Below are positions 1 through 64,000 of a stretch of 64,000 nucleotides of DNA, piece by piece. The notes beneath the pieces were generated by a model. The model was not told the DNA's origin and did no database searches. It saw only the letters and a program-made list of their open reading frames with translations. Position 1 is the first letter of the stretch; each line of letters begins with the position of its first letter. This DNA comes from Arenibacter arenosicollis (GTDB taxonomy: Bacteria; Bacteroidota; Bacteroidia; Flavobacteriales; Flavobacteriaceae), in NCBI RefSeq assembly GCF_014397245.1, contig NZ_JACLHY010000012.1:1-64000 (forward strand). The letters run 5' to 3'. A program made the translations under genes and the position numbers.

Positions 1-85
1 CAACTTGGGAAATAACGGCCAATTTAAAACCTAGATTGTAATCGCGTTGTGTACGCTTATTACCTGTAATCTTTGAATGTTTCAT
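1..85 (-). CDS. IS3-family transposase OrfA, N-terminal fragment (cut by window edge)
   Basis: The minus strand starts ATG at 85 and reads MKHSKITGNKRTQRDYNLGF, followed by KLAVISQV, to the window edge. This resembles the start of OrfA-type transposases of Bacteroidota IS3 elements, where a short basic leader precedes a (Y/F)NLxFKLxVVxQVE stretch opening the helix-turn-helix domain. Only 28 residues are visible, so the family call rests on a short match. It would act in DNA binding at the IS ends. Whether it is intact cannot be seen. Confidence 0.6.
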   Translation of the reverse strand, partial: MKHSKITGNKRTQRDYNLGFKLAVISQV

Positions 86-126
86 AAATAAGTCGATTTT
101 GTGTCAACTTATTTTAGGACGGGACA
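1..126 (-). mobile_element. IS3-family-like insertion sequence, left part only
   Basis: The window edge cuts this element. It contains the first 28 codons of a transposase on the minus strand (see the CDS at 1-85). Upstream of that start, positions 102-126 read TGTCAACTTATTTTAGGAC then GGGACA; on the minus strand this begins with TG, as IS3 ends usually do, and I infer it to be the terminal inverted repeat. The partner end and any target duplication lie outside the window, so the exact boundary at 126 is an inference. Confidence 0.5.
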
Positions 127-138
127 TCACAAATAAAA

Positions 139-168
139 GAAAAGCCACTTTAAAAGTGGCTTTTTTTA
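139..168. terminator. bidirectional rho-independent terminator
   Basis: AAAGCCACTT pairs with AAGTGGCTTT around a very short loop, followed by a T-run on the plus strand and T-rich sequence on the minus strand. It lies just past the 3' end of the OsmC gene and separates it from the insertion sequence. Confidence 0.75.
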
Positions 169-207
169 TTGATACCCATAAGGATAGGATGTAAACAGCT
201 TTGGTTC

Positions 208-627
208 CTATGCCTTTAAGCTTACCTCCAACACTATATCTGTCTTTAATAATTTGGAAATAGGGCAAATTTCCTTGGCTTTTTTGGCAATTTCCTTAAA
301 CTGATCCTCCTTAATTCCCGGTACCTGACCATTAAGGCTTAATGTTATTTGTGTTATACTGCCGTCCTCAAAGTTCACCTTAGCGCTGGTATCCAAGTTG
401 GTCGGTGTAAACCCGGCCTCTCCTAATAAAAAACTTAGTTGCATAGTAAAACAACCAGCGTGGGCGGCTCCTACCAATTCTTCCGGGTTAGTACCCTTGC
501 CATCTTCAAATCTCGATTTAAAGGAATATTGGGTATCCTTCAGGATGGTACTTCCCGTACTTACGGTACCTTTACCATCCTTACCGCTACCTTTCCAGTT
601 TGCACTTGCATTTCTACTGAATTTCAT
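208..627 (-). CDS. OsmC family peroxiredoxin
   Basis: 139 residues, a usual length for OsmC proteins. These are cytosolic dimers that reduce organic hydroperoxides using two cysteines. Both are visible: Cys59 in AAHAGCFTM and Cys121 in EICPISKLL, in the spacing typical of the OsmC branch. The early KGTNPEELVGAAHAGC stretch is the family signature. The gene stands alone, convergent with the IS fragment, with a terminator behind it and a long intergenic region in front. OsmC rather than Ohr is inferred from the EICPIS motif; the natural substrate is not determined. Confidence 0.9.
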   Translation of the reverse strand: MKFSRNASANWKGSGKDGKGTVSTGSTILKDTQYSFKSRFEDGKGTNPEELVGAAHAGCFTMQLSFLLGEAGFTPTNLDTSAKVNFEDGSITQITLSLNGQVPGIKEDQFKEIAKKAKEICPISKLLKTDIVLEVSLKA

Positions 628-1321
628 ACTTATATATTTAAGGTTATTATAATCCGTTAATAATTCAATTTAATTCGAGCTAAACACTTACCCATTGGCT
701 ACTTGTCAAATTCTCCCATCCTTACCACTAACTCGCTGCTTAACCTTTTAAACAATACTTATGGGTCCAATCCAATTGTGTTTATAAGAACAAGAAAGGA
801 CTGGTATTTAAGTAAGAAGGAAATGGACCCAAAAGACTGATTTTCCTTCTACCCCTAAGATATTAAATAGCTAATGATATTCCCATAAAATTCTCATAAT
901 TCCTACAAATGTCTCTGAGTAGGTATTTACAAATATTCAATATTTTTTCATGCGGTATTGTTTGCCTTCAAAATTAAGAGCAGAACGGTACTGCAAAAAT
1001 TTTATTCCGTACTCTCCGCATTCTTTAATTAAATTAAATTTTCCCTATTTGCTTTATTAATAGCAGAGTCGGTTTAATTCATACCTCTTTTAAAGCTTCA
1101 GTGAACCGCCTAAACCCTTTTTTTTAAAAATAGATTAATTTACACAAAGCCTTTTAATTTCTGATTATCAGATATTTAAACCCCACTCACCCCCTTTTAC
1201 CCCTTTGTCCAAATGTTAAATATTGCTTAAAACGGTACTATTTTATACATAGTACCGTAACAATTTTATTCATACGTCGTCTATAAGTAGTAAATCAATT
1301 AATCATTTTAAAAATAAAATC
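628..1321. other. long intergenic region, no credible gene
   Basis: About 690 AT-rich bases separate the divergent OsmC gene and the small-peptide cluster. I see no reading frame with protein-like composition. The notable structure is the perfect inverted repeat at 1232-1258. A related ACGGTACT string occurs near 985-992, inside GCAGAACGGTACTGC, which itself can form a 4-bp hairpin. The rest looks like untranslated or promoter sequence. Confidence 0.6.
1232..1258. promoter_or_regulatory. perfect inverted repeat, candidate operator
   Basis: ACGGTACTAT (1232-1241) and ATAGTACCGT (1249-1258) are exact reverse complements separated by seven bases, ending 63 bases before the first micro-ORF. The 10-bp arms with a short AT-rich spacer look like the binding site of a dimeric repressor or activator. 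No regulator gene lies next to it. A transcribed hairpin is an alternative, but no T-run follows, so it is not a typical terminator. Confidence 0.45.
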
Positions 1322-1408
1322 ATGGAAACTATTAACAAACACCTTGTAAAACAAACATTGGAATCTTCCAAAAGTAGAATTTGGAACAGTAAAAGACGGT
1401 ACAATTAA
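1322..1408 (+). CDS. micropeptide 1 (28 aa), unknown function
   Basis: Starts METINKHLVKQTLESSK and ends SRIWNSKRRYN. It shares 20 of 28 residues with the ORF at 1460-1546. Between the two, seven codon changes are synonymous (for example CAC/CAT, AGT/AGC, ATT/ATC, CGG/CGT), which argues for translated, selected sequences rather than chance. It has no signal peptide or hydrophobic segment; the C-terminus is basic with a single Trp and Tyr. I recognise no family. It could be a nucleic-acid-binding or signalling peptide, or a precursor peptide, but no modification enzyme is nearby. Confidence 0.55.
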   Translation: METINKHLVKQTLESSKSRIWNSKRRYN

Positions 1409-1459
1409 CTTACCGCAATAAATAGTTACAACATTAACATCAATTTAAAAAACAACATC

Positions 1460-1546
1460 ATGGAAACAGTAAACAATCATTACGTAAAACAAACAATAGA
1501 AAATTCAAAAAGCAACATCTGGAACGCCAAAAGGCGTTACAGGTAA
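1460..1546 (+). CDS. micropeptide 2 (28 aa), paralogue of micropeptide 1
   Basis: Starts METVNNHYVKQTIENSK and ends SNIWNAKRRYR, a tandem duplicate of the preceding 28-residue ORF with the same length. The conserved positions are MET.N.H.VKQT.E.SKS.IWN.KRRY. The bases before both ATGs are similar (A-rich, then ATC directly before ATG), so the duplicated unit includes the translation start. The 51-bp spacer holds no terminator, suggesting one transcript for the cluster. Function unknown. Confidence 0.55.
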   Translation: METVNNHYVKQTIENSKSNIWNAKRRYR

Positions 1547-1571
1547 ATTAAAAACCAATAATACAGAAATA

Positions 1572-1703
1572 ATGAAATCTTTTATTCATAAATCACAGTC
1601 AGAATCAACTAATTTTCAGTTGACGGGAGAAAGTATTTTGATGGTAAATTTTCGAGATATCAAGAAAAATCGTTGGGCGGAGCGCAGAATATACTGTAAC
1701 TAA
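1572..1703 (+). CDS. micropeptide 3 (43 aa), distant relative of micropeptides 1 and 2
   Basis: Reads MKSFIHKSQSESTNFQLTGE through to an ending IKKNRWAERRIYCN. Its C-terminus repeats the pattern of the two preceding ORFs (W, two residues, a basic RR pair, aromatic Y near the stop), but the N-terminal half is different and longer. It starts 25 bases after micropeptide 2 and is followed by a terminator, so it is likely the last gene of the unit. It is weaker as a gene than the first two because only the tail supports it. Function unknown. Confidence 0.42.
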   Translation: MKSFIHKSQSESTNFQLTGESILMVNFRDIKKNRWAERRIYCN

Positions 1704-1740
1704 TTTTATAAAAATTAAGTAGGATAGGGCTCTAAATTTT

Positions 1741-1777
1741 AAAAGCAGTGGGTTTAAGATTCAGCTGCTTTTTTTAT
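1741..1777 (+). terminator. rho-independent terminator after the micropeptide cluster
   Basis: AAAAGCAG (1741-1748) pairs with CTGCTTTT (1765-1772), followed by further T residues. It lies 37 bases after the third micro-ORF and would end its transcript before the convergent exporter gene. Confidence 0.6.
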
Positions 1778-1847
1778 ACCCGATCATCACAGTCAATATA
1801 TGCGCTCCCCTACTTTCCAGATAAAGATTTGAAAAAATCAATTGTTA

Positions 1848-2786
1848 TTAATCTTCCTTAGGCGAATACCGACTTGAAAACCTGGAGAACAAAACCAATT
1901 TCTTTCTGGTATTGATAAAATAGACCCCTGTTAGAAGGACAACAGCGGCAATAATGGATTGAGTGGTTATCTCTTCACCCAAAAAGAACCAACCTAATAA
2001 AAGAGCAATAATTGGATTTACATAAGTGGATGTAGCTACCTTTTCCGGCGAAACCACTTTCAGTAAATAATTAAAGGCTGTGAAGGCAACAATACTGCCA
2101 AATATAATTAGCAATAACATGGAATATAGTACTGGGCTGCTCCAGGTGGTAGGCAGGGACCAGGTTTCCCCAATTAGCAAACTCCCCACCATTAAAATGA
2201 TTCCGGCGGCGAACATTTGAAAGCCCGTATTTACAAAATAGTTCTTTGGCAGATCTGCTTTGGCCACAAACAAACTTGCATAAGCCCAACTTATCATACA
2301 TAAAAATATCATGACCATTCCCAGAACCGAATTCTCCTTACTTATTACCTGATTTTGGCTTACCAATAGATAAATACCCAATATGCCAATTATAACCCCT
2401 ACCAAAGACATGGTCTGAATCTTTTTCCCCTCAAGTATCCTCATCAATAATAAAATAACCAGAGGTTGCGCAGCTATTTCCAATGCTGCAAAACCACTAT
2501 CCACATACTTTAGCGCCCAAACCACAAAACCATTTCCAAAGGCCAGGAACAAAAATCCCGCAATACTGGAGTTTAATAATTGCTTTTTGGTAATGGTCAA
2601 TGGGATTCCCATTATTTTACAAAGCGCAAATATCAAAATACCCGCCACAGAGAAACGTATGGAAGCCAACATAAAAGGTGGCAATTCTTGCACCGAAATC
2701 TTATTTAAAAGATAGGTGGAACCCCAAATTACATATATGGCAAAAAAGGAAAGTACAATAAGTAAGGTATTCCGAGATTTGGACAT
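1848..2786 (-). CDS. EamA/DMT family transporter
   Basis: An inner-membrane protein of about 312 residues with ten predicted hydrophobic segments arranged as two EamA repeats. The first begins IYVIWGSTYLLNKISVQELP and the second near MIFLCMISWAYASLFVAK. The first-repeat WGSTYL motif and the C-terminal YVNPIIALLLGWFFLGE motif are typical of drug/metabolite exporters. I chose MSKSRN at 2786 rather than the upstream in-frame ATG at 2813, because the extra nine residues are atypical. The substrate is unknown; relatives export amino acids or other metabolites. Single gene with no obvious partner. Confidence 0.85.
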   Translation of the reverse strand: MSKSRNTLLIVLSFFAIYVIWGSTYLLNKISVQELPPFMLASIRFSVAGILIFALCKIMGIPLTITKKQLLNSSIAGFLFLAFGNGFVVWALKYVDSGFAALEIAAQPLVILLLMRILEGKKIQTMSLVGVIIGILGIYLLVSQNQVISKENSVLGMVMIFLCMISWAYASLFVAKADLPKNYFVNTGFQMFAAGIILMVGSLLIGETWSLPTTWSSPVLYSMLLLIIFGSIVAFTAFNYLLKVVSPEKVATSTYVNPIIALLLGWFFLGEEITTQSIIAAVVLLTGVYFINTRKKLVLFSRFSSRYSPKED

Positions 2787-3001
2787 AAAAAAAGCTTTTC
2801 CAATGAAGCACAAAAGTAAGTATAACTTTTATTAAATAAGCTCTTCCGTGTCGCTCCATTTTTCGAACTAAAAATGTCAATACTACCAGATATATGGTTA
2901 CGGTAACAAGATATTTACCTTCAATTTACACCAGAATCACCATAAAATAATAATTAGCCTTAATAGTATTTTGAAATTCTATTTTGCAACTAACTCTCCG
3001 G

Positions 3002-4696
3002 TCACCAACTTCCTCCTCCACCGCCTCCAAAGCCACCACCTGAGGATCCGCCCCCTGAACTTCCACTACTGGACGGTGAACTTACCATATAGGACTTAGT
3101 GCTGGCCATGGAACTGGAAAAGGATTTGGAAAACTGATTCATTGATAAAGCACTACTCGAAGAAGACGAATACCAGTCAGGCGGGGGTATGTTAAGGTCC
3201 CTGAATTTTTTGGCCCATTGATCAAACAAACCAAAGGCCAGGGCATATCCCAAGGTATTTTCAAAATAATGCGGGTCATCCTTGATAAGCATCTTTAGTC
3301 TGTTTTCCTCTGCTACCTTAATAAATCTTTTAAATCCTTTTAATTCTGATAGCAATTCATTGCCCTTGGCATTCTTTTTTACCATAAATCGGTTTACAAA
3401 AATCAGAAGAATACAAGAGACCACAATTGCCACGGCGGCCAAAGGACCCCAATAGAAAAGACCAACCAAAGTTAGTCCAATAGCAAGGGCCACCAATGCA
3501 AAATACATAATGCCTTGGATTTTTTTGGATTCTGCTTCGTAATAGGGCTGCGCCAATTTCTTCAATTCGCTGCGAGCTTTGATCATCTTGGTGTAAAAAG
3601 TATCCTTTAGACTACTCACCAGCACCTCGGTCCCAACTACATTGTTATTGTCGCCAAACAGCCCCTGGAATATTTCCATTTCATAGGCTGGGGAATCCAA
3701 TGGCAAAGATTGTAGACGGACGATTTTGGTGTCCTTGGACCCAAAAAGACCTTTTTTGGGGATTTCTTCAAGTCTTATAAGCCCTTTTGAGCCCCAATAA
3801 GGTATCAACGAGATTAAATCCGAATTATCATCCTTGTCATTGATTAAAAAACCTACCATGGCCGGATCTATATTATCCGGTGGGTAATAACTGGTGGTGG
3901 CAATTATACGCTCGTCCCTTCCAAAATTCCACCATACCCTAAAAAATGCAAAAAACATTATCCCGATCAAGAACACCCAACCGAACTGCTCCCAAAAAGG
4001 CCAAAAAGGTTTCTCTTCTATGACCGAGCCAAAGGGAAGGTTCATCAGAACCGTAACACTCTGCCCTGGATGTGATACAAAGCCTGACTTACTGGTACCA
4101 GAAAATTCGTTGGCCGAGTAATATAACTGTATATCCGTACTCCTTGTGCTAGTACCGCTGTCGCCCGAATAAACAAAGCTATTTTCTTTGTCTGGATATA
4201 CGTTGTCCGGAACATGTACTTTAAAACTGACTTGGTGAAAATCGGCCTGCCAATCCTCCGGTTTTATGTTCCAATAGAAGCGAATATGGGAATCCTCAAA
4301 GAGAAGGGCATTGTGAACCCTGTATTTTATTTCATAATGCTGGGGACCAACTAAGGTAATGTCCTTGTCCCCAATTTTTATCTGCACATTGTCCTGCAAC
4401 TTTTGTACAAAGTCGAACGGAGCGTCATATTTATAATTCGGAACCTTTATCTTACTTATTTTAATCTTTCGGGTTGATTCCGAACCCTCGGCATCCACAA
4501 GATCATATTTTGTCTGAATGTTTCTGTAAATGCCGTGTTTTGGGATTTCGAAATTAAGATCATAGTTTTCCACCACATCAAAATAACCTTCCTGATGAAT
4601 TGTAATGTCCACTGTATAGTTTATAACCGTAAAATCCTGAGCCACGCCCTTGCCGACGACAAGAAGAATAAAAAGAAAAAAAGAAATGTTTTTCAT
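3002..4696 (-). CDS. DUF2207 domain-containing membrane protein
   Basis: 564 residues: a signal peptide (about 1-19), a beta-rich extracytoplasmic DUF2207 domain (roughly 20-230), a transmembrane segment near FGWVFLIGIMFFAFFRVWW, a cytoplasmic region, two further segments around YFALVALAIGLTLVGLFYW and AVAIVVSCILLIFV, and a tail rich in Ser and then Gly ending GGGGGGSW. DUF2207 proteins commonly pair with LemA, and here the LemA stop overlaps this start (TAATG), so the two are co-translated. The biochemical role of the pair is not known; the Gly-rich tail is a family feature. Confidence 0.88.
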   Translation of the reverse strand: MKNISFFLFILLVVGKGVAQDFTVINYTVDITIHQEGYFDVVENYDLNFEIPKHGIYRNIQTKYDLVDAEGSESTRKIKISKIKVPNYKYDAPFDFVQKLQDNVQIKIGDKDITLVGPQHYEIKYRVHNALLFEDSHIRFYWNIKPEDWQADFHQVSFKVHVPDNVYPDKENSFVYSGDSGTSTRSTDIQLYYSANEFSGTSKSGFVSHPGQSVTVLMNLPFGSVIEEKPFWPFWEQFGWVFLIGIMFFAFFRVWWNFGRDERIIATTSYYPPDNIDPAMVGFLINDKDDNSDLISLIPYWGSKGLIRLEEIPKKGLFGSKDTKIVRLQSLPLDSPAYEMEIFQGLFGDNNNVVGTEVLVSSLKDTFYTKMIKARSELKKLAQPYYEAESKKIQGIMYFALVALAIGLTLVGLFYWGPLAAVAIVVSCILLIFVNRFMVKKNAKGNELLSELKGFKRFIKVAEENRLKMLIKDDPHYFENTLGYALAFGLFDQWAKKFRDLNIPPPDWYSSSSSSALSMNQFSKSFSSSMASTKSYMVSSPSSSGSSGGGSSGGGFGGGGGGSW

Positions 4697-5256
4697 TAAG
4701 AGAAATCTACTTTTACATTGGCCCTACTAGCCTCCTCAGCTTCGAAATAATCGAAATGTTGATATTTGAACAAACTTGCTACAAGCACTCCCGGAACGCT
4801 CTCCCCATAAGTGTTGTTTTCTCTCACCGAACCATTGTAATACCTCCTGGCACGTTCCAGATTTTCCTCGATCTCATTTAGTTTTTGTTGAAGATCTAAA
4901 TAATTGGCATTGGCCTTTAGATCCGGATAAGCCTCTCCCAAAGCAAATATACTTCTCAAGCTTTGTTGCAGTTGGTTTTCTGCCTTTATTTGGGCATTAA
5001 TATCTCCCGATGGGACAGCCATTGCAGCGTTGCGTGCATTTATAACAGACTCTAGGGTAGATTTTTCGTGCTTTGCATAGCCCTTAACAGTTTCTACCAA
5101 ATTAGGTATTAGGTCGTACCGTCTTTTTAATGCGACATCAATATTACTCCAAGCGTCCTTCACTAGATTCCTAAGTCTGGCAAAGTGATTAAAAACATTT
5201 ACTAGGAATAGGGCTAACAGAGCTGCGATTCCTAAAAAAATAATTAACGTAATCAT
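4696..5256 (-). CDS. lemA: LemA family protein
   Basis: 186 residues, a normal LemA length. An N-terminal membrane anchor (ITLIIFLGIAALLALFLVNV) is followed by the signature around LVKDAWSNIDVALKRRYDLI and PNLVETVKGYAKHE. The rest is helical (coiled-coil-like) and is expected to face the periplasm. It is first in a two-gene operon with the DUF2207 gene, overlapping its start by one base. LemA proteins lack a settled molecular function. Identification is firm; function is not. Confidence 0.92.
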   Translation of the reverse strand: MITLIIFLGIAALLALFLVNVFNHFARLRNLVKDAWSNIDVALKRRYDLIPNLVETVKGYAKHEKSTLESVINARNAAMAVPSGDINAQIKAENQLQQSLRSIFALGEAYPDLKANANYLDLQQKLNEIEENLERARRYYNGSVRENNTYGESVPGVLVASLFKYQHFDYFEAEEASRANVKVDFS

Positions 5257-5435
5257 GGTTCAGTGTTTTTTTTGTTTAAAATATGGTCTCCACTAAGTTA
5301 CTTTATTTTTTTGTTCGGGCAGCAGGCTATTTTACAAATTATACGACATAGCAAGGATACCCAAGGAATGACTCCATACCGCCAAAATACCTTGCAATTC
5401 AATTACTATAGGACGCTCCAATACCCCTTAAATAA

Positions 5436-5465
5436 AAAAAGAGCGTCGTGGGCGCTCTTTTTCCT
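5436..5465. terminator. bidirectional rho-independent terminator
   Basis: AAAAAGAGCG (5436-5445) pairs exactly with CGCTCTTTTT (5453-5462) around a seven-base loop. Its position, just 3' of the minus-strand SnoaL-like gene, suggests it ends that gene. Confidence 0.85.
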
Positions 5466-5480
5466 ACCTTAATTTTGGTA

Positions 5481-6410
5481 CTATTTAGCATCCAAAATCT
5501 TGGTACTTACGTATGCGATGGACCTCGTAATTTTTCCTTCATCATCAAAATCATGAAGATATAAGGCTGGTACAATAATTTTCTTACCATCAGATTTTCT
5601 TGTCAATCTAAATTTCCACCAAGACTGAACCACCTTGGCATCCTGCATATCATATTCCAAATAATCCGGATAACCAGTCTCATCTATACTATCAAAATTA
5701 TAAGTCTCCATTAACTTCTTATTGCGTTCCTTTATCTCTTCCAATCCAAGGCTCTCTCCATCAGGTAGTTCTAGACTATAAAATCTAGCATCCTCAGCAT
5801 AGAAACTGTAAAAGGTCTCCAAATCCTTAAATTCAAAGGCATACATCAATTTCCTTACTGTATTAATATTATCATGATGATTAAATATTGTACCATTTTG
5901 TCGATCACCAAAACTTCTTCTGACTTCCCAGATGACATCATTATCAAAATAATTGATCATGCTTTTTATTTTGTTATCGTCATTTAGCTTATATAACCTA
6001 TGATAAGGCATATCCAATTTTACCCCAGTTTTTTTATGCATTCCTTTTATATGATCCCAGGTTTGAACCCAAACTCCGCTTTCTTTATATTCCAAGGCAT
6101 CCGGATAGGCACCTTCGCTTGGTGCTGAAGACAGGTAGGCAACATTATCTTTCCAAAAATTTACTTGTTCCAAAAACTCTTCTTTGGTAGACCCTTTGTC
6201 ATCTTTATTGGTACTAAACCCGTTATAGGCTTTAAAATCATCGGCTAGGTAGGAACCCACCTTTTCGGCATCCCCGGCCACAAAAGCGGTCATCATACCA
6301 TTAACAACTTCAATTGCGGGATGTTCCAAAAAAATGGTCCCGTTTTTTTTCTTTTGCGAATAGCCAAATACCACCATAAGTACCATAGCCATTTGAATTG
6401 ATTTTTTCAT
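5481..6410 (-). CDS. secreted protein with two NTF2-like (SnoaL) domains
   Basis: 309 residues with a short signal peptide (MKKSIQMAMVLMVVFGYSQ). Two repeats of an NTF2-like alpha-beta fold are suggested: about 33-155 (VVNGMMTAFVAGDAEKVGSYLADDF) and about 180-300 (VRKLMYAFEFKDLETFYSFYAEDA). In each, an initial helix is followed by an F/Y..D motif typical of SnoaL-like polyketide cyclase or ketosteroid isomerase folds. Bacteroidota carry many exported members of this fold with unknown ligands. No neighbour points to a substrate. The fold call is reasonably safe; no enzymatic role can be given. Confidence 0.75.
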   Translation of the reverse strand: MKKSIQMAMVLMVVFGYSQKKKNGTIFLEHPAIEVVNGMMTAFVAGDAEKVGSYLADDFKAYNGFSTNKDDKGSTKEEFLEQVNFWKDNVAYLSSAPSEGAYPDALEYKESGVWVQTWDHIKGMHKKTGVKLDMPYHRLYKLNDDNKIKSMINYFDNDVIWEVRRSFGDRQNGTIFNHHDNINTVRKLMYAFEFKDLETFYSFYAEDARFYSLELPDGESLGLEEIKERNKKLMETYNFDSIDETGYPDYLEYDMQDAKVVQSWWKFRLTRKSDGKKIIVPALYLHDFDDEGKITRSIAYVSTKILDAK

Positions 6411-6670
6411 TTTAAATAAGTTCTTTGATTATTATTTATTCCCAGAAACAGTTTAGTATCTGATGAAACCATAAGTAAATTAGATTCCAACTATTTTTTA
6501 ATCGCGTAAGGACGAACGAACAGTTTTTTTGTCCGAAACATGCTCAATAATTATCCGCCAAATAATCAGTTTACCCATTTCTCCAAGATTTCGCTACAAT
6601 CCAAAATGAATTTTCTATTATAAATTGGACTTACTTATCATACATCAATGCATATTCTGCTGTTGGTCCT

Positions 6671-6678
6671 TAATTTTG
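6671..6678 (+). promoter_or_regulatory. candidate -7 element for the pirin operon
   Basis: TAATTTTG matches the Bacteroidota consensus TAnnTTTG exactly and lies 20 bases before the ATG of the first pirin gene. A clear TTG at the expected -33 spacing is not visible, so the call rests on the -7 match and position. Confidence 0.4.
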
Positions 6679-6698
6679 AAAAAACGAAAAGATAAATC

Positions 6699-7412
6699 AT
6701 GAAAACAATTTTTTATTCAGCAGATAGCAGAGGCCATGCCAATCATGGATGGCTAAATTCATATCACAGTTTTAGTTTTGCCAATTATCACAATCCAGAA
6801 AGGATGAATTTTGGTGTTCTTAGGGTGTTAAATGACGATACCGTTTCTGGCGGTCAGGGTTTTGGACAACATCCCCATAAAAACATGGAAATTGTATCCA
6901 TTCCCCTAAAAGGAGATTTGGAACATAAGGACAGTATGGGAAACACCACCGTAATTAAGGAAGGTGATGTGCAGGTAATGAGCGCAGGAACCGGTGTTTT
7001 TCACAGTGAGTACAACAAGAACAAAAATCAAGAAGTGAAATTTTTACAAATTTGGGTAATTCCAAAGGCCCAAAATGTATCACCAAGGTATGATCAAATT
7101 TCCACCCATAATCTGGCTACCAAAAATTCCTTTTACCAAATACTTTCCCCAAATAAATCGAATCAAGGGGTATGGATATATCAGGATGCTTGGTTTTCCT
7201 TGGGTGATTTTGAAACTGGAATTAGCTCAACTTATACTTTAAATAAACCTAACAATGGACTGTATATATTTGTTTTGGAAGGTGAAATTTCCATAGGGGA
7301 ACATCAGTTGAAACGGCGTGATGCCTTAGGGATTTGGGAAACTAACGAAATCACCCTTACTTCCACAGAGCCCAGCAAGGTACTGTTGATGGAAGTCCCA
7401 TTAAATTTATAA
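6699..7412 (+). CDS. pirin family protein (YhhW-like)
   Basis: 237 residues, matching the bicupin pirin family of which E. coli YhhW (quercetin 2,3-dioxygenase activity) is a member. The N-terminal cupin carries the metal-binding signature [17 protein letters not shown] and then [11 protein letters not shown], which supplies the His/Glu ligands. The [11 protein letters not shown] turn is typical. The C-terminal cupin (about 160-237) is degenerate, as is usual. Cytosolic. It is first of a three-gene plus-strand run with a second, interrupted pirin and a TMEM175-like gene. The physiological substrate is unknown. Confidence 0.9.
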
Positions 7413-7465
7413 TAATTGCTGGCTTTTTTCTATTTTTAAGTATTTCATTGTTAACAAAAGAAGTT

Positions 7466-8335
7466 ATGTCCAACATTAAACTCGTAATTCCGGAAAGGGC
7501 GGCCAATATCGGCAATTTTATGGTTGGCCGATTATTGCCCTTTAGGCAAAAGCGTATGGTGGGGCCTTTTGTTTTTATAGACCATATGGGGCCAGTTGAA
7601 ATGAACGAGAATGAAAATTTGGATGTTCCACCGCATCCACACATTGGACTTTCTACACTCACCTTTCTTTTTGACGGAGCAATTATGCACCGGGATAGTT
7701 TAGGAAATGAGGTGCAAATTAATCCCGGCGGCGTTAATTGGATGACTGCCGGCAAGGGAGTAGTACATTCCGAACGCACTTTAGAACACTTGAGAAACAG
7801 TAAAAAGTCGCTGCATGGACTGCAAATATAGGTAGGACTTCCTAAAAGAAAGGAACAAATGGAGCCCACATTTACCCATTTCAACAAAGACGAAATCCCC
7901 AAATGGCAATTCCAAGGCGTTACAGCAACCCTAATTGCCGGGGAGGTCTTAGGCAGGATTTCTCCCGTACCCGTACACAGTAAACTATATTTTTTGGAAT
8001 TGACAAGTAGGGAAAATAAAAAAATAAATATAGGACCGGAATTGTTCGGAGAAAGTGGTCTCTACGTGTTGGAAGGAAGCCTTTCCAGTGATGGAAATAC
8101 CTATGGCCCTAAACAAATTTTAATTGCCAAAGACAGCAGTCTTTGCGAATTTGAACTGGCTGCCAATACTATTATTTATATTTTTGGCGGCGAACCATTC
8201 CCAGAAGAAAGACATATTTACTGGAACTTTGTCTCTTCTGATAAAAATATCATTGAAAGAGCCAGTAACAATTGGAAACTTCAGAAATTTCCAAAAGTAC
8301 CCGGCGAATCTGATTTTGTACCCTTACCGACATAA
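7466..8335 (+). pseudogene. second pirin family gene interrupted by an in-frame TAG
   Basis: Codons 1-121 (from ATG 7466) give a normal pirin N-terminal cupin with the ligands [15 protein letters not shown] and GKGVVHSE. At 7829-7831 TAG interrupts the motif LHGLQI*VGLP; pirins normally have Trp there (LQxWVxLP), so one G-to-A change (TGG to TAG) explains it. The frame then stays open to 8335, giving the complete C-terminal cupin starting near MEPTFTHFNKDEIPKW. Without the stop the protein would be about 289 residues, the usual length. It may be a recent pseudogene, a sequencing error or a readthrough site. Two half-proteins starting at 7466 and 7859 are less likely. Confidence 0.85.
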
Positions 8336-8350
8336 ACAAAACAATTTATT

Positions 8351-8929
8351 ATGAAAACAGGAAGATTGGAAGCATTTAGCGATGGGGTTTTGGCTATCAT
8401 CATCACAATTATGGTTCTAGAAATGAAAGCACCTGAAGAAACCACCCTGGAAGGACTAACTTCTACTTTCCCCATCTTCATGAGTTATGTCCTGAGCTTT
8501 ATTTATTTAGGGATTTACTGGAACAACCATCACCATTTATTGCAGGTTACTGAAAAAGTAAATGGCCCGATTCTCTGGGCCAACCTCCACTTGCTTTTTT
8601 GGTTGTCCCTGATTCCCTTTGCCACGAGTTGGGTAGGGGAAAATTACCACGCTCCTTTAACTATTGCACTATATGGCACTGTTCTCTTTATGTGCGCCAT
8701 AGCATATAGAATTCTGGAAATTTACCTCATAAAGCATCATGATGAAAACTACCCATTAAAATTGGTCACCAAACGAGGTTTGAAAGAAAACATATCAATG
8801 CTAATTTACATTGCCTCCATTCCACTCGCCTATATCAATACATGGATAGCTGTAGCTGGATTCATTACGGTTGCCATTATTTGGGCGGTACCCAACAAGA
8901 AACTGGAAGGTTTGGCCGAGAAAAAGTAA
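8351..8929 (+). CDS. TMEM175 family (DUF1211) membrane protein, putative potassium channel
   Basis: 192 residues with six hydrophobic segments. The N-terminus MKTGRLEAFSDGVLAIIITI contains the diagnostic RxxxFSDG motif of the first helix of TMEM175 channels. Bacterial members form tetrameric potassium-permeable channels in the cytoplasmic membrane. It begins 15 bases after the interrupted pirin and is probably co-transcribed with it. Selectivity cannot be judged from sequence, so the channel role is taken from characterised family members. Confidence 0.88.
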   Translation: MKTGRLEAFSDGVLAIIITIMVLEMKAPEETTLEGLTSTFPIFMSYVLSFIYLGIYWNNHHHLLQVTEKVNGPILWANLHLLFWLSLIPFATSWVGENYHAPLTIALYGTVLFMCAIAYRILEIYLIKHHDENYPLKLVTKRGLKENISMLIYIASIPLAYINTWIAVAGFITVAIIWAVPNKKLEGLAEKK

Positions 8930-9080
8930 TAACACCTTTACCCTTACTACCAGCCAATCGAACATAATCCACCTTTTAGCGAGTTCCACGGTGGTTTGTC
9001 GATTTTAACCAGTAAGCACGCCTGTTTGTCTTAAATTATCATTAAATTGACTATGCTTTTTTTGATAAAAATCTATTGCT

Positions 9081-10553
9081 TTGAAAAAAATTTATTTTCT
9101 GGTTTCGACTATTATCCTCTATACCCTTGTCTTTTCGTGCTCCAAAGAGAGCAAAGAGGACCTTATAGATATTGTGGTCAATGAAAAACCTATTGACCAA
9201 CCTGAGGAAGAACCCGAAGTGGAAGGCCCCAATATAGAGAGTAGCCCCTTACCCAACAATCCTCAAAGAACAGGGGATGCTTCGGCGGGATACGAATATT
9301 TAATTTCTGGGGATTACATGAGTTCGGGCATACCTTACGACGCATTTTTGCTGGGAACAAGCGAGAATCCCGATAACCGCCTTAATAGAAGCGGTGACAA
9401 CGCCGATATCCCCTATGATTATACCGCCATAACAGCTTCAAATGGCGCAAAGGTGGTAGCACCCAACTGCATGGCATGCCACGCCTCTACCATTAACAAT
9501 AATTTTATAATAGGCTTAGGAAATCATGATGCTGATTTTACCGTAAATAGAGCCAGTAATATAGCCCTATTGAATTCTGGTATAAGAGCTCTTTATGGTG
9601 GAGAGGAGAGTGCGGAATGGTTGGCTTATGATCAATTTAGAAAAAGTATTGTTGCTATAGGCCCTAAGACCATTACGGAAACCAGAGGCTCCAATCCAGC
9701 CGATAAGATTGCACAGGTATTGATCAGTCACCGGGACAAAAATACTTTGGTATGGCAAGACACCCCTTTTGTTGAAGTCTCTGAAGATGTTATACCGACC
9801 GATGTACCGGCTTGGTGGTTGCTAAAAAAGAAAAACGCTATGTTTTACCACGCCATAGGACGATATGATTTTTGCAAATCATTTATCGGCTCAAGTCTCC
9901 TAACAATGGGAGATGCCTCCAAGGCAGCTGAAATAGACAGCAAAATGGTAGATGTCCTGGCCTACATCCAAAGCTTGGAAGCACCGGAATACCCTTTTAC
10001 CATTGACACTGATTTGGCACAACAAGGGAAACTGCTATTTGAAAATACATGCGCAACCTGTCATGGCACTTACGGGGACAACCCTACTTATCCCAACTTA
10101 TTGGTGACTATAAAGTCCGTCGGAACCGACCCCGAATTATCCAACCATTACACTACCTCCTCACCAATAAACGATTACTTTATGGACTGGTTCAACTCCG
10201 GTTGGTTTGGAACAACATCCAATAAATTGCAGATAAAAGCGGAAGGTGGCTATATAGCTCCTCCCTTGGATGGTATTTGGGCCACGGCACCATACTTCCA
10301 CAACGGCTCCGTCCCCACCTTGGAAGACGTACTGAATAGCGAGAATAGACCGAAGATTTGGAGCAGGTCTTTCATAAATACCGATTACGACCAAATAAAA
10401 GTCGGTTGGAACTATACAATAGAACAAACCAAAGTGGACAAAAACACTTATGACACTACTTTAAAGGGGTATGGCAATACAGGTCACACCTTTGGAGATC
10501 AGCTGACCAATACTGAACGAACTGCAATAATAGAGTATCTAAAAACCTTATAA
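9081..10553 (+). CDS. c-type cytochrome lipoprotein with two haem motifs
   Basis: 490 residues. A signal peptide with lipobox (TLVFSCSKES, Cys near 20) indicates a membrane-anchored exported lipoprotein. Two CxxCH haem sites are present: NCMACHAST (about residues 130-134) and TCATCHGTYG (about 325-329). Later GYIAPPLDGIWATAPYFHNGSVP resembles the C-terminal part of di-haem peroxidase/MauG-type cytochromes and supplies a possible distal ligand region. The start is TTG at 9081; no in-frame ATG precedes the signal peptide. No partner dehydrogenase is adjacent. An electron-transfer or oxidase role is likely but unproven. Confidence 0.85.
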   Translation: MKKIYFLVSTIILYTLVFSCSKESKEDLIDIVVNEKPIDQPEEEPEVEGPNIESSPLPNNPQRTGDASAGYEYLISGDYMSSGIPYDAFLLGTSENPDNRLNRSGDNADIPYDYTAITASNGAKVVAPNCMACHASTINNNFIIGLGNHDADFTVNRASNIALLNSGIRALYGGEESAEWLAYDQFRKSIVAIGPKTITETRGSNPADKIAQVLISHRDKNTLVWQDTPFVEVSEDVIPTDVPAWWLLKKKNAMFYHAIGRYDFCKSFIGSSLLTMGDASKAAEIDSKMVDVLAYIQSLEAPEYPFTIDTDLAQQGKLLFENTCATCHGTYGDNPTYPNLLVTIKSVGTDPELSNHYTTSSPINDYFMDWFNSGWFGTTSNKLQIKAEGGYIAPPLDGIWATAPYFHNGSVPTLEDVLNSENRPKIWSRSFINTDYDQIKVGWNYTIEQTKVDKNTYDTTLKGYGNTGHTFGDQLTNTERTAIIEYLKTL

Positions 10554-10635
10554 ATCAGCATTATAGGGGTTTTGATTAAACTGATAATTTAATATCTATT
10601 TCATCCTATACTCAGCCTCTAATCAAAAATAATTA

Positions 10636-12078
10636 TCATTTAAAATTGAGTTTTAAAAATTCCATCCCGTTCAAAGACATTATTCGGGATACAATTTCGT
10701 CGGCCTTTATATTATTGGCCGGCACATTCAGCCTATTGTTGGACATATAATTAAAGACATGTCGCTCCAAAAAATCAGCTAAAAAAGGGAGTTCCTCAGC
10801 AGTCCAAAAACTGTTCAATGGGTCGATAATACCATCAAAATCAGTTCCTATCACCATACAGTCCCAAGCAAAAATACCTTCTGCATCCAACAACTCTGCA
10901 ATGTGCTGCACCTGATTCCATAACAGTTCCGACCTATAATGCATTATTTTATTTCTCTTCGTGGATTTTTTTATATTTCCTAGGGTTTCCTTGCTAACTA
11001 TTCTACGTTCGTCCAATTGCAACCCTATAATTCCTTTGCTTTTGGCTATTCTAATTATTTCATCATCGAAGAAGTTTATATCGGATGGGTTTAGTCTACT
11101 AGCGGTTCTAGGCCTACCCGGATTCCTATCACTTGACGAAATAAGCCCATTGGCAGCTCCATGACTGGCTATAACTGGTATATCGTTATATTCGGGAATA
11201 GTATCCAGTAATTGGTAATAATCATTTCTTGATGCTGGACTCATGTGCTTGATATCTATTAAGATTCGTTTGCCATTGTTGTCATCCAACAACTTTTTTA
11301 TTATAAATTTACCTAAAGTGGTAATCCCTGTATTAAGTCCTTCAGATTGATCTGTCTTCTTTTTAATAATCCCTGTCATACTTTGGGCGTGGCCACATAA
11401 ATGATTCCAAAAATGATGGGCCAGGGTAACAAAAAATGGAGGCTGTTCCCAAGCCTTGACTTTCATAAGGTTTTGCAACATCCCATCCCGGGTGGGAACC
11501 TTCTCAATATCCGATATCAATGCGTGCATACCCTCTATGGTCATAACAATACAAATTGTTTGCATTTTGGTATTCACATCTGCAAGCCTCATGGCTTCGA
11601 TTTCCATATAACTCTTTACTATTTTATACCTGAATTTACCTTCGGGCAAATGAACAATGGTGCCATCAAGTTCCCTATAATAGGCCCGTTCCATTTCAAG
11701 ATCCTTAAAGTAATCTTTTATTCCCTGAATGTAATCTACTCGCTTCTTCCCTACCCCTGTGGCAAAATTGGCTGCAATGTCCAAAATAAATTCATTGGTC
11801 ATTTTATTACGGAAAAAATATTTCTCAATAGGATATAGTGAAGCACACACAACCCTTACACCACCATAAGATAGGCTTGCAAAATTGGATTGGGAAAATT
11901 TTGTGACGCCAATTATATAATTTAAAAGCTTATCCACCAAAGTTGGCGGATTGTAACGCCAAATACTCCTTACCCGATTTCTATTGGCCGAGTTTTCCCC
12001 ATTGGGGTTGCGATTAAAGCTTTTGCCAAAAGGCTTTATGGACGGATGGCAGTGAAAATCCACATAATTGTTTTGCAT
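10636..12078 (-). CDS. membrane dipeptidase, peptidase M19 family
   Basis: 480 residues. Metal-binding elements of the renal dipeptidase/amidohydrolase barrel are visible in order: VDFHCHPS near the N-terminus (HxH), MTIEGMHAL (bridging Glu), VTLAHHFWNHLCGHA, PVIASHGAANGL (metal His) and MVIGTDFDGIIDPL (catalytic Asp region). M19 enzymes hydrolyse dipeptides and related amide or beta-lactam substrates. No signal peptide is seen, so it is probably cytosolic. It is longer than minimal M19 members and has an inserted region around 100-170. Single gene; substrate not inferable. Confidence 0.85.
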   Translation of the reverse strand: MQNNYVDFHCHPSIKPFGKSFNRNPNGENSANRNRVRSIWRYNPPTLVDKLLNYIIGVTKFSQSNFASLSYGGVRVVCASLYPIEKYFFRNKMTNEFILDIAANFATGVGKKRVDYIQGIKDYFKDLEMERAYYRELDGTIVHLPEGKFRYKIVKSYMEIEAMRLADVNTKMQTICIVMTIEGMHALISDIEKVPTRDGMLQNLMKVKAWEQPPFFVTLAHHFWNHLCGHAQSMTGIIKKKTDQSEGLNTGITTLGKFIIKKLLDDNNGKRILIDIKHMSPASRNDYYQLLDTIPEYNDIPVIASHGAANGLISSSDRNPGRPRTASRLNPSDINFFDDEIIRIAKSKGIIGLQLDERRIVSKETLGNIKKSTKRNKIMHYRSELLWNQVQHIAELLDAEGIFAWDCMVIGTDFDGIIDPLNSFWTAEELPFLADFLERHVFNYMSNNRLNVPANNIKADEIVSRIMSLNGMEFLKLNFK

Positions 12079-12427
12079 GATGCTGGAGTTTTAATGTTAG
12101 GACGCAGGCTGGGCCCCAACATTTAGTCCGGACAATACAAAACAGCCTTCAGAGTCAATAGAGCGTTATCAAAGGGAGTACTTAAAGATAAGGAAATTGC
12201 CTAACTATAAAGATACGGACATCCTTAATCTTTCTAAGGTTTTAAAGGAAATTTCGGATTGGAGTACCAATAATGGCGTTAGATGCAAAACATTTTTCAG
12301 GTGCTGCTTTATTTCGCATCAAAAGCATATACTTTGCGAAAACCGCCCTTACAGTTCAATACTTAGGTTAGGTTTTGTCTGATCAAACACGGTCTATAAC
12401 CAATTGGACAATGTACCAACGGTTATA
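12079..12427. other. intergenic region, no convincing gene
   Basis: 349 bases between two minus-strand genes. A 61-codon plus-strand frame beginning with TTG at 12197 lacks any recognisable motif and I do not call it. One imperfect inverted repeat, TTTCGCA (12312-12318) with TGCGAAA (12335-12341), could be an operator or hairpin but has no T-run. Nothing else stands out. Confidence 0.5.
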
Positions 12428-13987
12428 TTATTCCTCTGGTGGTCTTCCGTGAATGTCTTCAAAAATTGTATCGAAATTCTGGCGTAGATGGGTACTTAGT
12501 TTCTTGTGATAGTCATCAGTGAGCCACTTAAGGAAGTTATAGGTGCTTTTACTAATGCATTTGGCATAGCGCTGAATTCTATCATCGATATCCGGACCCA
12601 ACATTTTGGAGAGTGCAAGTGCATCATACACGTCCTCACTGTTTTCTACACAAATTCTTGCATGTTGTGCTATAGACCGCTCCAACACCACCTTTGAGGT
12701 CTCCCCATTTTTAATGGAATCCACATAAGTTTCCTTGATATCAAAATACACCTCCTCGGAATTAGCGAATTCTGCGCGCAACTCTTCGGGCATTTCCCAT
12801 TTAAAGTTGCTTTCCAGTTCCTCATCACTAATAAGCCTATCAGCATAAAAATTAGGAGATTTAAAAATAGTCTGCCAATCCAGGTCGGCGCCCCATGGAC
12901 CAAAACGATGGAAATTGTTTCCTAGATCGATTACGGAAAAAGTTGATTTATTATTCAATATTCGGGAACCACGACCTATCATCTGATAGTACAGCGTCAA
13001 GGATTTAGTAGCCCGATTCAAAATAATGGTGTCTATTGTAGGTTCGTCAAATCCAGTGGTCAGAATACTTACCGAGGTTAAAATGGCATTAGGCGTCATA
13101 TTAAACCACTTTAAGATGGTCTTACGCTGTTTCTTGGTAGCGGTATTGTCCAAATGGGCAATAGGGTATCCTGCAGCTCTAAACGTCTCATATACATGCA
13201 GGGAAGTATTAATACCATTGTTGAAAATCAAGGTTTTCTTTCCTTTGGAATGTTTCTCATATGCTTCCAACAACTTGCTCAACATCATGCTATTGTTGTA
13301 AAGATCCTCTGAAGATTTTACGGTATAGTCCCCATTGGAACCTACCTCCAAAGAGGTTAGACCCATATTGTAGGAGTAAAATTCAGCTCTGGCCAAAAAT
13401 TCATTTTCGATAAGGGACACTATAGTTTCACCGACAATTAATTCGTCATAATTGTCCTTCATGGGCAAATCCTTATTGGAACTCAAAGGTGTGGCGGTTA
13501 CTCCCAAAACAAAGGAGTTTTCGAAAAACTTGAACAGTTTTGTAAACGAATTGTAATGCGCCTCATCAATGATTACCAGACCTACATCGGAAATATCCAA
13601 TTTGTCGTCCTGTAGCCTATTGTTCAAAGTTTCCACCATAGCCACAAAGCAGCTATATTCTTCCTGGTCGTCCAAATTGGCCTTGCTATCCACCACCTTA
13701 TTGGTTACCCCAAAGCTGGTTAACATGGTAGAAGTTTGTTTGCAGAGCTCTATTCGGTGGGTCATGATCAGCACCTTCTTGCTATGATGCTTTAAATATT
13801 GCCGTACTATTTCAGAAAAAATAACGGTTTTACCTCCACCTGTAGGCAATTGATACAAAAGATGATAATCATCTGGTGCTGTTTCAAATTTATCAAAAAT
13901 CTGGTCTATAGCCCCTTTTTGATAGCTATACAGCTCCTTATCCGTTTTTCTTTCTACAATGGCATTGGCAATCAAAGTCTCCGACAT
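12428..13987 (-). CDS. DEAD/DEAH-box superfamily 2 helicase
   Basis: About 519 residues from the ATG at 13987, which has an AAAGAG ribosome-binding-like sequence upstream; an in-frame ATG at 14092 would add 35 unlikely residues. SF2 motifs appear in order: YQLPTGGGKT (Walker A, about 45-54), VGLVIIDEAHYNS (DEAH box), LGVTATPLS (motif III), TTGFDEPTI, and YQMIGRGSRIL (motif VI). This is the RecQ/UvrB-type ResIII architecture of bacterial DNA repair or restriction-type helicases. The C-terminal 150 residues have no domain I recognise. No restriction or defence partner is adjacent. Confidence 0.87.
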   Translation of the reverse strand: MSETLIANAIVERKTDKELYSYQKGAIDQIFDKFETAPDDYHLLYQLPTGGGKTVIFSEIVRQYLKHHSKKVLIMTHRIELCKQTSTMLTSFGVTNKVVDSKANLDDQEEYSCFVAMVETLNNRLQDDKLDISDVGLVIIDEAHYNSFTKLFKFFENSFVLGVTATPLSSNKDLPMKDNYDELIVGETIVSLIENEFLARAEFYSYNMGLTSLEVGSNGDYTVKSSEDLYNNSMMLSKLLEAYEKHSKGKKTLIFNNGINTSLHVYETFRAAGYPIAHLDNTATKKQRKTILKWFNMTPNAILTSVSILTTGFDEPTIDTIILNRATKSLTLYYQMIGRGSRILNNKSTFSVIDLGNNFHRFGPWGADLDWQTIFKSPNFYADRLISDEELESNFKWEMPEELRAEFANSEEVYFDIKETYVDSIKNGETSKVVLERSIAQHARICVENSEDVYDALALSKMLGPDIDDRIQRYAKCISKSTYNFLKWLTDDYHKKLSTHLRQNFDTIFEDIHGRPPEE

Positions 13988-14177
13988 AATCTCTTTATTG
14001 GACTGCAAAATTAAGCCCTTTAATGGGTGTTTAACGAATAATTTTGGAAAAATTAAGGAATATTTTTTCTGAACATCAATGTCTGTTGTCAATTCCTAAA
14101 ACTCTTAACATGAATATTTTTTACTATAAAGTACTTGAAATTTGCCAATCACATTATTTGAATCGGCGGACCACTTT

Positions 14178-15170
14178 CTAGTTCTTTACCAGTTTTCTAA
14201 GTGCTACCCACTGTTTTAGCATTTCCCTGGAATCGGTAGCCGGGTAACCTAAAACAGTTTTACCTGGAAGGACGTCGCTCATCACACCTGACCCAGCACC
14301 AACAACAGCACCTGAATTAATGGTTGTATGGTCTTTTATTGAAGCACTTCCTCCTATTATTACACCATCACCCAGAGTTACCGAACCTGCCAAACCGCTG
14401 TGTCCAGCCATAATACAGGACCTTCCCATTACACAATTATGAGCTATTTGGACCAAATTGTCAATTTTACAACCGTCACCTATAATGGTAGAACTAAATT
14501 TACCTCGATCAACACAGGAATTCGCCCCAATTTCTACATAATTACCAATCACCACATTTCCTATTTGAGGTATTTTCACCAAACCCCTTCCATCCTCACT
14601 CGGTCTATAACCAAATCCGTCCGCCCCTATGCTTACGTTGAGATGAAAAATACAATGATTACCTATTACACTCCTTTCCCTGATTACGGTACCGGACCAG
14701 ACCACGGTATGATGGCCTATGGTAGTCTCATCAAAAACAGCAACATTGGGATACAAAATAACTCCATCCCCTAAAACTACGTTTTTACCTACATAGCAAC
14801 CTGCTCCAATTTTGCAACCCTTGCCCAAAACAGCGGTTTCGTGCACTGTTGCCATAGGATGCACTTCCTCTAGTAACTCGGGTGGTTCGGGCTGAAATGC
14901 CTCCAGCAATTTTGCCATGGCCAAATCTGCATTGGCTACCTTGACAAAAGCCTTGTTCTCACCTGGTAATATTTTTATACTATCACTCACAATAGCTGCA
15001 CTCGCATTACAGGAATCCCATTTTCGAGCATATTTATTACTTGAAATAAAGGTAATATGTTGGTTTTTGGCCCTATCCATTTGCTCTGCCCCAATTATAA
15101 CCTTATCATATCCCCCTATAAGCTCCCCATTTAAGAGCTCATTTATTTGTTCAACAGTGAATGACTTCAT
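14178..15170 (-). CDS. lpxD: UDP-3-O-acylglucosamine N-acyltransferase (LpxD)
   Basis: 330 residues. LpxD adds the second hydroxyacyl chain from acyl-ACP to UDP-3-O-acylglucosamine, the third step of lipid A synthesis, in the cytosol. A short N-terminal uridine-binding domain (1-100) is followed by a left-handed beta-helix of hexapeptide repeats (about 105-310). The motif IGADGFGYRPSEDGRGLVKI and the catalytic His244 in LVQIAHNC match the family. It is not beside lpxA or lpxC as is common, so it could be a second LpxD-like paralogue acting on another nucleotide sugar. The N-terminal domain is full length, which favours LpxD. Confidence 0.85.
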   Translation of the reverse strand: MKSFTVEQINELLNGELIGGYDKVIIGAEQMDRAKNQHITFISSNKYARKWDSCNASAAIVSDSIKILPGENKAFVKVANADLAMAKLLEAFQPEPPELLEEVHPMATVHETAVLGKGCKIGAGCYVGKNVVLGDGVILYPNVAVFDETTIGHHTVVWSGTVIRERSVIGNHCIFHLNVSIGADGFGYRPSEDGRGLVKIPQIGNVVIGNYVEIGANSCVDRGKFSSTIIGDGCKIDNLVQIAHNCVMGRSCIMAGHSGLAGSVTLGDGVIIGGSASIKDHTTINSGAVVGAGSGVMSDVLPGKTVLGYPATDSREMLKQWVALRKLVKN

Positions 15171-15366
15171 TTAAATTTATATTATTGATTAATTATCAAA
15201 AGTTGATTTAATTTTCTGTGATTTTTTTAAATATAGCGTTAAATTCCAGACGCTATTGTTAAATATAAACTAAGAAATTTCAAAAATAAGAATTGAAAAG
15301 TAAAATAAAAGGACAGCCTAGATCTTTTTTGAAGGCCCGTGTTTACCCCCGATACCCATTAATCGA

Positions 15367-15582
15367 TTACTGCTTTATGGACCTCAGGTATAATTGCTCC
15401 ACCTTTTCCCTCGCCCAAGGGGTCCGTCTTAAAAATTTTAAACTGGATTTTATGGAAGGGTCATGATTAAAACAACGGATATTAATTCTAGCACCCATTT
15501 CTTCCCATCCATAATGGGCTACAAGCGACTCCAACATGACCGCCAAAGTAATTCCGTGTAAAGGATTATTATTGTTATTCAT
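15367..15582 (-). CDS. VF530 family (DUF2132) DNA-binding protein
   Basis: 71 residues, the typical size of this small cytosolic family. The conserved core [20 protein letters not shown], then [28 protein letters not shown], is visible almost end to end. VF530 proteins fold into a small helical domain similar to double-stranded DNA-binding proteins. It sits between lpxD and a DEAD-box helicase gene on the same strand with spaces of 196 and 52 bases, so co-transcription with the helicase is possible. Cellular role unknown. Confidence 0.9.
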
Positions 15583-15634
15583 TTAAAGTAAAGCATTATA
15601 TAAATATATGTATACACTTGAATTTTAGTGTGCA

Positions 15635-16993
15635 CTATTTTCTTTTTTTATTTTTCTTGGAAAATGTTTTATCTCCCCTTGTTAAGGGCTTCTTATATTT
15701 TTTTGCAATTTCCCTTTTGTAGGATCCTCCTTGGTTTATCTTTTTATTCTTTTCCGATTTCTCATGAAAGGCAGCGCCACGAGCATCCGTTTCGGCAGCA
15801 CTAACAGGGTTGTTGTGTTCCAAATTTTTAGGTCGCTCCTCCGGAGCCAGTTCCTCGGATATTTTTACTGCCGCAGGGAAAGTCAACAAAGGAATATCAT
15901 AATCCATTAATTTTTCAATAGCATCTTTACACCCCTCTTCCTTCTCGGTATACATTAAAATGGAGTTCCCTTTTTTCTCCGCCCTTCCGGTCCTACCTAT
16001 ACGATGCATATAGTTCTCGGGAAAAGTGGGAGTATCAAAATTGATTACATGGGTTATTTCATCCAAATCCAAACCCCTGGACATTACATCTGTAGAAACC
16101 AGTATTCTGTTTTTACCTTCATCAAACTGCTTGATCGATCTTATTCTATAATTCTGAGTTTTATTGGAGTGAATTATTGCCGCCTCATCTCCAAATTCCT
16201 CCTTCAAAGCTTCAAACAACCTGTCGGCGCTTCTTTTATTGGACACAAACACCAATACTTTTCTAAAGATTGTTTTATCCTTAATCAAATAAGCCAATAG
16301 GTTTACTTTGGTATAAAAATTTTCAACGGCATAAGCAACTTGTTCAATATTCTCCAATGGTGTTCCACTAACAGCTATTGAAATTTTTTCCGGAGCAATA
16401 AAAAAGTCTTCTATCAATTGGGCCACTTCTTCCGTCATTGTAGCGGAAAACATTATATTCTGCCGTCTTTGTGGCATTAATTCAAAAATATTGGTGATTT
16501 GAAAACGAAAGCCAAGATCCAACATAACATCCACCTCATCGATAACCAATTTCTTGATATCCCTAAGTTTAACAGTCCTATCCAAAGTAAGGTCGTATAA
16601 CCTACCTGGGGTAGCTACCAAAACATCACATCCTTGGGCAACGGCCTGCCTCTGAGTATTTATATTTGCCCCACCATAAATTCCGCAGACCCTTACACTC
16701 ATGTATTTGGAATATGCCTCTATATTGGCTACAACCTGCAAGACCAACTCCCTTGTGGGCACCAATATCAATATTCTAGGGTTTAGCTGTTTGGAGTATT
16801 TCAAGTCTTGCAAAAGAGGCAACATATAGGCAAAAGTTTTACCAGTTCCCGTTTGCGCAATACCCACTATATCCTTACCAGACATGATTACCGAAAATGC
16901 TTCCCGCTGAATCGGAGTTGGGATTGTGAAGCCCAAATCCTCAATGGCATATTGTAGTTGGTTTGTTATATTAAAATCGGCAAAAGTGCTCAT
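15635..16993 (-). CDS. DEAD-box ATP-dependent RNA helicase (RhlE/CshA-like)
   Basis: 452 residues. Motifs in order: Q motif FTIPTPIQREAF (about 19-30), AQTGTGKTFAY (I), PTRELVLQV (Ia), ATPGRLYDL (Ib), VIDEVDVMLD (II, DEVD instead of DEAD), FSATMTEE (III), STDVMSRGLDLDEI (V) and HRIGRTGRA (VI). The last 70 residues are basic and end KTFSKKNKKRK, an RNA-binding tail. It unwinds RNA in ribosome assembly or decay, possibly in cold adaptation. The DEVD variant of motif II keeps the Asp and Glu needed for ATP hydrolysis. Confidence 0.93.
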   Translation of the reverse strand: MSTFADFNITNQLQYAIEDLGFTIPTPIQREAFSVIMSGKDIVGIAQTGTGKTFAYMLPLLQDLKYSKQLNPRILILVPTRELVLQVVANIEAYSKYMSVRVCGIYGGANINTQRQAVAQGCDVLVATPGRLYDLTLDRTVKLRDIKKLVIDEVDVMLDLGFRFQITNIFELMPQRRQNIMFSATMTEEVAQLIEDFFIAPEKISIAVSGTPLENIEQVAYAVENFYTKVNLLAYLIKDKTIFRKVLVFVSNKRSADRLFEALKEEFGDEAAIIHSNKTQNYRIRSIKQFDEGKNRILVSTDVMSRGLDLDEITHVINFDTPTFPENYMHRIGRTGRAEKKGNSILMYTEKEEGCKDAIEKLMDYDIPLLTFPAAVKISEELAPEERPKNLEHNNPVSAAETDARGAAFHEKSEKNKKINQGGSYKREIAKKYKKPLTRGDKTFSKKNKKRK

Positions 16994-17163
16994 TCCCTAT
17001 ATTTTTTTTCAAAGATAAAGTTTATAATCTTCATAATTGCCGTTGTGGAATATCTTGAACAAAATCAAGGTAGAAAATAGATTCTTAATTAAAACTTAAT
17101 TCGTGGGTTTAACTTTGGGATAATTATTATTTTGAACCCGCAGACTAATCTAAAATTTTAAAA

Positions 17164-18714
17164 ATGAAAAAAGCCTACTTACTATTAATCCTTTATTTCA
17201 TTTGCTTTACACAGACCGGATTTACCCAAATTAATGATCAGCTCGTGAGCGATATAGAACGGGAGGTCAAACAAAATTCGCAATTGGAAGTTTTGGCACA
17301 CGAATTACTGGATGTCATTGGTCCCCGACTGGTAGGTACGCCGCAGATGCAACAGGCACATGATTGGGCCATTAGAAAATATAACGGTTGGGGCATCCCT
17401 GCCCATAATGAACAATGGGGAGAATGGCGGGGTTGGGAACGTGGAATTACACATATAGACATGGTATATCCAAGAATCCAGACCTTAAAAGGCACCCAAC
17501 TGGCATGGAGTCCCAGCACTGGCAAAAAAGGTGTTACTGCGGAATTGGTTGTTTTGCCCACTATAGCAGATTCCAATGAATTCAACAAGTGGCTACCAAC
17601 TGTTAAAGGCAAATTGGTAATGATTTCAATGAAGGAACCCACAGGGAGACCAGATTACAATTGGGAAGAATTTGCAACGCCCGAGTCCTTTGAAAAAATG
17701 AAAAAAGAACGGGATTTATATGAAGATGAATGGTCACAGAATATGCAACGCACCGGATACGACCGACGATCCCTGCCATTAGCATTGGAAAAAGCGGGAG
17801 CTTCTGGAATAGTAACCTCCTATTGGTCCAAAGGATTTGGCGCCAATAAAATTTTTGGTGCTAGCACGGAGAAAATCCCCACCATAGATCTAGAATTGGA
17901 AGACTATACCATGCTATATAGATTGGTAGAGTATAAAGATCGACCTAAAATCAGCATTAGAGCTGAATCCAAGGAACTGGGAGCCGTACCTACGTTCAAC
18001 ACCATTGCAGAGATTAAAGGTTCCGAAAAACCAAATGAATATGTTATTCTATCCGCACATTTTGATTCTTGGGATGGTGGTATCGGAGCCACGGATAATG
18101 GAACCGGAACATTGGTAATGATGGAAACCATGCGAGTACTTAAAAAATTATACCCAAATCCTAAAAGAACCATCCTGGTAGGGCATTGGGGAAGCGAGGA
18201 ACAAGGACTGAATGGCTCAAGAGCCTATGTGGAAGATCACCCGGAAATAGTGGGCAATATCCAGGCAGTTTTTAACCAGGATAATGGAACAGGAAGGGTC
18301 GTACAAATATCCGGAGGTGGTTTTTTGAAATCCTATGATTATATCTCCAGGTGGCTATCCGCTGTTCCTGACGAGGTAACACAACACATAGAAACTACAT
18401 TTCCCGGAATGCCCGCTAGTGGAGGATCGGACAATGCCTCCTTTATAGCAGCAGGCGCTCCGGCATTCGGACTTAGTTCTTTAAATTGGTCCTATGGGAG
18501 TTATACTTGGCACACGAACAGAGATACTTACGATAAGATAATTTTTGACGATGTTAAGAACAATGTACTTCTAACGGCAATATTGACCTATATGGCCAGT
18601 GAAGATCCTGATATGGCCTCCCGGGAACGAAGGGTATTGCCCATAAACAAAAAAACAGGGGAACAAGGCACTTGGCCGTCCCAACGCTCCCCTAACCGAA
18701 AGGGAGGATTGTAA
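17164..18714 (+). CDS. secreted M28 family metallopeptidase
   Basis: 516 residues with a signal peptide ending near TQTGFTQ. After a protease-associated-type insert (about 100-260), the M28 domain carries a di-zinc site: His299 and Asp311 in AHFDSWDGGIGATDNGTG, Glu345/Glu346 in GHWGSEEQGLNGS, Asp in VFNQDNGTGR and His in YTWHTNRDTYD. This is the aminopeptidase/carboxypeptidase Q-like pattern, and the enzyme probably trims peptides in the periplasm or outside the cell. The gene stands alone between a divergent helicase and an HPF gene. All ligands are present, so it should be active. Confidence 0.92.
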   Translation: MKKAYLLLILYFICFTQTGFTQINDQLVSDIEREVKQNSQLEVLAHELLDVIGPRLVGTPQMQQAHDWAIRKYNGWGIPAHNEQWGEWRGWERGITHIDMVYPRIQTLKGTQLAWSPSTGKKGVTAELVVLPTIADSNEFNKWLPTVKGKLVMISMKEPTGRPDYNWEEFATPESFEKMKKERDLYEDEWSQNMQRTGYDRRSLPLALEKAGASGIVTSYWSKGFGANKIFGASTEKIPTIDLELEDYTMLYRLVEYKDRPKISIRAESKELGAVPTFNTIAEIKGSEKPNEYVILSAHFDSWDGGIGATDNGTGTLVMMETMRVLKKLYPNPKRTILVGHWGSEEQGLNGSRAYVEDHPEIVGNIQAVFNQDNGTGRVVQISGGGFLKSYDYISRWLSAVPDEVTQHIETTFPGMPASGGSDNASFIAAGAPAFGLSSLNWSYGSYTWHTNRDTYDKIIFDDVKNNVLLTAILTYMASEDPDMASRERRVLPINKKTGEQGTWPSQRSPNRKGGL

Positions 18715-18821
18715 GAATTTACCATAGATTTCCCTTTGGTTTGTAAAAAATAAAGCCTAACTTAATTTCTAGAATTGAAACCAGATTCAACCTGGATTTG
18801 TTAACCTAAAATCACTTAAAT

Positions 18822-19124
18822 ATGACTATCAATTTTGAATATGATGATGTAAAAGCGAGTGCCCGTTTAGAGGAATTGGCTACCAAGAAGTTAGAAAAAT
18901 TAGAAGATAAATATGATTTTATAGTGCGTGCCGACGTTTTCTTTAAAAAAGAGAACACCTCTTCCCCCAATACAGGGTTAATTTGTAATATTAGACTCAG
19001 TGCTCCGGGCCCAAGATTATTCGCAGAATCCAACAATGGTAAATTTGAAATGGGCATCGCCGCTTCCGTGGAAGAACTTGAAAGACAATTGGAAAAAAGA
19101 AAAGGCAAGATGAAAACCCATTAG
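18822..19124 (+). CDS. hpf: HPF/RaiA family ribosome-associated factor
   Basis: 100 residues, the length of short hibernation-promoting factors. The beta-alpha-beta-beta-beta-alpha fold is suggested by INFEYDDVKASARLEELATK, then KKLEKLEDKYDFIVRADVFF and a final helix VEELERQLEKRKGKM. Such proteins bind the 30S decoding centre and block translation or stabilise idle ribosomes in stationary phase. There is no C-terminal dimerisation extension, so it is a short form. Followed closely by a strong terminator, so likely monocistronic. Confidence 0.88.
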   Translation: MTINFEYDDVKASARLEELATKKLEKLEDKYDFIVRADVFFKKENTSSPNTGLICNIRLSAPGPRLFAESNNGKFEMGIAASVEELERQLEKRKGKMKTH

Positions 19125-19144
19125 CACTTAGCCCATAATAACAT

Positions 19145-19188
19145 AAATGCCCTAGAAAAACTCAAAGTCTTTTCTAGGGCATTTTATA
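19145..19188. terminator. bidirectional rho-independent terminator
   Basis: AAATGCCCTAGAAAA (19145-19159) pairs exactly with TTTTCTAGGGCATTT (19170-19184) around a ten-base loop. It lies between the HPF gene and the convergent gene at 19221-19577 and can serve both. Confidence 0.88.
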
Positions 19189-19220
19189 TTAACTATTTGG
19201 TAATAGAAAATTCAATTTGT

Positions 19221-19577
19221 TCAATCCTCAGCGTCTTCAAATTTAGCATCTGCAAGGGTTTTCATCAATCGATCGGAAAATGGGTTTTTATATAAATCCT
19301 TTAATAGTTTTTTTCTTTTGCGGTCTGAAATATCCAGGGTATCCAAAACACCCTTTCTTCTTTTAGCTTCAACGATACGTTTTTTCTTTAAATTGATCCT
19401 GTCTTGGGCAGACAATATCATTTCTGGCTCATACTCTTCCAATATGGTCCATTTTTCCACTTTTAACCTCTGCCCTACACTATCTTTTTCTACGGATTGG
19501 GCATAACCTTCCATTAGGAAAAATCCCATAAAGAGCACCAACACAGCACTGTAAATTCCCTTCTTCATCATTCCCAA
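19221..19577 (-). CDS. small exported protein of unknown function
   Basis: 118 residues (shorter starts at 19571 or 19568 are possible). A signal peptide (KKGIYSAVLVLFMGFFLMEGYA, cleavage near YAQS) is followed by about 90 charged residues, including runs such as NLKKKRIVEAKRRKG and SDRKRKKLLKDL. It is predicted to be periplasmic and largely helical. I do not recognise a family. It shares a bidirectional terminator with the convergent HPF gene; nothing else around it suggests a role. Confidence 0.75.
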   Translation of the reverse strand: MGMMKKGIYSAVLVLFMGFFLMEGYAQSVEKDSVGQRLKVEKWTILEEYEPEMILSAQDRINLKKKRIVEAKRRKGVLDTLDISDRKRKKLLKDLYKNPFSDRLMKTLADAKFEDAED

Positions 19578-19783
19578 ATAGAGTTCCCTCTAATTTATAA
19601 CAATTTTTCGCCAAACTAAACCCTCAATTCAGATTTTACATGCCTTATATAGTGTTTTTGAACGTCCTACCGATTTTTTTTCATAAAACCTTCATTTACA
19701 GTGCTTCCATGTTGAAAAACGAGGCGGCAATTATCAATTTAAAAAGATTGGTTTAGTACCTATTAGGATTTAAAAATGATACT

Positions 19784-19791
19784 TACATTTG
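19784..19791 (+). promoter_or_regulatory. candidate -7 element for the TerC gene
   Basis: TACATTTG is an exact match to TAnnTTTG, 21 bases before the ATG at 19813. Placement so close to the start codon implies a short leader, which is usual in Flavobacteriia. Confidence 0.45.
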
Positions 19792-19812
19792 TGTCTTAAA
19801 ATCATTCTGACT

Positions 19813-20760
19813 ATGTTAATTTGGGGATCCTTTATTGTTCTGATTATTATATTTTTAGCACTGGATTTAGGCGTTTTCCATAAACATGAACATGTTATCA
19901 AAACCAAGGAAGCCAGTATATGGACCGCAATCTGGGTCACTGTTGCCTTCAGTTTTAGTGGTGTGATTTACTGGTTATTCTCCAGCGGCCTAATAGATAA
20001 CCCCACAGGATTAACACCCAATAATGCAGTTTTAAAATACATAACCGGCTATCTCATAGAATTGTCTCTGAGTATAGATAATGTCTTCGTAATTGCAGTA
20101 ATTTTCGGTGCCTTTAAGATTCCGCCCATTTACCAACATAGGGTATTGTTCTGGGGCATTTTGGGCGCCATTGTATTTAGGGCCTTAATGATAGTATTCG
20201 GCGTTGCCCTTATTACGAAATTCGAATGGGTGATTTATGTTTTTGGAGTCTTCCTGTTGTATACCGCCTTTAAGATGTTAAGATCGGACGAAAGTAAATT
20301 TGATCCAAAAAACTCTTTCGTTTTCAAGAGGCTAAAAAAGATATACCCCATAACAGCAACCTTAAATGGCCATGATTTCTTTGTAAAGCGCATGGGGGTC
20401 ACTGCCGCCACGCCACTCTTTGTTGCCCTGGTAATCATAGAATTAACGGACATACTGTTTGCATTGGATAGCATTCCCGCAATTTTAGCTATTACGGCAG
20501 ACCCTTTTATTGTTTTTAGCTCCAATATTTTGGCAATACTAGGTTTAAGATCTATGTATTTCTTAATTTCCAGAATGCTTGAAAAGTTCAGGTATATAAA
20601 TTATAGCCTGGTGGTTATACTGGCCTTTGTGGGTTTAAAAATGCTTTTCACCCATCATATCGAAATCCCTGAGTGGGTTTCCCTGACGGTAATATCGGTA
20701 TCCTTGATTGTTGGCATAATCACCTCTTTGCTTATTCCGGAGGACAAGGCTACAAAATAA
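19813..20760 (+). CDS. TerC/Alx family integral membrane protein
   Basis: About 315 residues from ATG 19813; an upstream TTG frame is not used because it would overlap the -7 element. Eight or nine hydrophobic segments are visible. Family motifs include TGYLIELSLSIDNVFVIAVI with its acidic residues in the membrane, and LTDILFALDSIPAILAIT in the second half. TerC/Alx proteins are manganese exporters or metal-export partners, also linked to tellurite resistance. No ter-operon partners occur nearby, so the housekeeping Alx/manganese-type role is more likely. It has no adjacent riboswitch that I can see. Confidence 0.9.
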   Translation: MLIWGSFIVLIIIFLALDLGVFHKHEHVIKTKEASIWTAIWVTVAFSFSGVIYWLFSSGLIDNPTGLTPNNAVLKYITGYLIELSLSIDNVFVIAVIFGAFKIPPIYQHRVLFWGILGAIVFRALMIVFGVALITKFEWVIYVFGVFLLYTAFKMLRSDESKFDPKNSFVFKRLKKIYPITATLNGHDFFVKRMGVTAATPLFVALVIIELTDILFALDSIPAILAITADPFIVFSSNILAILGLRSMYFLISRMLEKFRYINYSLVVILAFVGLKMLFTHHIEIPEWVSLTVISVSLIVGIITSLLIPEDKATK

Positions 20761-20765
20761 ACCTC

Positions 20766-21026
20766 TTATTTTTTATCCAATAATTTTAGGTCTATAATAT
20801 TAAGAGCATCCCTTACTGTTTGCATTTTATCCATATCCTCATTCTCCAATCGGATACCAAAAGTATCCTCTAGATCTAGGATAATATCTACCAAATGGGC
20901 GGAATTAATATTCAGTTCTGTTACAAAATTGCTCTCTTCCTCTACGGCCTCAATTGGAACATCTTCAGGGAGATATGTTTTAACGATTTCCTTGAGTCTG
21001 GCCAAACGTTCATCATTATCAACCAT
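20766..21026 (-). CDS. acyl carrier protein of the type III PKS operon
   Basis: 86 residues with four-helix ACP composition. The phosphopantetheine Ser is probably Ser42 in ELNINSAHLVDIIL, where the usual DSL is replaced by NSA. This departs from the housekeeping AcpP and fits a pathway-dedicated carrier. The acidic helix after it (DLEDTFGIRLENEDMDKM) is typical for docking of ketosynthases. It is last in the six-gene minus-strand operon, two bases after the ketosynthase gene, so it most likely carries the acyl chain that the ketosynthase and dehydratase build for the type III PKS. Confidence 0.88.
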   Translation of the reverse strand: MVDNDERLARLKEIVKTYLPEDVPIEAVEEESNFVTELNINSAHLVDIILDLEDTFGIRLENEDMDKMQTVRDALNIIDLKLLDKK

Positions 21027-21028
21027 AA

Positions 21029-22306
21029 TTACCTCTTTTTATATTCCTTAAAGATAATACAGGCATTTACATCTCCAAACCCAAAACTTGCTTTTGCAAT
21101 TATTTTTGGTCTATGCGCAATCGTTTTTCGCGGAATTTGGGAAACATCCACCAATTTCAGGATATCGGGATGTATATCTTGACAGTTTCGATTACCAAAG
21201 ACCACCCCCGCTCTATATTGCAATAGACTTGCTACACATTCAACGCTTCCCGCTGCAGCCAGACAATGACCTACCATTCCCTTTGTAGAATTTATAAACG
21301 GGAAATCCTTACCTGAGCGCTTTAAAGCCTCACTCCAATTTTTTATTTCTTCAGCATCCTTGGAGGTCGCGGTTAAATGGCCATTAATTACATCCACCTC
21401 TGACCTCTCTATTCCGGCATCGGACAATGCATCTAAAATACAGCGTTGGACCGCCTCACTATTCGGCGCCGTCATACTCCCTGCGCCACGCTGTCCACCA
21501 CTGTTTACTGCACCACCTAGAACTTCTGCGTAAATCTTGGCTCCCCTATCCAGGGCACTACCCAGGGACTCCAAAACCAAAGCTCCTGCCCCACTTCCTG
21601 GGACAAAACCCGCTGCTGTGGCACTCATTGGCCTGCTGGCTTCCTCTGGGTCATCATTATAATTGGAAGGAAGTATGCGCATGGCGTCGAAGCCACCCCA
21701 AATATATGGGCCACTGTCATTACAACTCCCAACCAACATCTTCTTGGCCTTTCCTGACCTAATACGTTCCAATCCCATAATAACCCCCTCTGTCCCTGTT
21801 GCACAGGCCGATGAATTGGTGGTCACTTGATTCCCGCATCCCAAAATCCCTCCCAGATAAGCACTTATGCCACTGGCCATGGTCTGCATAACGGAATTAC
21901 TGCCCAAACGCCTGGTGTTATTGTCATCTATTAAATAAATAGATTCCCTGAGCTTGTCTATTCCCAAAATTCCAGTGCCAAATATAATACCACTGTCCCA
22001 ATCGGGTTTATCCTTATTTGCCTTGCCCAAACCAGCATCCATCCACGCATCAGTTCCCGCCATGACCCCATAAACCACGCCACTTGAATTCAAACCCTTA
22101 AGCTGTAAAGGTGTAAAGTAGGATTCTTTTAAACTTTCAGATATTTCAGGCTTCCCGGCGATTTGACATCCGAAGCCCAAGTCCGCCAACTCCTGATGAA
22201 ATGTAATTCCACTTGCTCCGCTTTGCAGTGAATCATAAAAATTATACAAGCCTACCCCATTGGGAGCACATACACCAAGTCCAGTTACCACTACACGCGT
22301 GTTCAT
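21029..22306 (-). CDS. beta-ketoacyl-ACP synthase (FabF-like) of the type III PKS operon
   Basis: 425 residues. The elongating ketosynthase triad is present: Cys168 in TNSSACATGTEG, His310 in INGHLTATSKDAEE and His347 in KGMVGHCLAAAG. The middle motif differs from the housekeeping FabF NAHGTST form, so this is a specialised paralogue. It condenses malonyl-ACP with an acyl chain. The start overlaps the FabZ-like stop by four bases (ATGA) and the stop is two bases before the ACP gene, so the three are translationally coupled. Likely role: making the fatty starter unit for the type III PKS. Confidence 0.9.
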   Translation of the reverse strand: MNTRVVVTGLGVCAPNGVGLYNFYDSLQSGASGITFHQELADLGFGCQIAGKPEISESLKESYFTPLQLKGLNSSGVVYGVMAGTDAWMDAGLGKANKDKPDWDSGIIFGTGILGIDKLRESIYLIDDNNTRRLGSNSVMQTMASGISAYLGGILGCGNQVTTNSSACATGTEGVIMGLERIRSGKAKKMLVGSCNDSGPYIWGGFDAMRILPSNYNDDPEEASRPMSATAAGFVPGSGAGALVLESLGSALDRGAKIYAEVLGGAVNSGGQRGAGSMTAPNSEAVQRCILDALSDAGIERSEVDVINGHLTATSKDAEEIKNWSEALKRSGKDFPFINSTKGMVGHCLAAAGSVECVASLLQYRAGVVFGNRNCQDIHPDILKLVDVSQIPRKTIAHRPKIIAKASFGFGDVNACIIFKEYKKR

Positions 22307-22752
22307 ATATCACTATTCTTTAGCATCCCGGACAACACCCCCTTGCAAACCAACTGAGCTTGTTGATTATACATCTTCACTTCGCATTTCAATTTATTAA
22401 ATCTAAAATAAACCTTATTCGATTTTACCGTTACTTTTTCCAAAGGATAAACCGGTAATAAAAATTGCATCTCGGAACTACTTAGGGCCACTTGAAAATT
22501 CCCGGTAGTTTCTTCTTGACCATCCAACAAGTATATCCCCAAACATACCAAACCGATCTGCGCACAACATTCGGTCAGAATTACTCCAGGAGTAACAGCA
22601 TGCTCCTTAAAGTGTCCCATATAAAAAAACTCATCCTTTTTAAAAGTGTAGCTACCTTCAATAGTGTTTTCCGTTACCGATTGAAGTCCGTCAACAAATA
22701 AAAAAGGATCGGTGTATGGCAATTTTTTAATTATATTATTGATATATAACAT
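22303..22752 (-). CDS. FabZ-like 3-hydroxyacyl-ACP dehydratase
   Basis: 149 residues in a hot-dog fold. The catalytic pair is visible as His47 in YMGHFKEHAVTPGVI and Glu61 in LTECCAQIG, matching the FabZ HFPxxPxxPG and ExxAQ motifs. The N-terminal LPYTDPFLFVDG corresponds to FabZ LPHRxPFLxVD but with Tyr-Thr in place of His-Arg. It is coupled to the ketosynthase gene. Dehydration of 3-hydroxyacyl-ACP is the likely job; a thioesterase or priming role is possible. A ketoreductase and enoyl reductase are absent here and would have to come from housekeeping fatty acid synthesis. Confidence 0.83.
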   Translation of the reverse strand: MLYINNIIKKLPYTDPFLFVDGLQSVTENTIEGSYTFKKDEFFYMGHFKEHAVTPGVILTECCAQIGLVCLGIYLLDGQEETTGNFQVALSSSEMQFLLPVYPLEKVTVKSNKVYFRFNKLKCEVKMYNQQAQLVCKGVLSGMLKNSDI

Positions 22753-22833
22753 TTAAATTCACTTTATTTAAACTATCACTTTAATTTTATGGACAAGTAT
22801 CACCAATCTAAAACCCATCAATTTAAGCCTCGA

Positions 22834-23889
22834 TTACCATTCCAACAATATCCGTTGGGCAGAAAATCCAGGGCCAAAACTCAGCAACAAACCTTGCTCC
22901 CCCTTAGGAATACCTTTATCCATAAAGCGCTCCAAAACATAAAGCACAGTTGCGCTGCTCATATTGCCATACAATCGGAGCGTTTCTCGGGTATCGTCCA
23001 AATTCTTGCCCAATTTACCAAAGAGGCTTTCCACAGTCTCCACAATTTTCTTTCCCCCTGGGTGAAATATTAAATGGTCGACTTTTTCAATAGAACTACC
23101 ATTGCGCTTCAAAAAAGGATGAACAATATCGGGGAAATGTTCGGAAATAACTTGTGGCACAAGGGGATCTAAAATCATTTTTAGTCCCGTATTGGTCAAA
23201 TCAAAACCCATCAGCTGCGTAGCATCCGTAAAATGATACATTTCTTCGCCGACAATCCTGGGACCGATTGCTTCTTTTTCCGAGGAAACCAACGCACATG
23301 CCGCTCCGTCGCCAAAAATTGCGGCACTTACTACATTTGCCATAGAATAATCATTGAGTTGAAATGTAGCGGTGGGACTTTCAACAGCAACTATGGCCGC
23401 TCTCTTTCCGGGATTGGATTTAAGAAAATTACTAGCATAAATTAGACCTGAAATACCTGCCGCGCAGCCCATCTCCGTAACGGGCAAACGGATAATATCA
23501 TGCCTAAGATCTAAATCATTTATAAGGTAGGCGTCCAAAGAAGGAATCATGATTCCAGTACAACTAACTGTTATAATATAATCCAGACTGTCCGGACTCC
23601 AACCGCTTTTGACTAGGGCCTGCTCCAATACCGTCCTTCCCAGTTTCCTAACTTCTCGGATGTAAACATTATTTTTCTCTTCAAAAGAGGTTACTCCAAA
23701 AACCTCTTCTGGACTCATAATGCTGTATCGTTTATCTACTGCCGCCCCTTCAAAAATTTTAAGTACTTTTCGCTGAAACCGCGTATCCTGACCCTTCATC
23801 CATTCTTCCACAAAAGGCAAAATATCCTTGGTGTTTCTGCTGTATTCCGGTAATGCTTTGGTAACCGTAACTATCTTGGTTTCACTCAT
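22834..23889 (-). CDS. type III polyketide synthase (chalcone/stilbene synthase family)
   Basis: 351 residues from the ATG at 23889; an upstream in-frame ATG at 23913 would overlap the methyltransferase gene. The Cys-His-Asn triad is complete: Cys142 in VTEMGCAAGISG, His276 in LIFHPGGKKIVE and Asn309 in LYGNMSSATVL. Family enzymes extend an acyl starter with malonyl-CoA and cyclise it to resorcinols, pyrones or phloroglucinols without needing an ACP for extension. The adjacent ketosynthase, dehydratase and ACP suggest the starter is an acyl-ACP. Methyltransferase and FAD enzyme genes upstream mirror the SrsA-SrsB-SrsC phenolic lipid set of Streptomyces. Product unknown. Confidence 0.93.
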   Translation of the reverse strand: MSETKIVTVTKALPEYSRNTKDILPFVEEWMKGQDTRFQRKVLKIFEGAAVDKRYSIMSPEEVFGVTSFEEKNNVYIREVRKLGRTVLEQALVKSGWSPDSLDYIITVSCTGIMIPSLDAYLINDLDLRHDIIRLPVTEMGCAAGISGLIYASNFLKSNPGKRAAIVAVESPTATFQLNDYSMANVVSAAIFGDGAACALVSSEKEAIGPRIVGEEMYHFTDATQLMGFDLTNTGLKMILDPLVPQVISEHFPDIVHPFLKRNGSSIEKVDHLIFHPGGKKIVETVESLFGKLGKNLDDTRETLRLYGNMSSATVLYVLERFMDKGIPKGEQGLLLSFGPGFSAQRILLEW

Positions 23890-23899
23890 ATGGTGTATT

Positions 23900-24613
23900 T
23901 TATTCCTTAACACGTATAATCCATAAATATCGAAACGCCCATCTCCAACTTATATGGTGTTCTAAATTGGGTAGATTAATGGAAAAAGCTACTAAATCCA
24001 TTTTCGTAAATGCGCTTTTTATGGAAACTAAGCCATCATGCTTAGCAATCTTTGTTTTCATAAAAATAAGGCTAAAGAGTTTATAAAGATAATAGGACAC
24101 TTTACTTCTGTGTAAATCATTTATAACGACCCCCAATCTGCTCAGTTTTACAAATTGATTAAGAAAAATAGGAATTTTCTCGGAATCAAAATGATGCATG
24201 GTCAAGGTGCAAAGAAGAATATCACATTGTAGTTTGTTGGGTTCCAACGCAAGGATATCCTGTTCCAAGAATCTTATATTGGGGTATTCCTTGGAATTCT
24301 CTTTAGCGAGTTGAATGGACCTTGAATTTAAATCGATCCCAATCAGATTTAAATCAAAGGACCTACCCTTAAAATAAGAAGCAACTTCTCTCAACATGGC
24401 CCCATCCCCACAACCCATATCTAAAATGGTATAGGAATTCTGATGGTTATCTTCGATGATACTATTTATAGCTCTCAGAGAAAGGTAGAAACCTTTTAAA
24501 ACCTTATTGACCATATTTATGTCCGCATAAACCTCCTGCAAAAGCAAGGAATCCAAATTGGGATCATCCATTAGCTCCCTCTCACAACTACGGCTCGAAA
24601 AATTCATTCGCAT
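23900..24613 (-). CDS. class I SAM-dependent methyltransferase
   Basis: 237 residues. The SAM-binding motif I is YTILDMGCGDGAMLREVASY (about 70-89), followed by motif II LIGIDLNSRSIQLAKENS and motif III CDILLCTLTMHHF. The C-terminal half (LGVVINDLHRSKVSYYLYKL) matches methyltransferases found beside FAD oxidoreductases in such clusters. The start overlaps the FAD oxidoreductase stop by ten bases and the stop lies ten bases before the type III PKS start. By analogy with SrsB/BpsB it probably O-methylates (or C-methylates) the phenolic product. The acceptor is inferred from context only. Confidence 0.87.
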   Translation of the reverse strand: MRMNFSSRSCERELMDDPNLDSLLLQEVYADINMVNKVLKGFYLSLRAINSIIEDNHQNSYTILDMGCGDGAMLREVASYFKGRSFDLNLIGIDLNSRSIQLAKENSKEYPNIRFLEQDILALEPNKLQCDILLCTLTMHHFDSEKIPIFLNQFVKLSRLGVVINDLHRSKVSYYLYKLFSLIFMKTKIAKHDGLVSIKSAFTKMDLVAFSINLPNLEHHISWRWAFRYLWIIRVKE

Positions 24614-25728
24614 TCAATTAATTGTCCATGGGTATTCTTAATTAGCATATTCACCATATATGGAGACTTTGCCATTATACCCATAGCCATATATGAGACT
24701 TTTTCGTTCAGTAAAGCCCTTTGAAGCTGCCTGCCCAACCATAGCCTCCTGGAAAACATTTGTCTCCACTGCCTTTCATAGTCACTTTCCAATTGATGCC
24801 GATTTACAGAACCATTCCTAAAAAAAACATCCAATGATTCCGAGGCCATTTTTGCACTATGAATCGCCATAGCCATACCATTCCCGCACAAGGGATGTAT
24901 TAAGCCCGCGGTATCTCCACACATAAGGATATGTTCTTCCACAGGTTTTTTTTTGTGAAATGAAATCTGCCCTATGGCCAGTGGTTGATCAAATAGCATC
25001 TCGGCATTATCTAGAAAATTATTCAAATAGGGGTTCTTAGCAATAACATTCTGATTAAAACTATCAACATCCTTCTCTTTTTTAAAGCTATCATAGGAAA
25101 CCAGATAACAGAAATTAACAGCACCGCTCTCTGTCTTGGACAGACCGCCGTAACCGCCTCTGAAATTATGGATCGCCACCAGATTATCAGGAAAGGAATC
25201 TAACTTATAATGGGCTTTCACCCCCAACCAGGGGGACTTTTTTTGTATAAATTCGCGCTGTAATTCTTTGTCCAAAATCCCTCTTTTACCATAAGCGCCA
25301 ATCACAAATTTTCCCGTATATTTTTTCCCCGACGCTGTAAAAACTCCAAAGCTGTCATTTTCAAATTCCACTGAGGTTACATTTTCGGGAATAACAAAAA
25401 CCCCCAAGGCAATTGCCCTTATATATAAAGCGTTATCAAAAGTATACCTGCTAATACCAAAGCCGCCTAATGGCAATTGAGCCTTCAATGTTTTACCATT
25501 TACGGTACTAAACAACATTTTATTGATCTGAACTGTTCGTGGCAACAAAACCCCTAAAAATGCCATATATGGCAATACTTCGTTGGAAACATACTCTCCA
25601 CAAACCTTATGATGGGGATATTGCCTAGCTTCAAAAACCGCCACATTGTAGTTTTTTAGTTTCAAATGAATGGCAGCCGTTAATCCGGCCAGACCTCCTC
25701 CAACAATTATAACATCAAAAGAATCCAT
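24604..25728 (-). CDS. FAD-dependent oxidoreductase (geranylgeranyl reductase/phenol hydroxylase-like)
   Basis: 374 residues. The N-terminal dinucleotide fold FDVIIVGGGLAGLTAAIHLK, the KVCGEYVS motif around residue 45 and the second FAD motif MCGDTAGLIHPLCGNGMAMA (about 270-289) place it in the geranylgeranyl reductase/flavin monooxygenase group. It is the first gene of the six-gene operon, whose promoter must lie in the short gap after the OmpA terminator. Relatives either reduce isoprenoid double bonds or hydroxylate aromatic rings. Next to a type III PKS and methyltransferase, ring hydroxylation to a quinone (SrsC-like) is the better guess, but not certain. Confidence 0.85.
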   Translation of the reverse strand: MDSFDVIIVGGGLAGLTAAIHLKLKNYNVAVFEARQYPHHKVCGEYVSNEVLPYMAFLGVLLPRTVQINKMLFSTVNGKTLKAQLPLGGFGISRYTFDNALYIRAIALGVFVIPENVTSVEFENDSFGVFTASGKKYTGKFVIGAYGKRGILDKELQREFIQKKSPWLGVKAHYKLDSFPDNLVAIHNFRGGYGGLSKTESGAVNFCYLVSYDSFKKEKDVDSFNQNVIAKNPYLNNFLDNAEMLFDQPLAIGQISFHKKKPVEEHILMCGDTAGLIHPLCGNGMAMAIHSAKMASESLDVFFRNGSVNRHQLESDYERQWRQMFSRRLWLGRQLQRALLNEKVSYMAMGIMAKSPYMVNMLIKNTHGQLIECE

Positions 25729-25750
25729 TAAGAAAAGGTACAGAAAATAA

Positions 25751-25781
25751 ACAAAAAACCCGACGAATATCGCCGGGTTTT
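25751..25781 (-). terminator. rho-independent terminator of the OmpA-like gene
   Basis: AAAACCCGACGA (25755-25766) pairs with TCGCCGGGTTTT (25770-25781), 11 of 12 positions, with a three-base loop. On the minus strand a T-rich run follows. It separates the OmpA gene from the type III PKS operon. Confidence 0.8.
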
Positions 25782-25800
25782 ATATAAGTGTAAGCCGTTT

Positions 25801-26496
25801 TTATTTTTTGGCTTTCATAAGCGCTTCTTGTTGCAAAGCCTCATTGGCTACAATCACCAATTCTACCCTACGGTTTTTAGCTTTTCCGGCAGTGGTGCTG
25901 TTATCAGCTTTAGGCTGGGATTCACCATACCAAGCAGTAGTTAATCTATTTTTGGAGATTCCGTTGCTAGTTAGGTAATTGGTCACAGACTGTGCCCGTT
26001 GCTTGGATAGATTTAAATTGTAATCATCTGGTCCCGCACTATCGGTATGACCTTCAACTAAAATATTGGTGTCAGGATATTCTTTCAAAATACCAACCAA
26101 TCTGTCCAATGTTGAAGCGGAAGTACCTTTAACATCAGATTTGTTGGTATCGAAATACACACCTGCATCCTCATTAAAAGTTACATTTATTCCTTCACCA
26201 ACCCTAGTAACTTCTGCACCTGGAATTTCTTCCTCTATACGTTCGGCCTGGCGATCCATTCGATCACCTATATAACCACCGGCAACACCACCTACCACAG
26301 CTCCAATTATGGCACCCAAAGCAGTATTACCACCCTTTCCTACATTGTTACCCAAAACACCACCAATAACTGCGCCACCGGCAGCACCCGTTGCTGCACC
26401 TCTTTGCTTATGGTTGGTGTTCTTAACTGCCTGACAGCTACTGAATGTAGCTAAAATCATTATAATGCTTAAACTACTTACTATTATTTTTTTCAT
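25801..26496 (-). CDS. OmpA family lipoprotein with glycine-zipper segment
   Basis: 231 residues. A lipoprotein signal peptide (ATFSSCQAVKN, Cys near 21) is followed by a glycine-zipper domain (about 35-80, GAAGGAVIGGVLGNNVGKGG and GAVVGGVAGGYIGD) and a C-terminal OmpA peptidoglycan-binding domain (about 110-215) with ILVEGHTDSAGPDDYNLNLS, LSKQRAQSV and a KNRRVELVI ending. It should be lipid-anchored at the outer membrane and grip the cell wall. Monocistronic, with its own terminator. The combination resembles YiaD-type envelope proteins. Confidence 0.92.
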   Translation of the reverse strand: MKKIIVSSLSIIMILATFSSCQAVKNTNHKQRGAATGAAGGAVIGGVLGNNVGKGGNTALGAIIGAVVGGVAGGYIGDRMDRQAERIEEEIPGAEVTRVGEGINVTFNEDAGVYFDTNKSDVKGTSASTLDRLVGILKEYPDTNILVEGHTDSAGPDDYNLNLSKQRAQSVTNYLTSNGISKNRLTTAWYGESQPKADNSTTAGKAKNRRVELVIVANEALQQEALMKAKK

Positions 26497-26616
26497 CTGA
26501 ATTTATTATTTAATGTTAGTCCCTATTATTAGGGTCTCATACCTCCATCTATACAGAAACTATGCCAATCGCCACTTGTCCCGATATCCGTGTGAAGGTG
26601 TCTTCAATATTGTTGT

Positions 26617-27123
26617 TTATAAATTTTGGTCGTTTTTTGAAAAGTCGTATACCACAGTCAACGGTTGTCCCTCAACAGTAACTTTTGAGGTCAACCTCAT
26701 TTGTTGTTCGCTTAGCAGTTCAATGTCCAACCTATATCCTAGACCCCCGGATATATCCTTGTATTTATCATCAATGAATTTAAATTGCAATTGACTCGTC
26801 ATGCCTTCCCTGTCAACAACAGACCAACGGATAAAGCGCTCTGCCCCATCACAATTACTACCGTTTCCCAACATGTAGCTACCAGTACTGTTATTATTTC
26901 TAAAAAACCAGGTACTGCCCTCAAAACAAGAGGCATCGGCGTCATTAAATAATACGGATTTAAATTTCCCCTGACTTCCTTGATAGGAAACATTGTTTAA
27001 AACCCAATTACCACTTAAAACATTCCTATCCTGTCTGGCCGCCTTGGAAACGGAACAGGAGGTAACAAGACCAGCTGTAAACACTAGCAATAATATAACC
27101 TTTTTTAAATGCATAATTTTCAT
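26617..27123 (-). CDS. lipocalin family lipoprotein
   Basis: 168 residues (an alternative ATG lies at 27114). A lipoprotein signal (LVTSCSVSKAARQ) precedes the lipocalin-type opening LSGNWVLNNVSYQGSQGKF, with the conserved G.W after the first strand and beta-strand-rich sequence through WSVVDREGMTSQLQFKFIDD and GYRLDIELLSEQQMRLTSKV. Bacteroidota lipocalin-like lipoproteins are envelope proteins that may bind hydrophobic ligands; no ligand is known here. It is transcribed towards the OmpA gene, 120 bases away, possibly in one unit. Confidence 0.8.
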   Translation of the reverse strand: MKIMHLKKVILLLVFTAGLVTSCSVSKAARQDRNVLSGNWVLNNVSYQGSQGKFKSVLFNDADASCFEGSTWFFRNNNSTGSYMLGNGSNCDGAERFIRWSVVDREGMTSQLQFKFIDDKYKDISGGLGYRLDIELLSEQQMRLTSKVTVEGQPLTVVYDFSKNDQNL

Positions 27124-27467
27124 ATTTATTATTTGAACATATATACGTTGAAACTGGAATAAAAGTATGTGTCAAGTTCTAATAATGTGAACATAAAAAC
27201 TAAAACCTTAAAGCACAGTACTCTTTCCTAAAATATTATTTTCAAAACTATTGTAAATGGGAACAATGGGTTTGCTCCAAAAGAAATTTTATTGACTTTA
27301 CCGAAGCGCGTTTAGTCAAAAAAGTAGAAGATTCCATCTGCTTGGCCTATGAAGTAGGAAAACGGTATTCTTTCTAAAAAAAACAAGGGAAAGCATTGCT
27401 TTCCCTTGTGCATTAACAGTCAAAACTCTAATATTAAAACCAACAAACAGACTGTTAACAACCAACA
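27124..27467. other. intergenic region with a possible gene remnant and a terminator
   Basis: 344 bases. From about 27205 to 27378 the plus strand has one open frame without an ATG, ending LVKKVEDSICLAYEVGKRYS then F and TAA. Its composition looks protein-like (for example YCKWEQWVCSKRNFIDFTEA), so it may be the tail of a decayed gene, but I recognise no family. The rest holds the terminator at 27376-27409 and upstream sequence of the lipocalin gene. Confidence 0.3.
27376..27409 (-). terminator. rho-independent terminator of the gdh operon
   Basis: ACAAGGGAAAGC (27383-27394) pairs exactly with GCTTTCCCTTGT (27398-27409) around a three-base loop. On the minus strand it is followed by eight T residues. 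It ends transcription from the operon at 27468-29573. Confidence 0.9.
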
Positions 27468-27845
27468 TTATAATTCCACCAATATCATCGTATATAATTC
27501 TTCTTTTAATTTGTGAAAAGACTCCAAAATAGACGCATATAAATTGCGGTACTCCTCATGCTTGTTTATATAGTATATATCACACTCCATATCTTCACAT
27601 TCATGTAAATTCACCATGGAATTCTTATATTTATAAAAAACGCCCAAATGCAATTTGTTTTCCAGGGCCAATTCATTTAGTTTATTAACCATGTCCTCGC
27701 CATTGGACAACTTCTTCGCTATATTTATTAATATCACAAGTTCCTCTCCATTGCCAACTAGATGAACAATCCAGTTGTTTAACTCCAGTGCATCTTTTTT
27801 GGCAATTAACCTATCATCCGAATCATGTTCATAAAATACCTCCAT
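27468..27845 (-). CDS. hypothetical protein of the gdh operon
   Basis: 125 residues, no signal peptide or membrane segment, predicted cytosolic and mixed alpha-beta. It contains acidic and Cys/His-bearing stretches (MVNLHECEDMECDIYYINKHEEY) and a helical C-terminus. I recognise no family. It is two bases from the stop of the GreA-like gene upstream, so it is certainly co-transcribed with it and probably with the glutamate dehydrogenase gene. A role linked to those genes is possible but has no direct support. Confidence 0.78.
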   Translation of the reverse strand: MEVFYEHDSDDRLIAKKDALELNNWIVHLVGNGEELVILINIAKKLSNGEDMVNKLNELALENKLHLGVFYKYKNSMVNLHECEDMECDIYYINKHEEYRNLYASILESFHKLKEELYTMILVEL

Positions 27846-27847
27846 AA

Positions 27848-28267
27848 TTACAACAAGATATCAGAGTTAATCGTGCTATGTTGTTGCTTTACATCGGCAA
27901 CCTTAAGGGTTTGTTCCCCATTTCTAAACTCCCAGATAATATCGTCCCCCTTGGCATAACCAATAACTGCAGCACCCATAGGGGTTAAAATGGATATTTT
28001 ACTATTTTTAAAATCTCCTTGTGATGGAATTACCAACTGAAATTGTTTGGACCATCCGTTGACGGCCTGGATAGTTACCATTGAATTAAACCTAATAACA
28101 TCTTTTGGCATTTCCTCCTCATTATAAACTACTGCGGACGTTAACTCCTCGGTTAGCTTATTAATGGAATTCTTATAGGTGTTATCGGTATAAAACCCAG
28201 ATACATTTACCAAACGCTTTAAAAGGACAAATTCCTTCTCTTCCAGCACTAAATTTCCGTACTTCAT
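27848..28267 (-). CDS. GreA/Rnk-like transcription-factor-type protein
   Basis: 139 residues. The C-terminal half (about 60-125) matches the GreA/GreB C-terminal FKBP-like domain: VIRFNSMVTIQA, then QFQLVIPSQGDFKNSKISIL and TPMGAAVIGYAKGDDIIWEF. The N-terminal part (FVLLKRLVNVSGFY) is short and Rnk-like, not the long coiled coil that GreA inserts into the RNA polymerase channel, so it is probably not a transcript-cleavage factor. It may bind RNA polymerase and compete with Gre factors. It lies 22 bases after the glutamate dehydrogenase gene. Confidence 0.82.
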   Translation of the reverse strand: MKYGNLVLEEKEFVLLKRLVNVSGFYTDNTYKNSINKLTEELTSAVVYNEEEMPKDVIRFNSMVTIQAVNGWSKQFQLVIPSQGDFKNSKISILTPMGAAVIGYAKGDDIIWEFRNGEQTLKVADVKQQHSTINSDILL

Positions 28268-28289
28268 AATATTGTGATTTTATAATAAT

Positions 28290-29573
28290 TTATGGAAATA
28301 TTCCTCTTTGAACATAGGCCTTTTCTATTCTTTCTATAGCGATGATATAGGCTGCTGTCCTCATATCCCCGTCTCTTTTTTCGGCCATCTCATATACCTT
28401 TTCAAAGACTTCCTTCATTTTCTTTTCCAACTTGAACAACACTTCCTCCAATTGCCATAGCTCCCCATTTCTATTCTGTAGCCATTCGAAATAACTACCT
28501 ATGACACCGCCCGAGTTACAGAGAATATCCGGTATTATTCCAACGCCGTTTTTAAGCAAAATTTCCTCGCCTTCCACATCCGTAGGACCATTGGCACCCT
28601 CGGCAATTAAAAAAGCCTTGATCTTTCCTGCATTTTCGGCTGTGATTTGATTGCCCAAGGCCGCTGGTATACAGATATCGCAATCCAATTCAAAAAATTG
28701 ATCTTTATCAATGGCTTCCGCTGAGCTATAGCCCATTATGCTGCCTTTGTTAGTTTGCATATACTGGAACAATGTGGAAACTGCAATGCCCTCACCATTT
28801 GTAATGCTGCCATAGGCATCCTGTACACCCACTAATTTAGCTCCCTCGTTCTCCAGGAAATGGGCCGTCCAATAACCAACATTACCAAAACCTTGTACTA
28901 TGAACCTCTTGTTCTTTAGGTCAATTTTTTTCTTTTCGGCCCATAATTTTATATTCAGAAAAACTCCATAGCCTGTAGCCCTATCCCTACCTTCCGATCC
29001 TCCGGAACCCAAGGGTTTTCCCGTAACCACGTGCTGATTCTTAGACCTTTCGGCCGGAGATTTTGTGGACATATACGTATCCACGATCCAGGCCATAGTC
29101 TGTGAATTGGTGTTCACATCCGGTGCCGGAATATCATGCTCTGGACCAATATTATCGCCCAAAGCGTATGTAAATCTTCTTGTAATCCTTTCCAATTCCG
29201 CATTGGAATATTTGGAAGGATCAATCTGTATTCCTCCTTTTGCCCCACCATAGGGCAGCCCTGCCAAGGAGGTTTTCCAGGTCATCCACATAGCTAAAGC
29301 CTTGGCCGCATCTATATCTACCGTAGGATGATAGCGAAGTCCACCTTTATATGGCCCCAAGGCGTTATTGTGCTGTACTCGGTAGCCTGTAAAAACCTCA
29401 ACATCCCCATCATCCATTTTAACAGGGAAATGTATAAGCAGTTCATTATTGGTAATACTTAGTATTTTTCTAATATTACTGTTTAAATTAATAATATCGG
29501 CAGCATGGTTGAATTGACGCATCACGTTTTCCAACATGCCTTGTTTCGACTCTATTTTTGACTTTGTAATCAT
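28290..29573 (-). CDS. Glu/Leu/Phe/Val dehydrogenase (glutamate dehydrogenase)
   Basis: 427 residues. Catalyses reversible oxidative deamination of glutamate (or a related amino acid) in the cytosol. The substrate-side motif LAGLPYGGAKGGIQID contains the catalytic Lys, GDNIGPEHDIPAPDVNT follows, and the NAD(P)-binding fold is KRFIVQGFGNVGYWTAHFLE (about 220-240). Length and the LPYGGAKGG form fit the 2-oxoglutarate-type glutamate dehydrogenase branch of about 420 residues. First gene of an operon with a GreA-like protein and an unknown protein. Cofactor preference is not clear from sequence. Confidence 0.92.
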   Translation of the reverse strand: MITKSKIESKQGMLENVMRQFNHAADIINLNSNIRKILSITNNELLIHFPVKMDDGDVEVFTGYRVQHNNALGPYKGGLRYHPTVDIDAAKALAMWMTWKTSLAGLPYGGAKGGIQIDPSKYSNAELERITRRFTYALGDNIGPEHDIPAPDVNTNSQTMAWIVDTYMSTKSPAERSKNQHVVTGKPLGSGGSEGRDRATGYGVFLNIKLWAEKKKIDLKNKRFIVQGFGNVGYWTAHFLENEGAKLVGVQDAYGSITNGEGIAVSTLFQYMQTNKGSIMGYSSAEAIDKDQFFELDCDICIPAALGNQITAENAGKIKAFLIAEGANGPTDVEGEEILLKNGVGIIPDILCNSGGVIGSYFEWLQNRNGELWQLEEVLFKLEKKMKEVFEKVYEMAEKRDGDMRTAAYIIAIERIEKAYVQRGIFP

Positions 29574-29583
29574 AAAATTCTAT

Positions 29584-29754
29584 TTAGAATAATCTTACTT
29601 GACTTTTAAAAACCAATTGACCTCTATTGCCTACCATTCCTGAATCCGCTGATTCATATTCGTTGCATTGCCAAATATGGGTCTTGTTTTTGGTGAGTAC
29701 ACAAGTTTTAAAATACTCACAACTCGGACATAAACTAGTTTCATCTCGCATAGC
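29584..29754 (-). CDS. small Cys-rich protein, probable zinc-binding
   Basis: 56 residues from the ATG at 29754. Four cysteines form the pattern CPSCEYFKTCVL then HIWQCNEYE (CxxC, C, C), like a small zinc ribbon or knuckle, and the KxxIWxCxEYE ending looks conserved in Bacteroidota small proteins as far as I recall. The frame continues upstream to an ATG at 29856, which would add a hydrophobic segment; I prefer the shorter form because the Cys domain is self-contained. It lies just upstream of the glutamate dehydrogenase gene. Function unknown. Confidence 0.6.
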   Translation of the reverse strand, partial: AMRDETSLCPSCEYFKTCVLTKNKTHIWQCNEYESADSGMVGNRGQLVFKSQVRLF

Positions 29755-29933
29755 AGTGTAATTTAGAATTAGGTTGAAGGCAACTAGAATGCCAAAAAAT
29801 ATGGATAGTGAATACAAAACACGTAAGTAACTACAAATCAACAAATTGACCTGCATTTAATGAAAACTACTTAAATATAATTCAGGGATATTTTCCCCAG
29901 ATGGGTAATATTTCCCCACTAAAAAAAATGGAA

Positions 29934-31271
29934 TTATTGAATTTTTTGACGCAGCGTTTTGCGATCGATCTGTAGAATTTCCGCTGCCTTGGATTTATTA
30001 TGGCCGGTTGCCTCCAGGACCTTTAGGATGTGCCTTTTTTCAACTTCCCTCAACGGCAGCAAATCATCTTCGGGAAAATCTATTTTATACTTCAAATTAT
30101 CCGGTAAATTTTCTATTTCTATTCTTCTATCGCACATAATTACCGCTCTTTGAATTACGTTTTCCAACTCCCTAATATTTCCCGGCCACGGGTAACGTTT
30201 CAAGAGCGCTAGGGCTTCAGGAGCAATAGTAACCAACCTATCCTTATACTCCACCCCGTATTTGAACAAAAACTTCTCAACCAATAGAGGTATGTCCTCT
30301 TTGCGCTCCTTGAGCGATGGAACATTTATTTCCACCACGGTTAATCTGTAATAAAGGTCTTCCCTGAACAATTTCTTCTGTACTTGGGAGTACAAATTAC
30401 TGTTAGTAGCTGCAATGACTCGGATATCTATTTTTTCTATTTTTTGGGAACCTACTTTTACCACCTCTTTTTCCTGAAGAGCCCTTAACAATTTGGATTG
30501 GACAGAAAGTGAGGCATTGCCTATTTCATCCAAAAAAAGCGTGCCCTTGTCGGCGGCTTGGAAAAATCCGTTTCGGTTTTCATCGGCACCGGTAAAAGCT
30601 CCTTTGGCGTAACCAAAAAGCTCGGCTTCCAAAAGACTTTCGGGAATAGCACCACAATTCACTGCTACAAAAGGGGATCTGGAAAATTTCCCCGTATAAT
30701 GCACAGATCTGGCCACCAATTCTTTTCCTGTACCACTTTCCCCTTGAATCAATACCGTAGCCTTATTGTCTTTCACCCTATCTACAATATCGGTCACCTT
30801 TTGTATGGCCTGGGACTCCCCTATTAGCTCACCATAATCACCAACATTATTATTTTTAGAGGTTCTATTATTATTATTGGAACGGTCTTTATTGACAGAA
30901 TTGTGCGAGAACGATTTTATGACTGCTTGCCTTAATTCCTCCTTGGTAAAAGGTTTTACCAAGTAATCCAAAGCCCCCGATTTTATCACACTCAAGGCAT
31001 CATCAACCGATGGATAACCCGTAACGACCAATTTTGGTAGCTTTGGATAATGTTCGGACACGTATTTAACCAATTGCAATCCATCTACATCGGGCATCTT
31101 AAGATCTGTGATCAAAAGGTCTATTTTGGAATCTTTTAGGATAATCAGGGCTTCCTTAACAGAGACCGCTTTGTAAGTATGGTAATTAAAGGATTGTAGG
31201 TGTCTATGAATGAGCTCCAGTATATTTACATCATCATCTACGATCAGTACATTTTCTTTATTAAAACCCAT
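29934..31271 (-). CDS. sigma-54-dependent response regulator (NtrC family)
   Basis: 445 residues. Receiver domain (about 1-125) with VLIVDDDVNIL, phospho-Asp in LLITDLKMPDVDG and the KPF Lys. AAA+ domain (about 145-385) with Walker A GESGTGKELVARSVH, the sigma-54-contacting loop YAKGAFTGADENR, Walker B GTLFLDEIG and the arginine finger region RVIAATN. Fis-type helix-turn-helix at the C-terminus (HNKSKAAEILQIDRKTL). It activates sigma-54 RNA polymerase when phosphorylated. The gene is five bases from its histidine kinase. Target genes are not evident; I see no clear -24/-12 site nearby. Confidence 0.95.
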   Translation of the reverse strand: MGFNKENVLIVDDDVNILELIHRHLQSFNYHTYKAVSVKEALIILKDSKIDLLITDLKMPDVDGLQLVKYVSEHYPKLPKLVVTGYPSVDDALSVIKSGALDYLVKPFTKEELRQAVIKSFSHNSVNKDRSNNNNRTSKNNNVGDYGELIGESQAIQKVTDIVDRVKDNKATVLIQGESGTGKELVARSVHYTGKFSRSPFVAVNCGAIPESLLEAELFGYAKGAFTGADENRNGFFQAADKGTLFLDEIGNASLSVQSKLLRALQEKEVVKVGSQKIEKIDIRVIAATNSNLYSQVQKKLFREDLYYRLTVVEINVPSLKERKEDIPLLVEKFLFKYGVEYKDRLVTIAPEALALLKRYPWPGNIRELENVIQRAVIMCDRRIEIENLPDNLKYKIDFPEDDLLPLREVEKRHILKVLEATGHNKSKAAEILQIDRKTLRQKIQ

Positions 31272-31276
31272 ATTTT

Positions 31277-32368
31277 TTAAATTTTTGGAAAAGCAATGGT
31301 AAATATAGTCCCTTTAGGTTTGTTGGACCTATAGCTTATAACGCCTTTATGACTTTTAACTATACCGTGTACAACACTTAAACCCAATCCAGAGCCTTCT
31401 CCAACAGGCTTGGTACTATAAAAGGGTTCAAAGATCTTATCACTGATTTTTGGGTCAATTCCAGGTCCTTCATCCGATATTCTTATTTCTACCTTATCAT
31501 CGGTTTCCTTTACATCGATCAGAATTTTTCCCTTGACCGGTGAAAAATATATTGCATTTAGAATCAAATTAAAAATAACCTGGGTCAATTGAATGGTATC
31601 TACCCTTAGAAATATAGATGGTGCATTAAAATTGAGTTCATGTACAATTTTCTTTTTGTTAAGACTTGGTTCCATTAAATTAATGGCATTGACAATTATT
31701 GGGTTTATATTCACCAAAGTCATTTGTTGGGGCATCTCACAAGCAAAGAACATTAATTTTTTAACCACCTCCCTGGAGAATATGGCACTATTTATAATTT
31801 TATCCAGGTCCTTATTAGCTTGAGTGTCCTCGGCTATCCGCGTTTTTAATAATTCTGCAAAACCCAGTATATTCGCCAAAGGGGTATTTAGCTCATGGGC
31901 AATACCAGCGGTAATTTCGCCTAAAATCCCTAGGCGGTCCGCTCTTTCCATTTGACGTTTTATAATTATCTCATTGTCCTTTATTTGCTTTCTCTCCAAA
32001 AGATTACCTACTTCCAGACATACGTTTTTCAGCAATTTTTTTTCTTCCTGCAAAAAATCGGTTAATTTGTATTCTGGCTTGGGATAAGCCACATGTATTT
32101 CCCCAACTTTCTTATTAAATACTTGCACATTGGCTTCCAAGAAAACAGCATCAACGGGGTAATCTGCCGTTGCTATATTATACTGGTCCGTGAAGAGTTT
32201 TACTTGTGCTACATCGCTGAAACGCCAAGCCTTCTGCAAACAATATAGAATACCTTTTAGGGCGTCTTCAATTTGGTCATAGTCACAATTAACAATAATG
32301 GAAGTTACCTCATATAAACAAGTAAGCTCCTTAATTCGCTCCTTGAGCTTTTCTTCCGCTGAAATCAT
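31277..32368 (-). CDS. cytosolic sensor histidine kinase
   Basis: 363 residues with no membrane segment. The N-terminal 120 residues form a probable GAF-like sensor domain (CLYEVTSIIVNCDYDQIEDA), linked by a helix to the phosphoacceptor His in GITAGIAHELNTPLANILGF (about 155-174) and an HATPase_c domain with the N box NLILNAIYFSP, DEGPGIDPKI, and GEGSGLGLSVVHGIVKSHKG. It phosphorylates the adjacent NtrC-type regulator. The signal must be intracellular. It starts 33 bases after the 2-oxoacid dehydrogenase E1 gene, so the two-component pair may be co-expressed with that enzyme. Confidence 0.93.
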   Translation of the reverse strand: MISAEEKLKERIKELTCLYEVTSIIVNCDYDQIEDALKGILYCLQKAWRFSDVAQVKLFTDQYNIATADYPVDAVFLEANVQVFNKKVGEIHVAYPKPEYKLTDFLQEEKKLLKNVCLEVGNLLERKQIKDNEIIIKRQMERADRLGILGEITAGIAHELNTPLANILGFAELLKTRIAEDTQANKDLDKIINSAIFSREVVKKLMFFACEMPQQMTLVNINPIIVNAINLMEPSLNKKKIVHELNFNAPSIFLRVDTIQLTQVIFNLILNAIYFSPVKGKILIDVKETDDKVEIRISDEGPGIDPKISDKIFEPFYSTKPVGEGSGLGLSVVHGIVKSHKGVISYRSNKPKGTIFTIAFPKI

Positions 32369-32401
32369 CTGTATTATAGATATTTTATTTCTAGAAAACC
32401 T

Positions 32402-34378
32402 TTAATAGGCCAACAACTTAAATAGCTCATTTACAAATCGCGCTTTTGGCAAATAATTATTTTCCAAATTTTTGGCAAATGGAATTGGGGTCTCCAAACT
32501 GGCTACCCGCATAACTGGAGCATCCAAGAATTTAAAACAGTTTTCCATTACCAAGGCTGAAATATCACTTGCTACTCCCCCAAACAGACTATCTTCCTGT
32601 AGGATAATGAGTTTGCCGGTCTTTTGTACGGAGGTATAAATAGCATCCATATCCATGGGCTGTAAGGTTCTTAGATCCAACAGATCGGCCTTAATATCTG
32701 GATTCTCATTTAATGCATCCAAGGCCCAATGTACTCCTAGTCCATAACTAACTACGGTAATATCCGAGCCTTCTTTTAAGATGGCAGCTTTACCAAAAGG
32801 CAAGGTGTAATAATCCTCTGGCACTTCTTGATAAATACTCCTGTAAAGTCCCTTGTGCTCAAAAAATAATACTGGATTGGGGTCGTTTATGGAAGTGGCC
32901 AAAAGACCTTTGGCATCATAGGGAAACGCTGGATATACCACTTTTAAGCCTGGGGTCTTGGTAAACCAGGCCTCGTTGGTCTGGGAGTGAAAAGGCCCAG
33001 CACCTACACCGGCACCGCAGGGCATCCTTATGACTACATCGGCATTTTCTCCCCAGCGGTAATGCACCTTTGCCAAATAGTTTACGATTGGATTAAACCC
33101 CGTACTCACAAAATCTGCAAATTGCATTTCCATTACCGATTTCACTCCGTTTATAGAGAGCCCCATGGCCGCGGAAACCACAGCTGATTCACATATAGGG
33201 GTATTTCTAATCCGCTCTTTCCCGAAGGTTTGCACAAAACCCTCCGTAATTTTAAATACACCTCCATAATCCGCAATATCCTGGCCCATAACAACAAGGT
33301 TATCATGCCTATCCATGGATTGTTTCAGTCCTTGGGACACGGCATCTATCAATCTAATGTTACTGGTGGCGGAACTATGGTTATGTTGCTGATAGTCAAA
33401 TACTTTATAAACATCCCCTAACTCTTTGGTTTGATCTACCTCTATTTCCTGCTCCGAAAAAGCCTTCTTTAAATCATAGTCGATTTCAGCATAAATTTCA
33501 TTTTTAAGGGTTTCTATCAAATGTGCGGAAAGAATCTTTTCGTCCAACAGAAATTTTTCGAAATTTACGATTGGATCTTTTTCCTCCCAAGCGTCCAATA
33601 ATTCCTGGGGTACATACTTGGTCCCACTCGCCTCTTCATGGCCTCGCATCCTGAACGTTTTAAATTCCAACAGAACAGGTCTTGGATTTTTGCGCATACT
33701 TTTGCAAATCTCATCAACCATAGAAAACACTTCCAGTATATTGTTTCCGTCCACAATATGCGATTCCATTCCGTAGCCTGGACCCTTATCCGCCAAATTT
33801 TCACATTTATATTGTTCATTTGTTGGTGTAGACAGACCATACCCGTTATTTTCAATACAAAACAATACAGGCAAATTCCACACAGCAGCAAGGTTTAACG
33901 ACTCATGGAAATCGCCCTCACTAGTGCCTCCCTCTCCTGTAAAAACTGCAGTAACCCTTTTATTGTTTTTAAGAAGGTCTGCAAGTGCAATCCCGTCCGC
34001 TACACCCAACTGGGGGCCCAAGTGGGAAATCATCCCCACAATTCTATACTCCTGGGTCCCAAAATGAAAACTTCTATCCCTGCCATTGGTAAAGCCATTG
34101 GCTTTTCCCTGCCATTGGGAAAAAAGTCTGTGCAAGGGAATGTTCCTCGTAGTAAAAACCCCTAAGTTACGGTGCATGGGCAATATATACTCGTCTGGGG
34201 TCAAAGCACTTGCCACTCCGACAGATATCGCTTCTTGGCCAATACCACTGAACCATTTCGAAATTTTCCCTTGGCGAAGGAGAATCAACATTTTTTCCTC
34301 AATCAAACGGGGTTTTAACATTCGTTGATAAAGTTTTAATTGCATGGCCTTATCAACACTATCGCCTTTATATTGCAT
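32402..34378 (-). CDS. 2-oxoacid dehydrogenase E1, fused alpha and beta subunits
   Basis: 658 residues. Residues about 10-310 are the thiamine-diphosphate-binding alpha subunit (FTGEGGTSEGDFHESLNLAA then FCIENNGYGLSTP, the GDG-NN motif region), and about 340-655 are the transketolase-like beta subunit (VVMGQDIADYGGVFKITEGF, ESAVVSAAMG). This fused arrangement is common in Bacteroidota and is usually annotated as branched-chain 2-oxoisovalerate dehydrogenase E1. It decarboxylates the keto acid and acylates E2 lipoyl groups. No E2 or E3 gene is adjacent. It is followed by the histidine kinase and regulator. Confidence 0.92.
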   Translation of the reverse strand: MQYKGDSVDKAMQLKLYQRMLKPRLIEEKMLILLRQGKISKWFSGIGQEAISVGVASALTPDEYILPMHRNLGVFTTRNIPLHRLFSQWQGKANGFTNGRDRSFHFGTQEYRIVGMISHLGPQLGVADGIALADLLKNNKRVTAVFTGEGGTSEGDFHESLNLAAVWNLPVLFCIENNGYGLSTPTNEQYKCENLADKGPGYGMESHIVDGNNILEVFSMVDEICKSMRKNPRPVLLEFKTFRMRGHEEASGTKYVPQELLDAWEEKDPIVNFEKFLLDEKILSAHLIETLKNEIYAEIDYDLKKAFSEQEIEVDQTKELGDVYKVFDYQQHNHSSATSNIRLIDAVSQGLKQSMDRHDNLVVMGQDIADYGGVFKITEGFVQTFGKERIRNTPICESAVVSAAMGLSINGVKSVMEMQFADFVSTGFNPIVNYLAKVHYRWGENADVVIRMPCGAGVGAGPFHSQTNEAWFTKTPGLKVVYPAFPYDAKGLLATSINDPNPVLFFEHKGLYRSIYQEVPEDYYTLPFGKAAILKEGSDITVVSYGLGVHWALDALNENPDIKADLLDLRTLQPMDMDAIYTSVQKTGKLIILQEDSLFGGVASDISALVMENCFKFLDAPVMRVASLETPIPFAKNLENNYLPKARFVNELFKLLAY

Positions 34379-34477
34379 GTTATGTTTTTATACTTTTTGT
34401 CGATATTAATTTATAAATGTAACAAATCGGAAAAACAAAGTCGAATATTTTTTCAATAAGATTGCCTATATATTTAT

Positions 34478-34485
34478 TAACTTTG
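34478..34485 (+). promoter_or_regulatory. candidate -7 element for the IPNS-like oxygenase gene
   Basis: TAACTTTG matches TAnnTTTG exactly, 22 bases before the ATG at 34507. The only nearby upstream TTG is 13 bases away, closer than the usual -33 spacing, so the full promoter is not confirmed. Confidence 0.42.
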
Positions 34486-34506
34486 AGGTAATAAAAAATA
34501 AGGTTG

Positions 34507-35457
34507 ATGAACGCAATACCCAGTGTAAATCTTGAAGATTTCATATCCGGCGATAAAAAAAGAAAAGAAAAATTTATAAAGGAAATAGGCAGTGCCTTTG
34601 AGGACATTGGTTTCGTGGCTTTGAGCGGTCATTTTTTGTCCGAAAAATTGGTCGAGGACCTTTATACCGAAATAAAGAATTTTTTTAATCTTCCCCAGGA
34701 AGTCAAAGACAAATATGAAATTCCTGGCATTGGAGGGCAAAGGGGGTACACATCCTTTGGAAAAGAACACGCAAAAGGAAGAAAGGAAGGCGATTTAAAG
34801 GAATTTTGGCATTTTGGACAATATGTAGAGAATAACCCAAAACTGGAAAAAGCATATCCCCCTAATGTAAAGGTCGAGGAGTTGGATCATTTTGATGAGA
34901 CGGGCAAAAAAACCTATAAAATGTTGGAAAAAACGGCAAAATATGTTTTGCGTGCGCTTGCCCTGCATTTGGAACTCGACGAAACCTATTTTGATGAGTA
35001 CATTAAAAATGGCAACTCCATCTTAAGGCCTATTCACTATCCCCCTATTAAGGAAGAACCAAAAAATGCGGTAAGAGCTGCGGCCCATGGTGATATTAAC
35101 TTAATTACCCTTTTAATGGGAGCCCATGGAAAGGGCCTTCAAGTTAAAAATCATGAAGGAGAATGGGTAGATGCCATAGCCAAACCCGATCAACTGATGA
35201 TCAATGTAGGTGATATGCTATCCCGTTTAACCAATAATAAATTAAAATCCACCATACACCAGGTGGTTAATCCTCCCAAGGAGTTATGGGGCACCTCCAG
35301 ATATTCCGTGCCCTTTTTTATGCACCCCATTAGCGAAATGCCATTAAATTGTTTGGGAAATTGTGTGGATGACGAACATCCAAAACAATTTGAGGATATT
35401 ACCGCTGGGGACTTTTTGCATGAAAGACTGATAGACCTGGGCTTAATAACGAAGTAG
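34507..35457 (+). CDS. isopenicillin-N-synthase family 2-oxoglutarate/Fe(II) oxygenase
   Basis: 316 residues from the ATG at 34507 (TTG at 34504 is an alternative). The DIOX_N domain (FEDIGFVALSGHFLS) precedes the double-stranded beta-helix. The facial triad is complete: His194 and Asp196 in RAAAHGDINLITLL and His251 in KSTIHQVVNPP. The 2-oxoglutarate-binding RxS is Arg265 and Ser267 in TSRYSVPFF. Members oxidise diverse small molecules; there is no beta-lactam or other pathway gene nearby, so the substrate is open. Divergent from the 2-oxoacid dehydrogenase gene. Confidence 0.9.
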   Translation: MNAIPSVNLEDFISGDKKRKEKFIKEIGSAFEDIGFVALSGHFLSEKLVEDLYTEIKNFFNLPQEVKDKYEIPGIGGQRGYTSFGKEHAKGRKEGDLKEFWHFGQYVENNPKLEKAYPPNVKVEELDHFDETGKKTYKMLEKTAKYVLRALALHLELDETYFDEYIKNGNSILRPIHYPPIKEEPKNAVRAAAHGDINLITLLMGAHGKGLQVKNHEGEWVDAIAKPDQLMINVGDMLSRLTNNKLKSTIHQVVNPPKELWGTSRYSVPFFMHPISEMPLNCLGNCVDDEHPKQFEDITAGDFLHERLIDLGLITK

Positions 35458-35533
35458 ATTAAAATTAATCCATGCTTTATTTATGCCATAGGTAGTGATT
35501 AATCTTTAGTATTAACATTTCAACATGGACACT

Positions 35534-36139
35534 ATGAAAAAATTAATTTTATCAATTGTTGTATTGACAGTTTTAGCATTTGGGGTAGTTAAATCTACCC
35601 TTACAGATGCGGAGAGGGAATTTGCCGTTAAAGAAATGACAAAATCCCATGATCATTTTTTAAATACCTTGGAGGGGTTGAGTGAGGCACAGCTCAACTA
35701 CAAAATAACCGATGACTCATGGTCCATTGCGGAATGTGCAGAACATATCGCAATCTCCGAAAATATGATCTTTGGTATGCTCCAAGCCACTTTGGCCAAT
35801 GAAGCGGATCCATCCAAACGCTCTGAAGTAAAAGTCTCCGATGAACAATTAATTGCCATGATTGAAGATCGTAGTAATAAAGTAAAAACAGGAGAGGCTT
35901 TTGAACCATCAGGGAAATACGGTAGTTTTGAAGAAACAGTCGCAGAATTCAAATTCAAAAGAAAGGAGCATATAGATTATGTAAAAAGCACCCAGGATGA
36001 TCTGCGAAATCGCTATCAACAGCTTCCGTTTGGAACCGTTGATGCCTATCAAATTCTTCTTTTTATGTCTGGCCACACGGAAAGACATATAAAACAAATG
36101 GAAGAAGTAATGGATGACGAGGATTTTCCAATGGAATAA
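35534..36139 (+). CDS. DinB family protein, probably exported
   Basis: About 201 residues from ATG 35534 (ATG 35525 is equally possible). An N-terminal hydrophobic stretch (KKLILSIVVLTVLAFGVVKS) suggests export. The four-helix DinB/YfiT metal site is represented by SWSIAECAEHIAISE (His) and MSGHTERHIKQMEEV (two His), enough for a metal-binding triad. DinB-like hydrolases or thiol transferases bind nickel or zinc; substrate unknown. Followed by a terminator, so it is monocistronic. Confidence 0.85.
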   Translation: MKKLILSIVVLTVLAFGVVKSTLTDAEREFAVKEMTKSHDHFLNTLEGLSEAQLNYKITDDSWSIAECAEHIAISENMIFGMLQATLANEADPSKRSEVKVSDEQLIAMIEDRSNKVKTGEAFEPSGKYGSFEETVAEFKFKRKEHIDYVKSTQDDLRNRYQQLPFGTVDAYQILLFMSGHTERHIKQMEEVMDDEDFPME

Positions 36140-36160
36140 ATTGGGAAATTATAGACTTAC

Positions 36161-36208
36161 AACCCATTCCAACAAATTGAAGTTTTGCGAAGAATGGGTT
36201 TTTATTTT
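36161..36208 (+). terminator. rho-independent terminator after the DinB gene
   Basis: AACCCATTC (36161-36169) pairs exactly with GAATGGGTT (36192-36200), followed by a T-rich run. The 22-base loop is long but acceptable for this phylum. Confidence 0.7.
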
Positions 36209-36249
36209 TGCCTTGAAATACTATTTTAGCATAATTTTTAGAACTTACA

Positions 36250-36579
36250 ATGGACTTAAAAGATCAATTAAAGAATCTATTTCCGGATCACACGCCATCG
36301 GAAGACGACCAAAAAAAGAGTATTGAAAATGATATTTGGTTACAGGAGGCCCCCATCATTTGCAAGTATGAAAAAAGGAAGGGAAAGCCCATTACCATTT
36401 TAGAGGGGTACACCGGAGCTGATGAGGATTTTAAAAAATTAGCCAAAGAGCTGAAAACCAAGCTTAGTGTAGGCGGGAGCTTTAAAGACGATTCTATTAT
36501 AATACAAGGGGATTATAGAGATAAAATAATGAAAATATTACAGGAAAAAGGATTTAAGGTAAAACGCGTTGGAGGTTAG
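36250..36579 (+). CDS. SUI1/eIF1-like translation factor (YciH family)
   Basis: 109 residues. The SUI1 fold is visible in the second half: KPITILEGYTGADEDFKKLA, LKTKLSVGGSFKDDSIIIQG and KIMKILQEKGFKVKRVGG, including the conserved GCxVGG-like TKLSVGGS loop. It resembles bacterial YciH, which binds the 30S subunit and influences start-codon selection. The N-terminal 35 residues are acidic and specific. Spaced 73 bases before the DUF1835 gene, so weak linkage at most. Confidence 0.9.
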   Translation: MDLKDQLKNLFPDHTPSEDDQKKSIENDIWLQEAPIICKYEKRKGKPITILEGYTGADEDFKKLAKELKTKLSVGGSFKDDSIIIQGDYRDKIMKILQEKGFKVKRVGG

Positions 36580-36652
36580 ATTTTTGTTAATTATTTTTTG
36601 ATTTTAAGATAAAACACTACATTTATTAGCCACAACCTAAACCACCACTACA

Positions 36653-37585
36653 ATGAGTTCCCAATTACACATTACGAACGGCGACATGTTCACCGGAAAA
36701 TTAAGAACCCTGAAATTGGACGGGGAAATTATTACATGGCGCGAAATGCTGTGCGAAGGTAAGACGGAAACTAATGTGGGGAGCGAATCATTCTGGAAAA
36801 CGAGGTTTGAGTTTTTAAACAAAAACTATAAAGTATCCAAGTCTTGGTTCATTGATAAGACTTTAAAAGAATACCGTACCTTATGTAATCACAAGAAGGA
36901 AGACAGTATAGTCCTATGGTTCGATTACGATTTATTTGATCAAATAAATATGTTGGCCGTAATAAGTTGGCTAAAGACACATAGACCTTATGCCGAAATT
37001 TCCTTGGTATCCGGTAATGAGGACGAAAATTTGGATAATTTGTTCGGACTTGGGGAATTGGCGGATGAACAACTTCACAAGTTTTACACCAATCGTACTC
37101 TTTTAACGCAAGACGATATAGAATATGCCGATTATGTTTGGCAATTGTATTGTAGTGATAACCCTATTAGATTGGAAAATCTAAAAGACTTTGACAGTTT
37201 TCAATTTTCCCACCTTTCCGGGGCTATAGAAGCCCATTTATTTAGATTTCCAACTATTAGAAATGGCCTCAATGAAGTAGAAAATAATATTTTGCGATTG
37301 GCCCGTAGCGCCAAGCCTAAAACCAAACTGGAATTATTGAATACGGTTTTAAAAAATCAAGGCCGTTACGGTTTTGGCGACACCCAATACGAGCGTGTTA
37401 TAACCAAATTAAGGCCACTCTTCACTAATTTCAGCCCCGTAAAACTTTCTAAAAAAGGTATGGAAATTTTGGATGGTAAAACCAGCTATTATTCCTGTAT
37501 CCAAGAAAATGATGCCTATTTGGGCGGTGCATTAAAATATAATTTTCTATATAACTCTGAAACGGACCGCATTCTAAAATTATAA
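36653..37585 (+). CDS. DUF1835 domain-containing protein
   Basis: 310 residues, cytosolic. The N-terminus SSQLHITNGDMFTGKLRTL matches the start of DUF1835 (HIxNGDxxxxxL), with a middle DSIVLWFDYDLFDQINML stretch typical of the same family. A second helical region (about 170-300) contains winged-helix-like sequence KAKPKTKLELLNTVLKNQGR. DUF1835 proteins have no assigned function. The stop is one base before the nucleoside phosphorylase start, so the two genes are co-transcribed. Confidence 0.85.
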   Translation: MSSQLHITNGDMFTGKLRTLKLDGEIITWREMLCEGKTETNVGSESFWKTRFEFLNKNYKVSKSWFIDKTLKEYRTLCNHKKEDSIVLWFDYDLFDQINMLAVISWLKTHRPYAEISLVSGNEDENLDNLFGLGELADEQLHKFYTNRTLLTQDDIEYADYVWQLYCSDNPIRLENLKDFDSFQFSHLSGAIEAHLFRFPTIRNGLNEVENNILRLARSAKPKTKLELLNTVLKNQGRYGFGDTQYERVITKLRPLFTNFSPVKLSKKGMEILDGKTSYYSCIQENDAYLGGALKYNFLYNSETDRILKL

Positions 37586-37586
37586 A

Positions 37587-38468
37587 ATGAAATTTGGTTC
37601 TTCAGAGCTAATCCTTAACGCAGACAAAAGCGTATACCACCTTAATATATTACCCCAGGACCTAGCAGATACCGTAATCACTGTTGGCGACCCCGATAGG
37701 GTAAAGCTCGTTTCCCAATATTTTGATAAGATCGACTTAAAAAAAGGAAAGCGCGAATTCCTTACCCATACCGGATGGATAAACAATAAACGTATTACCG
37801 TAATTTCAACTGGAGTTGGCACTGACAATATAGATATTGTGCTAAATGAGCTGGATGCCTTGGCAAACATAGATTTTGAAACGAGGACTATAAAAAAGGT
37901 CAAGAGGCAATTGGATATTATCCGAATCGGCACTTCTGGGGCCATACAACCAGATATTCCCGTAGATTCCTTTCTGATGAGCGAATACGCTATTGGCCTG
38001 GACGGTCTACTGCATTTTTACGACAGCTTACATATTCAACACCCACAGATACAGCAAGCATTTTTAAAGCATACCAATTGGCTTAAGGATAAATCCACAC
38101 CTTATGTGGTTACCTATGGCAAATCACTGGCTCAAAGATTTATGTCGGACAAAATCCAACTGGGATTTACTGCTACAAATGTTGGCTTCTATGGCCCCCA
38201 AGGACGTATTTTACGCCTAAAATTGGAAGATGAAAATATGAACGCCAAATTGGCCAGCTTTAATTATGATGACAAGCGCATCACCAATTTGGAAATGGAA
38301 ACCTCAGGAATTTATGGTTTGGCAAAACTATTGGGGCATCGGGCTGTATCCCTGAACTGTATTGTTGCAAACAGGCCCAATGGTAAGTTTTCTACTAGAC
38401 CGGATTTGGCAATGGACGAATTAATTAAGTTTACCATGACCAAAATAGCAGAAGAATTTATCGATTAA
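37587..38468 (+). CDS. nucleoside phosphorylase (uridine phosphorylase-like)
   Basis: 293 residues. PNP/UDP phosphorylase fold motifs: TVITVGDPDRVKLVSQYFDK (phosphate-binding Gly/Arg), VISTGVGTDNIDIVLNELDA, IRIGTSGAIQPDIPVDSFLM (the serine/threonine phosphate loop) and TNLEMETSGIYGLAKLLG (ribose-binding Glu-Met-Glu). It cleaves a nucleoside with phosphate into base and ribose-1-phosphate in nucleotide salvage, in the cytosol. Uridine is the likely substrate but purine specificity is not excluded. Probably in an operon with the DUF1835 gene. Confidence 0.92.
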   Translation: MKFGSSELILNADKSVYHLNILPQDLADTVITVGDPDRVKLVSQYFDKIDLKKGKREFLTHTGWINNKRITVISTGVGTDNIDIVLNELDALANIDFETRTIKKVKRQLDIIRIGTSGAIQPDIPVDSFLMSEYAIGLDGLLHFYDSLHIQHPQIQQAFLKHTNWLKDKSTPYVVTYGKSLAQRFMSDKIQLGFTATNVGFYGPQGRILRLKLEDENMNAKLASFNYDDKRITNLEMETSGIYGLAKLLGHRAVSLNCIVANRPNGKFSTRPDLAMDELIKFTMTKIAEEFID

Positions 38469-38560
38469 TATTTATTAAATTATTGATTAAAAAAGTTTTA
38501 CCATGTACAATCTACGATAAAAGTTAAACTGTTAATTGGTGAATAACACCTGGAGATAAG

Positions 38561-39433
38561 TTGACAAACTATATAAAAAAAGTTGATTTGAAAAATGTAA
38601 ATATTATTGGTGTTCCCGAACACTTTAATTTTCCTTGGCAGCTGGCAATCGAAGAAGGAGCTTTCGAAGCTAGGGGCATAAACTTGCAATGGAAAGATAT
38701 TCCAGAAGGCACCGGTAAAATGGCACAATTGTTAATGGACAATGAAACCGATCTGGCCATTATCCTGACCGAAGGGATTGTAAAAAGTATTACTGAGGGC
38801 AATCCTTCGAAAATAGTACAGGAATATATAGCTACTCCCCTTTTATGGGGAATCCACGTGGCTGAAAAAAGTGGCTACAGCACACTAAAAGATTTAAAAA
38901 ATAAGACCGCAGCCATAAGTAGATATGGCAGTGGCAGTCATTTAATGGCTTACGTAAATGCCCAAAAGCAGGGATGGGCTACTAAAGATCTGAAATTTGA
39001 GGTAATTAATAATCTGGATGGTGCGGTGGCTTCTTTAACAGAAGGTAAGTCGGATTATTTTATGTGGGAAAGATTCACCACAAAACCGTTGGTGGACCAA
39101 GGCATATTTAGAAGAATTACAGACTGTCCTACCCCATGGCCTTGTTTTGTAATTGCCGCAACGGACCAGTTTTTGGCAGAAAACCCTGGTACCTTGGCTC
39201 ATATTCTGGAGATAATTAATGTATACACTTCCGATTTTAAACGAATACCCAGTATAGATCGTACTTTGGCCAATACCTATAACCAGCAGTTGGAGGATAT
39301 TCAACATTGGTTATCGTTAACGGAATGGGGACAAAAGAATATTGGTAAGCACAATTTGGAATTGGTACAAAACACCTTAAAGGACTTAAAACTTATTGAA
39401 AGGATAGTTCCTAGTTCAGAGATAATTTATTAG
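38561..39433 (+). CDS. NMT1/THI5-like substrate-binding protein without signal peptide
   Basis: 290 residues. The start is TTG 38561; it has GGAG at 38552-38555, six bases upstream, unusual evidence of a Shine-Dalgarno in this genome. The periplasmic-binding-protein type II fold is suggested by FNFPWQLAIEEGAFEARGIN, TDLAIILTEGIVKSITEG and TLKDLKNKTAAISRYGSGSH (NMT1/THI5 domain). There is no signal peptide or lipobox, and no ABC permease or ATPase nearby, so it may act in the cytosol, as THI5-type proteins do. Ligand unknown. Confidence 0.8.
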   Translation: MTNYIKKVDLKNVNIIGVPEHFNFPWQLAIEEGAFEARGINLQWKDIPEGTGKMAQLLMDNETDLAIILTEGIVKSITEGNPSKIVQEYIATPLLWGIHVAEKSGYSTLKDLKNKTAAISRYGSGSHLMAYVNAQKQGWATKDLKFEVINNLDGAVASLTEGKSDYFMWERFTTKPLVDQGIFRRITDCPTPWPCFVIAATDQFLAENPGTLAHILEIINVYTSDFKRIPSIDRTLANTYNQQLEDIQHWLSLTEWGQKNIGKHNLELVQNTLKDLKLIERIVPSSEIIY

Positions 39434-39483
39434 AAAAATTTAAGTGCACCCAGTAATATATTGATTTACATCCCAGCTAACCT

Positions 39484-39900
39484 CTAGTCGTAAAAATAGG
39501 ACTGAATTATGCTTCTAAAGTTAATATCGGATAAAGGTTTGTGTAGGCACTCTTTGACTTGGGGATTGGACAAGGCCTTATAAGTTACTTCTTCACATCC
39601 ATTTGCAGTTAATACGGCTATAACTATCTTTTCTTTTTCTTCTTGTCTAAAAAGGATATTAAAAGCCTCCAAAAATTGCCATCCATCCATTACTGGCATT
39701 TCAATATCCAGTATCAACAGAAAACTTCCCGGATCTATATCATTAATATTTTTCTCTATGAAATCTAAAGCTCTATGTCCGTCCGTAACAGTATCTATTT
39801 CTAGATCTGGAATTAGTTTTTTTAAAAAAAGTTTATTTAGCATATTGGTCGTTCCGTCGTCATCAACCAATAACACCCATTTTAATCTAGTAGAATTCAT
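39484..39900 (-). CDS. stand-alone response regulator receiver protein
   Basis: 138 residues from the ATG at 39900 (an ATG at 39924 would add eight residues). Receiver domain only: acidic pocket LLVDDDGTTNML, phospho-Asp in FLLILDIEMPVMDGWQFLEA, Thr in AVLTANGCEE and Lys in CLHKPLSDI. No output domain follows, so it may act by protein-protein contact in a phosphorelay, similar to the single-domain regulators common in Bacteroidota. No kinase gene is adjacent. Confidence 0.9.
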   Translation of the reverse strand: MNSTRLKWVLLVDDDGTTNMLNKLFLKKLIPDLEIDTVTDGHRALDFIEKNINDIDPGSFLLILDIEMPVMDGWQFLEAFNILFRQEEKEKIVIAVLTANGCEEVTYKALSNPQVKECLHKPLSDINFRSIIQSYFYD

Positions 39901-40124
39901 TAACTTATTAATCTTTAAAATCAAATGTGCTTTTTTAAATTATGTTAAATAGATCTAACAAAAAATACAAATATAGATTTAGTTAATAGTACATTAACAC
40001 TTTTGGATAAAAAAATCATATAAATATTCTTTCGTTACCTCGTAATTAGAAAAGACGTTTTGAAGCACCTTGGCTCCCTTTCAACCGATTGGATTATTTC
40101 AAAACCAATTTTACAAAACGCGCA

Positions 40125-40790
40125 TTACCAGTTAATTGGTTGTTTTTCATTTTCCATTAATATTCTATTCGTTTTACTAAAATGCTTGTTGCCAAACCAA
40201 TATCCCCTATTGGCACTTAAAGGGGACGGATGTCCGGAAGTTAAAATATAATGCTTTTTGGCATCGATCAACTTTGCCTTCTTCTTAGCAAAACCGCCCC
40301 ATAACAAAAATATTAAGCCCTCTTTTTCTTCCGATAATTTTTGAATAACGGTATCCGTAAAGGTTTCCCATCCTTTGTTCTGGTGACTACCAGCTTCATG
40401 CGCCCTCACCGTCAGAGTAGCATTCAGCAACAAAACCCCTTGGTCTGCCCAACGTTCCAGATTTCCACTCTTAGGATATGGGGTTCCCACATCCATTTCT
40501 ATTTCCTTAAAAATATTAATCAGGGAAGGCGGATGTGTTACACCCTCATTTACGGAAAAACAAAGTCCATTTGCCTGTCCGGGGCCGTGATAGGGATCCT
40601 GTCCTATTATTACCACCTTGGCATCCATCAAATGACAATGGTCAAATGCGGCAAAAATATCGCTCTCCTTTGGAAAACAGGTCCGATCAATATACTCTTG
40701 TTCAATAAAACTGGTCAGGGATTTAAAATAAGGCATATTAAATTCCTTGGACATAAGACTGTACCAACTATCATGTAATTTAAATGTCAC
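40125..40790 (-). CDS. ung: uracil-DNA glycosylase, family 1
   Basis: 221 residues, normal Ung size. Active-site water-activating motif GQDPYHGPGQANGLCFSV (about 62-79), LLLNATLTVRAHEAGSHQNK, and the DNA-intercalating loop LTSGHPSPLSANRGYWFGNK near the C-terminus are all intact. It removes uracil from DNA as the first step of base excision repair. Single gene, convergent with none of its neighbours; no other repair genes in the window. Confidence 0.96.
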   Translation of the reverse strand: MTFKLHDSWYSLMSKEFNMPYFKSLTSFIEQEYIDRTCFPKESDIFAAFDHCHLMDAKVVIIGQDPYHGPGQANGLCFSVNEGVTHPPSLINIFKEIEMDVGTPYPKSGNLERWADQGVLLLNATLTVRAHEAGSHQNKGWETFTDTVIQKLSEEKEGLIFLLWGGFAKKKAKLIDAKKHYILTSGHPSPLSANRGYWFGNKHFSKTNRILMENEKQPINW

Positions 40791-41023
40791 TTATTATGTT
40801 ATTTTAAGGATTAACACTTATTACATTCTCGAATTAATTAGCACCTATATAGTCCCTTATCACAAGGAATAACATCAAAAATAGGTAAAAATGAAGACAT
40901 TTATTTATAAATAGCAGTAAATTAGAAAATTAGCATAGTCGCTGATCTTGATTATCTTAGGTATCAAAATGAAAGAATTAATGAAACTGTAAATAAACCT
41001 TTTACAATTTTTATAGTCAAATA

Positions 41024-41587
41024 ATGGAACTTAAGTCCAAAATGTTGATTGCAGAAGAAACTCTTGTAATACAATTAAAGCATAAAGACCATCAGGCGAA
41101 GGCTTTTGAGGTGTTGGTGAACACCTACAAGGAACGTCTGTATTGGCATATTAGAAGAATTGTTTTAAACCATGAGGATACGGATGATGTACTGCAAAAT
41201 ACTTTTATAAAGGTGTTCCGCAATATAGATGGCTTTAAAGGTGACAGCAAATTATATTCTTGGATGTATAGGATAGCAACTAATGAAGCCCTGACATTTT
41301 TAAAATCCAAATCGCAAAAACTTAAGGTGAGTAATGAGAAGTTAGTAAATAAGGCGGTTGAAGATTTACGGGCGGACGTTTATTTTGAAGGCGATGAGTT
41401 TCACCATAAATTACAAATGGCGATCGCAACCCTTCCTGAAAAACAAAAATTAGTCTTTAATATGAAATATTTTCAGGAATTGAAGTACGAGGAGATTTCA
41501 GAGATATTGGAGACCAGCGTAGGTGGGTTAAAAGCCTCCTATCATTTGGCTTCAAAAAAGATTGAAGCTTTTTTAAAAGAAAACTAA
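41024..41587 (+). CDS. RNA polymerase sigma factor, ECF type
   Basis: 187 residues. Sigma-70 region 2 is visible as AFEVLVNTYKERLYWHIRRI then EDTDDVLQNTFIKVFRN and KLYSWMYRIATNEALTFLKS; region 4 as ATLPEKQKLVFNMKYFQELK then EEISEILETSVGGLKASYH. There is no region 1.1 or 3, so it is an extracytoplasmic-function sigma factor. It is followed 33 bases later by a membrane protein resembling an anti-sigma factor and a periplasmic protein, an arrangement that suggests envelope-stress control. Confidence 0.94.
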   Translation: MELKSKMLIAEETLVIQLKHKDHQAKAFEVLVNTYKERLYWHIRRIVLNHEDTDDVLQNTFIKVFRNIDGFKGDSKLYSWMYRIATNEALTFLKSKSQKLKVSNEKLVNKAVEDLRADVYFEGDEFHHKLQMAIATLPEKQKLVFNMKYFQELKYEEISEILETSVGGLKASYHLASKKIEAFLKEN

Positions 41588-41620
41588 ACCTTTTATATTG
41601 TTCAAGGTCAAACTATTGAA

Positions 41621-42139
41621 ATGAATAAAATAGATAAAAATAACAGCTTTAAAGTACCGGATGGTTATTTCGATACCCTATCTGCCAATATTATGGACAA
41701 GATTTCCAAGGAGGAAACCACTATGTCTCCAAAGGAAGGTTTTAAAGTACCTGAAGGTTATTTTGATAATCTAAACACCCAAATTTTACAAAAACTGGAA
41801 AACTCACCGGTGGAGACAAAAGTAATCCCCCTCAAGTCCTATAAAAAACACTTTTATGCAGTTGCCTCCGTTGCGGCAGTATTACTGCTTTTCGTTGTAA
41901 TTCAATTCAATAGTAATACAACACTGTCATATTCGGATTTGGCCAATTCCGATATTGAGCAATATTTCGAATTTAATGACCTGGAGCTTTCCTCCTACGA
42001 TTTGGCGGAAATACTTCCTATAAATGACATGGACCTCAACGATATCCTGGAAAACAGACTGGATAATGATAATATCATAGATTACCTAGACACCCATATT
42101 GAAGATTTTGAAGATTTAAATTTGCACAATGATGATTAA
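41621..42139 (+). CDS. probable anti-sigma factor with repeated VPxGYF motif
   Basis: 172 residues. Two near-identical cytoplasmic motifs, FKVPDGYFDTL (10-20) and FKVPEGYFDNL (41-51), precede one transmembrane segment (about 78-96, FYAVASVAAVLLLFVVIQF) and an acidic extracytoplasmic tail rich in Asp and Glu. Position directly after an ECF sigma gene makes an anti-sigma role likely. It lacks a recognisable zinc anti-sigma (ZAS) motif, so the inhibitor fold is not established. The stop overlaps the start of the next gene by 11 bases. Confidence 0.78.
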   Translation: MNKIDKNNSFKVPDGYFDTLSANIMDKISKEETTMSPKEGFKVPEGYFDNLNTQILQKLENSPVETKVIPLKSYKKHFYAVASVAAVLLLFVVIQFNSNTTLSYSDLANSDIEQYFEFNDLELSSYDLAEILPINDMDLNDILENRLDNDNIIDYLDTHIEDFEDLNLHNDD

Positions 42140-42581
42140 AAAAATAAAAATACTTGCCCCTCTCCTATTCCTTGCGGCTACCTTATCTCTAAGCTCCCAA
42201 GAAAAACAGGATTGGGAAAAAATAAAATCCCTGAAAGTAGCTTTCATTACAGAAAGACTGGAGCTTACTCCTAAAGAAGCCCAAAGTTTTTGGCCCATAT
42301 ATAATGAACATCAATCTAAAAAGGAGGGGTTTTTCAGAGAAGAGCGCTTTGAAATAGGTACCGAAATAAAAAATTTGGATGCCCTTTCGGACGCCAAGGC
42401 CAGCGAACTTCTTAGCCGTATGCTGAAGTTGGAGGAAGAAAAACACAAGGCGGAAAAATCCTATATCGAAAAAATATCCAAGACCATTTCGGCAAAAAAG
42501 ACCATTTTATTGATGCGTACAGAAGAGGATTTCAAACGTCAATTAATAAAACAATATAGACAGAGAAGAGGTAGTAAATAG
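42129..42581 (+). CDS. periplasmic helical protein of the ECF operon (CpxP/Spy-like in context)
   Basis: 150 residues (ATG 42129 or 42132). A signal peptide (KILAPLLFLAATLSLSSQ) is followed by a long all-helical charged region: FITERLELTPKEAQSFWPIY resembles the LTxxQ-like stretch of periplasmic sensors such as Spy and CpxP, and ASELLSRMLKLEEEKHKAEK continues it. It overlaps the putative anti-sigma gene by 11 bases, so the three genes are one unit. By position it could sense envelope state or act as chaperone. Sequence similarity to Spy is only general. Confidence 0.78.
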   Translation: MMIKKIKILAPLLFLAATLSLSSQEKQDWEKIKSLKVAFITERLELTPKEAQSFWPIYNEHQSKKEGFFREERFEIGTEIKNLDALSDAKASELLSRMLKLEEEKHKAEKSYIEKISKTISAKKTILLMRTEEDFKRQLIKQYRQRRGSK

Positions 42582-42638
42582 AAACTGCTTTTTCTAAGGT
42601 TTTAGTATATAGAAAATTAACAACAGCCCTTCTGTAGT

Positions 42639-43670
42639 CTAATGAAAAATTAGTTTTGCAATTCTATTTTTCCCTGCTGCATATGCAATAGAATCGTTTA
42701 GGAATCTCAAGGTATAAAAAGACTCATCCGAAAGTTGTTTCCAGGTCTCTCCGGCATCATGGGAATGAGCAATACCATTAAATCCTATGGCTATAAGGGA
42801 TTTACCCTCTGAATTTGGTACAAATTGAACACAGCTTCTAAAGTCAGGTAATTTTCCATTGGCAATCAGCTTCCAGGTTTTACCGCCATCCGTGGTAATT
42901 GCCTTATTGGCATCATCTATTTCGGGCTTGGTATAGTCTCCACCAAATACAACACCTAAATTTTCGTCATAAAAATCAATGGAGTAAATACCTTGTGTGG
43001 GTTCTGAACTTTCTATTGGGGTTTTTATCACGGTCCAAGTAAACCCCTTGTCCTCAGAGTAATACACATTTCCGTTGGTAGTAACTATCCATGCCTTATT
43101 GCCAAGCACCTTAATATTGGTGTTACTAGCGGCAAAAGCTCCTTCTCCCGATTCCGATTTGGGCAAGGAAGAACAAGGTAGTTTATTCCATGTATTACCG
43201 CCATCCCTGCTAATGATTACTGAAAGACACCCATTCATACTATCTCCTATGGCAATCCCCTCCTGATTGTTCCAAAAGGCCATAGCATCATAGAATACAT
43301 TGTCGTCCTCTTCTTTATAAACCAGTTCCATATCTCCGCTATCGCCAGTCTTATACAATAAGGCCGGATTTCCCACCGAAAGCATAAAAAAATCTGCTGC
43401 ATTTTGTGCTACAGCCCGAAATTCAGGTAGAATGCTATCATATTTTTGGGTATTGACCCGTACTTTATTGGTCTTAAGGTCTACCAATCCAAAAGCGCCC
43501 TTATTGGCCGCGAACGCCATATTGCCACCATCCATAATTTGAATAGCCCTAAAACTCAATGAATCCGTATAAATGGTCTCCACTTCCACAGTAGTGAACT
43601 TGCTCGTTTCTTCCTTTTCGGAACATGAGCTTAAAATAAAGAGTATAAGAATCACCAAATAATTTCGCAT
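42639..43670 (-). CDS. YCF48-related BNR-repeat lipoprotein
   Basis: 343 residues from the ATG at 43670 (an ATG at 43688 is also in frame). The signal peptide ends in lipobox ILSSCSEKEE. The mature part is a beta-propeller made of BNR/Asp-box repeats: SRDGGNTWNKLPCSS, SEDKGFTWTVIKTP, TTDGGKTWKLIANG and SHDAGETWKQLSDE, each S/T-x-D-G-G-x-T-W. Such proteins are commonly called oxidoreductase or YCF48-like (photosystem assembly HCF136 relatives), but here only the fold is safe. Exported; ligand unknown. Confidence 0.88.
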   Translation of the reverse strand: MRNYLVILILFILSSCSEKEETSKFTTVEVETIYTDSLSFRAIQIMDGGNMAFAANKGAFGLVDLKTNKVRVNTQKYDSILPEFRAVAQNAADFFMLSVGNPALLYKTGDSGDMELVYKEEDDNVFYDAMAFWNNQEGIAIGDSMNGCLSVIISRDGGNTWNKLPCSSLPKSESGEGAFAASNTNIKVLGNKAWIVTTNGNVYYSEDKGFTWTVIKTPIESSEPTQGIYSIDFYDENLGVVFGGDYTKPEIDDANKAITTDGGKTWKLIANGKLPDFRSCVQFVPNSEGKSLIAIGFNGIAHSHDAGETWKQLSDESFYTLRFLNDSIAYAAGKNRIAKLIFH

Positions 43671-43715
43671 GGTTATAATTTTCATCAAAAATAATAGGAA
43701 TAGGTTCTAATACAA

Positions 43716-43723
43716 TACCTTTG
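43716..43723 (+). promoter_or_regulatory. candidate -7 element for the RsmB-like gene
   Basis: TACCTTTG matches TAnnTTTG exactly and lies 18 bases before the ATG at 43742, implying a very short leader. No clear -33 TTG is seen at the right distance. Confidence 0.42.
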
Positions 43724-43741
43724 CAATCTTAATTTTTTAAA

Positions 43742-44959
43742 ATGCGATTACATAGAAATCTAGTGTTTGCGGTTGTTGATGCGTTAAATTTTATATTTAA
43801 TGAAGGTGAATACGCAGATAAGGTAGTAGAAAAAGTATTAAAATACGACAAGCGATGGGGTGCCCGGGATAGAGGATTTATTGCAGAAACCACTTATGAA
43901 ATGGTACGCTGGAAGCGATTATATGCTGAGATAGCTGAAGTAAAAGCACCGTATAGCAGGCCCAACCTATTCAGAATGTTTGCCGTTTGGGCCGTTCTTA
44001 AGGGAATTAAACTACCTGATTGGAAACAGTTGGAACCTACCCCGGAAAGAAGGATAAAAGGAAAATTTGATGAACTATCCAAAATACGAAAATACAAGGA
44101 ATCTGTTCCCGATTGGATGGACGAGCTTTGTTCCAAATCATTGGGCGAAGCACTATGGACCAAAGAAATTCATGCCCTAAATGAACAGGCAGAAGTGATT
44201 CTTAGGACAAATACCTTAAAAACAACCAAGGATAATTTAAGTAGTGCCCTCCATGAAGCCGGAGTGGAAACAGAGTCCATAAAAGGGTATCCTGATGCTT
44301 TACGTCTAAAGGAGCGCTCAAATGTATTTATAACCGAGGCCTTTAAGAATGGCTGGTTCGAGGTACAGGATGCCTCTTCCCAATTGGTAGCGCCATATTT
44401 GGACGTTAAGCCGGGTCAACGTGTGGTAGACACCTGTGCCGGAGCTGGAGGAAAAACCTTGCATTTAGCAGCACTCATGGAAAATAAAGGCCAGCTGATC
44501 GCCTTGGACATCTATGGAAACAAACTAAAAGAACTTAAGCGAAGAGCCAAACGAGATGGTGCCCATAACGTGGAAACAAGAACCATAGAATCCACCAAAG
44601 TCATTAAAAAGTTATACGACTCCGCAGATAGGGTACTAATAGATGCCCCATGTACCGGATTAGGGGTCCTAAAAAGAAACCCGGATGCCAAATGGAAACT
44701 TCAGCCTGATTTTTTAGATAAAATCATGGTAACCCAACAACAAATCCTCCAGGACTACAGTCGCATTGTGAAACCTGGCGGCAAGTTGGTGTATGCCACC
44801 TGTTCCATATTACCACAGGAAAATATACAGCAAGTAAAGAAATTCCTAAGTACTGAAGCTGGTAAAGATTTCAATTTGATCAAGGATGACAATATTTATG
44901 CATGCAAAACTGGTTTTGACGGATTTTACATGGCATTGCTGGAGAAAAACCCAGCTTAG
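43742..44959 (+). CDS. RsmB/NOP family RNA cytosine-C5 methyltransferase
   Basis: 405 residues. An N-terminal NusB-like RNA-binding region (RWGARDRGFIAETTYEMVRW) precedes a Rossmann methyltransferase with SAM motif VVDTCAGAGGKTLHLAALM (about 232-250), catalytic motif DAPCTGLGVLKRNPDAKW (general Cys) and YATCSILPQENIQQV (nucleophile Cys). These two cysteines mark m5C methyltransferases such as RsmB, which modifies 16S rRNA C967. The exact RNA target is assumed from the family. Followed by a strong bidirectional terminator. Confidence 0.92.
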   Translation: MRLHRNLVFAVVDALNFIFNEGEYADKVVEKVLKYDKRWGARDRGFIAETTYEMVRWKRLYAEIAEVKAPYSRPNLFRMFAVWAVLKGIKLPDWKQLEPTPERRIKGKFDELSKIRKYKESVPDWMDELCSKSLGEALWTKEIHALNEQAEVILRTNTLKTTKDNLSSALHEAGVETESIKGYPDALRLKERSNVFITEAFKNGWFEVQDASSQLVAPYLDVKPGQRVVDTCAGAGGKTLHLAALMENKGQLIALDIYGNKLKELKRRAKRDGAHNVETRTIESTKVIKKLYDSADRVLIDAPCTGLGVLKRNPDAKWKLQPDFLDKIMVTQQQILQDYSRIVKPGGKLVYATCSILPQENIQQVKKFLSTEAGKDFNLIKDDNIYACKTGFDGFYMALLEKNPA

Positions 44960-44979
44960 TAGTTAAATTTATACGCAAA

Positions 44980-45017
44980 AAAAAGAGGCTGCCAATTGGA
45001 ATTGGCAGCCTCTTTTT
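44980..45017. terminator. bidirectional rho-independent terminator
   Basis: AAAAGAGGCTGCCAAT pairs exactly with ATTGGCAGCCTCTTTT around TGGA, with T/A runs at both sides. It lies between the RsmB-like gene and the convergent His-rich gene. Confidence 0.92.
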
Positions 45018-45029
45018 ACATTTTAAAAC

Positions 45030-45470
45030 TTATAATCCTATTCTTACACTAGGCGCACTGACCCCAATTCCAGTTCTAATTGTAGTTCTCCTAGGATAAC
45101 TATTATAGCGATAAGAATCGTTATGATAATAGTAGAAGCTGGCATGGCTATGATAATGCTGACTATGATGACAATGGGCATCGCAATGATCCCTATGTTC
45201 GGCATATGCATCCCTCTTTCCTTTCATATATGCCCTATAAGCCTTTTTGTCCCTTTTTTTCAATCGGCTCTCATATTCCTTTTGTGATTCCCAGAATTCC
45301 TCCTCCTCTTGTTCTGCCAATTCCTGTGATTGCTCAAATTTGGCATCTTCCTTGGCCCTTTGTTCGTAATAGGAAAGCTTTTCCTGTTCTGAAGATTCTA
45401 CTTCCTGTGCTATAGTTCCTGAAGCGGTAAAAAGCATGACTGCCAAACTTAAAAATTGTAATCTTTTCAT
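45030..45470 (-). CDS. exported His-rich protein of unknown function
   Basis: 146 residues. A signal peptide (LQFLSLAVMLFTASGTIAQ) is followed by an acidic coiled-coil-like segment (about 22-85) and then a remarkable stretch AEHRDHCDAHCHHSQHYHS, 95-113, with seven His and two Cys in 19 residues, then Tyr-rich sequence and a C-terminal RTTIRTGIGVSAPSVRIGL. The His/Cys cluster could bind zinc, nickel, copper or haem. No family recognised. Monocistronic between two terminator-like regions. Metal binding is inference from composition. Confidence 0.72.
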   Translation of the reverse strand: MKRLQFLSLAVMLFTASGTIAQEVESSEQEKLSYYEQRAKEDAKFEQSQELAEQEEEEFWESQKEYESRLKKRDKKAYRAYMKGKRDAYAEHRDHCDAHCHHSQHYHSHASFYYYHNDSYRYNSYPRRTTIRTGIGVSAPSVRIGL

Positions 45471-45569
45471 AACTTGATTGTTTTATTTAAACCGTGATTT
45501 TTAACCCTGTTTGTATATAAAACAATCAACCTCTAATTTACCCTACTTCATTTTCCAACAAATTAGTTT

Positions 45570-47381
45570 TTAAAAGACCTCATTCTTGGATTTTATGGTC
45601 AGCACATCCGGATGCATCAAGGATTCCGCCAAGCTGCTCGTTTTTGGCAACTCGTACTTAAAATAGAATTTCATAGTGTGAATCTTGCTCTCATAGAAAG
45701 CTTTGGAATGGGTTTGCCCACTTTCCTCTAGATTTCGTTGTGCATGTACCGCAATATCGAGCCATAACCAGCCTAAAACGACGTGACTTAAAAATTCCAT
45801 AAATAAATTCGCATCGGACAGATACCGTTCGTAGTTGCCTTTTTTGGCAAAAGGCATCAAGAAATCCAAAACCTCTTTTGTCAGTTTGATCTTGCCTCCC
45901 AATATTTTTGCCGAGGAACGCAATTCATCAAACTCCAATGCCTCTGTTATGGTATCCAATACTTCCGTCAATAATAATTCCAAAGCCTTTCCATTCTCCA
46001 TGGGAACTTTTCTTCCCAATAAATCCTGGGATTGTATTCCCGTAGTGCCTTCGTAAATACTAAATATTCGGATATCCCTATAGTATTGCTGTAGAATAAA
46101 ATCGGAACAAAATCCATATCCGCCCAATACCTGCACCCCATTGCTTACAGCTACAGAACCAGCCTCGGTAGGATAGGTCTTTACAATAGGAATTACCATT
46201 TCCAACAATAGACCGTACTTTTCCTTGGCTTCAGGGTCTTTGGTGGATTGAATAATATCATAATATTTGGCTGCCAACAAAACCAAACTCAGTGAACCTT
46301 CGGCAATCGCTTTTTGTAACAAAAGCATGCGCCTTACATCTGGATGTTCAATTATTAAGCAAGGTTTTTCATTGGGATCTTTTTTTCCATCGCTGGAAAG
46401 TTTTCGCCCTTGGGGCCGTTCATTGGCATACTCCAATGAAGCTTGATAGGCCGCCATACTAATTGCGGCCCCGCCCCGCCCCACACTGATCCTAGCACTG
46501 TTCATCATTAAGAACATATATTTTAAACCTTTATTCGCTTCACCTACCAACCAGCCATGGCAATCGCCGTTATCACCGAAGCCCAAATGGGTAGTGGCAT
46601 ATCCCTTCTGTCCCATTTTTTGAAAATCGGCCACTGTCACCACATCGTTCTGTTTTAAACTACCATCACTCTCAACCCTCAGTTTAGGCACAACAAATAA
46701 GGAAATACCCTTGGTTCCCGAAGGCGCTCCCTCAATTCTGGCCAGCAACAGATGTACTATGTTTTCTGCATATTGATGATCACCTCCTGAAATAAATATT
46801 TTTTGTCCGGATATCTTATAATGTCCTTCATCTGTTGGTGTTGCCTTGGAAGTGATATCCGATAAAGAACTTCCTGCCTGGGGTTCTGTAAGGCACATGG
46901 TCCCGCCCCAGGCGCCAGATAGCATTTTAGGAACAAAGGTTTCCTTGAGGGCATCATCGGCAAAATGAACTATTAGCTCTGCCGCTCCTTGGGTTAAACC
47001 TGCATATCCCGGTAGGTGATTGTTGGCTGCCTCCTGTATATACGCTGAGGCCGTATGGATGATAAATGGCAACTGTAGGCCCCCTTCACCATAATCAAAA
47101 GGACCTGCAATAATTCCCATGTCACCACCTTTTTTCATCATTACATCTACCTGCTTATGTACCATAATGGTACCATCCTTATATACTGCCGGTGTTTCAT
47201 CCATCTCTTTGAAATAGGGAAATAATTCGCGATCGGAAAACTCCTTGATAGAATTAATAAATAGGTCCAAGGAATCTTTGTCATAATCTTGGTATCGTTC
47301 TGAAGTAAGCAGTTCCTCCACTTTATGAACTTGGTATAACAAATATTTTAAAGTTGCGATATCTACATATTCTTTTGCCAT
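45570..47381 (-). CDS. acyl-CoA dehydrogenase with C-terminal extension
   Basis: 603 residues, longer than the about 380-residue core because of an N-terminal helical domain and a C-terminal domain (about 470-590, acyl-CoA dehydrogenase C-terminal type). Core motifs: MCLTEPQAGSSLSDI, YKISGQKIFISGGDHQ (FAD and substrate contacts), VLGGYGFCSDFILQQYYRDI and the catalytic-Glu loop IYEGTTGIQSQDLLGRKV. It oxidises acyl-CoA to enoyl-CoA with FAD, in the cytosol. A second, different acyl-CoA dehydrogenase of similar size sits at 60923-62731. Stands alone, away from the beta-oxidation operon. Confidence 0.92.
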   Translation of the reverse strand: MAKEYVDIATLKYLLYQVHKVEELLTSERYQDYDKDSLDLFINSIKEFSDRELFPYFKEMDETPAVYKDGTIMVHKQVDVMMKKGGDMGIIAGPFDYGEGGLQLPFIIHTASAYIQEAANNHLPGYAGLTQGAAELIVHFADDALKETFVPKMLSGAWGGTMCLTEPQAGSSLSDITSKATPTDEGHYKISGQKIFISGGDHQYAENIVHLLLARIEGAPSGTKGISLFVVPKLRVESDGSLKQNDVVTVADFQKMGQKGYATTHLGFGDNGDCHGWLVGEANKGLKYMFLMMNSARISVGRGGAAISMAAYQASLEYANERPQGRKLSSDGKKDPNEKPCLIIEHPDVRRMLLLQKAIAEGSLSLVLLAAKYYDIIQSTKDPEAKEKYGLLLEMVIPIVKTYPTEAGSVAVSNGVQVLGGYGFCSDFILQQYYRDIRIFSIYEGTTGIQSQDLLGRKVPMENGKALELLLTEVLDTITEALEFDELRSSAKILGGKIKLTKEVLDFLMPFAKKGNYERYLSDANLFMEFLSHVVLGWLWLDIAVHAQRNLEESGQTHSKAFYESKIHTMKFYFKYELPKTSSLAESLMHPDVLTIKSKNEVF

Positions 47382-47571
47382 GGTAAAAACAATAATAGGT
47401 TAGTTAAGATTACAATACGTAAGATACAATTTACTCTCCTAATGAAAAATGAAAGTTTTGGAATCTATTCGGAACAACATAAACACTAGTAAAATACAAT
47501 TATAGATTCGCCTCCCGAAAAAGCTACATATCTTTATTACCTTTAAATTTTTTATCCAGTTTAGGAATAGC

Positions 47572-48437
47572 ATGAACAACGAGGAGTCGGCCATAAGAAC
47601 CACATATTTCAGCATAGCTGGAAATATAGTCCTGGCAGTAATCAAAGGCCTTGCAGGATTTTTTGGCAATTCCTATGCGTTGATCGCAGACGCCATTGAA
47701 TCCACTACTGATATTTTTTCCTCGCTACTGGTCTTGTTTGGACTTAAATATGCAAAAAGACCCGCAGATGAAAACCATCCTTACGGTCATGGTAAAATTG
47801 AACCCTTGATTACTTTTTTGGTGGTTGGTTTTTTAATTACCTCGGCTACCATAATAGCCTATGAAAGCATTATGAACATATTAACCCCTCACAAAACACC
47901 AAAGTCCTGGACCCTATTGGTCTTGGGGGGAATTATTTTATGGAAGGAGATTTCGTATAGGGTTGTATTGAAAAAAGTATCCAAACCAATAGCTCCTCCC
48001 TAAAGGCAGATGCTTGGCATCATAGAAGTGATGCCATTACTTCGGTAATGGCGTTTATTGGGATTTCCATAGCATTGATTTTTGGTAAAGGTTATGAAAC
48101 TGCCGATGATTGGGCTGCGTTGGCCGCCTCCTTTTTTATTTTCTACAATGGCTATCTTATTTTTAGACCTGCCCTTGGCGAAATAATGGACGAACATTTA
48201 TATGACGACCTCATTGATGAGATTCGGCAAGTTTCCCTGAAAGTTGACGGCATTTTAGGAACTGAAAAATGTTTTATAAGAAAGGCGGGTACCAAATATC
48301 ACGTAGACCTACATGCCATGGTAAACGGAAGTATCACAGTAAAGGAAGGTCATGATCTGTCCCATAAACTCAAAGATAGACTTAGAACTGAAATCCCCAA
48401 CATTGGACACGTTTTGATCCATATAGAGCCCAAATAA
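47572..48437 (+). pseudogene. cation diffusion facilitator (CDF) transporter, frameshifted
   Basis: The first frame (47572-48003) encodes CDF transmembrane helices 1-4 with the ligand motif NSYALIADAIESTTDIF and the HPYGHGKIEP motif, then stops with IAPP. A second frame, not in phase, continues directly as NSSSLKADAWHHRSDAITSV, the second metal-binding helix, and through the cytoplasmic domain to 48437. Adding one A to the AAA at 47983-47985 (giving KTNSSSL) restores a 289-residue protein. This is a one-base deletion in a short A run: either a recent pseudogene or a sequence error. If repaired it would export zinc, iron or manganese. The N-terminal half alone cannot transport. Confidence 0.85.
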
Positions 48438-48539
48438 AAATTGAGCCGTTCTGCACTACAGAATAGTCCTCGCTTAGAAATTAACAATTGTCCACTAAAA
48501 CTGTTAACTATTCTACTGAAAAATTACACATTAAAACCG

Positions 48540-48547
48540 TAAATTTG
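48540..48547 (+). promoter_or_regulatory. candidate -7 element for purL
   Basis: TAAATTTG matches TAnnTTTG exactly, 33 bases before the purL ATG at 48580. No purine riboswitch or PurR-type box is visible between it and the start. Confidence 0.42.
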
Positions 48548-48579
48548 CAGCTTTATAATCCATACAATTTACATATTAG

Positions 48580-51500
48580 ATGATTCATTTCTTTGGAGAC
48601 CTTAGCACTAAGATATTTGCGGTACAGACCAAAAGCGACCTATCCCAAGAAGATAGTGTAAAACTTACGTGGTTGTTTGGCAACCAACCTAGGTTAAACG
48701 CGGCGTCAATAGACGCCTTTTTTGTTGGTCCCAGGGCAGCCATGATTACACCATGGAGCACAAACGCTACAGAAATAACTCAAAATATGGGTATTTCTGG
48801 AATTATAAGAATTGAGGAATTTATGGCTGTAGACAAAGATGATAAAAGCTTTGACCCCATGCTTTCACAAAAATACAATGGCCTGTCTCAGGATATTTTT
48901 AAGATTGATGTGTTGCCCGCCCCTATTTTGGAAATTGAGGATATTGCCAAATATAATGAACAGGAAGGGTTGGCCTTAAGTGAAGAAGAAGTATCCTACC
49001 TTCAAGAAGTCTCCCAAAAAATTGGCCGAAAACTTACAGATTCGGAAGTATTCGGTTTTAGCCAAGTAAATTCAGAGCACTGTAGACACAAAATTTTCAA
49101 CGGCACTTTTGTAATAGATGGAATGGAAAAACCATCATCGCTGTTTAAACTTATTAAAAAAACGTCACTAGAACACCCCGGGGGCATTGTCTCGGCCTAT
49201 AAGGATAATGTAGCCTTTCTTAAAGGGCCAAAAGTGGTTCAGTTTGCACCCAAAAGTGCTGACAAGCCAGATTATTACGAGGAAAAACCTTTTGAATCTG
49301 TAATATCCTTAAAAGCGGAAACCCATAATTTCCCAACCACTGTAGAACCTTTTAATGGAGCTGCTACAGGGGCCGGAGGTGAAATTAGGGACCGATTGGC
49401 AGGTGGAAAGGGTTCCTTACCCTTGGCGGGAACTGCGGTTTACATGACCGCCTATTCCCGATTGGAAGAAAACAGACCTTGGGAAAAGGGCATGAAGGAA
49501 AGGAACTGGTTGTACCAGACCCCAATGGATATTTTAATAAAAGCATCCAACGGAGCTTCTGATTTTGGAAACAAATTTGGGCAACCTTTAATTGCCGGTT
49601 CGGTACTTACTTTTGAACATGATGAGGCCGCTGAATCTTCAGCAAATGGACAAGGCAGAAAGTTGGGTTACGATAAAGTGATTATGCAGGCCGGAGGTAT
49701 TGGTTATGGCAAAGCGGAACAGGCATTAAAGGACATACCAAAAACCGGTGATAAAATTGTAATCCTTGGAGGTGACAACTATCGGATTGGCATGGGAGGT
49801 GCCGCAGTATCCAGTGCCGATACGGGCGAATTTGGGGCGACTATAGAACTCAACGCCATTCAGAGGTCCAATCCAGAAATGCAAAAAAGAGCTGCCAATG
49901 CCATTCGAGGTATGGTAGAAAGTGATCATAACCCTATTGTTTCAATACACGACCATGGTGCAGGAGGACATTTAAATTGTCTGTCCGAATTGGTGGAAGA
50001 AACCGGAGGAAAAATAGATTTGGATAAACTGCCCATAGGAGACCCTACCCTATCGGCCAAAGAAACCATTGGGAACGAATCCCAAGAACGTATGGGACTG
50101 GTAATCGGGAAAAAGGATGTGGACATGCTGCACCGAATCGCGGATCGGGAACGTTCACCCATGTATGAGGTTGGTGATGTTACTGGCGACAATCGGTTTA
50201 CCTTCAAATCTGCCACTACAGGAGAAAGTCCAATGGACTTGGAGCTATCCGATATGTTTGGGAGTTCCCCAAAAACGGTAATGAACGATTCCACATTAAC
50301 TCGAAAATATAAGGCCCCATCCTATTCTTTGGAACACTTCCACGATTATTTGGACCAAGTCCTGCAATTGGAAGCCGTGGCCTCCAAAGACTGGCTTACC
50401 AATAAGGTGGACCGTTGTGTAGGTGGTAAGGTGGCCAAACAGCAATGCGCTGGTCCTTTACAGTTGCCCTTGAACAACTGTGGTGTTATGGCATTGGATT
50501 ATAAAGGAAAGGAAGGAATAGCCACATCTATAGGCCACTCCCCTATTTCTGGATTAATAGACCCTTCTGCCGGAAGCAAAAATAGTATTGCCGAAGCCTT
50601 GACCAATATTGTGTGGGCACCCTTAAAAGACGGTTTGGACTCAGTTTCTCTTTCGGCCAACTGGATGTGGCCCTGTAAAAATCCTGGTGAAGACGCCAGA
50701 CTTTATGAGGCGGTAGAGGCTATTTCGGATTTCGCCGTTGCATTGGGAATCAATGTTCCTACTGGAAAGGATTCCCTGTCCATGAAACAACGCTATAAAG
50801 ATGCAGAAGTTATATCTCCAGGTACCGTAATCATTTCGGCCGCAGGAAACTGTACCGATATTGGCAAAGTGGTAGAACCGGTTTTAGAAAAAAATGGAGG
50901 CGATATCTATTACATTAATCTTTCAAAAGATACCTATAAACTGGGAGGATCTTCATTTGCCCAAATTTTGAATACCATAGGTGATGAGGCACCAACAATA
51001 AACGATGCGGATAATTTTAAGTCCGTATTCAATACACTTCAAGGTTTGATCCTTGACGGTAAGATTCTGGCCGGGCATGATGTAGCTTCGGGCGGCCTGA
51101 TTACAACCCTTCTGGAACTTTGTTTTGCCGACCTGGATTTAGGTGCCAATTTGGACCTGACTTCAATAGGCGAGGCAGATACCATAAAATTATTGTTTTC
51201 TGAAAACGCAGGAATCGTTTTTCAGGTCAAGGATAGTTCAGTAGAAAAGGAATTGGCCGATGCAGGAATTGATTTTCACAAAATTGGATCCGTAAGCCAA
51301 GCAGCTACCTTGACCATTAAAAATCAAGGGATGGAAATGGGATTAAACATTAATTCCCTGCGAGATACCTGGTTTAAAACTTCCTACCTTCTAGATAAAA
51401 GACAAACTGCCAACAACCTGGCCCAAGAAAGATACAGCAATTATAAAAATCAACCCTTAACTTATACCTTCCCTGCACATTTTGATGGCAAGCTGCCATC

Positions 51501-52266
51501 TAAGGCAACTTCTCGTCCAAAAGCGGCGATTCTACGAGAAAAAGGTAGTAATTCCGAGCGCGAAATGGCCAATGCCATGTTCCTTGCCGGTTTTGATGTT
51601 AAGGATGTACACATGACCGACTTGATTTCCGGAAGGGAGACCTTGGAAGATATACAATTTATAGGGGCTGTTGGAGGTTTCTCAAACTCGGACGTTCTGG
51701 GCAGTGCAAAAGGTTGGGCAGGTGCCTTTAAATACAACGAAAAAGCGAATACCGCCCTAAAGAATTTCTTTGCCAGACCTGATACCCTTTCCATTGGTAT
51801 TTGTAACGGTTGTCAGTTATTCATGGAACTGGAATTGATCAATCCTGAGCATCAGGAACATGGAAAAATGACCTATAATGATTCCCACAAACACGAAAGT
51901 GGATTTACTTCAGTAGCTGTTCAAAAAAACAATTCCGTAATGCTTTCAACTTTGGAAGGAGCCAATTTAGGAGTTTGGATATCCCATGGTGAAGGGAAAT
52001 TTAAATTGCCGCTTTCCAAGGATAATTACAATATTGTGGCAAGCTATGGCTATGAAGGCTATCCTGCCAATCCTAACGGTAGCGATTTTAATACCGCAAT
52101 GTTATGTGACACCACAGGCAGACATTTGGTAACCATGCCGCATATAGAACGCTCTATTTTCCAGTGGAATTGGGCACATTATCCAGCAGGAAGAAAAGAT
52201 GAGGTTTCCCCTTGGCTTGAAGCGTTTATAAATGCCAGGAAATGGCTGGAAGTGAATAATGGATAA
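48580..52266 (+). CDS. purL: phosphoribosylformylglycinamidine synthase, single chain
   Basis: 1228 residues, the large fused PurL. It converts FGAR, ATP and glutamine into FGAM in purine synthesis, cytosolic. The N-terminal domain contains GFSQVNSEHCRHKIFNG, the FGAR-binding and ATP grasp-like halves are represented by SLKAETHNFPTTVEPFNGAA and VSIHDHGAGGHLNCLSELV, a second synthetase half has the TGKDSLSMKQ motif, and the C-terminal glutaminase carries the nucleophile Cys in SIGICNGCQLFMEL. Ends two bases before a GNAT gene. Confidence 0.97.
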   Translation: MIHFFGDLSTKIFAVQTKSDLSQEDSVKLTWLFGNQPRLNAASIDAFFVGPRAAMITPWSTNATEITQNMGISGIIRIEEFMAVDKDDKSFDPMLSQKYNGLSQDIFKIDVLPAPILEIEDIAKYNEQEGLALSEEEVSYLQEVSQKIGRKLTDSEVFGFSQVNSEHCRHKIFNGTFVIDGMEKPSSLFKLIKKTSLEHPGGIVSAYKDNVAFLKGPKVVQFAPKSADKPDYYEEKPFESVISLKAETHNFPTTVEPFNGAATGAGGEIRDRLAGGKGSLPLAGTAVYMTAYSRLEENRPWEKGMKERNWLYQTPMDILIKASNGASDFGNKFGQPLIAGSVLTFEHDEAAESSANGQGRKLGYDKVIMQAGGIGYGKAEQALKDIPKTGDKIVILGGDNYRIGMGGAAVSSADTGEFGATIELNAIQRSNPEMQKRAANAIRGMVESDHNPIVSIHDHGAGGHLNCLSELVEETGGKIDLDKLPIGDPTLSAKETIGNESQERMGLVIGKKDVDMLHRIADRERSPMYEVGDVTGDNRFTFKSATTGESPMDLELSDMFGSSPKTVMNDSTLTRKYKAPSYSLEHFHDYLDQVLQLEAVASKDWLTNKVDRCVGGKVAKQQCAGPLQLPLNNCGVMALDYKGKEGIATSIGHSPISGLIDPSAGSKNSIAEALTNIVWAPLKDGLDSVSLSANWMWPCKNPGEDARLYEAVEAISDFAVALGINVPTGKDSLSMKQRYKDAEVISPGTVIISAAGNCTDIGKVVEPVLEKNGGDIYYINLSKDTYKLGGSSFAQILNTIGDEAPTINDADNFKSVFNTLQGLILDGKILAGHDVASGGLITTLLELCFADLDLGANLDLTSIGEADTIKLLFSENAGIVFQVKDSSVEKELADAGIDFHKIGSVSQAATLTIKNQGMEMGLNINSLRDTWFKTSYLLDKRQTANNLAQERYSNYKNQPLTYTFPAHFDGKLPSKATSRPKAAILREKGSNSEREMANAMFLAGFDVKDVHMTDLISGRETLEDIQFIGAVGGFSNSDVLGSAKGWAGAFKYNEKANTALKNFFARPDTLSIGICNGCQLFMELELINPEHQEHGKMTYNDSHKHESGFTSVAVQKNNSVMLSTLEGANLGVWISHGEGKFKLPLSKDNYNIVASYGYEGYPANPNGSDFNTAMLCDTTGRHLVTMPHIERSIFQWNWAHYPAGRKDEVSPWLEAFINARKWLEVNNG

Positions 52267-52268
52267 TC

Positions 52269-52721
52269 ATGATTTTTAGAAGAGCTACCAAGGAAGACCT
52301 GCCGGCAATAATAAAAATGATTGCCAATGATGCCTTGGGCAGTCTACGTGAGAATTATCAAGACCCCCTTCCAAAGGAATACTATAGCGCGTTTGATCGT
52401 ATCGATGGGGATAAAAATCAGCAGCTTATGGTTATCGTGAATTCCGAAGGCCAAGTTATTGCTACCTTTCAATTGAGTTTCCTGCAGTACCTTACCTATG
52501 TTGGAGGTATACGTTGCCTTGTAGAAAATGTCCATGTTCGGGAAGATCAAACTGGTATGGGAATTGGCAAACAAATGTTCCAATGGATTATTCAAAGAGC
52601 CAAGGAAAAAGGAGTTCATTTGGTGCAATTAACCTCTAACAAGCAGCGGCCGAACACCATCAGATTTTATGAAAAATTGGGGTTCAAAGCTACCCACGAA
52701 GGATTAAAACTACACCTGTAA
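52269..52721 (+). CDS. GNAT family N-acetyltransferase
   Basis: 150 residues. Opening MIFRRATKEDLPAIIKMI and the acetyl-CoA-binding motif A VHVREDQTGMGIGKQMFQWI (QTGMGIG is the Q/RxxGxG/A loop), then motif B LTSNKQRPNTIRFYEKLGFK, are typical. It begins two bases after purL ends and is likely read from the same mRNA, but no link to purine synthesis is known. Acceptor substrate unknown. Confidence 0.9.
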   Translation: MIFRRATKEDLPAIIKMIANDALGSLRENYQDPLPKEYYSAFDRIDGDKNQQLMVIVNSEGQVIATFQLSFLQYLTYVGGIRCLVENVHVREDQTGMGIGKQMFQWIIQRAKEKGVHLVQLTSNKQRPNTIRFYEKLGFKATHEGLKLHL

Positions 52722-52734
52722 TTCCACAAATAAA

Positions 52735-52807
52735 AAATCCCTTGGAAAGAAGTTGGATAAAGTTGCACTTTGAGCAATTTTGACCTCAACCCCCTTCCAA
52801 GGGATTT
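52735..52807. repeat. long inverted repeat between convergent genes
   Basis: AAATCCCTTGGAA (52735-52747) and TTCCAAGGGATTT (52795-52807) are exact reverse complements, 13 bp each, around a 47-base loop. The loop contains weaker pairings (for example TTGC/GCAA). It sits between the convergent GNAT and GHL10-like genes. There is no long T-run after it, so it is not a standard terminator; it may be a structured 3' end, a small RNA, or the inverted termini of a tiny element. Confidence 0.6.
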
Positions 52808-52856
52808 ACTATTAAAAAACAATGGTGTCACCGCCTAGCGATGTTCCTACATCTCT

Positions 52857-53966
52857 TTATTTTTTGGAATAATCAGCATGAATGGCCTTGTCAAAGGCTT
52901 CCCAATGTTCGGGCTTCATTCTTTCCGGTGTAAAAAGGCAAATCCCTGCGGCACCGTTCTCCATTGATGTTCTAATTGCTGTCTCAATTTCAGACGGTAA
53001 CAACCCGTGATTTTCAGGGTCATTTTCCTTTGTTTTATTTTCAGGGTTAGGACAAATAAAAAGTCCACTGTAAATAGGTTTTTCTCCCTTAACGGATGCT
53101 ACCTCTTCCTTGGTTATCTCCCCTACCCATTCAGGACTCTCTAAATAGAAATCGTTATAATTCATGGGATAGAAGGCGTCCAAATTCCATTTGTTCCATT
53201 CCTGTCTCACCATTTTCATAGCATTGCTTGGACCTGGAAAAACCGCAGCATTTATCTCTTTACCTTTTTCATGGACCACCTTGGCCAAACGATTTACGAT
53301 ATTAGTTATTAAATCATATCTAAATTGCTTCCATTCCTGAACCTGGGAAGGGTCTTCAACCTCCTTTATATCTATTCCGGATTTCTCCTTAAAATCCCCT
53401 ACACATTTATCACAGTAGCAGTAATCGGCTATAGGATATTCCTCGTTCATCACCAGTCCATATTTATCCCAAAGACCTTCCGCTAAAATTACATCCGGAA
53501 AACGGATATAATCCAAATGTATTCCGTCAACTTCTTCCACGGCAGCAATATTTCCATATAATTCCGACAAAAAGTTAAATGAACCCTCCTTATTAGGACA
53601 CAAAAATTTATAATATGAAACGTAGGCAGGTTTATCAAAAGCCGAATCTCCATTTCTGTTTATGGCATAAAGATCTTTGGGCAATTTTGGATTATCCCCT
53701 TGCACCATGGTCGGTACCCAAGTGTGGAATTCCATTCCAGCATCTTTTACCAATTTACCTACCCGCTTATACGTTTCCGGATTATGTCCGCCATTGTACA
53801 TAAGTCCATCAATACCTTTCTCTTTATAGTTCTTAAAGGTTGCCATAAGTTCTTGATCAGTGGCCTCTCCAGGTCCACCCGTCCATGCATATACAGGAAT
53901 CTTGGTTTTTTCGGCACAGGAAATCATAGTAAAAATAACCACTGCCGTTACAAAAAGCTTTTTCAT
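52857..53966 (-). CDS. GHL10-like (glycoside-hydrolase-like) lipoprotein
   Basis: 369 residues. Signal peptide with lipobox TMISCAEKTK. The mature protein is a TIM-barrel of the putative glycosyl-hydrolase-like GHL10 type: IPVYAWTGGPGEATDQ, GIDGLMYNGGHNPETYKRVG, MEFHTWVPTMVQGDNPK, VDGIHLDYIRFPDVILAEGL (a diagnostic DGIHLDYIRFP strand with an Asp) and AFYPMNYNDFYLESPEWVG. A CYCDKCVGDFK motif (three Cys) lies in the middle and could hold a metal or disulphide. It is envelope-anchored and may act on peptidoglycan or polysaccharide. Substrate unknown. Confidence 0.82.
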   Translation of the reverse strand: MKKLFVTAVVIFTMISCAEKTKIPVYAWTGGPGEATDQELMATFKNYKEKGIDGLMYNGGHNPETYKRVGKLVKDAGMEFHTWVPTMVQGDNPKLPKDLYAINRNGDSAFDKPAYVSYYKFLCPNKEGSFNFLSELYGNIAAVEEVDGIHLDYIRFPDVILAEGLWDKYGLVMNEEYPIADYCYCDKCVGDFKEKSGIDIKEVEDPSQVQEWKQFRYDLITNIVNRLAKVVHEKGKEINAAVFPGPSNAMKMVRQEWNKWNLDAFYPMNYNDFYLESPEWVGEITKEEVASVKGEKPIYSGLFICPNPENKTKENDPENHGLLPSEIETAIRTSMENGAAGICLFTPERMKPEHWEAFDKAIHADYSKK

Positions 53967-54423
53967 TGATTTAGTTTATTTGTTATTAAAAATTTAATGT
54001 AATGCACATTTAAGCACTTTGGTTACCCTAAAAAATGCCGAAACGCTGATCTTCTAATATTGTATTAAGGACTGAACTTAATCATTTTGTAATTTCCAAC
54101 CTATAAATCTTAGCTAAGTAACCTCGGAAATAATACAAACAACATTATTCTACCCCAAAAATAATTCGGCCCACATATACTTGAATAAATGTCCATTATC
54201 AACATAAATCCCCGATGGGCATAAAATTGATTAAAAATTATAAATATTTCTATCTTAAAACATTTCGATTGCAAGGATGCTACCTATATAAACATTGCCA
54301 CAAGCTTACCTATTTAAGCGCATAAAATGCGGACTCAATAATTATTTTACATTTTTTATACGAATGTCATTTTAAAATACCGTTCCCTTTTCTTAATTTG
54401 CGAATACGAACAGCAAATAAAAT
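53967..54423. other. intergenic region between divergent genes
   Basis: 457 AT-rich bases between the GHL10-like gene (minus) and the acyl-CoA synthetase gene (plus). I see no protein-like frame. A weak -7-like TTAATTTG at 54394-54401 lies before the acyl-CoA synthetase ATG. Nothing else is supported; no copy of the MarR palindrome found at 56274 occurs here. Confidence 0.5.
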
Positions 54424-56196
54424 ATGCAAGAAATCACCCGCCTTTTTGATTTTCCTTATTACCAATTAAAGAAATTCAATTTAAAAAAATCACTGGTCAC
54501 TAAGTATAATGGAGAATGGGTAGCAACATCCACCCAGGAATATATAGACAAGGCAAATGCCATAAGCAGGGCTTTGTTGCGACTTGGTGTAAAACCCAAC
54601 GATAAAATTGCCCTAATTTCCATGGCCAATAGAACCGAATGGAATATTATGGACATAGGAATTCTGCAATTAGGGGCACAAAACGTTCCTATATACCCTA
54701 CCATATCGGAAGATGATTATGAATATGTCCTAAATCATTCAGAGGCCAAATACGTCTTTGTTTCCTGTGAGGAGGTTTTTAACAAGGTTAATGCGGTTAA
54801 GGCAAATACTCCACATTTAAAAGATGTATACTCTTTTGATGTTCTGGGTAATTGTAAAAATTGGAGTGAAATTCTTGAGTTGGGCGCGGACACCTCCAAT
54901 CAAAAGGAAGTTGTAAAGCTAAAGGACATGGTTAAGCCGCATGACTTGGCCACTTTGATTTATACTTCGGGAACTACCGGTAGACCAAAAGGGGTTATGT
55001 TAACACATGATAACGTGGTTAGTAATTCCATTGCAAGTTCCAAACGTTTACCCATAGATTATGGCAATACTACTTGCTTAAGCTTTTTACCCGTATGTCA
55101 TATTTACGAAAGAATGATGATGTATTTGTATCAATACGCTGGCGTCACCATCTATTTTGCCGAGTCCATGGATAAGATAAGTGATAACCTAAAGGAGTGT
55201 TCTCCCCATGTTATGACCGCTGTTCCCAGATTATTGGAAAAAGTTTACGACAAAATCATCGCCAAGGGAACAGAACTTACCGGCATAAAAAAGAAATTAT
55301 TTTTCTGGGCCGTTGAGGTTGGTCTACAATACGAACCTTATGGACAAAATGGTTGGTGGTACGAAAAGAAATTAGCCCTAGCCAGAAAATTAATATTCAG
55401 TAAGTGGAAAGCAGGTCTGGGAGGAAATCTTTCATTAATAGCATCGGGTAGCGCCGCGTTGCAGCCTCGTTTGGCACGAATTTTCAATGCTGCTGAATTT
55501 GGAGTCATGGAGGGTTATGGCCTTACGGAAACTTCCCCTGTGGTTTCGGTTAACGATATGAGGAATGGTGGATTTAGAATTGGCACCGTTGGAAAACTTT
55601 TGGAAAATACCGAGGTGAAAATCGCAGAAGACGGCGAGATTTGTGTTAAAGGTCCACAAGTAATGTTAGGTTATTACAAGGATGCCGAAAAAACAGCCGA
55701 GGTCATAAAGGATGGATATTTTCATACCGGCGATATAGGCGAGATTGATGCAGATGGGTTTCTCAAGATTACGGACAGGAAGAAAGAAATGTTCAAAACC
55801 TCGGGAGGTAAATACGTTGCCCCGCAGTTATTGGAGAACAGATTTAAGCAATCGAGATTTATAGAACAAATAATGGTCGTCGGTGAAGGGGAAAAAATGC
55901 CCGCAGCCTTAATTCAGCCCGATTTCGAATTTGTGCGTAACTGGGCGAAAATTCATAATGTGGAAGTTGGTGATAACCAAAAAATGGTTAAAAATGAAAA
56001 AGTAATTGCCAGATTCCAGGAGGAAGTGGATTCGGCCAATGAAAGTTTTGCCAAATGGGAAAAGGTTAAACAATTTAGACTTACACCGGATATCTGGAGT
56101 ATAGATGGAGGTCACCTTACCCCTACTATGAAATTAAAACGTAAAATTGTCAAGGAAAAATATATCGACCTATATAATGACATCTACGAGCATTAA
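54424..56196 (+). CDS. long-chain acyl-CoA synthetase (AMP-dependent)
   Basis: 590 residues. It activates a fatty acid to acyl-CoA via an acyl-adenylate. ANL-family motifs: P-loop TLIYTSGTTGRPKGVMLTHD (about 177-196), GVMEGYGLTETSPVVSVND and DGYFHTGDIGEIDADGFLKI then TDRKKEMFKTSGGK, with catalytic Lys in LTPTMKLKRKIVKEKY near the C-terminus. Length fits bacterial FadD15-type long-chain enzymes. It stands immediately before the MarR-controlled beta-oxidation operon and supplies its substrate. A terminator follows, so it is a separate transcript. Confidence 0.94.
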   Translation: MQEITRLFDFPYYQLKKFNLKKSLVTKYNGEWVATSTQEYIDKANAISRALLRLGVKPNDKIALISMANRTEWNIMDIGILQLGAQNVPIYPTISEDDYEYVLNHSEAKYVFVSCEEVFNKVNAVKANTPHLKDVYSFDVLGNCKNWSEILELGADTSNQKEVVKLKDMVKPHDLATLIYTSGTTGRPKGVMLTHDNVVSNSIASSKRLPIDYGNTTCLSFLPVCHIYERMMMYLYQYAGVTIYFAESMDKISDNLKECSPHVMTAVPRLLEKVYDKIIAKGTELTGIKKKLFFWAVEVGLQYEPYGQNGWWYEKKLALARKLIFSKWKAGLGGNLSLIASGSAALQPRLARIFNAAEFGVMEGYGLTETSPVVSVNDMRNGGFRIGTVGKLLENTEVKIAEDGEICVKGPQVMLGYYKDAEKTAEVIKDGYFHTGDIGEIDADGFLKITDRKKEMFKTSGGKYVAPQLLENRFKQSRFIEQIMVVGEGEKMPAALIQPDFEFVRNWAKIHNVEVGDNQKMVKNEKVIARFQEEVDSANESFAKWEKVKQFRLTPDIWSIDGGHLTPTMKLKRKIVKEKYIDLYNDIYEH

Positions 56197-56221
56197 TAGG
56201 ATTTCTATATCCTAATTTATT

Positions 56222-56258
56222 AACAGCTTCTATTATTAGAGGCTGTTTTTATTTTCAA
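56222..56258 (+). terminator. rho-independent terminator after the acyl-CoA synthetase gene
   Basis: AACAGCTTCT pairs with AGAGGCTGTT (one G-T pair) around ATTATT, followed by a T-rich run TTTATTTT. It closes the acyl-CoA synthetase transcript just before the MarR operon. Confidence 0.75.
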
Positions 56259-56273
56259 ACTACATATTTTTTT

Positions 56274-56305
56274 GAAAATATATTATGCATGCATAATATA
56301 TTTTC
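56274..56305. promoter_or_regulatory. perfect 32-bp palindrome, probable MarR operator
   Basis: The half-site GAAAATATATTATGCA (56274-56289) is followed directly by its exact reverse complement, ending at 56305. It abuts the -7 element at 56307-56314, covering the -33 region of the MarR gene. A dimeric MarR protein bound here would block RNA polymerase, so autoregulation of the operon is likely. The AT-rich palindrome with TGCATGCA centre is typical in size for MarR sites, although unusually long and perfect. Confidence 0.7.
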
Positions 56306-56306
56306 A

Positions 56307-56314
56307 TATCTTTG
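56307..56314 (+). promoter_or_regulatory. -7 element of the beta-oxidation operon
   Basis: TATCTTTG is an exact TAnnTTTG match, two bases after the palindrome and 20 bases before the MarR ATG at 56334. Confidence 0.55.
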
Positions 56315-56333
56315 GAAGAACCAACAACTCAAC

Positions 56334-56768
56334 ATGAAAGACTTAACGATAGATTATACGCTGCGGGCAACTTGGCAAGCGGTGACAAAGATGTATAATG
56401 AAGAGGCAAGAAAATTTGAAAGTACCATGGCCGTAGGGTTTACCTTATTGAGCATAGACCCCAAAACCGGTACACCTTCAACGGCTCTAGGCCCAAAAAT
56501 GGGCATGGAGGCAACAAGTCTTTCCCGTATATTAAAAAGTATGGAGGAAAAGGGCCTAATAGAACGTAGACCCAACCCCAACGATGGCAGGGGCGTATTA
56601 ATACATCTCACGGCTTTTGGCTTGGAAAAGAGAAAGGACTCAAAGGACGTTGTACTTCGTTTTAACGAAGTGGTAAGAAATCATGTACCCATGGAAAAAT
56701 TGGATACCTTTTTTGAGGTAGCTGAGGTCATCAACAAATTAATAGCTGAAAAGAAAATTTATACATAA
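56334..56768 (+). CDS. MarR family transcriptional regulator
   Basis: 144 residues from ATG 56334; the upstream in-frame ATG at 56289 lies inside the palindrome and before the -7 element, so it is rejected. A winged helix-turn-helix is visible: TPSTALGPKMGMEATSLSRI (recognition region), LKSMEEKGLIERRPNPNDGR (wing) and VLIHLTAFGLEKRKDSKDVV. It is first in an operon with beta-oxidation genes and has a perfect palindrome over its promoter. It probably senses fatty acyl-CoA, like other MarR/TetR fatty acid regulators, but the ligand is inferred. Confidence 0.88.
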   Translation: MKDLTIDYTLRATWQAVTKMYNEEARKFESTMAVGFTLLSIDPKTGTPSTALGPKMGMEATSLSRILKSMEEKGLIERRPNPNDGRGVLIHLTAFGLEKRKDSKDVVLRFNEVVRNHVPMEKLDTFFEVAEVINKLIAEKKIYT

Positions 56769-56798
56769 CATTAAAACCTAATTAACACGTTTTTATTG

Positions 56799-59189
56799 AT
56801 GAACAAACACATTAAAAAAGTAGCAGTTATTGGTTCAGGTATAATGGGAAGTGGTATTGCCTGTCATTTTGCCAATATTGGGGTGGAAGTATTGCTTTTG
56901 GATATTGTCCCTAGGGAACTTAACGACAAGGAAAAGGCAAAAGGACTTACGCTAAAGGATAAAGTGGTAAGAAATAGGTTGGTAAACGAATCATTGGTGG
57001 CTGCGCTAAAATCCAAACCCTCCCCTATTTACCATCAAAAATTTGCCCAAAGAATTTCAACTGGGAATCTTGAAGACGATATTGCCAAAGTAGGACAGGT
57101 AGATTGGATCATAGAGGTGGTCGTAGAACGTTTGGATATAAAGAAAATAGTTTTCGAAAATCTGGATAAGCACAGAAAACCTGGTACTTTAATTACTTCC
57201 AACACATCGGGTATTCCCATAAAGTTTATGAGTGAGGGAAGAAGCGAGGATTTCCAAAAACATTTCTGTGGAACCCACTTTTTTAACCCTGCCAGATATT
57301 TAAAACTTTTTGAAATAATCCCAGGACCAAAAACTTCTCCAGAAGTGCTGGACTTTTTAAATGGTTATGGTGAACAATTTTTAGGCAAGACTTCGGTGAT
57401 TGCCAAAGATACTCCCGCATTTATTGGTAATAGAATAGGGACTTTCAGCATTATGAGTTTGTTCCATGCCGTAAAGGAATTGGACCTTACCGTAGAAGAA
57501 ATTGACAAACTTTCCGGACCTGTAATAGGCAGACCAAAATCGGCCACCTTCCGAACGGTTGATGTCGTAGGCTTGGACACTCTTGTACATGTGGCCAATG
57601 GTATTGCCGAAAACTGTAAGGACGATGAAAGAAGGGAGCAATTTATACTTCCCGATTTTATTGGAAAAATGATGGAAAACAAATGGTTCGGAAGTAAGAC
57701 CGGCCAAGGATTTTATAAAAAAGAAGGTAGGGAAATATTGGCGTTGGACTTAAATTCCATGGAATACCGACCTAGCAAAAAGGCTAGTTTTGCCACCCTT
57801 GAACTCACCAAGTCCATAGAAAATGTAATTGATCGCTTCAAGGTATTGGTAACGGGAAAGGATAAGGCCGGTGCTTTTTACAGAAAGAGTTTTTCTTCAT
57901 TATTTGAATATGCCTCCAATAGGATTCCAGAAATAACCGGAGAGTTATATAAAATAGATGACGCCATGAAGGCTGGTTTTGCCTGGGGGCATGGTCCGTT
58001 TCAAATTTGGGACGCAATAGGCGTTGAAAAGGGAATTGAAATGATGAAGGCCGAAGGCTTTACGCCTGCCTCTTGGGTTACCGAGATGCTTGCCACTGGG
58101 AATAAAACCTTCTATACCATTAAAGACGGGGCATCCTATTATTATGATATCCCTAAAAAGGCCATGGAAAAAATACCAGGTCAAGATTCCTTTATCATAT
58201 TGGATAATATTAGAAAATCCAATGAGGTATGGAAAAACTCAGGTGTTGTAGTAGAAGATTTGGGTGATGGTATATTGAATGTGGAATTTCAATCCAAAAT
58301 GAATACCATCGGAGGTGATGTTTTGGCCGGCTTAAACAAGGCCATCGATTTGGCAGAAAAGGATTTTCAAGGTCTTGTAGTGGGCAACCAAGCCCCTAAC
58401 TTCTCCGTTGGAGCCAATATTGGAATGATTTTTATGATGGCCGTGGAACAGGAATACGATGAGCTTAATATGGCCATTAAGATGTTCCAGGATACCATGA
58501 TGCGTATGCGCTATTCTGCAATTCCCACAATTTCTGCCCCACACGGAATGGCTTTGGGCGGGGGTTGCGAATTATCCCTGCACGCAGATATGGTGGTTGC
58601 AGCGGCAGAAACCTATATGGGATTGGTAGAATTTGGTGTTGGGGTAATACCAGGTGGTGGTGGTTCCAAAGAAATGACTTTAAGAGCCTCGGATACCTTT
58701 AGAAAAAATGATGTGGAACTTAATGTCCTTCAAGAATATTTCATGACCATTGGAATGGCAAAAGTATCAACCTCCGCATACGAGGCCTTTGATATGGGAG
58801 TACTTGAAAAGGGAAAGGATATAGTAGTCGTAAACAAGGATAGACAGATTGCGACCGCAAAAGGCTACGCCAAACTAATGGCAGAGCAAGGCTATACCCA
58901 ACCACCAAAGCGTAAAGACGTTAAGGTTTTGGGAAAACAAGCTCTGGGAATGTTTTTGGTAGGCACGGATGCCATGGAAGACAGTAATTATATAAGCGAA
59001 CATGACCACAAGATTGCCAACAAATTGGCCTATGTAATGGCTGGGGGCGACTTGTCGGAGCCAACGCTGGTTACGGAGCAATATCTATTGGATCTGGAAA
59101 GGGAAGCTTTCTTATCCCTATGCACGGAAAGGAAAACCTTGGAGAGGATACAACACATGCTGAAGACAGGAAAGCCGTTGCGAAATTAA
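56799..59189 (+). CDS. 3-hydroxyacyl-CoA dehydrogenase/enoyl-CoA hydratase fusion
   Basis: 796 residues from ATG 56799. Residues about 1-300 form the NAD-binding dehydrogenase (VAVIGSGIMGSGIACHFANI, TSNTSGIPIKFMSEG, HFFNPARYLKL) and a second dehydrogenase domain follows to about 440; residues about 490-700 are the enoyl-CoA hydratase (NQAPNFSVGANIGMIF, LGGGCELSLHADMVVAAAET, PGGGGSKEM). The order dehydrogenase then hydratase is opposite to E. coli FadB. It catalyses hydration and oxidation steps of fatty acid breakdown. It is co-transcribed with the MarR gene, 30 bases upstream. Confidence 0.94.
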   Translation: MNKHIKKVAVIGSGIMGSGIACHFANIGVEVLLLDIVPRELNDKEKAKGLTLKDKVVRNRLVNESLVAALKSKPSPIYHQKFAQRISTGNLEDDIAKVGQVDWIIEVVVERLDIKKIVFENLDKHRKPGTLITSNTSGIPIKFMSEGRSEDFQKHFCGTHFFNPARYLKLFEIIPGPKTSPEVLDFLNGYGEQFLGKTSVIAKDTPAFIGNRIGTFSIMSLFHAVKELDLTVEEIDKLSGPVIGRPKSATFRTVDVVGLDTLVHVANGIAENCKDDERREQFILPDFIGKMMENKWFGSKTGQGFYKKEGREILALDLNSMEYRPSKKASFATLELTKSIENVIDRFKVLVTGKDKAGAFYRKSFSSLFEYASNRIPEITGELYKIDDAMKAGFAWGHGPFQIWDAIGVEKGIEMMKAEGFTPASWVTEMLATGNKTFYTIKDGASYYYDIPKKAMEKIPGQDSFIILDNIRKSNEVWKNSGVVVEDLGDGILNVEFQSKMNTIGGDVLAGLNKAIDLAEKDFQGLVVGNQAPNFSVGANIGMIFMMAVEQEYDELNMAIKMFQDTMMRMRYSAIPTISAPHGMALGGGCELSLHADMVVAAAETYMGLVEFGVGVIPGGGGSKEMTLRASDTFRKNDVELNVLQEYFMTIGMAKVSTSAYEAFDMGVLEKGKDIVVVNKDRQIATAKGYAKLMAEQGYTQPPKRKDVKVLGKQALGMFLVGTDAMEDSNYISEHDHKIANKLAYVMAGGDLSEPTLVTEQYLLDLEREAFLSLCTERKTLERIQHMLKTGKPLRN

Positions 59190-59194
59190 AATGA

Positions 59195-59612
59195 TAGACG
59201 ATTAGACCCTAGAGACTAGACCAAATGGGACGACATAATTTTAAGAAATTGAAAATATGGCAAGAGGGAATGAAACTTGTAAGTGAAAACTTTAAACTGA
59301 CAAAAACATATCCAGATTTTGAAAGGTTTAATTTAATCAGTCAAATGAACAGATGCGCAGTTTCCATTCCATCAAATATTTCTGAAGGTTCAAGTAAAAG
59401 TACAAATAGGCATTTCATAATATATTTAGAGAATAGCCTGGGGTCAGCATTTGAATGGGAAACTCAATTAATTGTTTCTCATAATGAAAATTATTTAGAC
59501 AAAGAAAAGTTCGAAGAACTTGAAAATAAAATTTTACAAATTCAAAAAATGATTGCCTCCTTTATCGATAATCTAGGTAATCAAAGTCTAGACTCTAGAA
59601 TCTAGCAGTCTA
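59195..59612. mobile_element. inverted-repeat-bounded unit carrying a four-helix-bundle gene
   Basis: A 27-base arm at 59195-59221 and one at 59586-59612 are imperfect inverted repeats (21 of 27 positions pair; the best core is GTCTAGTCTCTAGGGTCT on the left against GTCTAGACTCTAGAATCT on the right, 15 of 18). Both are rich in CTAGA. They enclose only the S23-like gene, whose stop lies within the right arm. Removing the unit leaves a 35-base gap between the beta-oxidation genes. It therefore looks like an insertion into an operon, although no transposase is encoded. Confidence 0.55.
59225..59605 (+). CDS. four helix bundle protein (S23/23S rRNA intervening sequence family)
   Basis: 126 residues. 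Family signature: HNFKKLKIWQEGMKLVSENF, RFNLISQMNRCAVSIPSNIS, EGSSKSTNRHFIIYLENSLG and an ending helix FEELENKILQIQKMIASFID. These proteins form a pentameric helical bundle; relatives were found inside 23S rRNA intervening sequences, and others (Avd) bind the template RNA of diversity-generating retroelements. Codon use here (many AAA, AAT, ATA) looks more AT-rich than in the flanking beta-oxidation genes, consistent with transfer. No retroelement gene is present. Function is open. Confidence 0.92.
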   Translation: MGRHNFKKLKIWQEGMKLVSENFKLTKTYPDFERFNLISQMNRCAVSIPSNISEGSSKSTNRHFIIYLENSLGSAFEWETQLIVSHNENYLDKEKFEELENKILQIQKMIASFIDNLGNQSLDSRI

Positions 59613-59642
59613 AACTCTCATTGTCAAAACAAAAATAGAACT

Positions 59643-60836
59643 ATGAACAAACAAGCCTTTATAGTAAAAGCATATAGAACAGCAGTAGGGAAAGCTCCAA
59701 AAGGTGTATTCCGTTTTAAAAGAACAGATGAATTGGCTGCTGAAACCATAGCCTATATGATGAATGAGCTGCCTCAATTGGACAAAAAGCGAATTGATGA
59801 TGTAATCGTCGGAAACGCTATGCCCGAAGGATCGCAGGGACTTAACATGGCCCGTTTAATTTCGTTAATGGGACTTAATATAGTTGATGTCCCAGGAGTT
59901 ACAGTCAACAGATTCTGTTCATCGGGTATTGAAACTATAGGTATTGCCACAGCAAAAATCCAGGCTGGTATGGCAGATTGTATCATTGCCGGTGGAGCAG
60001 AAAGCATGAGTGCCGTTCCCATGACGGGATACAAAACAGAACTCAACTATGATCTTGCAAAATCCGGACATGAGGATTATTACTGGGGAATGGGAAATAC
60101 TGCAGAAGCAGTAGCAAAACAATTTAATGTCTCGCGTGAAGACCAAGACGAATTTGCCTATAATTCGCACATGAAAGCTCTCAAGGCACAGGCTGAAGAC
60201 CGTTTTCAAAGTCAGATCGTGCCTATTGAAGTGGAGCAAATCTATGTTGATGACAATGGTAAGAAAGCCAGTAAAAAATATACCGTAACCAAAGATGAGG
60301 GACCTCGAAAAGGAACCAGTAAGGAAGCTTTGGCCGGATTGAGACCCGTTTTCGCGGCAGGTGGAAGCGTTACCGCAGGTAATTCCTCACAAATGAGCGA
60401 TGGGGCGGCATTTGTTTTGGTTATGAGCGAGGATATGGTAAAAGAATTGAACTTGGAGCCTATTGCCAGATTGGTGAACTATGCCGTGGCCGGTGTGGAA
60501 CCCAGAATTATGGGTATTGGCCCTGTAAAAGCAATCCCGAAAGCCTTAAAACAAGCCGGACTTAAACAAGAAGATATTGAACTGATAGAATTAAATGAAG
60601 CTTTCGCATCACAATCCTTGGCCGTAATTCGTGAACTTAATTTAAATAATGATATTGTCAATGTGAATGGAGGAGCAATCGCCCTGGGCCATCCCTTGGG
60701 CTGTACAGGAGGTAAATTATCCGTTCAACTTTTTGATGAGATGAGAAAGAGAAAAATGCAAGGCAAATATGGCATGGTAACCATGTGTGTAGGTACAGGT
60801 CAAGGTGCTGCAGGGATATTTGAATTTTTAAATTAA
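59643..60836 (+). CDS. acetyl-CoA C-acyltransferase (thiolase)
   Basis: 397 residues. Cleaves 3-ketoacyl-CoA with CoA, the last step of beta-oxidation. Catalytic Cys92 is in [15 protein letters not shown], the GxGxG-like C-terminal motif [13 protein letters not shown] holds the second Cys, and the His lies in [17 protein letters not shown] (about 341-357). A long tetramerisation insert runs around 115-240. Degradative FadA-type features are shown by gene neighbours rather than sequence. It follows the inserted four-helix-bundle unit and precedes the acyl-CoA dehydrogenase gene. Confidence 0.95.
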
Positions 60837-60922
60837 ACAACATACGGTCTATTGATTGTAGAGATAATTTTTTCTAAAATATCTTCTCTATCTATGCTGT
60901 AAAAAACTTAACAAGACTAACA

Positions 60923-62731
60923 ATGAGCACAGACACAACAACTAAAGAAATATTAAGAGGTGGACAATTCCTTGTCAAGGAAACCAATTGCGAAGATGTT
61001 TTTACCCCTGAGGATTTTTCCGAGGAGCAGAAAATGATGCGCGATTCCGTTATCGAGTTTAATGACCGCGAAATAGTGGTCAATAGAGATCGATTCGAGG
61101 CAAAAGATTATGCCCTAACTGAAGAGGTAATGACCAAGGCCGGAGAAATGGGTTTTTTGGGAGTTGCTGTTCCTGAAGCCTACGGAGGATTGGGAATGGG
61201 ATTCATTTCTACTATGATTGTATGCGAATATATTTCTAGCGGAAGTGGCTCGTTCAGTACTGCCTTTGGAGCCCATACCGGAATAGGAACCATGCCGATT
61301 ACCCTATATGGCACTGAAGCACAAAAACAAAAGTACGTGCCTAAATTGGCTACCGGTGAATGGTTCGGTGCCTATTGTTTAACAGAGCCCGGTGCAGGTA
61401 GCGATGCCAATTCAGGTAAAACCACAGCTACTTTATCCGAAGACGGCAAAAGTTACAAAATCAATGGCCAAAAAATGTGGATTTCCAATGCTGGGTTCTG
61501 TAAATTATTCATAGTATTTGCCCGTATAGAAAAGGACAAGAATATTACTGGATTTATTGTTGAAAACGACCCAAGTAATGGTATTACTTTAGGAGAGGAA
61601 GAACATAAATTGGGAATTCGTGCCTCTTCTACCAGGCAGGTTTTCTTTAATGACACCGTAGTTCCTGTGGAAAATATGCTATCCGACAGAGGTAATGGAT
61701 TTAAAATTGCCATGAACGCTTTAAATATTGGACGGATAAAATTAGCTGCCGCCTGTTTGGATTCCCAAAGGCGAATTACTACCAACTCATTAAGGTACGC
61801 TACAGAACGCAAGCAATTTAAAACTGCCATAGCCGATTTTGGAGCCATTAAATCGAAATTGGCAGAAATGGCAACTAGTTTATATGCCGGGGAATCTGCC
61901 TCCTATAGAGCGGCTAAAAATATTGAAGATCGTATTGCCATGCGTTTGGAAGCGGGTAATAGTCATCAAGAATCTGAGCTTAAAGGAGTTGAGGAATATG
62001 CAATTGAATGTTCTATTTTAAAAGTTGCGGTATCCGAAGACGTGCAAAACTGCTCGGACGAGGGTATCCAAATTTTTGGTGGCATGGGCTTTTCCGAAGA
62101 AACACCCATGGAAGCTGCTTGGAGAGATGCCCGTATAGCCCGTATTTACGAAGGTACCAATGAAATAAACCGAATGTTGTCCGTTGGCCTGTTGATCAAG
62201 AAAGCCATGAAAGGGCATGTAGATCTTTTAGGTCCGGCTACGGAAGTAGGAAATGAACTAATGGGCATTCCCTCTTTTGATACCCCGGATTATTCCGAAT
62301 TGTTTGCTGAAGAAAAGGAAATGATTGGAAAACTTAAGAAAGTATTCTTAATGGTTGCCGGGTCAGCAGTACAAAAATATGGACCAGCTTTGGATGAACA
62401 TCAAATGTTACTCTTGGCTGCCTCCAATATTTTAATTGAAATTTATTTGGCAGAATCTGCAATCCTCAGAACCGAGAAAAATGTAAAACGATTTGGTGAA
62501 GCGGCTCATAAAGAACAAATATCCATGTCCAAATTATATTTGTACAATGCTGTGGACATTATTATAAAGAATGGTAAGGAAGCAATAGTTTCTATGGCTG
62601 AAGGTGATGAGCAACGTATGATGCTTATGGGACTAAAACGCTTTACAAAATATGCAAATCAACCCAATGTTGTTGAATTACGTAACACCATTGCAGAAAA
62701 ACTTAAGGCCGAAAACAAGTATTGTTTTTAG
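60923..62731 (+). CDS. acyl-CoA dehydrogenase (very-long-chain type)
   Basis: 602 residues. Core motifs: CLTEPGAGSDANSGKTTATL, YKINGQKMWISNAGF, FGGMGFSEETPMEAAWRDAR and the catalytic-Glu segment ARIYEGTNEINRMLSVG. A C-terminal extension of about 170 residues (from about 430) is the arrangement of VLCAD/ACAD9-type enzymes, suggesting long acyl chains and perhaps membrane association. It oxidises acyl-CoA to 2-enoyl-CoA using FAD. Last gene of the fatty acid degradation operon, followed by a strong terminator. Confidence 0.95.
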   Translation: MSTDTTTKEILRGGQFLVKETNCEDVFTPEDFSEEQKMMRDSVIEFNDREIVVNRDRFEAKDYALTEEVMTKAGEMGFLGVAVPEAYGGLGMGFISTMIVCEYISSGSGSFSTAFGAHTGIGTMPITLYGTEAQKQKYVPKLATGEWFGAYCLTEPGAGSDANSGKTTATLSEDGKSYKINGQKMWISNAGFCKLFIVFARIEKDKNITGFIVENDPSNGITLGEEEHKLGIRASSTRQVFFNDTVVPVENMLSDRGNGFKIAMNALNIGRIKLAAACLDSQRRITTNSLRYATERKQFKTAIADFGAIKSKLAEMATSLYAGESASYRAAKNIEDRIAMRLEAGNSHQESELKGVEEYAIECSILKVAVSEDVQNCSDEGIQIFGGMGFSEETPMEAAWRDARIARIYEGTNEINRMLSVGLLIKKAMKGHVDLLGPATEVGNELMGIPSFDTPDYSELFAEEKEMIGKLKKVFLMVAGSAVQKYGPALDEHQMLLLAASNILIEIYLAESAILRTEKNVKRFGEAAHKEQISMSKLYLYNAVDIIIKNGKEAIVSMAEGDEQRMMLMGLKRFTKYANQPNVVELRNTIAEKLKAENKYCF

Positions 62732-62764
62732 TAAAGAGTAGCTAACTCAAGCCCATGCTTCTTT

Positions 62765-62817
62765 AATAAGCAAAAAGAAGAACCGCTCCAAAAGAGCGGT
62801 TCTTCTTTTTGCTTATT
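62765..62817 (+). terminator. very strong rho-independent terminator
   Basis: A 24-bp perfect stem: AATAAGCAAAAAGAAGAACC plus GCTC on the left (62765-62788), the loop CAAAA, and the exact complement at 62794-62817. T runs are built into the right arm. It ends the beta-oxidation operon; the A/T-rich lower stem makes it bidirectional. Confidence 0.93.
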
Positions 62818-62999
62818 ACTTTCCTTTTTTTAGCCTCCCCCCTATTTCAAACAATAGGCAACAATCAAAATGGAATTTCCATCGCCTTCCTAAAGCGTCT
62901 TCCCCAAATGGGTAGTTTTCCTTTTTATAAATCCCGTGTCTATCGGATTAAAATATTAACCAAATAAATCAACCAATAAATTCAAAACTAAATACCTTA

Positions 63000-64000
63000 A
63001 TGGCTATGAAGAAAGTAGATGTTTTTGTAATAGGAAGTGGCAGTGCGGGCCGAAAGGTGGCTGAAACCTGTGTCAAAAGTGGATTAAAAGTGGCCATAGC
63101 GGATAACCGCGAATATGGCGGCACTTGTGGCAACAGGGGCTGTATTCCCAAAAAGATTCTTTTGGCACCCACAGAGACTTATGAATTGGCCGCAAATTTA
63201 ACGGACAAAGGTATTTCCTCAGAACCAACCTTGGACTGGAAAGCACTGCAAAGATTTAAACGGCAATTCACCAAGCCGATTCCTATGGCTACTGAAAAGG
63301 AATTAAAGGAATTGGGAATTCAACTTTACCACCAATCACCAAAGTTTTTGGACGAACAGACTTTATCCGTTGAAGGTAAATCCATTAAAGCCACAAAAAT
63401 AGTTGTAGCTACGGGACAGATCCCAAGAAAACTTGAATTCAAGGGTGCCAAGTTCCTTAAAAATAGTGACGATTTTCTACAATTGGGGAAATTGCCAAAA
63501 AATATGGTCTTTATCGGTGGCGGTTATATTGCAATGGAATTTGCCCATATGGCAGCCAGGGCAGGAAGTAAAATAACCATCATCGAGCATGGAGAAAACA
63601 TCCTCAAAGCTTTTGACAGCGACTTGGTATCCCACTTAAGGAAGGTCTCCGAGGACCTGGGTATAAACTTTATACTGAATTCCGAGGTCACTAAAATAGA
63701 GAAGCTGAAAAAAAATCTGCGTATTCGTTATAAACAGGGTGGTAAGGAAAAAACGCTAAAAACACGATCAATATTCAACACAGCCGGAAGGGTTCCCGCT
63801 ATCAATACCTTGAACTTGGAGAAAGGCAATGTATCCTATTCCGATAAAGGCATACAAGTAAACGAGTACCTACAAAATACTGGCAATCCAAATGTTTATG
63901 CCTGCGGTGACGTATCGGCACATGGCCTGCCCCTGACTCCCTTATCAGGAGTGGAAGGGGCTATTGTAGCGGAAAATATACTTCAGGGTAATAAAAGAAA
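63000..64000 (+). CDS. NAD(P)/FAD-dependent disulfide reductase-like flavoprotein (cut by window edge)
   Basis: 333 complete codons from ATG 63000. N-terminal FAD fold KKVDVFVIGSGSAGRKVAET, redox motif EYGGTCGNRGCIPKKI (Cys43 and Cys48, the CxNxGC pattern of glutathione/mercuric/dihydrolipoamide reductases), ATGQIP, the NAD(P)-binding MVFIGGGYIAMEFAHMAARA and the second FAD motif NVYACGDVSAHGLPLTPLSG. The C-terminal dimerisation domain, which would separate glutathione reductase from other types, is beyond the edge. It probably reduces a thiol, quinone or metal with NAD(P)H. The acyl-CoA dehydrogenase terminator separates it from the gene before. Confidence 0.88.
   Translation, partial: MAMKKVDVFVIGSGSAGRKVAETCVKSGLKVAIADNREYGGTCGNRGCIPKKILLAPTETYELAANLTDKGISSEPTLDWKALQRFKRQFTKPIPMATEKELKELGIQLYHQSPKFLDEQTLSVEGKSIKATKIVVATGQIPRKLEFKGAKFLKNSDDFLQLGKLPKNMVFIGGGYIAMEFAHMAARAGSKITIIEHGENILKAFDSDLVSHLRKVSEDLGINFILNSEVTKIEKLKKNLRIRYKQGGKEKTLKTRSIFNTAGRVPAINTLNLEKGNVSYSDKGIQVNEYLQNTGNPNVYACGDVSAHGLPLTPLSGVEGAIVAENILQGNKR

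Follow-up and report, generated by a model that had tools for sequence, protein, structure and literature searches.

A conserved type III polyketide synthase operon with its own ketosynthase, dehydratase and acyl carrier protein in Arenibacter arenosicollis and its relatives

In Streptomyces griseus, a type III polyketide synthase (PKS), a methyltransferase and an FAD enzyme occur together as SrsABC; SrsB is an ICMT-type membrane methyltransferase, and we know of no acyl-chain enzymes in that set. BpsA, the type III PKS paired with the ICMT-type BpsB, acts on long acyl chains. A methyltransferase, an oxidoreductase and a type III PKS also share one operon in hidABC (cyanobacteria, hierridin) and in a planctomycetal operon, and the PKSs of the planctomycetal trio operons, expressed in C. 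glutamicum, gave penta- or heptadecylresorcinols and were thus active in a foreign host without a partner ketosynthase (KS) or acyl carrier protein (ACP), as described in PMC10896814. In the Azotobacter ars system the dedicated fatty acid synthase ArsA passes an ACP-bound chain to the type III PKSs ArsB and ArsC; ArsB/ArsC, Gcs and SCO7671 are type III PKSs reported to accept acyl-ACP (PMC6274091). By a reference title in PMC3098273, ArsA is a multidomain synthase of type I. CylI of the cylindrocyclophane cyl cluster is described as a type III PKS that can use an ACP-bound substrate and yields an alkylresorcinol intermediate; the chain comes from acyl loading onto CylB together with two type I PKSs, and the cluster also holds a halogenase and a dimerising enzyme (PMC8086630).

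The window (the whole stretch of DNA analysed, 64,000 nucleotides, from Arenibacter arenosicollis) carries a six-gene unit on the minus strand at 20766-25728. Its genes encode, in order of reading, an FAD-dependent oxidoreductase of the geranylgeranyl-reductase superfamily (24604..25728; Pfam FAD_binding_3; 110 bits against TIGR02032, under the cut-off of 158.8), a putative ring hydroxylase/oxidase; a class I SAM-dependent methyltransferase (23900..24613; Pfam Methyltransf_25; best NCBIfam match PRK06202 with 137 bits, under the cut-off of 243), putatively acting on O or C of a ring; a type III PKS with a Cys-His-Asn triad (22834..23913; Pfam Chal_sti_synt N and C, over cut-off); a FabZ/FabA-like 3-hydroxyacyl-ACP dehydratase (DH) with catalytic His and Glu (22303..22752; Pfam FabA-like); a FabF-like beta-ketoacyl-ACP synthase with Cys-His-Lys-His (21029..22306; Pfam ketoacyl-synt N and C); and an ACP with its Ser within an Asn-Ser motif (20766..21026; Pfam PP-binding). 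The FAD and methyltransferase genes overlap by 10 bp, the DH and KS genes by 4 bp, and the methyltransferase and PKS genes by 14 bp given the GTG start at 23913; the PKS and DH genes are separated by 81 bp and the KS and ACP genes by 2 bp. The true PKS start may be the alternative ATG at 23889 (351 aa), to judge from the many relatives, not all, that align only from residues 7-13. A terminator-like hairpin on the same strand lies before the operon (25755..25781); it is a consensus match, and 11 such sites were found against a shuffled mean of 5.8. Halogenases carry the motif WxWxIP; it is missing from the FAD enzyme, which was therefore rejected as a halogenase. Six close or overlapping genes with a complete PKS triad had been described in the earlier note, and this description held, all reading frames being found and the Pfam domains agreeing.

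A parallel to SrsA-SrsB-SrsC had also been drawn; it stands in so far as PKS, methyltransferase and FAD enzyme lie together, but the window methyltransferase is class I, with no PF04140 match listed, whereas SrsB is of the ICMT type, and orthology to SrsABC was ruled out by this difference of class. The ICMT partner that marks the BpsA-BpsB type is likewise not among the six genes. The nearer parallel among described trios is hidABC with its planctomycetal counterpart; from hidABC the window operon differs in gene order (FAD-methyltransferase-PKS in the window) and, as from the planctomycetal operon, in having acyl-chain genes, since both are described without KS, DH, enoyl reductase (ER) or ACP (PMC10896814). 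In contrast to the multidomain ArsA, the window enzymes are separate proteins. Among the components of a dedicated synthase of the ars type, KS, DH and ACP are present in the operon and a ketoreductase (KR) is absent from it. The UbiA-297/ebo system is a different locus (PMC9235831).

Conservation was analysed in 80 named loci of relatives, the best 80 of 399 matches and so biased to near relatives. All six genes were present in the same order in 76 of them, and the remaining 4 were cut by contig ends; a scattering of the gene set among relatives, which the earlier note had named as speaking against it, did not occur. Within 40 sampled genomes of the same family, a KS ortholog was found in 29/29 that bear the PKS and in 0/11 that lack it, and the ortholog was likewise present in 3/3 genomes with a close PKS from two other families. 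A chance neighbourhood was ruled out by the named loci and this co-occurrence; the six genes form a genuine unit, conserved across many genera. L176, a placeholder of 100 bases, was excluded. The six genes are not the full set in most relatives: 69/80 named loci carry a seventh gene, a FabL-like ER, which is absent from the window genus (0/17 genus loci).

With some reserve, we favour the reading that the operon builds a lipid-tailed aromatic or pyrone compound, an operon-made acyl-ACP feeding the type III PKS. KS and DH would lengthen an acyl chain bound to the dedicated ACP, with a KR borrowed from the housekeeping set and, in the window genus, a borrowed ER; the PKS would move the chain from the ACP onto its own cysteine, add malonyl-CoA units and cyclise the product, most likely to an alkylresorcinol or alkylpyrone, after which methylation and oxidation of the ring would fall to the class I methyltransferase and FAD enzyme. 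The product may reside in the membrane, and its ring may be a resorcinol, a pyrone or a quinone. A dedicated acyl-ACP, already proposed in the earlier note, is the best reading of the gene content, drawing on strict KS/PKS co-occurrence, ER and phosphopantetheinyl transferase (PPTase) genes in relatives, cassettes beside other acyl users and the CylI fold match. The favoured reading also has precedents in the other type III PKSs reported to accept acyl-ACP and, for the trio, in the alkylresorcinols of the planctomycetal enzymes.

Catalytic residues were read from operon alignments comprising the 80 named loci, L140-L144 and L195-L214, wherever a match existed. PKS Cys150-His284-Asn317 was kept in 97/97 operon and cassette members. 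KS Cys168 was kept in 104/105 rows, and His310, Lys342 and His347 in 102/105, the remainder being gaps; DH His47 was kept in 102/103 (one Asn) and Glu61 in 102/103 (one gap). Ser42 of the ACP was present in 100/100 rows and preceded by Asn in 97/97 cassette ACPs, in place of the Asp-Ser of housekeeping ACPs, and the 3 Asp rows are housekeeping-type ACPs of L202, L204 and L213. The operon ACP is 28% identical to the own-genome match that adjoins a FabF paralogue. The KS was ruled out as a recent FabF copy, its nearest own-genome paralogue being only 37% identical.

The Tyr-x6-Lys motif of the ER was intact, Tyr in 85/87 rows and Lys in 86/87. L083, a different SDR, was dropped from another alignment. 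When the ER was searched against the window genome the best match reached 29%, which rules out relocation and indicates that the gene was lost, not moved. The ER is probably ancestral to the operon, on a tree from which loci with incomplete PKS or KS were excluded and whose root on four f94 loci was our own choice. A PPTase gene directly follows the ACP gene in 41/80 named loci. In the window genome the L041 PPTase gave no match, in a search run without a known positive, and a search with the general Pfam PPTase family gave two candidates, neither tied to the operon. ER and PPTase are parts of acyl-ACP synthesis and their presence in relatives speaks for a dedicated acyl-ACP. Against it count the lack of a KR in the operon and the missing ER in the window genus, which leave no complete type II module (KS, KR, DH, ER and ACP together). 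If chains are elongated, a housekeeping FabG must be borrowed, as there is no operon KR; one FabG over the cut-off was found in the window genome, at G000:C66. Also counting against a dedicated acyl-ACP, ER loss leaves no residue signal: across 7 contrasts, no residue changes beyond chance tracked it in PKS, KS, DH, methyltransferase or FAD enzyme (the observed maximum was reached by a fraction of the 128 sign flips of 0.23 for PKS, 0.31 for KS, 1.0 for DH and 0.98 for methyltransferase and FAD).

In the PKS tree, which held only four characterised chains, with HidC and BpsA outside it and L182 and L183 left out for their long branches, the operon PKSs formed their own clade (support 99/100). 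One clade of operon PKSs with seven Bacteroidia trio PKSs was rejected (p-AU 0.000718); a joint clade with the ICMT-associated PKSs was not rejected (p-AU 0.192) in this tree without BpsA, the ICMT group including L145 and L150, where no ICMT neighbour was found (12/14 have one). The deep placement of the clade is poorly resolved and no PKS of known product falls in it among those compared, both of which weaken the case for a dedicated acyl-ACP. The operon FAD enzyme and methyltransferase belong to families found in other Bacteroidia trios; the operon FADs stayed ungrouped in an initial tree built on fewer rows with a truncated window FAD, and grouped in a second. With trio-type FAD and methyltransferase and a PKS of a separate clade, the operon looks chimeric from its sequences. 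Elsewhere in the phylum, similarity to L153 (Pfam match ICMT) marked 12 of 34 distant PKS loci as PKS-ICMT pairs of the BpsA-BpsB kind; none of these 12 had an acyl cassette, FAD enzyme or class I methyltransferase of the operon families beside it. A plasmid search returned a Paracoccus PKS-methyltransferase-FAD trio, whereas the FAD homologues from Bernardetia and Hymenobacter have no annotated PKS close to them.

In an alternative reading the PKS uses ordinary cellular acyl-CoA or acyl-ACP, as the planctomycetal enzymes did in C. glutamicum, and the acyl group made by KS, DH and ACP has a separate or accessory part in the pathway. KS, DH and ACP of the operon kind occurred at 0/34 distant PKS loci within the stretch fetched, so that Bacteroidia trios with homologous FAD enzyme and methyltransferase show none there, and the activity of the planctomycetal PKSs without such partners (PMC10896814) favours this alternative as it counts against a dedicated acyl-ACP. 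Of 12 operons fetched from other families, eleven have the ER. In 5/12 (L197, L202, L204, L213 and L214) no convincing dedicated ACP was found by eye in the 900 bases after the KS, which suggests that the ACP is dispensable and bears on the two readings in the same way. Since KS ortholog and PKS always went together in the 40 genomes and the operon PKSs are not one clade with the seven trio PKSs, we regard this alternative as unlikely.

A model of the PKS (pLDDT 82.9) showed the thiolase fold expected of a type III PKS, with query-normalised TM-scores of 0.86-0.90 to CylI and Pks11 chains; by fold CylI ranked first (26% identity) and Pks11 second, and by sequence Pks11 was first. The CylI structure was, by its entry title, solved with a beta-ketoacyl-SNAC substrate, and PMC6274091 lists a Streptomyces coelicolor reference whose title names a beta-ketoacyl-ACP starter. 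Both would fit a KS that gives beta-ketoacyl-ACP directly to a PKS adding fewer units, as reported for germicidin synthase, with an alkylpyrone or resorcinol as product; that last step would leave no role for the DH, which is conserved, or for the ER that most relatives have, and we think this route quite unlikely.

Sets related to the operon also occur without a PKS. A KS-DH-ER-ACP-PPTase set adjoins a FeeM N-acyl amino acid synthase in L210 and a BtrH_N/DUF4872 protein in L205 (homologue in L195); FeeM and BtrH take carrier-bound acyl groups, and cassettes beside such acyl users support a locally made acyl-ACP. In L198/L199 the cassette adjoins polyphosphate genes, which offer no functional hint. 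The window set of KS, DH and ACP, which has neither KR nor ER, is similar to parts of aryl polyene systems, and a further KS locus of the window genome (C21) adjoins KR- and ACP-like matches whose enzymes could help. In a reversed order, the PKS would first make an aromatic or small polyketide, and once this had been loaded onto the ACP, KS and DH would extend it to a tail of polyene or alkyl type, on the pattern of aryl polyene/flexirubin synthesis. This seems very improbable to us, given that no adenylation or ligase gene for ACP loading is among the six genes, that the ER of the probably ancestral operon would remove the polyene, and that the same cassette adjoins acyl transfer enzymes elsewhere. 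A broader picture around the favoured acyl-ACP hand-over is offered tentatively, and as a whole we doubt it more than we believe it: KS-DH-ER-ACP-PPTase might be a portable Bacteroidia acyl-ACP cartridge, separated by its Asn-Ser carrier from primary fatty acid synthesis and coupled to unlike acyl users (the type III PKS clade, FeeM-like N-acyltransferases, BtrH-like proteins), the PKS version having retained FAD enzyme and methyltransferase from an older trio and swapped its PKS for a carrier-dedicated one, and repeated ER loss turning the alkyl tail into an alkenyl one with its double bond adjoining the ring.

Type III PKS clusters of all kinds are a common predicted type in Flavobacteriaceae, given as 10.74% of the clusters in 2,680 genomes (PMC10734526), and the literature matches listed named no product for any such Flavobacteriaceae cluster. 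The operon adds a new form to the type III PKS lipid systems, present across many genera and with no reported product among those matches. It now has a defined gene set and a mechanism open to assay with purified proteins, and lineages with the ER, such as Zobellia and Christiangramia, offer a clean comparison with Arenibacter, which lacks it. If true, the proposed mechanism would be a discrete-enzyme version of the hand-over from type I fatty acid synthase to type III PKS in Azotobacter.

The operon lies on the minus strand from 25728 down to 20766 and encodes, in this order, an FAD oxidoreductase, a class I methyltransferase (MT), a type III PKS, a FabZ-like dehydratase (DH), a FabF-like ketosynthase (KS) and an ACP; adjacent genes overlap by at most 14 bp or are separated by at most 81 bp. 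The PKS reading frame opens with GTG at 23913 (minus strand), and an alternative ATG at 23889 may be its true start. A terminator-like hairpin (25781–25755, minus strand), recognised by consensus match only (11 such sites versus a shuffled mean of 5.8), is located between the FAD gene and an upstream OmpA-type gene. The six genes were all present in the same order in 76 of the 80 best named loci out of 399 matches when genome contigs were scanned, and the remaining four were cut by contig ends; this sample leans to close relatives. The named Arenibacter loci, which include the top four of the 80, have a PKS 77–95% identical to that of the window. In an even sample of the phylum, 173/395 genomes had a PKS match at E ≤ 1e-25, and a close PKS (≥67% identity) was found in 29/40 genomes of f1 (the window's own family, taken as Flavobacteriaceae) and in three genomes belonging to two further families. 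An ortholog of the KS (E ≤ 1e-173) was detected in 29/29 PKS-bearing versus 0/11 PKS-lacking f1 genomes, the best match in the latter being FabF-like at about 1e-51, and in all three PKS-bearing genomes from other families. Among 60 relatives searched, 17/17 genomes of the same genus and 8/19 of other genera of the family carried a close PKS. The six-gene set described in the earlier note is thus real and kept together, and the operon is confirmed as conserved across many genera. Single TAA codons were seen within the PKS match of G008 (locus L016) and the KS match of genome G142.

Directly upstream (25801–27123) are an OmpA/glycine-zipper lipoprotein gene and a small lipoprotein-like gene, whose homologues, counted with the L032 copies, were found in 74 and 72 of the best 80 of 399 loci, so that the genomic surroundings of the operon are conserved as well. 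Farther along (32402–34378) is a gene for a fused dehydrogenase E1-like protein, apparently of branched-chain 2-oxoacid type and named from sequence only; 66 of these 80 loci had similar genes (counted with the L041 and L061 copies). In L041 and L061 the gene lies upstream of the lipoprotein genes; in the window, other genes intervene.

Catalytic residues were counted in alignments of operon and cassette members. The PKS Cys-His-Asn triad was intact in 97/97 aligned sequences, the KS Cys in 104/105 and the KS His, Lys and His in 102/105 (remainder gaps), the DH His in 102/103 (one Asn) and the DH Glu in 102/103 (one gap). The ACP serine was present in 100/100, preceded by Asn in 97 rows and by Asp in three (L202, L204, L213), which are weak matches of the housekeeping type, so that all 97 cassette ACPs carry Asn; housekeeping ACPs carry Asp before the serine. 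The operon ACP was only 28% identical to the ACP match adjoining a FabF paralogue in its own genome, and the operon KS 37% identical to its nearest paralogue there.

In 41 of the best 80 of 399 loci the ACP is followed by a phosphopantetheinyl transferase (PPTase) gene, always on its strand and no more than 400 bp away (41/41). Next to the PPTase in L041 comes an ORF of 268 aa (12370–13173) with no Pfam match, which has homologues in 38 of these 80 loci. No ketoreductase was found among the six operon genes; a FabG over cut-off is located elsewhere in the window genome. Two Salinimicrobium loci, L083 (9952–10749) and L090, have an extra SDR inside the operon; that of L083 shows the ordinary Tyr-x3-Lys pattern and is a possible ketoreductase. 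An SDR gene between PKS and DH was found in 69 of the best 80 of 399 loci. Its best NCBIfam match was FabL (two tested, at 149 and 146 bits, both under the 328-bit cut-off) and its best solved structure FabL 3oic (one tested). Tyr-x6-Lys is an enoyl reductase pattern, and its Tyr and Lys were present in 85/87 and 86/87 rows. This enoyl reductase (ER) was found in 0/17 loci of the window genus, and the window genome held no ortholog elsewhere (best match 29%). It was present in 11/29 sampled PKS-bearing f1 genomes, absent from all 16 of genus g40, and present in 1/3 PKS-bearing genomes outside f1. On a quick PKS+KS tree of 92 loci (one long-branch warning), ER presence required seven changes, at least six of these forced by well supported branches. 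Basal loci carry ER when the tree is rooted on f94 loci, a root of our choice, and repeated loss would therefore be the simplest reading.

Searched with the KS, 395 genomes of the class yielded 32 with a match at E ≤ 1e-75, own genome included, and 20 loci from 19 genomes were examined, one of these genomes (G447) coming from the previous KS search. PKS, DH and KS occurred together in 12 (L196, L197, L201–L204, L208, L209, L211–L214); ER was present in 11 of these 12 loci from other families (exception L211), and 11 had an FAD match above 300 bits (L204 begins at a contig end). The operon of genome G728 (L196, 5216–12929) contains an additional methyltransferase match, and after it comes a gene for an MMPL-family transporter, possibly a lipid exporter. 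The other eight loci had no PKS (L195, L198, L199, L200, L205, L206, L207, L210), the absence being less sure for L200, L206 and L210, which are short contigs of 5–9 kb. In L195 and L205, from two families, ER-DH-KS-ACP-PPTase is divergent from a conserved gene set, which in L205 comprises a KASIII-like protein, a BtrH_N/DUF4872 protein and an ABC transporter. The cassettes of L198 and L199 adjoin polyphosphate genes, L206 and L207 combine KS-ACP-PPTase with PhyH, glycosyltransferase and asparagine synthase genes (Pfam-tested in L206), and the L210 cluster opens with the gene of a FeeM N-acyl amino acid synthase and also comprises ER, KS, FabH, DH, ACP and PPTase. The L210 ER, KS, DH, ACP and PPTase belong to the same families as those of the cassette. 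FeeM and BtrH accept acyl groups from carrier proteins. The strongest indirect support for acyl-ACP synthesis by the cassette comes from these PKS-free loci. Counting against this reading, 5/12 PKS operons (L197, L202, L204, L213, L214) had no dedicated ACP after the KS; L202, L204 and L213 had housekeeping-type ACP and KS matches nearby, with an adjoining RNase III gene in L202.

KS, DH and ACP of the operon kind were found at 0/34 distant PKS loci of the phylum (29–37% identity; stretches of 9–15 kb), and G447 has such a locus with no cassette nearby and a cassette elsewhere (L195). In 12/34, the gene after the PKS resembles the membrane-type methyltransferase (ICMT) of L153. A PKS, MT and FAD trio was found in seven loci of the class (MT 164–246 bits, FAD 357–427 bits against the operon profiles), six of which (L160, L169, L171, L172, L177, L178) have a UbiA prenyltransferase-family gene alongside (Pfam-tested in L177). 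In trees, operon FADs formed one clade (96/94) among the trio FADs, and trio MTs fell among operon MTs (long-branch warning). Operon PKSs formed their own clade (99/100); a single clade with the seven trio PKSs was rejected (p-AU 0.000718; 4e-6 on the first tree), whereas one with the ICMT group was not (p-AU 0.192), in a tree without HidC, ArsB/C, SrsA and BpsA whose long branches weaken deep placement. Since FADs and MTs group with the trios while the joint PKS clade is rejected, the operon looks chimeric, combining trio-type tailoring genes with a different PKS and an acyl cassette.

The predicted PKS structure (15 sequences, pLDDT 82.9) matched CylI first by E-value and then Pks11, with a slightly higher TM-score; by entry title one is a resorcinol synthase and the other an alkylpyrone synthase, so the fold fits either ring type. 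PMC6274091 describes ArsB and ArsC as receiving their chains from the ArsA ACP, and both Gcs and SCO7671 as accepting hexanoyl-ACP; PMC8086630 credits CylI with the ability to use an ACP-bound substrate, and C. glutamicum produced penta- or heptadecylresorcinols with planctomycetal PKSs taken from MT-oxidoreductase-PKS operons (PMC10896814). No product tied to the operon was found by title and abstract start among the matches listed from open-licence papers; in the portions covered, flavobacterial type III PKS clusters are counted, not resolved (PMC10734526, PMC7440613), and secondary lipid synthases of the ars type are covered (PMC3098273). With corrections, the earlier note's core idea of an operon-made acyl-ACP chain feeding the type III PKS is the best supported reading: KS and DH, with a borrowed FabG and, in the window genus, a borrowed enoyl reductase, would build the chain on the ACP of the operon; the PKS would then take it over, add malonyl-CoA units and cyclise it, and MT and FAD would decorate the ring.
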